Positions 1 to 7,900 of a DNA stretch of 7,900 bases are shown piece after piece. The stretch's first letter is position 1. Each line of letters starts with the position of its first letter. Location of the stretch: contig JACPHL010000261.1 in the NCBI GenBank assembly GCA_016188625.1, positions 1-7,900 of the forward strand, read 5' to 3'. The notes beneath the pieces are model-generated. The model saw nothing but the letters and a program-made list of their open reading frames with translations. It had not been told where the DNA came from and did not search any database. The DNA is from Candidatus Rokuibacteriota bacterium. GTDB lineage: Bacteria > Methylomirabilota > Methylomirabilia > Rokubacteriales > JACPHL01. A program made the translations under genes and the position numbers.

Positions 1-948
1 GCGGAGCGCCCGGAGGATCTGCCGCCCCGCGAACGGCGATGGGACCCGGAGGCCCGGGGCGTCGGTGACCGGGTTCTCCCACGGGGTGGTCGTCTCCGCC
101 TTCTCGCCCCAGGCCCTGACCACCGGGGCGCACCCCTCGGCCTGCACCGCGATGAGCGGGGGGCCCCCGTTCACCCAGCCGAGCGCGGCCAGCTCCTGGT
201 AGGCCTTGTGGATCCCGATGAGGCCGGTGCCACCGCCGCAGGGGTAGATCACCAGGTCCGGGGCGCGCCAGCCGAGCTGCTCGGCCAGCTCGAGCCCCAT
301 GGTCTTCTTCCCCTCGAGCCGGTACGGCTCCTTGAGCGTGGCCAGGTCGAACCACCCGAGGAGCGGCGCGGTCCGGGCGACGAGCGCCCCGGCCGTGGCG
401 ATGCTCCCCTCGACGGTGAAGACGTGGGCGCCGGCTAGCAAGGCCTCGGCGACCGCGGCCTGGGGGGTCTCGCGGGGGACCACCACCGCGACCGGGAGCC
501 CCGCCCGCGCGCCGTAGACCGCGGCCGCGCCGCCCGCGTTCCCGGCCGAGGGGATCATGAGCCCCCGCACCCCGAGCGCCTTGGCCCGGGTGATCGCCAT
601 CCCGAGGCCGCGGGCCTTGAAGGTGCCGGTGGGGTTCTGCCCCTCGTCTTTCGCCAGGAGCCGGTGGAGGCCGAGGTGCGCGCCGAGACGCGGCAGCGGA
701 AGGAGCGGGGTCCCGCCCTCCCCCAGCGTCACCGGCTCCTCCTCGGGGTCCAGGGGGAGCAACTCCCCGAAGCGGTACATCCCCGGAGGGCGCTCCCGGA
801 GCGCCTCGCGGGTCACGGCGCGGGCGATCCGGTCCAGATGGTAGCGGACCGCCAGCATCTGCCCGCACTCCTGGCAGACGGTCAGGAGCGCCGCGGGGTC
901 GTAAACCCTGCCACAGACCGAGCACTCCACGTGGCTCACGAAGCTCAT
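1..948 (-). CDS. thrC: Threonine synthase-like PLP-dependent enzyme, 3' end cut by window edge
   Basis: The 316 visible codons read without a stop from ATG at 948 to base 1, so the C-terminus is missing. Residues 9-28 carry two Cys-x-x-Cys pairs (C9/C12 and C25/C28), the N-terminal zinc-ribbon-like element of many bacterial threonine synthases. A fold-type II PLP enzyme follows: GEGGTPL at about 76-82, the PLP-lysine motif GTFKARG (K111), SAGNAGGAA near 134-142, and the glycine-rich phosphate loop PCGGGTGLIG at about 236-245. Threonine synthase converts O-phospho-L-homoserine to threonine and phosphate in the cytoplasm. Roughly 80-100 residues are expected beyond the edge. The start is favoured by the zinc ribbon immediately after it and a weak GGTGA about 7 bases upstream. 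Its ATG overlaps the TGA of the upstream ATPase fragment. Related PLP enzymes (cysteate synthase, threonine dehydratase-like proteins) share the fold, so the substrate is inferred. Confidence 0.82.
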   Translation of the reverse strand, partial: MSFVSHVECSVCGRVYDPAALLTVCQECGQMLAVRYHLDRIARAVTREALRERPPGMYRFGELLPLDPEEEPVTLGEGGTPLLPLPRLGAHLGLHRLLAKDEGQNPTGTFKARGLGMAITRAKALGVRGLMIPSAGNAGGAAAVYGARAGLPVAVVVPRETPQAAVAEALLAGAHVFTVEGSIATAGALVARTAPLLGWFDLATLKEPYRLEGKKTMGLELAEQLGWRAPDLVIYPCGGGTGLIGIHKAYQELAALGWVNGGPPLIAVQAEGCAPVVRAWGEKAETTTPWENPVTDAPGLRVPSPFAGRQILRALR

Positions 949-1259
949 CGTGATGTCACCGGGTGCTTGGCCCTCTGGGCGTCCAGGCGCCACAGGGCGC
1001 TGACCGGCAGGGCGTGAAGCTTGGGTCCAAAGCCAAGGGGCTCCGAGCCCATGTAGAGCAGCACGCCTCGATGAAATCGCTTGCCGGTGACCTCGGAGAA
1101 GAGACGCAGCGGTTTGAAGTCGTCTTCGGTCAGGGTCATAGCGGCCTTGACCTCGATCCCCACCACCCAGCCTCCTTGGGCCTCCAGGACAAGGTCTACG
1201 TCGTGCCCGGTCGAGGTGCGGTAGTGGAACATGGTAGGCTTCGTCTTACTCCAGGTCAA
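945..1259 (-). pseudogene. C-terminal remnant of an AAA+ ATPase with DUF4143 domain
   Basis: The 104 codons read from TTG at 1259 to TGA at 947-945. The protein has FHYRTSTGHDVDLVLE near residues 11-26 and GIEVKA near 34-39. This gives the Asp (D22) ... Glu-x-Lys (E36, K38) core typical of the PD-(D/E)XK-like C-terminal part of DUF4143 ATPases, proteins of about 400 residues often found as mobile or toxin-like accessory genes. The N-terminal AAA+ part, with Walker A and B, is absent. Upstream in frame is CAG and then TAG at 1265-1263. Family members, as I remember them, continue upstream of Gln-Leu-Thr-Trp-Ser, so the TAG probably interrupts an older gene. An AGGAGG at 1276-1271, 11 bases before the TTG, could still drive translation of the fragment as a small protein. 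Its stop overlaps the downstream start by ATGA, so coupled translation with the threonine synthase-like gene is possible. I favour a decayed remnant; a functional short ORF is the alternative. Confidence 0.65.
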
Positions 1260-1270
1260 CTGCTATGTAA

Positions 1271-1276
1271 CCTCCT
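1271..1276 (-). promoter_or_regulatory. Shine-Dalgarno-like AGGAGG before the ATPase fragment
   Basis: The minus strand reads AGGAGG here, 11 bases before the TTG at 1259. It lies in the only AT-rich patch of the neighbourhood (about 1266-1300), which on the minus strand also contains TAAAAT-type sequence just upstream. It is a perfect anti-SD match with slightly long spacing. It may be a true ribosome site for the fragment or a chance match; an in-frame TAG lies between it and the TTG, which does not prevent initiation at the TTG. Confidence 0.35.
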
Positions 1277-1299
1277 GTAAAATCGAGATAATTTTAACC

Positions 1300-1437
1300 A
1301 GAGCCCGCTGTGGCGGCGACCTGCGCGTCGTGGCCGTCGTGACAGAGCCCCATGCGGTGCGGCGGCTGCCGGGCTTTCTCGGGCTCGCCGCAGAGCCGCC
1401 GCCGCGCCCGGTCGCCGCCGTCGTGGCCGTTCCGTAA
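1300..1437 (+). pseudogene. Possible remnant of the C-terminal end of an IS91-family transposase
   Basis: About 46 codons in one frame, ending at TAA 1435-1437, read RCGGDLRVVAVVTEP, then a Val-Arg-Arg-Leu segment, then FLGLAAEPPPRP. This resembles the end of IS91/IS801-type Y2 transposases as I remember it: a Cys-Gly-Gly zinc-finger half, an Arg-Val-Ile-Ala strand, a helix ending in His-Leu-Gly-Leu, and a Pro-rich tail. The catalytic HUH and Tyr motifs and everything upstream are missing, and the frame enters from the antisense of the ATPase remnant at the AT-rich patch. If correct, this is a scar of a transposition or deletion that also truncated the neighbouring ATPase gene. The match is short and judged by memory only, so it could be chance in GC-rich DNA. 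Confidence 0.45.
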
Positions 1438-1587
1438 GCCGGGCCCCCCGGGGCGGCTCGCCGCGCCGGATCCGGCCGCGGTCTGGGCGCAGGCGCCTGG
1501 CCGGCCTGGCCCGGCCCGTCCACGCTGCCGGCCGCCCTGTCACCGGCCCCTTGCGCGCCCCGCTCGGGGGGTGCTACGCTCCGGTCA

Positions 1588-1606
1588 CCCGGGGCCTGCC
1601 CCCGGG
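1588..1606. repeat. GC-rich inverted repeat CCCGGGG / CCCCGGG
   Basis: The arms CCCGGGG (1588-1594) and CCCCGGG (1600-1606) are perfectly complementary around a 5-base loop, and a further CCCGGGGG copy lies at 1616-1623. It could form a strong hairpin in RNA from either strand about 100 bases before the first array gene. No T-run follows on either side, so a standard intrinsic terminator is not supported. In DNA this GC-rich it may have no function. Confidence 0.3.
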
Positions 1607-1661
1607 GGAAGGCGCCCGGGGGCTCGGGTGCGTCAGGCGGGGCCGATGAAAGAGGCGCTTT

Positions 1662-1676
1662 GAACTTGCTAGGTTC
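1662..1676. repeat. Short dyad GAACTT-gct-AGGTTC upstream of the array
   Basis: The 6-base arms pair with one G-T wobble around a 3-base centre, 23 bases before the first array ATG. It overlaps the end of a TTGAAC -35-like sequence. The position would suit an operator or a small leader hairpin, but the dyad is short and has no partner copy, so its function is unknown. Confidence 0.2.
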
Positions 1677-1699
1677 TTGGCGCGGCTCGGAAAGGTGAC

Positions 1700-2971
1700 A
1701 TGGTGCAGGCTGGCTGGCTCGCTGGTCGCCCTGCTCGCTGCCCTCTGCGAGTCCGAGCGGCCCTGGCCGCTCTCCTCGTCGGAGTCTTCTCGCTGGGCCC
1801 TGTCCGTGAGGCGGAAGCGCAGCGTCCGCTCCTCGTCGGCGCCTCGATTTCCCGGACCGGGGCCTACGCCGAGCTGGCACCGGCGCTGCAGCACGGGTAT
1901 CGACTCTGCGTCAAGCACGCGAACGAGAAGGGCGGCGTTATGGGGCGGCCGCTCCAGCTCGTCATCGAGGACGATCGCTCGGAGCCCGCCACCGCGGCCC
2001 GCCTTTACGAGCGGTTCATCACGCAGGACCGGGTGGACGCCCTGCTGGGGCCGTACTCCTCGCCGATCACCGAGGCCGTGGCGGACGTCGCGGAGAAGCA
2101 CCGAATGCCCCTGGTGGCCAGCGGGGCCGCCGCGACCTCGATCTTCAAGAAGGGGCGCCGGTACGTGTTCATGTTGGTCTCGCCGGCCGAGGTGTATCTC
2201 GAGGGACTCGTGGACATGGCCGCCCGCCGCGGCCTGAGGACCCTGGCGCTGATCCACGAGGACACACTGTTCCCCCGGGCGATCGCCGAGGGCACGGTCG
2301 CGCTGGCGAGGACGCGCGGGCTCTCGGTTGTCGCGGTCGAGGCCTATCCGCGGGGAACGAAGGACTTCTCCGGGCCGCTCATGCGGATCCGCGACGCCAA
2401 CCCCGACGTCCTCGGGGCCGGCACGTACTTCGACGACGCGGTCGCCATCACTCGCCAGCTCGAGCGCGTCGACCTCAACCCCAAGATGTTCGCGGCGACG
2501 GTGGGCAGCGACTTCCCCAAGTTCTACACCGAACTCGGCCGCACGGCCGAGTTCGTCTACGGCAATTCCCAGTGGGAGCCGGATCTCGTGGCGCTGCTGC
2601 GGGCCGGCGGCCGGATCCCGGTGACCCGTCGATACCCGGGCGCGCGCGAGTTCGTCGAGGCCCACCGGAGGGAATTCCCCGGCGTCGCCATCTCCTACCA
2701 CACGGCCCAGGGCTACGGGGGCTGCCAGGTGTTCGTCGAGGCGGTCCGGCGCGCCGACTCGCTCGACGGGCCGAAGGTCAGGGACGCCCTCCTCAAGATG
2801 GACCTCAATACCGTCTTCGGCCCCTTCAAGGTGGATGCCGACGGCGTGCAGATCGCCCACAAGATGCTGATGTTCCAGTGGCAGGACGGCAAGAAGGTGA
2901 TCGTCTGGCCCGACGAGCTGGCCCCCGACAAGCCCCGCTTCCCGACGCCGCCATGGAGTCAACGACCATGA
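1700..2971 (+). CDS. ABC transporter substrate-binding protein, LivK-like, array copy 1
   Basis: This 423-residue secreted protein is a type I periplasmic binding protein (Peripla_BP_6) that should capture a small ligand, probably an amino acid or carboxylate, for an ABC permease. The signal peptide has an arginine-rich n-region (to about residue 19), a hydrophobic AALAALLVGVFSLG, and a likely cut after Ala-Glu-Ala at 40. There is no lipobox cysteine. Lobe 1 has GASISRTGAY (47-56), HGYRLCVKHANEKGG and GPYSSPITEA; lobe 2 has EDTLF and GTYFDDAVAITRQ. Residues expected near the ligand by comparison with E. coli LIV-binding protein are S121, T146, Y243 and D271. The two mature cysteines are C70 and C342. 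The N-terminus is 13 residues longer than in the other copies, and there is an extra Leu before RAGG. AAAGGTG lies only a few bases before ATG 1700; the next codon, GTG 1703, would have better spacing and is an alternative start. Its stop overlaps the next start by ATGA. The ligand is unknown. Confidence 0.93.
   Translation: MVQAGWLAGRPARCPLRVRAALAALLVGVFSLGPVREAEAQRPLLVGASISRTGAYAELAPALQHGYRLCVKHANEKGGVMGRPLQLVIEDDRSEPATAARLYERFITQDRVDALLGPYSSPITEAVADVAEKHRMPLVASGAAATSIFKKGRRYVFMLVSPAEVYLEGLVDMAARRGLRTLALIHEDTLFPRAIAEGTVALARTRGLSVVAVEAYPRGTKDFSGPLMRIRDANPDVLGAGTYFDDAVAITRQLERVDLNPKMFAATVGSDFPKFYTELGRTAEFVYGNSQWEPDLVALLRAGGRIPVTRRYPGAREFVEAHRREFPGVAISYHTAQGYGGCQVFVEAVRRADSLDGPKVRDALLKMDLNTVFGPFKVDADGVQIAHKMLMFQWQDGKKVIVWPDELAPDKPRFPTPPWSQRP
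2955..2958 (+). promoter_or_regulatory. SD-like GGAG inside copy 1 tail, serving copy 2
   Basis: The codons for the conserved Trp-Ser (TGG AGT) supply GGAG, followed by 9 bases and then the ATG at 2968, which overlaps the TGA at 2969-2971. The same layout recurs at the next three junctions, which supports a real coupling or reinitiation site. It also makes 2968 a better start than the in-frame ATG at 2953, which would place the SD after the start. Confidence 0.55.
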
Positions 2972-4197
2972 AACGATTCGGCAGCGCGTTTGCCGCAGGC
3001 CTGGTCTCCCTCTCGTCCTGGATCGGTCTGGCTGCAGTCGCGCAGGCGCAGCCACCGATTCGCATCGGCGCGTCGCTGTCGCAGACCGGACCCTATGCGG
3101 CTCCCGGCCAGAACCAGCTTCGGGGCTACCGGCTCTGCGTGAAGCACACCAATGAGAAGGGCGGAGTTCTGGGGCGGAAGCTCGAGCTGGTCGTCGAGGA
3201 TGACCAGTCCCAGCCCGCCATCGCCGCCCGCATCTACGAGAAGCTCATCACGCAGGACAGGGTCGACGCGATCCTCGGGCCTTACGCCTCGCCCATCACC
3301 GAGGCGGTGGCCGATGTGAACGAGAGGCACCGGATGCCGATGGTCGCCACCCAGGGCGCCGCCACGTCGACCTATCGGAAGGGACGGAAGTTCGTCTTCA
3401 TGGTGCCGTCCGCGGCCGAGGTGTACCTGGAGGGGGTCATCGAGATCGCCGCGAAGCGGGGCCTGAAGACGGTAGCCGTCGTCGGCGAGGACACGCTGTT
3501 CGCTCAGGCGGTGGCCCAGGGGACTGCCGACCTGGCGAGGAAGAAGGGGCTCGAGGTGGTCTTCGTGGCGGCGTACCCGAAGGGAGCCACCGACTTCACC
3601 GCAATCCTGACCAAGGTGCGGGCGGCGAACCCGGACGTGTTCGGCGCCGCCACCTATTTCGACGATGCCGTGGCCATCACCCGACAGCTGAAAGAGCTGG
3701 ACGTGAACCCAAGGATGTTCGCGGTGACGGTCGGCGGAGATCTTCTGAAGTTCTACGGGGTGCTGGGGCGAACCGCGGAGTTCGTCTATGGAGCGTCGCA
3801 GTGGCTGCCCGAGCTGGTCACCGTGCGGGCGGGCGGGTTGATTCCCATCGCGCGACAGTACCCCGGCGCCCGAGAGTTCTTCGAGTCCTACAAGAATGAG
3901 TTCCCCGGGGCCGATTTCTCCTACCATGCCGCCGGGGGCTACAGCGGTTGTCAGATCCTCGTGGAGGCCATCAAGCGCGCGGGCTCCCTGGACGGCGACA
4001 AGATCCGGAACGCCATCCTCAAGATGGACCTCAACACCGTCTACGGCGGCTTCAAGGTGGACCCGGACGGCTTCCAGATCGCGCACAAGATGGTGACGTT
4101 CCAGTGGCAGGACGGCAAGAAGGTGATCGTCTGGCCCGACGAGCTGGCGCCCGGCAAGCCGCGCTTCCCGACGCCGCCGTGGAGCCAGCGGCAATGA
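2968..4197 (+). CDS. ABC transporter substrate-binding protein, LivK-like, array copy 2
   Basis: This 409-residue Peripla_BP_6 protein is predicted to be periplasmic. The signal peptide has a Lys-Arg start, a hydrophobic core around residues 7-24, and cleavage after Ala-Gln-Ala at 27. The mature protein begins QPPIRIGASLSQTGPY. It continues with LRGYRLCVKHTNEKGG (about 51-66), VVEDDQSQP, ITQDRVDAILGPYASPIT (94-111), GAATST, EDTLF (174-178) and TYFDDAVAITRQ (229-240). It ends with the family tail WPDELAPGKPRFPTPPW (389-405). By comparison with LIV-binding protein, S108, T133, Y230 and D258 are candidate ligand contacts and are all present. C57 and C328 are the only cysteines. The start at 2968 (ATGA overlap) is chosen over ATG 2953 because the other junctions share exactly this geometry. 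The frame is open far upstream of 2953 only as a shadow of copy 1. The specific ligand cannot be read from the sequence. Confidence 0.95.
   Translation: MKRFGSAFAAGLVSLSSWIGLAAVAQAQPPIRIGASLSQTGPYAAPGQNQLRGYRLCVKHTNEKGGVLGRKLELVVEDDQSQPAIAARIYEKLITQDRVDAILGPYASPITEAVADVNERHRMPMVATQGAATSTYRKGRKFVFMVPSAAEVYLEGVIEIAAKRGLKTVAVVGEDTLFAQAVAQGTADLARKKGLEVVFVAAYPKGATDFTAILTKVRAANPDVFGAATYFDDAVAITRQLKELDVNPRMFAVTVGGDLLKFYGVLGRTAEFVYGASQWLPELVTVRAGGLIPIARQYPGAREFFESYKNEFPGADFSYHAAGGYSGCQILVEAIKRAGSLDGDKIRNAILKMDLNTVYGGFKVDPDGFQIAHKMVTFQWQDGKKVIVWPDELAPGKPRFPTPPWSQRQ
4181..4184 (+). promoter_or_regulatory. SD-like GGAG inside copy 2 tail, serving copy 3
   Basis: TGG AGC of the Trp-Ser tail codons gives GGAG nine bases before ATG 4194, which overlaps TGA 4195-4197. 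The spacing is identical to the preceding junction. Confidence 0.55.
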
Positions 4198-5423
4198 GAA
4201 GGACCTGCAGCGCTGTCAGCGCGTCGTGCGTCGCGATAGCCCTCTGGATCGGTCTCTGGGCGACAGCCGACGCGCAGCCGCCGATCCGCATCGGCGCCTC
4301 CCTCTCGCAGAGCGGGGCCTACGCGGCCCTGAGTCAGAACCAGGTGGGTCGCGGGTACCCGCTCTGCCTCAAGCACACGAACGAGCAGGGGGGCGTCCTG
4401 GGACGGAAGCTCGAGCTGGTCCTGGAAGACGATCAGTCTCAGCCGAGCACGGCCGCCCGTATCTACGAGAAGCTCATCACGCAGGACAAGGTGGATTTCG
4501 TGCTCGGCCCATACGGCTCCCCCATGACCGCGACCGTGGCCGAGGTGGTCGAGAAGCACCGGATGCCGATGGTCGCGAACGCCGCCACGACCTCGCTCTT
4601 CAAGAAGGGCCGGAGGTTCATCTTCATGGTGCCTCCCCCAGGAGAAGTCTTCCTGGAGGGTCTCATCGACATGGCCGCAAAGAAGGGCCTGAAGACGGTG
4701 GCCGTCATCCACGAGGACACACTCTTCGCCACGACAGCCGCTCAGGGCGCCGTCGAGCTGGCGCGGAAGAAGGGGCTCGAGGTCGTCCTCGTCCAGTCAT
4801 ACTCGAAGGGCACCGCCGACTTCACGGGGCTCCTGACCAAGGTCCGGGCAGCGACGCCCGATGTCCTGGCGGCGGGATCGTACTTGGAAGACGCGGTGGC
4901 CATCACCCGCCAGCTCAGAGAGCTGAACGTGAACCCGAAGATGTACGGGGTGACTATCGGCGGGGCTCAGCCCAAATTCTACGAGGCGCTCGGACGGATC
5001 GCAGAATTCGTCTACGGAAACTCGGCATGGGAGCCTGAGCTGGTGACGCTGCGGGCCGGTGGATTGATTCCCGTCGCCCGTCAGTATCCCGGAGCGCGGG
5101 AGTTCGTCGAGGCCCACAAGAAGGAGTACCCCGGGGCCGATCTCTCGTACACGACCGCCGCTGGCTACGGCGGCTGCCAGGTGCTGATGGAGGCGGTCAA
5201 GCGCGCCGGCTCCCTGGACCGAGAGAAGGTCCGGGACGCAATTCTGAAGCTGGACTTCAACACCGTCTACGGCCCGTTCAAGGTGGACCCTGACGGCTTG
5301 CAGATCGGCCACAAGATGCTCACGCTCCAGTGGCAGGACGGCAAGAAGGTCATCGTCTGGCCCGACGAGCTGGCGCCCGGCAAGCCGCGCTTCCCGACAC
5401 CACCGTGGAATCAACGACAATGA
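4194..5423 (+). CDS. ABC transporter substrate-binding protein, LivK-like, array copy 3
   Basis: This 409-residue Peripla_BP_6 protein has a signal peptide with an Arg-Arg start, a hydrophobic CVAIALWIGLWA and likely cleavage after Ala-Asp-Ala at 27. The cysteines at 5 and 12 lie in the signal and do not form a convincing lipobox. It differs from copy 2 by one added residue near 51-54 (QVGRGYP in place of QLRGYR) and one lost residue in ANAATTS (128-134). The total length is therefore unchanged. Candidate pocket residues are S109, T133 and Y230; the acidic residue found at 258 in copies 1 and 2 is Ala here (GGAQPKFY), and the YFDD motif reads YLED. The RGYRLC arginine is replaced by proline. 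The mature cysteines C58 and C328 are kept. It is translationally coupled on both sides by ATGA. A changed ligand range is inferred; the general role as a solute receptor for an ABC importer is firm. Confidence 0.95.
   Translation: MRRTCSAVSASCVAIALWIGLWATADAQPPIRIGASLSQSGAYAALSQNQVGRGYPLCLKHTNEQGGVLGRKLELVLEDDQSQPSTAARIYEKLITQDKVDFVLGPYGSPMTATVAEVVEKHRMPMVANAATTSLFKKGRRFIFMVPPPGEVFLEGLIDMAAKKGLKTVAVIHEDTLFATTAAQGAVELARKKGLEVVLVQSYSKGTADFTGLLTKVRAATPDVLAAGSYLEDAVAITRQLRELNVNPKMYGVTIGGAQPKFYEALGRIAEFVYGNSAWEPELVTLRAGGLIPVARQYPGAREFVEAHKKEYPGADLSYTTAAGYGGCQVLMEAVKRAGSLDREKVRDAILKLDFNTVYGPFKVDPDGLQIGHKMLTLQWQDGKKVIVWPDELAPGKPRFPTPPWNQRQ
5407..5410 (+). promoter_or_regulatory. SD-like GGAA inside copy 3 tail, serving copy 4
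   Basis: TGG AAT (Trp-Asn) gives GGAA in place of GGAG, with the same 9-base spacing to ATG 5420 and the same ATGA overlap (TGA 5421-5423). This is the weakest of the four embedded sites, so copy 4 may depend more on direct reinitiation by terminating ribosomes. Confidence 0.45.
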
Positions 5424-6649
5424 GCAAGTTCGGCAAGGCGCTCGTCGCGATTGTCATGATCATCGCGCCGCCGATCGCTCTTATTGCGGTCGCGCAGGCT
5501 CAGCCCCAGATCCGTATTGGCGCGTCGGCGTCCAAGACCGGGACGTATGCGGCCCTGGGGCAGAACCAGCTCCGCGGGTATGAGCTCTGCGTCAAGCACA
5601 CGAACGAGAAGGGGGGCCTCCTGGGACGGAAGCTCGAGCTCGTCGCGGAAGACGATCAGTCTCAGCCCGCGACCGCCGTCCGCATCTACGAACGGCTCAT
5701 CACCCAGGACAAGGTCGACCTCGTTCTCGGCCCGTATGGCTCGCCGATGACTGCGCCCGTGGCTGACTTGACCAAGAGGTACAGGACGCCAATGGTGGCG
5801 CCAACGCTCGGCACCGCCTCGGTCGTAAAGGAGGGACGAGGGTACATCTTTCAGGTGTATTCGCCCTCGGAGGTTTACCTGGAGGGCTTCATCGAGCTGG
5901 TCGCTCGACATGGGCTCAAGACCATCGCCCTGATCGGCGAGGACAGCCTCTTCCCGCAGGCGGCGGTCAAGGGCGCCACGGAACTGGCGAGGAAGAGAGG
6001 GCTCCAGGTAGTCTTCACCGAGGCATACCCCAGAGGGAACACCGATTTTTCGGCGATTCTGAGCCGGGCTCGGGCCGCGGCTCCCGATGCGCTCGGCGCC
6101 GCCACCTTCTTCGAGGACGCAGTCGCCATCACCCGGCAGATGAAAGAGCTGGACCTCAACCCCAGGATGTACGCCGCGACGGTCGGCGTAGGTCAGCCGG
6201 AGTTCTACAAGCTGCTCGGAAAGAGCGCGGAGTTCGTCTACGGACCCTCGCAGTGGGAGCCCGAGTTCGTGACGATCCGGGCCGGTGGATTGATCCCCAT
6301 CGCGCGCCAGTACCCGGGGGCGCGGGAGTTCGTCGAGGCTCACAGCCGGGAGTATCCCGGTGCCGACCTCTCCTATCAGACCGCCGCCGGCTACGCGGGC
6401 TGCCAGGTCCTGGCGGAGGCCGTCAAGCGCGCCGGCTCCCTGGACCGGGAGAAAGTCAGGGACGCGATCCTGAAGCTCGACTTCAACACCGTGTTCGGCG
6501 CGTTCAAGGTGGACGCGAACGGTCTTCAGATCGCGCACAAGATGGTGACGATCCAGTGGCAGGACGGCAAGCGGGTCATCGTCTGGCCCGAAGAGCTGGC
6601 GCCCGGCAAGCCGCGCTTTCCGACGCCGCCGTGGAGCCAGCGGCAATGA
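5420..6649 (+). CDS. ABC transporter substrate-binding protein, LivK-like, array copy 4, divergent pocket
   Basis: This 409-residue Peripla_BP_6 protein has a signal peptide with a Lys-rich start, a long hydrophobic stretch (about 8-24) and cleavage after Ala-Gln-Ala at 27. The scaffold motifs are conserved: GASASKTGTY, LRGYELCVKHTNEKGG, LGPYGSPMT, EDSLF, FFEDAVAITRQ, RAGGLIPIARQYPGAREF and the common tail. It is the most altered copy where ligand contacts are expected. The loop is APTLGTASVV rather than GAATS, so Ala stands at the usual Thr position (133). Phe replaces Tyr at 230, and GVGQ (256-259) lacks the acidic residue of copies 1 and 2. The Lys-Lys of the loop is changed to Lys-Glu, followed by GRGYIFQV. 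C57 and C328 remain. Its last third (AVKRAGSLDREKVRDAILKL) is almost the same as in copy 3, suggesting recent duplication or conversion. It may bind a chemically different ligand from its neighbours. Confidence 0.95.
   Translation: MSKFGKALVAIVMIIAPPIALIAVAQAQPQIRIGASASKTGTYAALGQNQLRGYELCVKHTNEKGGLLGRKLELVAEDDQSQPATAVRIYERLITQDKVDLVLGPYGSPMTAPVADLTKRYRTPMVAPTLGTASVVKEGRGYIFQVYSPSEVYLEGFIELVARHGLKTIALIGEDSLFPQAAVKGATELARKRGLQVVFTEAYPRGNTDFSAILSRARAAAPDALGAATFFEDAVAITRQMKELDLNPRMYAATVGVGQPEFYKLLGKSAEFVYGPSQWEPEFVTIRAGGLIPIARQYPGAREFVEAHSREYPGADLSYQTAAGYAGCQVLAEAVKRAGSLDREKVRDAILKLDFNTVFGAFKVDANGLQIAHKMVTIQWQDGKRVIVWPEELAPGKPRFPTPPWSQRQ
6633..6636 (+). promoter_or_regulatory. SD-like GGAG inside copy 4 tail, serving copy 5
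   Basis: TGG AGC gives GGAG nine bases before ATG 6646, which overlaps TGA 6647-6649. The junction DNA around it is nearly identical to the copy 2/3 junction. Confidence 0.55.
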
Positions 6650-7866
6650 GCACGTTCGGCAAGGCCTGCATCGCCGGACTTCTCATCGGCGTGCCGGCGA
6701 TCGGCTCTGTTGCGGTCACCGAGGCGCAGCCCCCGATCCGGATCGGCGCGTCGATGGCTCAGACCGGATCACTCGCGGCCCCGGGTGAGAAGATGCTCCG
6801 CGGCTACCGGCTCTGCGCCAAGCACGCGAACGAGAAGGGCGGGGTCTTGGGCCGCCGGATCGAGCTGCTCGTGGAAGACGATCAATCCACGGGGTCGACG
6901 GCCGCTGCCATCTACGAGAAGCTCATCACTCAGGACAAAGTAGACGCGATCCTCGGCCCGTACTCCTCCCCCATCACCGAGGCCATGGCCGACGTCAGCG
7001 AGAAGCACCGGATGCCGCTGGTCGCGGCGGGGGCCGCCGCGACATCAATCTTCAAGAAGGGCCGGAAGTTCGTCTTCGGAAGCCACTCGCCCGCCGAAAG
7101 GTATCTCCAGGGGCTGATCGAGGTGGCCGCCAGCCGGGGCCTGAAGACCGTGGCGGTCATCTACGAGAACACGCTATTGCAGAAGTCCATCGGGCTGGGC
7201 GCCCTCGCGCTGGCCAGAAAGCGCGGCCTCCAGGTCGTGCTCGAGGAATCCTATCCCAAGGGGACCACCGACTTCGGCGAGATCCTCCGCAAGGTGAAGG
7301 TTGCGAACCCGGATGTCCTGGCGGCCGCCGCGTACGAGGCGGTGACCATCACCAGGCTTCTCAAGCAGCTGGGCATCAACCCGCAGATGTTCGGCGGCAC
7401 CGTTGAGGTGGCGTTCCCCAGGTTCTACGAGACCCTCGGGCGAGACGCGGAGTTCGTGTATGGCGCCTCGCAGTGGGAGCCGGAGCTGGTGACGCTCCGT
7501 GCCGGCGGACTGATTCCCATCGCCCGCGAGTACCCGGGAGCCCGAGAGTTCGTCGAGTCTCATCGGAAGGAGTTTCCCGGCGCCGAGCTCTCGTATCACT
7601 CCGCCCAGGGGTACGGCGGCTGCCAGGTGCTCATGGAAGCCATCAGGCGCGCGGGCTCTCTCGAGAGCGAGAGGCTCAGGACCGCCATCCTGAACCTGGA
7701 CTTCAACACGGTCTTCGGCGCGTTCAAGGTGGACCCGGACGGGTTCCAGATCGCCCAGAAGAATGTGCTGTTCCAGTGGCAGGACGGCAAGAAGGTCATC
7801 GTCTGGCCCGACGAGCTGGCGACCGGGAAGGTGCGGTTCCCGACGCCGCCCTGGAACCAGCGCTGA
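6646..7866 (+). CDS. ABC transporter substrate-binding protein, LivK-like, array copy 5 (last)
   Basis: This 406-residue Peripla_BP_6 protein starts MSTFGKACIAG, with cleavage expected after Thr-Glu-Ala at 27. The Cys at 8 is inside the signal. The lobe 1 motifs LRGYRLCAKHANEKGG, GPYSSPITEA and GAAATSIFKKGR match copy 1 more closely than the middle copies. Three residues are missing relative to copies 2-4. Two are at the YFDDAV motif, which here reads YEAVTITR near 230-236, and one is at the C-terminus (WNQR and stop). VEVAFPRFY replaces the VGGD-type segment, moving the only acidic residue to 254. EDTLF has become ENTLL. FGSHSPAERYLQG replaces the FMV-type pocket strand. C57 and C326 are kept. 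It is the array's last member: no start codon overlaps its TGA, and the tail reads TGG AAC CAG CGC TGA, without the junction ATG. A distinct ligand is likely but unidentified. Confidence 0.94.
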   Translation: MSTFGKACIAGLLIGVPAIGSVAVTEAQPPIRIGASMAQTGSLAAPGEKMLRGYRLCAKHANEKGGVLGRRIELLVEDDQSTGSTAAAIYEKLITQDKVDAILGPYSSPITEAMADVSEKHRMPLVAAGAAATSIFKKGRKFVFGSHSPAERYLQGLIEVAASRGLKTVAVIYENTLLQKSIGLGALALARKRGLQVVLEESYPKGTTDFGEILRKVKVANPDVLAAAAYEAVTITRLLKQLGINPQMFGGTVEVAFPRFYETLGRDAEFVYGASQWEPELVTLRAGGLIPIAREYPGAREFVESHRKEFPGAELSYHSAQGYGGCQVLMEAIRRAGSLESERLRTAILNLDFNTVFGAFKVDPDGFQIAQKNVLFQWQDGKKVIVWPDELATGKVRFPTPPWNQR

Positions 7867-7900
7867 GCGTTTGATCGTCCGTTGAACGTCGTCATCACGC
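7867..7900. other. Tail after the array; possible start of the next gene
   Basis: These 34 bases follow the stop of copy 5. I see no hairpin with a T-run, so transcription probably continues. A TTG at 7882 opens a frame reading Leu-Asn-Val-Val-Ile-Thr to the edge, which would suit the start of a hydrophobic permease, but no clear SD precedes it and six codons are not enough to call a gene. Confidence 0.3.

Follow-up and report, generated by a model that had tools for sequence, protein, structure and literature searches.

Type I solute-binding proteins (SBPs) of the HAAT/LivK kind (PF13458), such as SAR11_0655 (8wch), 3td9, and LeuBP (1usg), define the fold and family common to five proteins, S1 to S5, that are encoded one after another in the DNA described here. 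The locus differs from HAAT/LivK systems in that five such genes stand in a row, livHMGF genes are not seen on the readable side, and the predicted contact positions differ from those of transporter-linked homologs. A second point of comparison is provided by sensor histidine kinases that are stimulated by SBPs (PMC11113362, PMC9602780). Loci related to ours likewise have SBP genes beside a kinase with a periplasmic dCache domain and coupled to it by overlapping gene ends. Compared with the characterized SBP-kinase pairs, however, these arrays place as many as seven same-family paralogs, together with a PF04392 protein, ahead of just one kinase, their putative partner.

The orphan SBP expansions of the Bug/TctC type in Bordetella (PMC5812351) also comprise many paralogs with few or no adjacent permeases. 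Unlike these, the array belongs to the PF13458 type I family, is chained by overlapping ends, and is kinase-linked in its relatives. A triple set in Nitrospinota (L057, L058) is composed of tandem Peripla_BP_6 proteins too, about 42% identical to those of the window, but has permeases and ATPases directly 3' and so looks like an uptake bank. A search of PubMed Central, with the subscription literature outside its scope, found no publication on arrays of the present kind.

Organization of the array

The window, that is, the whole stretch of DNA analyzed, is a complete contig (C65) of 7,900 nt. It comes from a Rokubacteriales-like MAG of 2.6 Mb in 344 contigs that is 84% complete, and its closest relatives in the collections are from Rokubacteriales/Methylomirabilota. 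Five complete and intact ORFs run in the same direction on the + strand from 1700 to 7866 (Table 1). All four junctions between them are 4-base ATGA stop/start overlaps, and the spacing from stop to stop across the first four stops is exactly 1226 nt. As read from the sequence, every internal ATG is preceded 9 nt upstream by GGAG or GGAA, located within the codons of a conserved C-terminal W-S/N motif. A profile search of the window detected no permease or ATPase gene between the copies or leftward to the contig start. The opposite strand to the left of the array carries a DUF4143 remnant and a threonine synthase gene truncated by the contig start. No sigma-70-like site was found on the + strand of the presumed promoter region.

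Table 1. Features of the window, residues of S1 to S5 compared with liv-linked proteins, and tandem loci of relatives.
Feature	Position	Strand	Details
DUF4143 remnant	945-1259	-	Short ORF matching DUF4143 positions 126-159 of 160 only; likely remnant of a longer ATPase gene
Presumed promoter region	1260-1699	+	Intergenic, 5' of array
S1, binding protein gene 1	1700-2971	+	423 aa, Peripla_BP_6, signal peptide
Junction S1/S2	2955-2971	+	GGAG 2955-2958, 9 nt 5' of ATG; ATGA 2968-2971
S2, binding protein gene 2	2968-4197	+	409 aa
Junction S2/S3	4181-4197	+	GGAG; ATGA overlap 4194-4197
S3, binding protein gene 3	4194-5423	+	409 aa
Junction S3/S4	5407-5423	+	GGAA; ATGA overlap 5420-5423
S4, binding protein gene 4	5420-6649	+	409 aa
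Junction S4/S5	6633-6649	+	GGAG; ATGA overlap 6646-6649
S5, binding protein gene 5	6646-7866	+	406 aa
Residue, S2 numbering	107		S1-S5: S/A/G/G/S; liv-linked: S in all
Residue, S2 numbering	130		S1-S5: A/G/A/L/A; liv-linked: A
Residues, S2 numbering	257-258		S1-S5: SD/GD/GA/VG/VA; liv-linked: GD
Residue, S2 numbering	320		S1-S5: H/H/T/Q/H; liv-linked: H
L112			Seven copies, last one cut by contig end; PF04392 reached, then contig stops
L113 (G047)			Four copies, three contiguous; PF04392, dCache kinase, REC downstream
L114 (G028)			Two copies; PF04392, dCache kinase, REC downstream
L047			Two copies; record titled Betaproteobacteria; PF04392, dCache kinase, REC downstream
L048			Two copies; record titled Betaproteobacteria; PF04392, dCache kinase, REC downstream

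The initial annotation, made from the window alone, had described five full-length, intact paralogs with no permease or ATPase between them, and this description is borne out by the five ORFs, their uniform assignment to PF13458, the ATGA junctions, and the purifying selection reported below. It had also named an assembly artifact as a possible source of the array. This is excluded: with at least 23% DNA divergence between them, the copies are too different to stem from an assembly collapse or repeat, and the -4 overlaps are also present in the L112 and L113 arrays from two other MAGs. S1 to S5 can be read as a putative polycistronic, translationally coupled bank of diverged periplasmic SBPs, a reading that we hold, jointly with the sensory role developed below, with about even confidence.

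Protein family and predicted ligand positions

All five proteins match PF13458 (Peripla_BP_6) in a Pfam search, with E values of 4e-62 to 2e-70 and near-complete profile coverage, and inspection by eye finds in each a putative export signal with a hydrophobic N-terminus and an A-x-A-like site at its end. The predicted model of S2 (pLDDT 87.5) shows the two lobes of a type I SBP and has PDB matches of the LivK/LivJ type. Its best match is 8wch_A (SAR11_0655; TM 0.79, 29% identity), the structure of which was solved with L-pyroglutamate.

That the copies differ in their ligand-lining loops was a further proposal of the initial annotation. We compared array and liv-linked proteins at the alignment columns matching the ligand contacts of E. 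coli LeuBP, a protein of about 20% identity; the contact residues are those that we take to be the LeuBP contacts, and the LeuBP sequence itself was checked against PDB 1usg. At the contact columns ±1, the entropy of the liv-linked proteins is below that of random sets (P=0.005), and the array shows an excess of variation over the liv-linked proteins (P=0.0013). The array excess has P=0.025 for the 12 contacts alone and P=0.05-0.39 within liv-invariant columns, which indicates that part of the pocket effect is general relaxation in the arrays. The proposal is upheld at the contact columns and their immediate neighbors, though not under the strictest comparison. Predicted ligand-contact columns are nearly fixed in the transporter-linked proteins and diversified in the arrays (Table 1), and S1 to S5 would probably bind different ligands, to judge from their sequences.

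Divergence and ancestry of the copies

Identity among the five copies is 61-72% at the protein level and 69-77% at the DNA level, falling to 56-65% at third positions. Values of dN/dS (NG86 script) are 0.25-0.31 between neighboring copies and 0.16 for S2 versus its closest relative, a member of a tandem pair in G041 that is 82% identical; purifying selection thus acts on the array copies. Synonymous codon identity is raised near the 3' ends, reaching 0.87 in S1 to S5 and 0.81-0.82 in L112 and L113 at codons 361-390 (S2 numbering), against 0.55-0.68 outside these codons and 0.71 for liv-linked genes. This may reflect gene conversion between copies or RNA constraint.

A maximum-likelihood tree of 61 proteins places S1 to S5 and 20 other array-clade copies in a single clade (support 100/99) that includes none of the liv-linked proteins. 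The sister of this clade is a group of nine liv-linked proteins (union 99/92), and the other liv-linked proteins lie further out. Position 77 (S2 numbering) is a possible clade marker, being Glu in 22 of 24 array-clade proteins and Tyr in 24 of 24 liv-linked ones. Copies group across genomes, S2 with the G041 copy (100/99) and L113 with L112 copies, and the duplications therefore predate the species splits.

These results bear on the possibility that the array is a plain tandem amplification, maintained for dosage or by neutral drift, in which specificity is unchanged. The tandem layout agrees with such an origin, as does the raised 3' synonymous identity in suggesting ongoing exchange between copies. 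However, the copies are older than the genomes that hold them, they have been kept under purifying selection, and they vary at the predicted ligand contacts, so we consider plain amplification very improbable.

Genomic context in relatives

Context was searched across the order (60 genomes) and the phylum (95 genomes), with one additional scan of genome contigs. Single-copy homologs head a liv operon, with LivH next, at 27 of 32 loci (L053, L054, L115, L118-L122, L124-L131, L148, L149, L163, L166-L169, L174-L177; the five others are L117, L123, L162, L164, and L165), and PF04392 comes next at none of the 32. The operon order is LivH-LivM-LivG-(478-aa protein)-methyltransferase-LivF, or the same minus the two middle genes. 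The protein between LivG and the methyltransferase in these operons (L118, 5947-7383, and relatives) is conserved, 478-490 aa long, and has no Pfam match; L127 carries two copies of this 478-aa gene. L117 is a single array-clade member whose downstream DNA reads like the start of a carboxylase, without a kinase.

Tandem loci carry two to seven copies. Where downstream DNA is readable (L112, L113, L114, L047, L048), the next conserved gene encodes a PF04392 binding protein in five of five and liv genes are found in none, and in all four loci where the contig continues, PF04392 is followed by a dCache_1-HAMP-GAF-HisKA-HATPase kinase and REC domains, although these loci possibly trace to one evolutionary event and their counts thus overstate independence. 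The initial annotation had pointed to livHMGF or a sensor kinase as informative neighbors of the array. Neither is present to its left up to the contig start, and to the right the contig ends 34 nt past the S5 stop, so that it is the tandem loci of relatives that speak to this point, with a kinase and without liv genes.

The kinases of L113 and L114 have a dCache_1 (PF02743) periplasmic sensor domain (E 2e-16) plus HAMP. An ATGA or GTGA overlap joins the PF04392 gene to the kinase gene in L113, L114, L048, L150, and L155, and L048 also has a TGATG overlap between its second SBP gene and the PF04392 gene. Among the response regulators encoded close to kinases of this type are REC-SpoIIE proteins in L114 and L048 and a REC-guanylate cyclase in L154. 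A simple motif search of the dCache domains gave no match to the R.WY-type amino-acid motif, and direct ligand sensing by dCache remains compatible with this result. In L150 (G045, 7579-12141), a DctP-type (PF03480) binding protein, PF04392, and a dCache kinase are consecutive, with DctP in the slot of the array.

Several other features of these loci were observed. No fifth binding protein gene was found in the 1.2-kb gap within the L113 array. Just 3' of the array-kinase cluster in L048, positions 10769-13288 encode an ammonium transporter fused to a PAS-HisKA-HATPase kinase. In L114, positions 12647-16522, 5' of the two-copy array, encode a long protein that combines a sigma-54 activator domain with Fis-type HTH, AAA_16, and TPR domains.

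Transporter and kinase genes in the genome of the window

The genome of the window has 19 Peripla_BP_6 matches and many Liv permease matches. One of its contigs, C101, encodes a LivH 82% identical to the liv-linked family type, followed by LivM and ATPases. In operon direction, C101 starts with the last codons of a separate binding protein, ...DGKARFPTPSWSER-stop, and then LivH. S5 ends in ...ATGKVRFPTPPWNQR, and a join of C101 to the right end of the window is ruled out by this difference. The C101 liv operon thus has its own binding protein, and the array is therefore additional to that transporter, as it is in G028, G047, and G053, which carry both array and liv-linked binding proteins.

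Two readings had been put forward in the initial annotation: that a bank of receptors supplies one shared transporter, or that the binding proteins serve sensing as well as import. Sensing appears favored by analogy with the relatives, in which PF04392, the dCache kinase, and REC domains adjoin the arrays and liv genes do not; the shared transporter retains support from C101 and the Nitrospinota set. As an uptake bank acting in trans, the five proteins would dock on one LivHMGF encoded elsewhere, such as that of C101, and broaden its substrates. The high identity of the C101 LivH to the family permease, with LivM and ATPases beside it, is consistent with this, as is the 59-73% identity to S2 that binding proteins of both the array and the liv-linked kind have retained. 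The three Nitrospinota genes, more distant homologs lying directly 5' of livHMGF, show that such banks exist. On the other hand, C101 already has a binding protein of its own, the tandem arrays of relatives adjoin PF04392 and kinase genes through overlapping junctions and never liv genes, and two genomes keep an array pair without any other close homolog. We regard an uptake bank in trans as rather unlikely.

The two genomes in question are the Betaproteobacteria-labelled ones of L047 and L048, which have the kinase-linked pair only and no other homolog at E<=1e-40. The kinase-linked unit persists in both of them without its liv operon. Its occurrence in Betaproteobacteria records likely reflects transfer, with mis-binning of MAG contigs as the alternative. 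These genomes also argue against a dual role, in which the array proteins would deliver to an unlinked liv transporter and signal to a kinase, coupling uptake with sensing. Binding proteins with double use are an accepted theme (PMC9602780), and both modules are present in G028, G047, and G053, but retention of the kinase-linked pair alone makes a dual role improbable in our judgment.

An array-type kinase was not found in the genome of the window (84% complete), where the best match is 34% identical and covers the kinase part only. Two PF04392 fragments occur there, 35-38% identical to the array-linked PF04392, with no kinase behind either. These fragments are the first genes of C20 and C270, and joining either contig to the right end of the window was ruled out by the same low identity and the absence of a kinase behind. 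PF04392 binding proteins are strongly expanded in Rokubacteriales, with at least 33 matches in one genome as compared to two in that of the window.

A sensory bank as the most likely explanation

Taken together, the role that we judge most likely for S1 to S5, at about an even chance, is that of a set of sensory SBPs with a single kinase as their common target, by analogy with the related loci. The five proteins would descend from a transporter-linked (liv) ancestor, having lost the liv link and gained the kinase link. Each would capture a different small periplasmic metabolite, and the loaded proteins would act on a shared membrane-bound dCache-HAMP-GAF histidine kinase, either directly or via the PF04392 protein encoded just before it. 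The signal would then be passed on by REC-domain proteins, which in related clusters are REC alone, a REC-SpoIIE phosphatase, or a REC-nucleotide cyclase. A kinase module presumably lies 3' of the array in the genome of the window, and contact between S1 to S5 and such a kinase is predicted on the same grounds.

Of the characterized SBP-kinase pairs, 10 of 11 are gene neighbors (PMC11113362). Two P. aeruginosa cases, in which genes for binding proteins lie close to those for the kinases AgtS and AruS, showed no interaction between protein and kinase (PMC11113362), and gene proximity is therefore no proof of interaction. More tentatively, and with somewhat less than even confidence, we suggest that a modular bank of two to seven diverged, translationally coupled binding proteins may allow one dCache kinase to read several metabolites by exchanging periplasmic receptors, new inputs being added when a binding protein gene is duplicated within the row.

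In conclusion, the array is more interesting than a simple amplification and represents a variant of two themes, the SBP encoded beside a kinase and the orphan SBP expansion. The input signal is undefined for most sensor kinases, and many binding proteins have no adjacent transporter. The occurrence of one family in both transporter-linked, fixed and kinase-linked, diversified forms makes it possible to compare their docking surfaces and pockets directly. If the sensory reading is true, these banks would provide a test case, from a lineage of soil and groundwater that has not been cultured, for how one receptor can be given many inputs via interchangeable periplasmic proteins.
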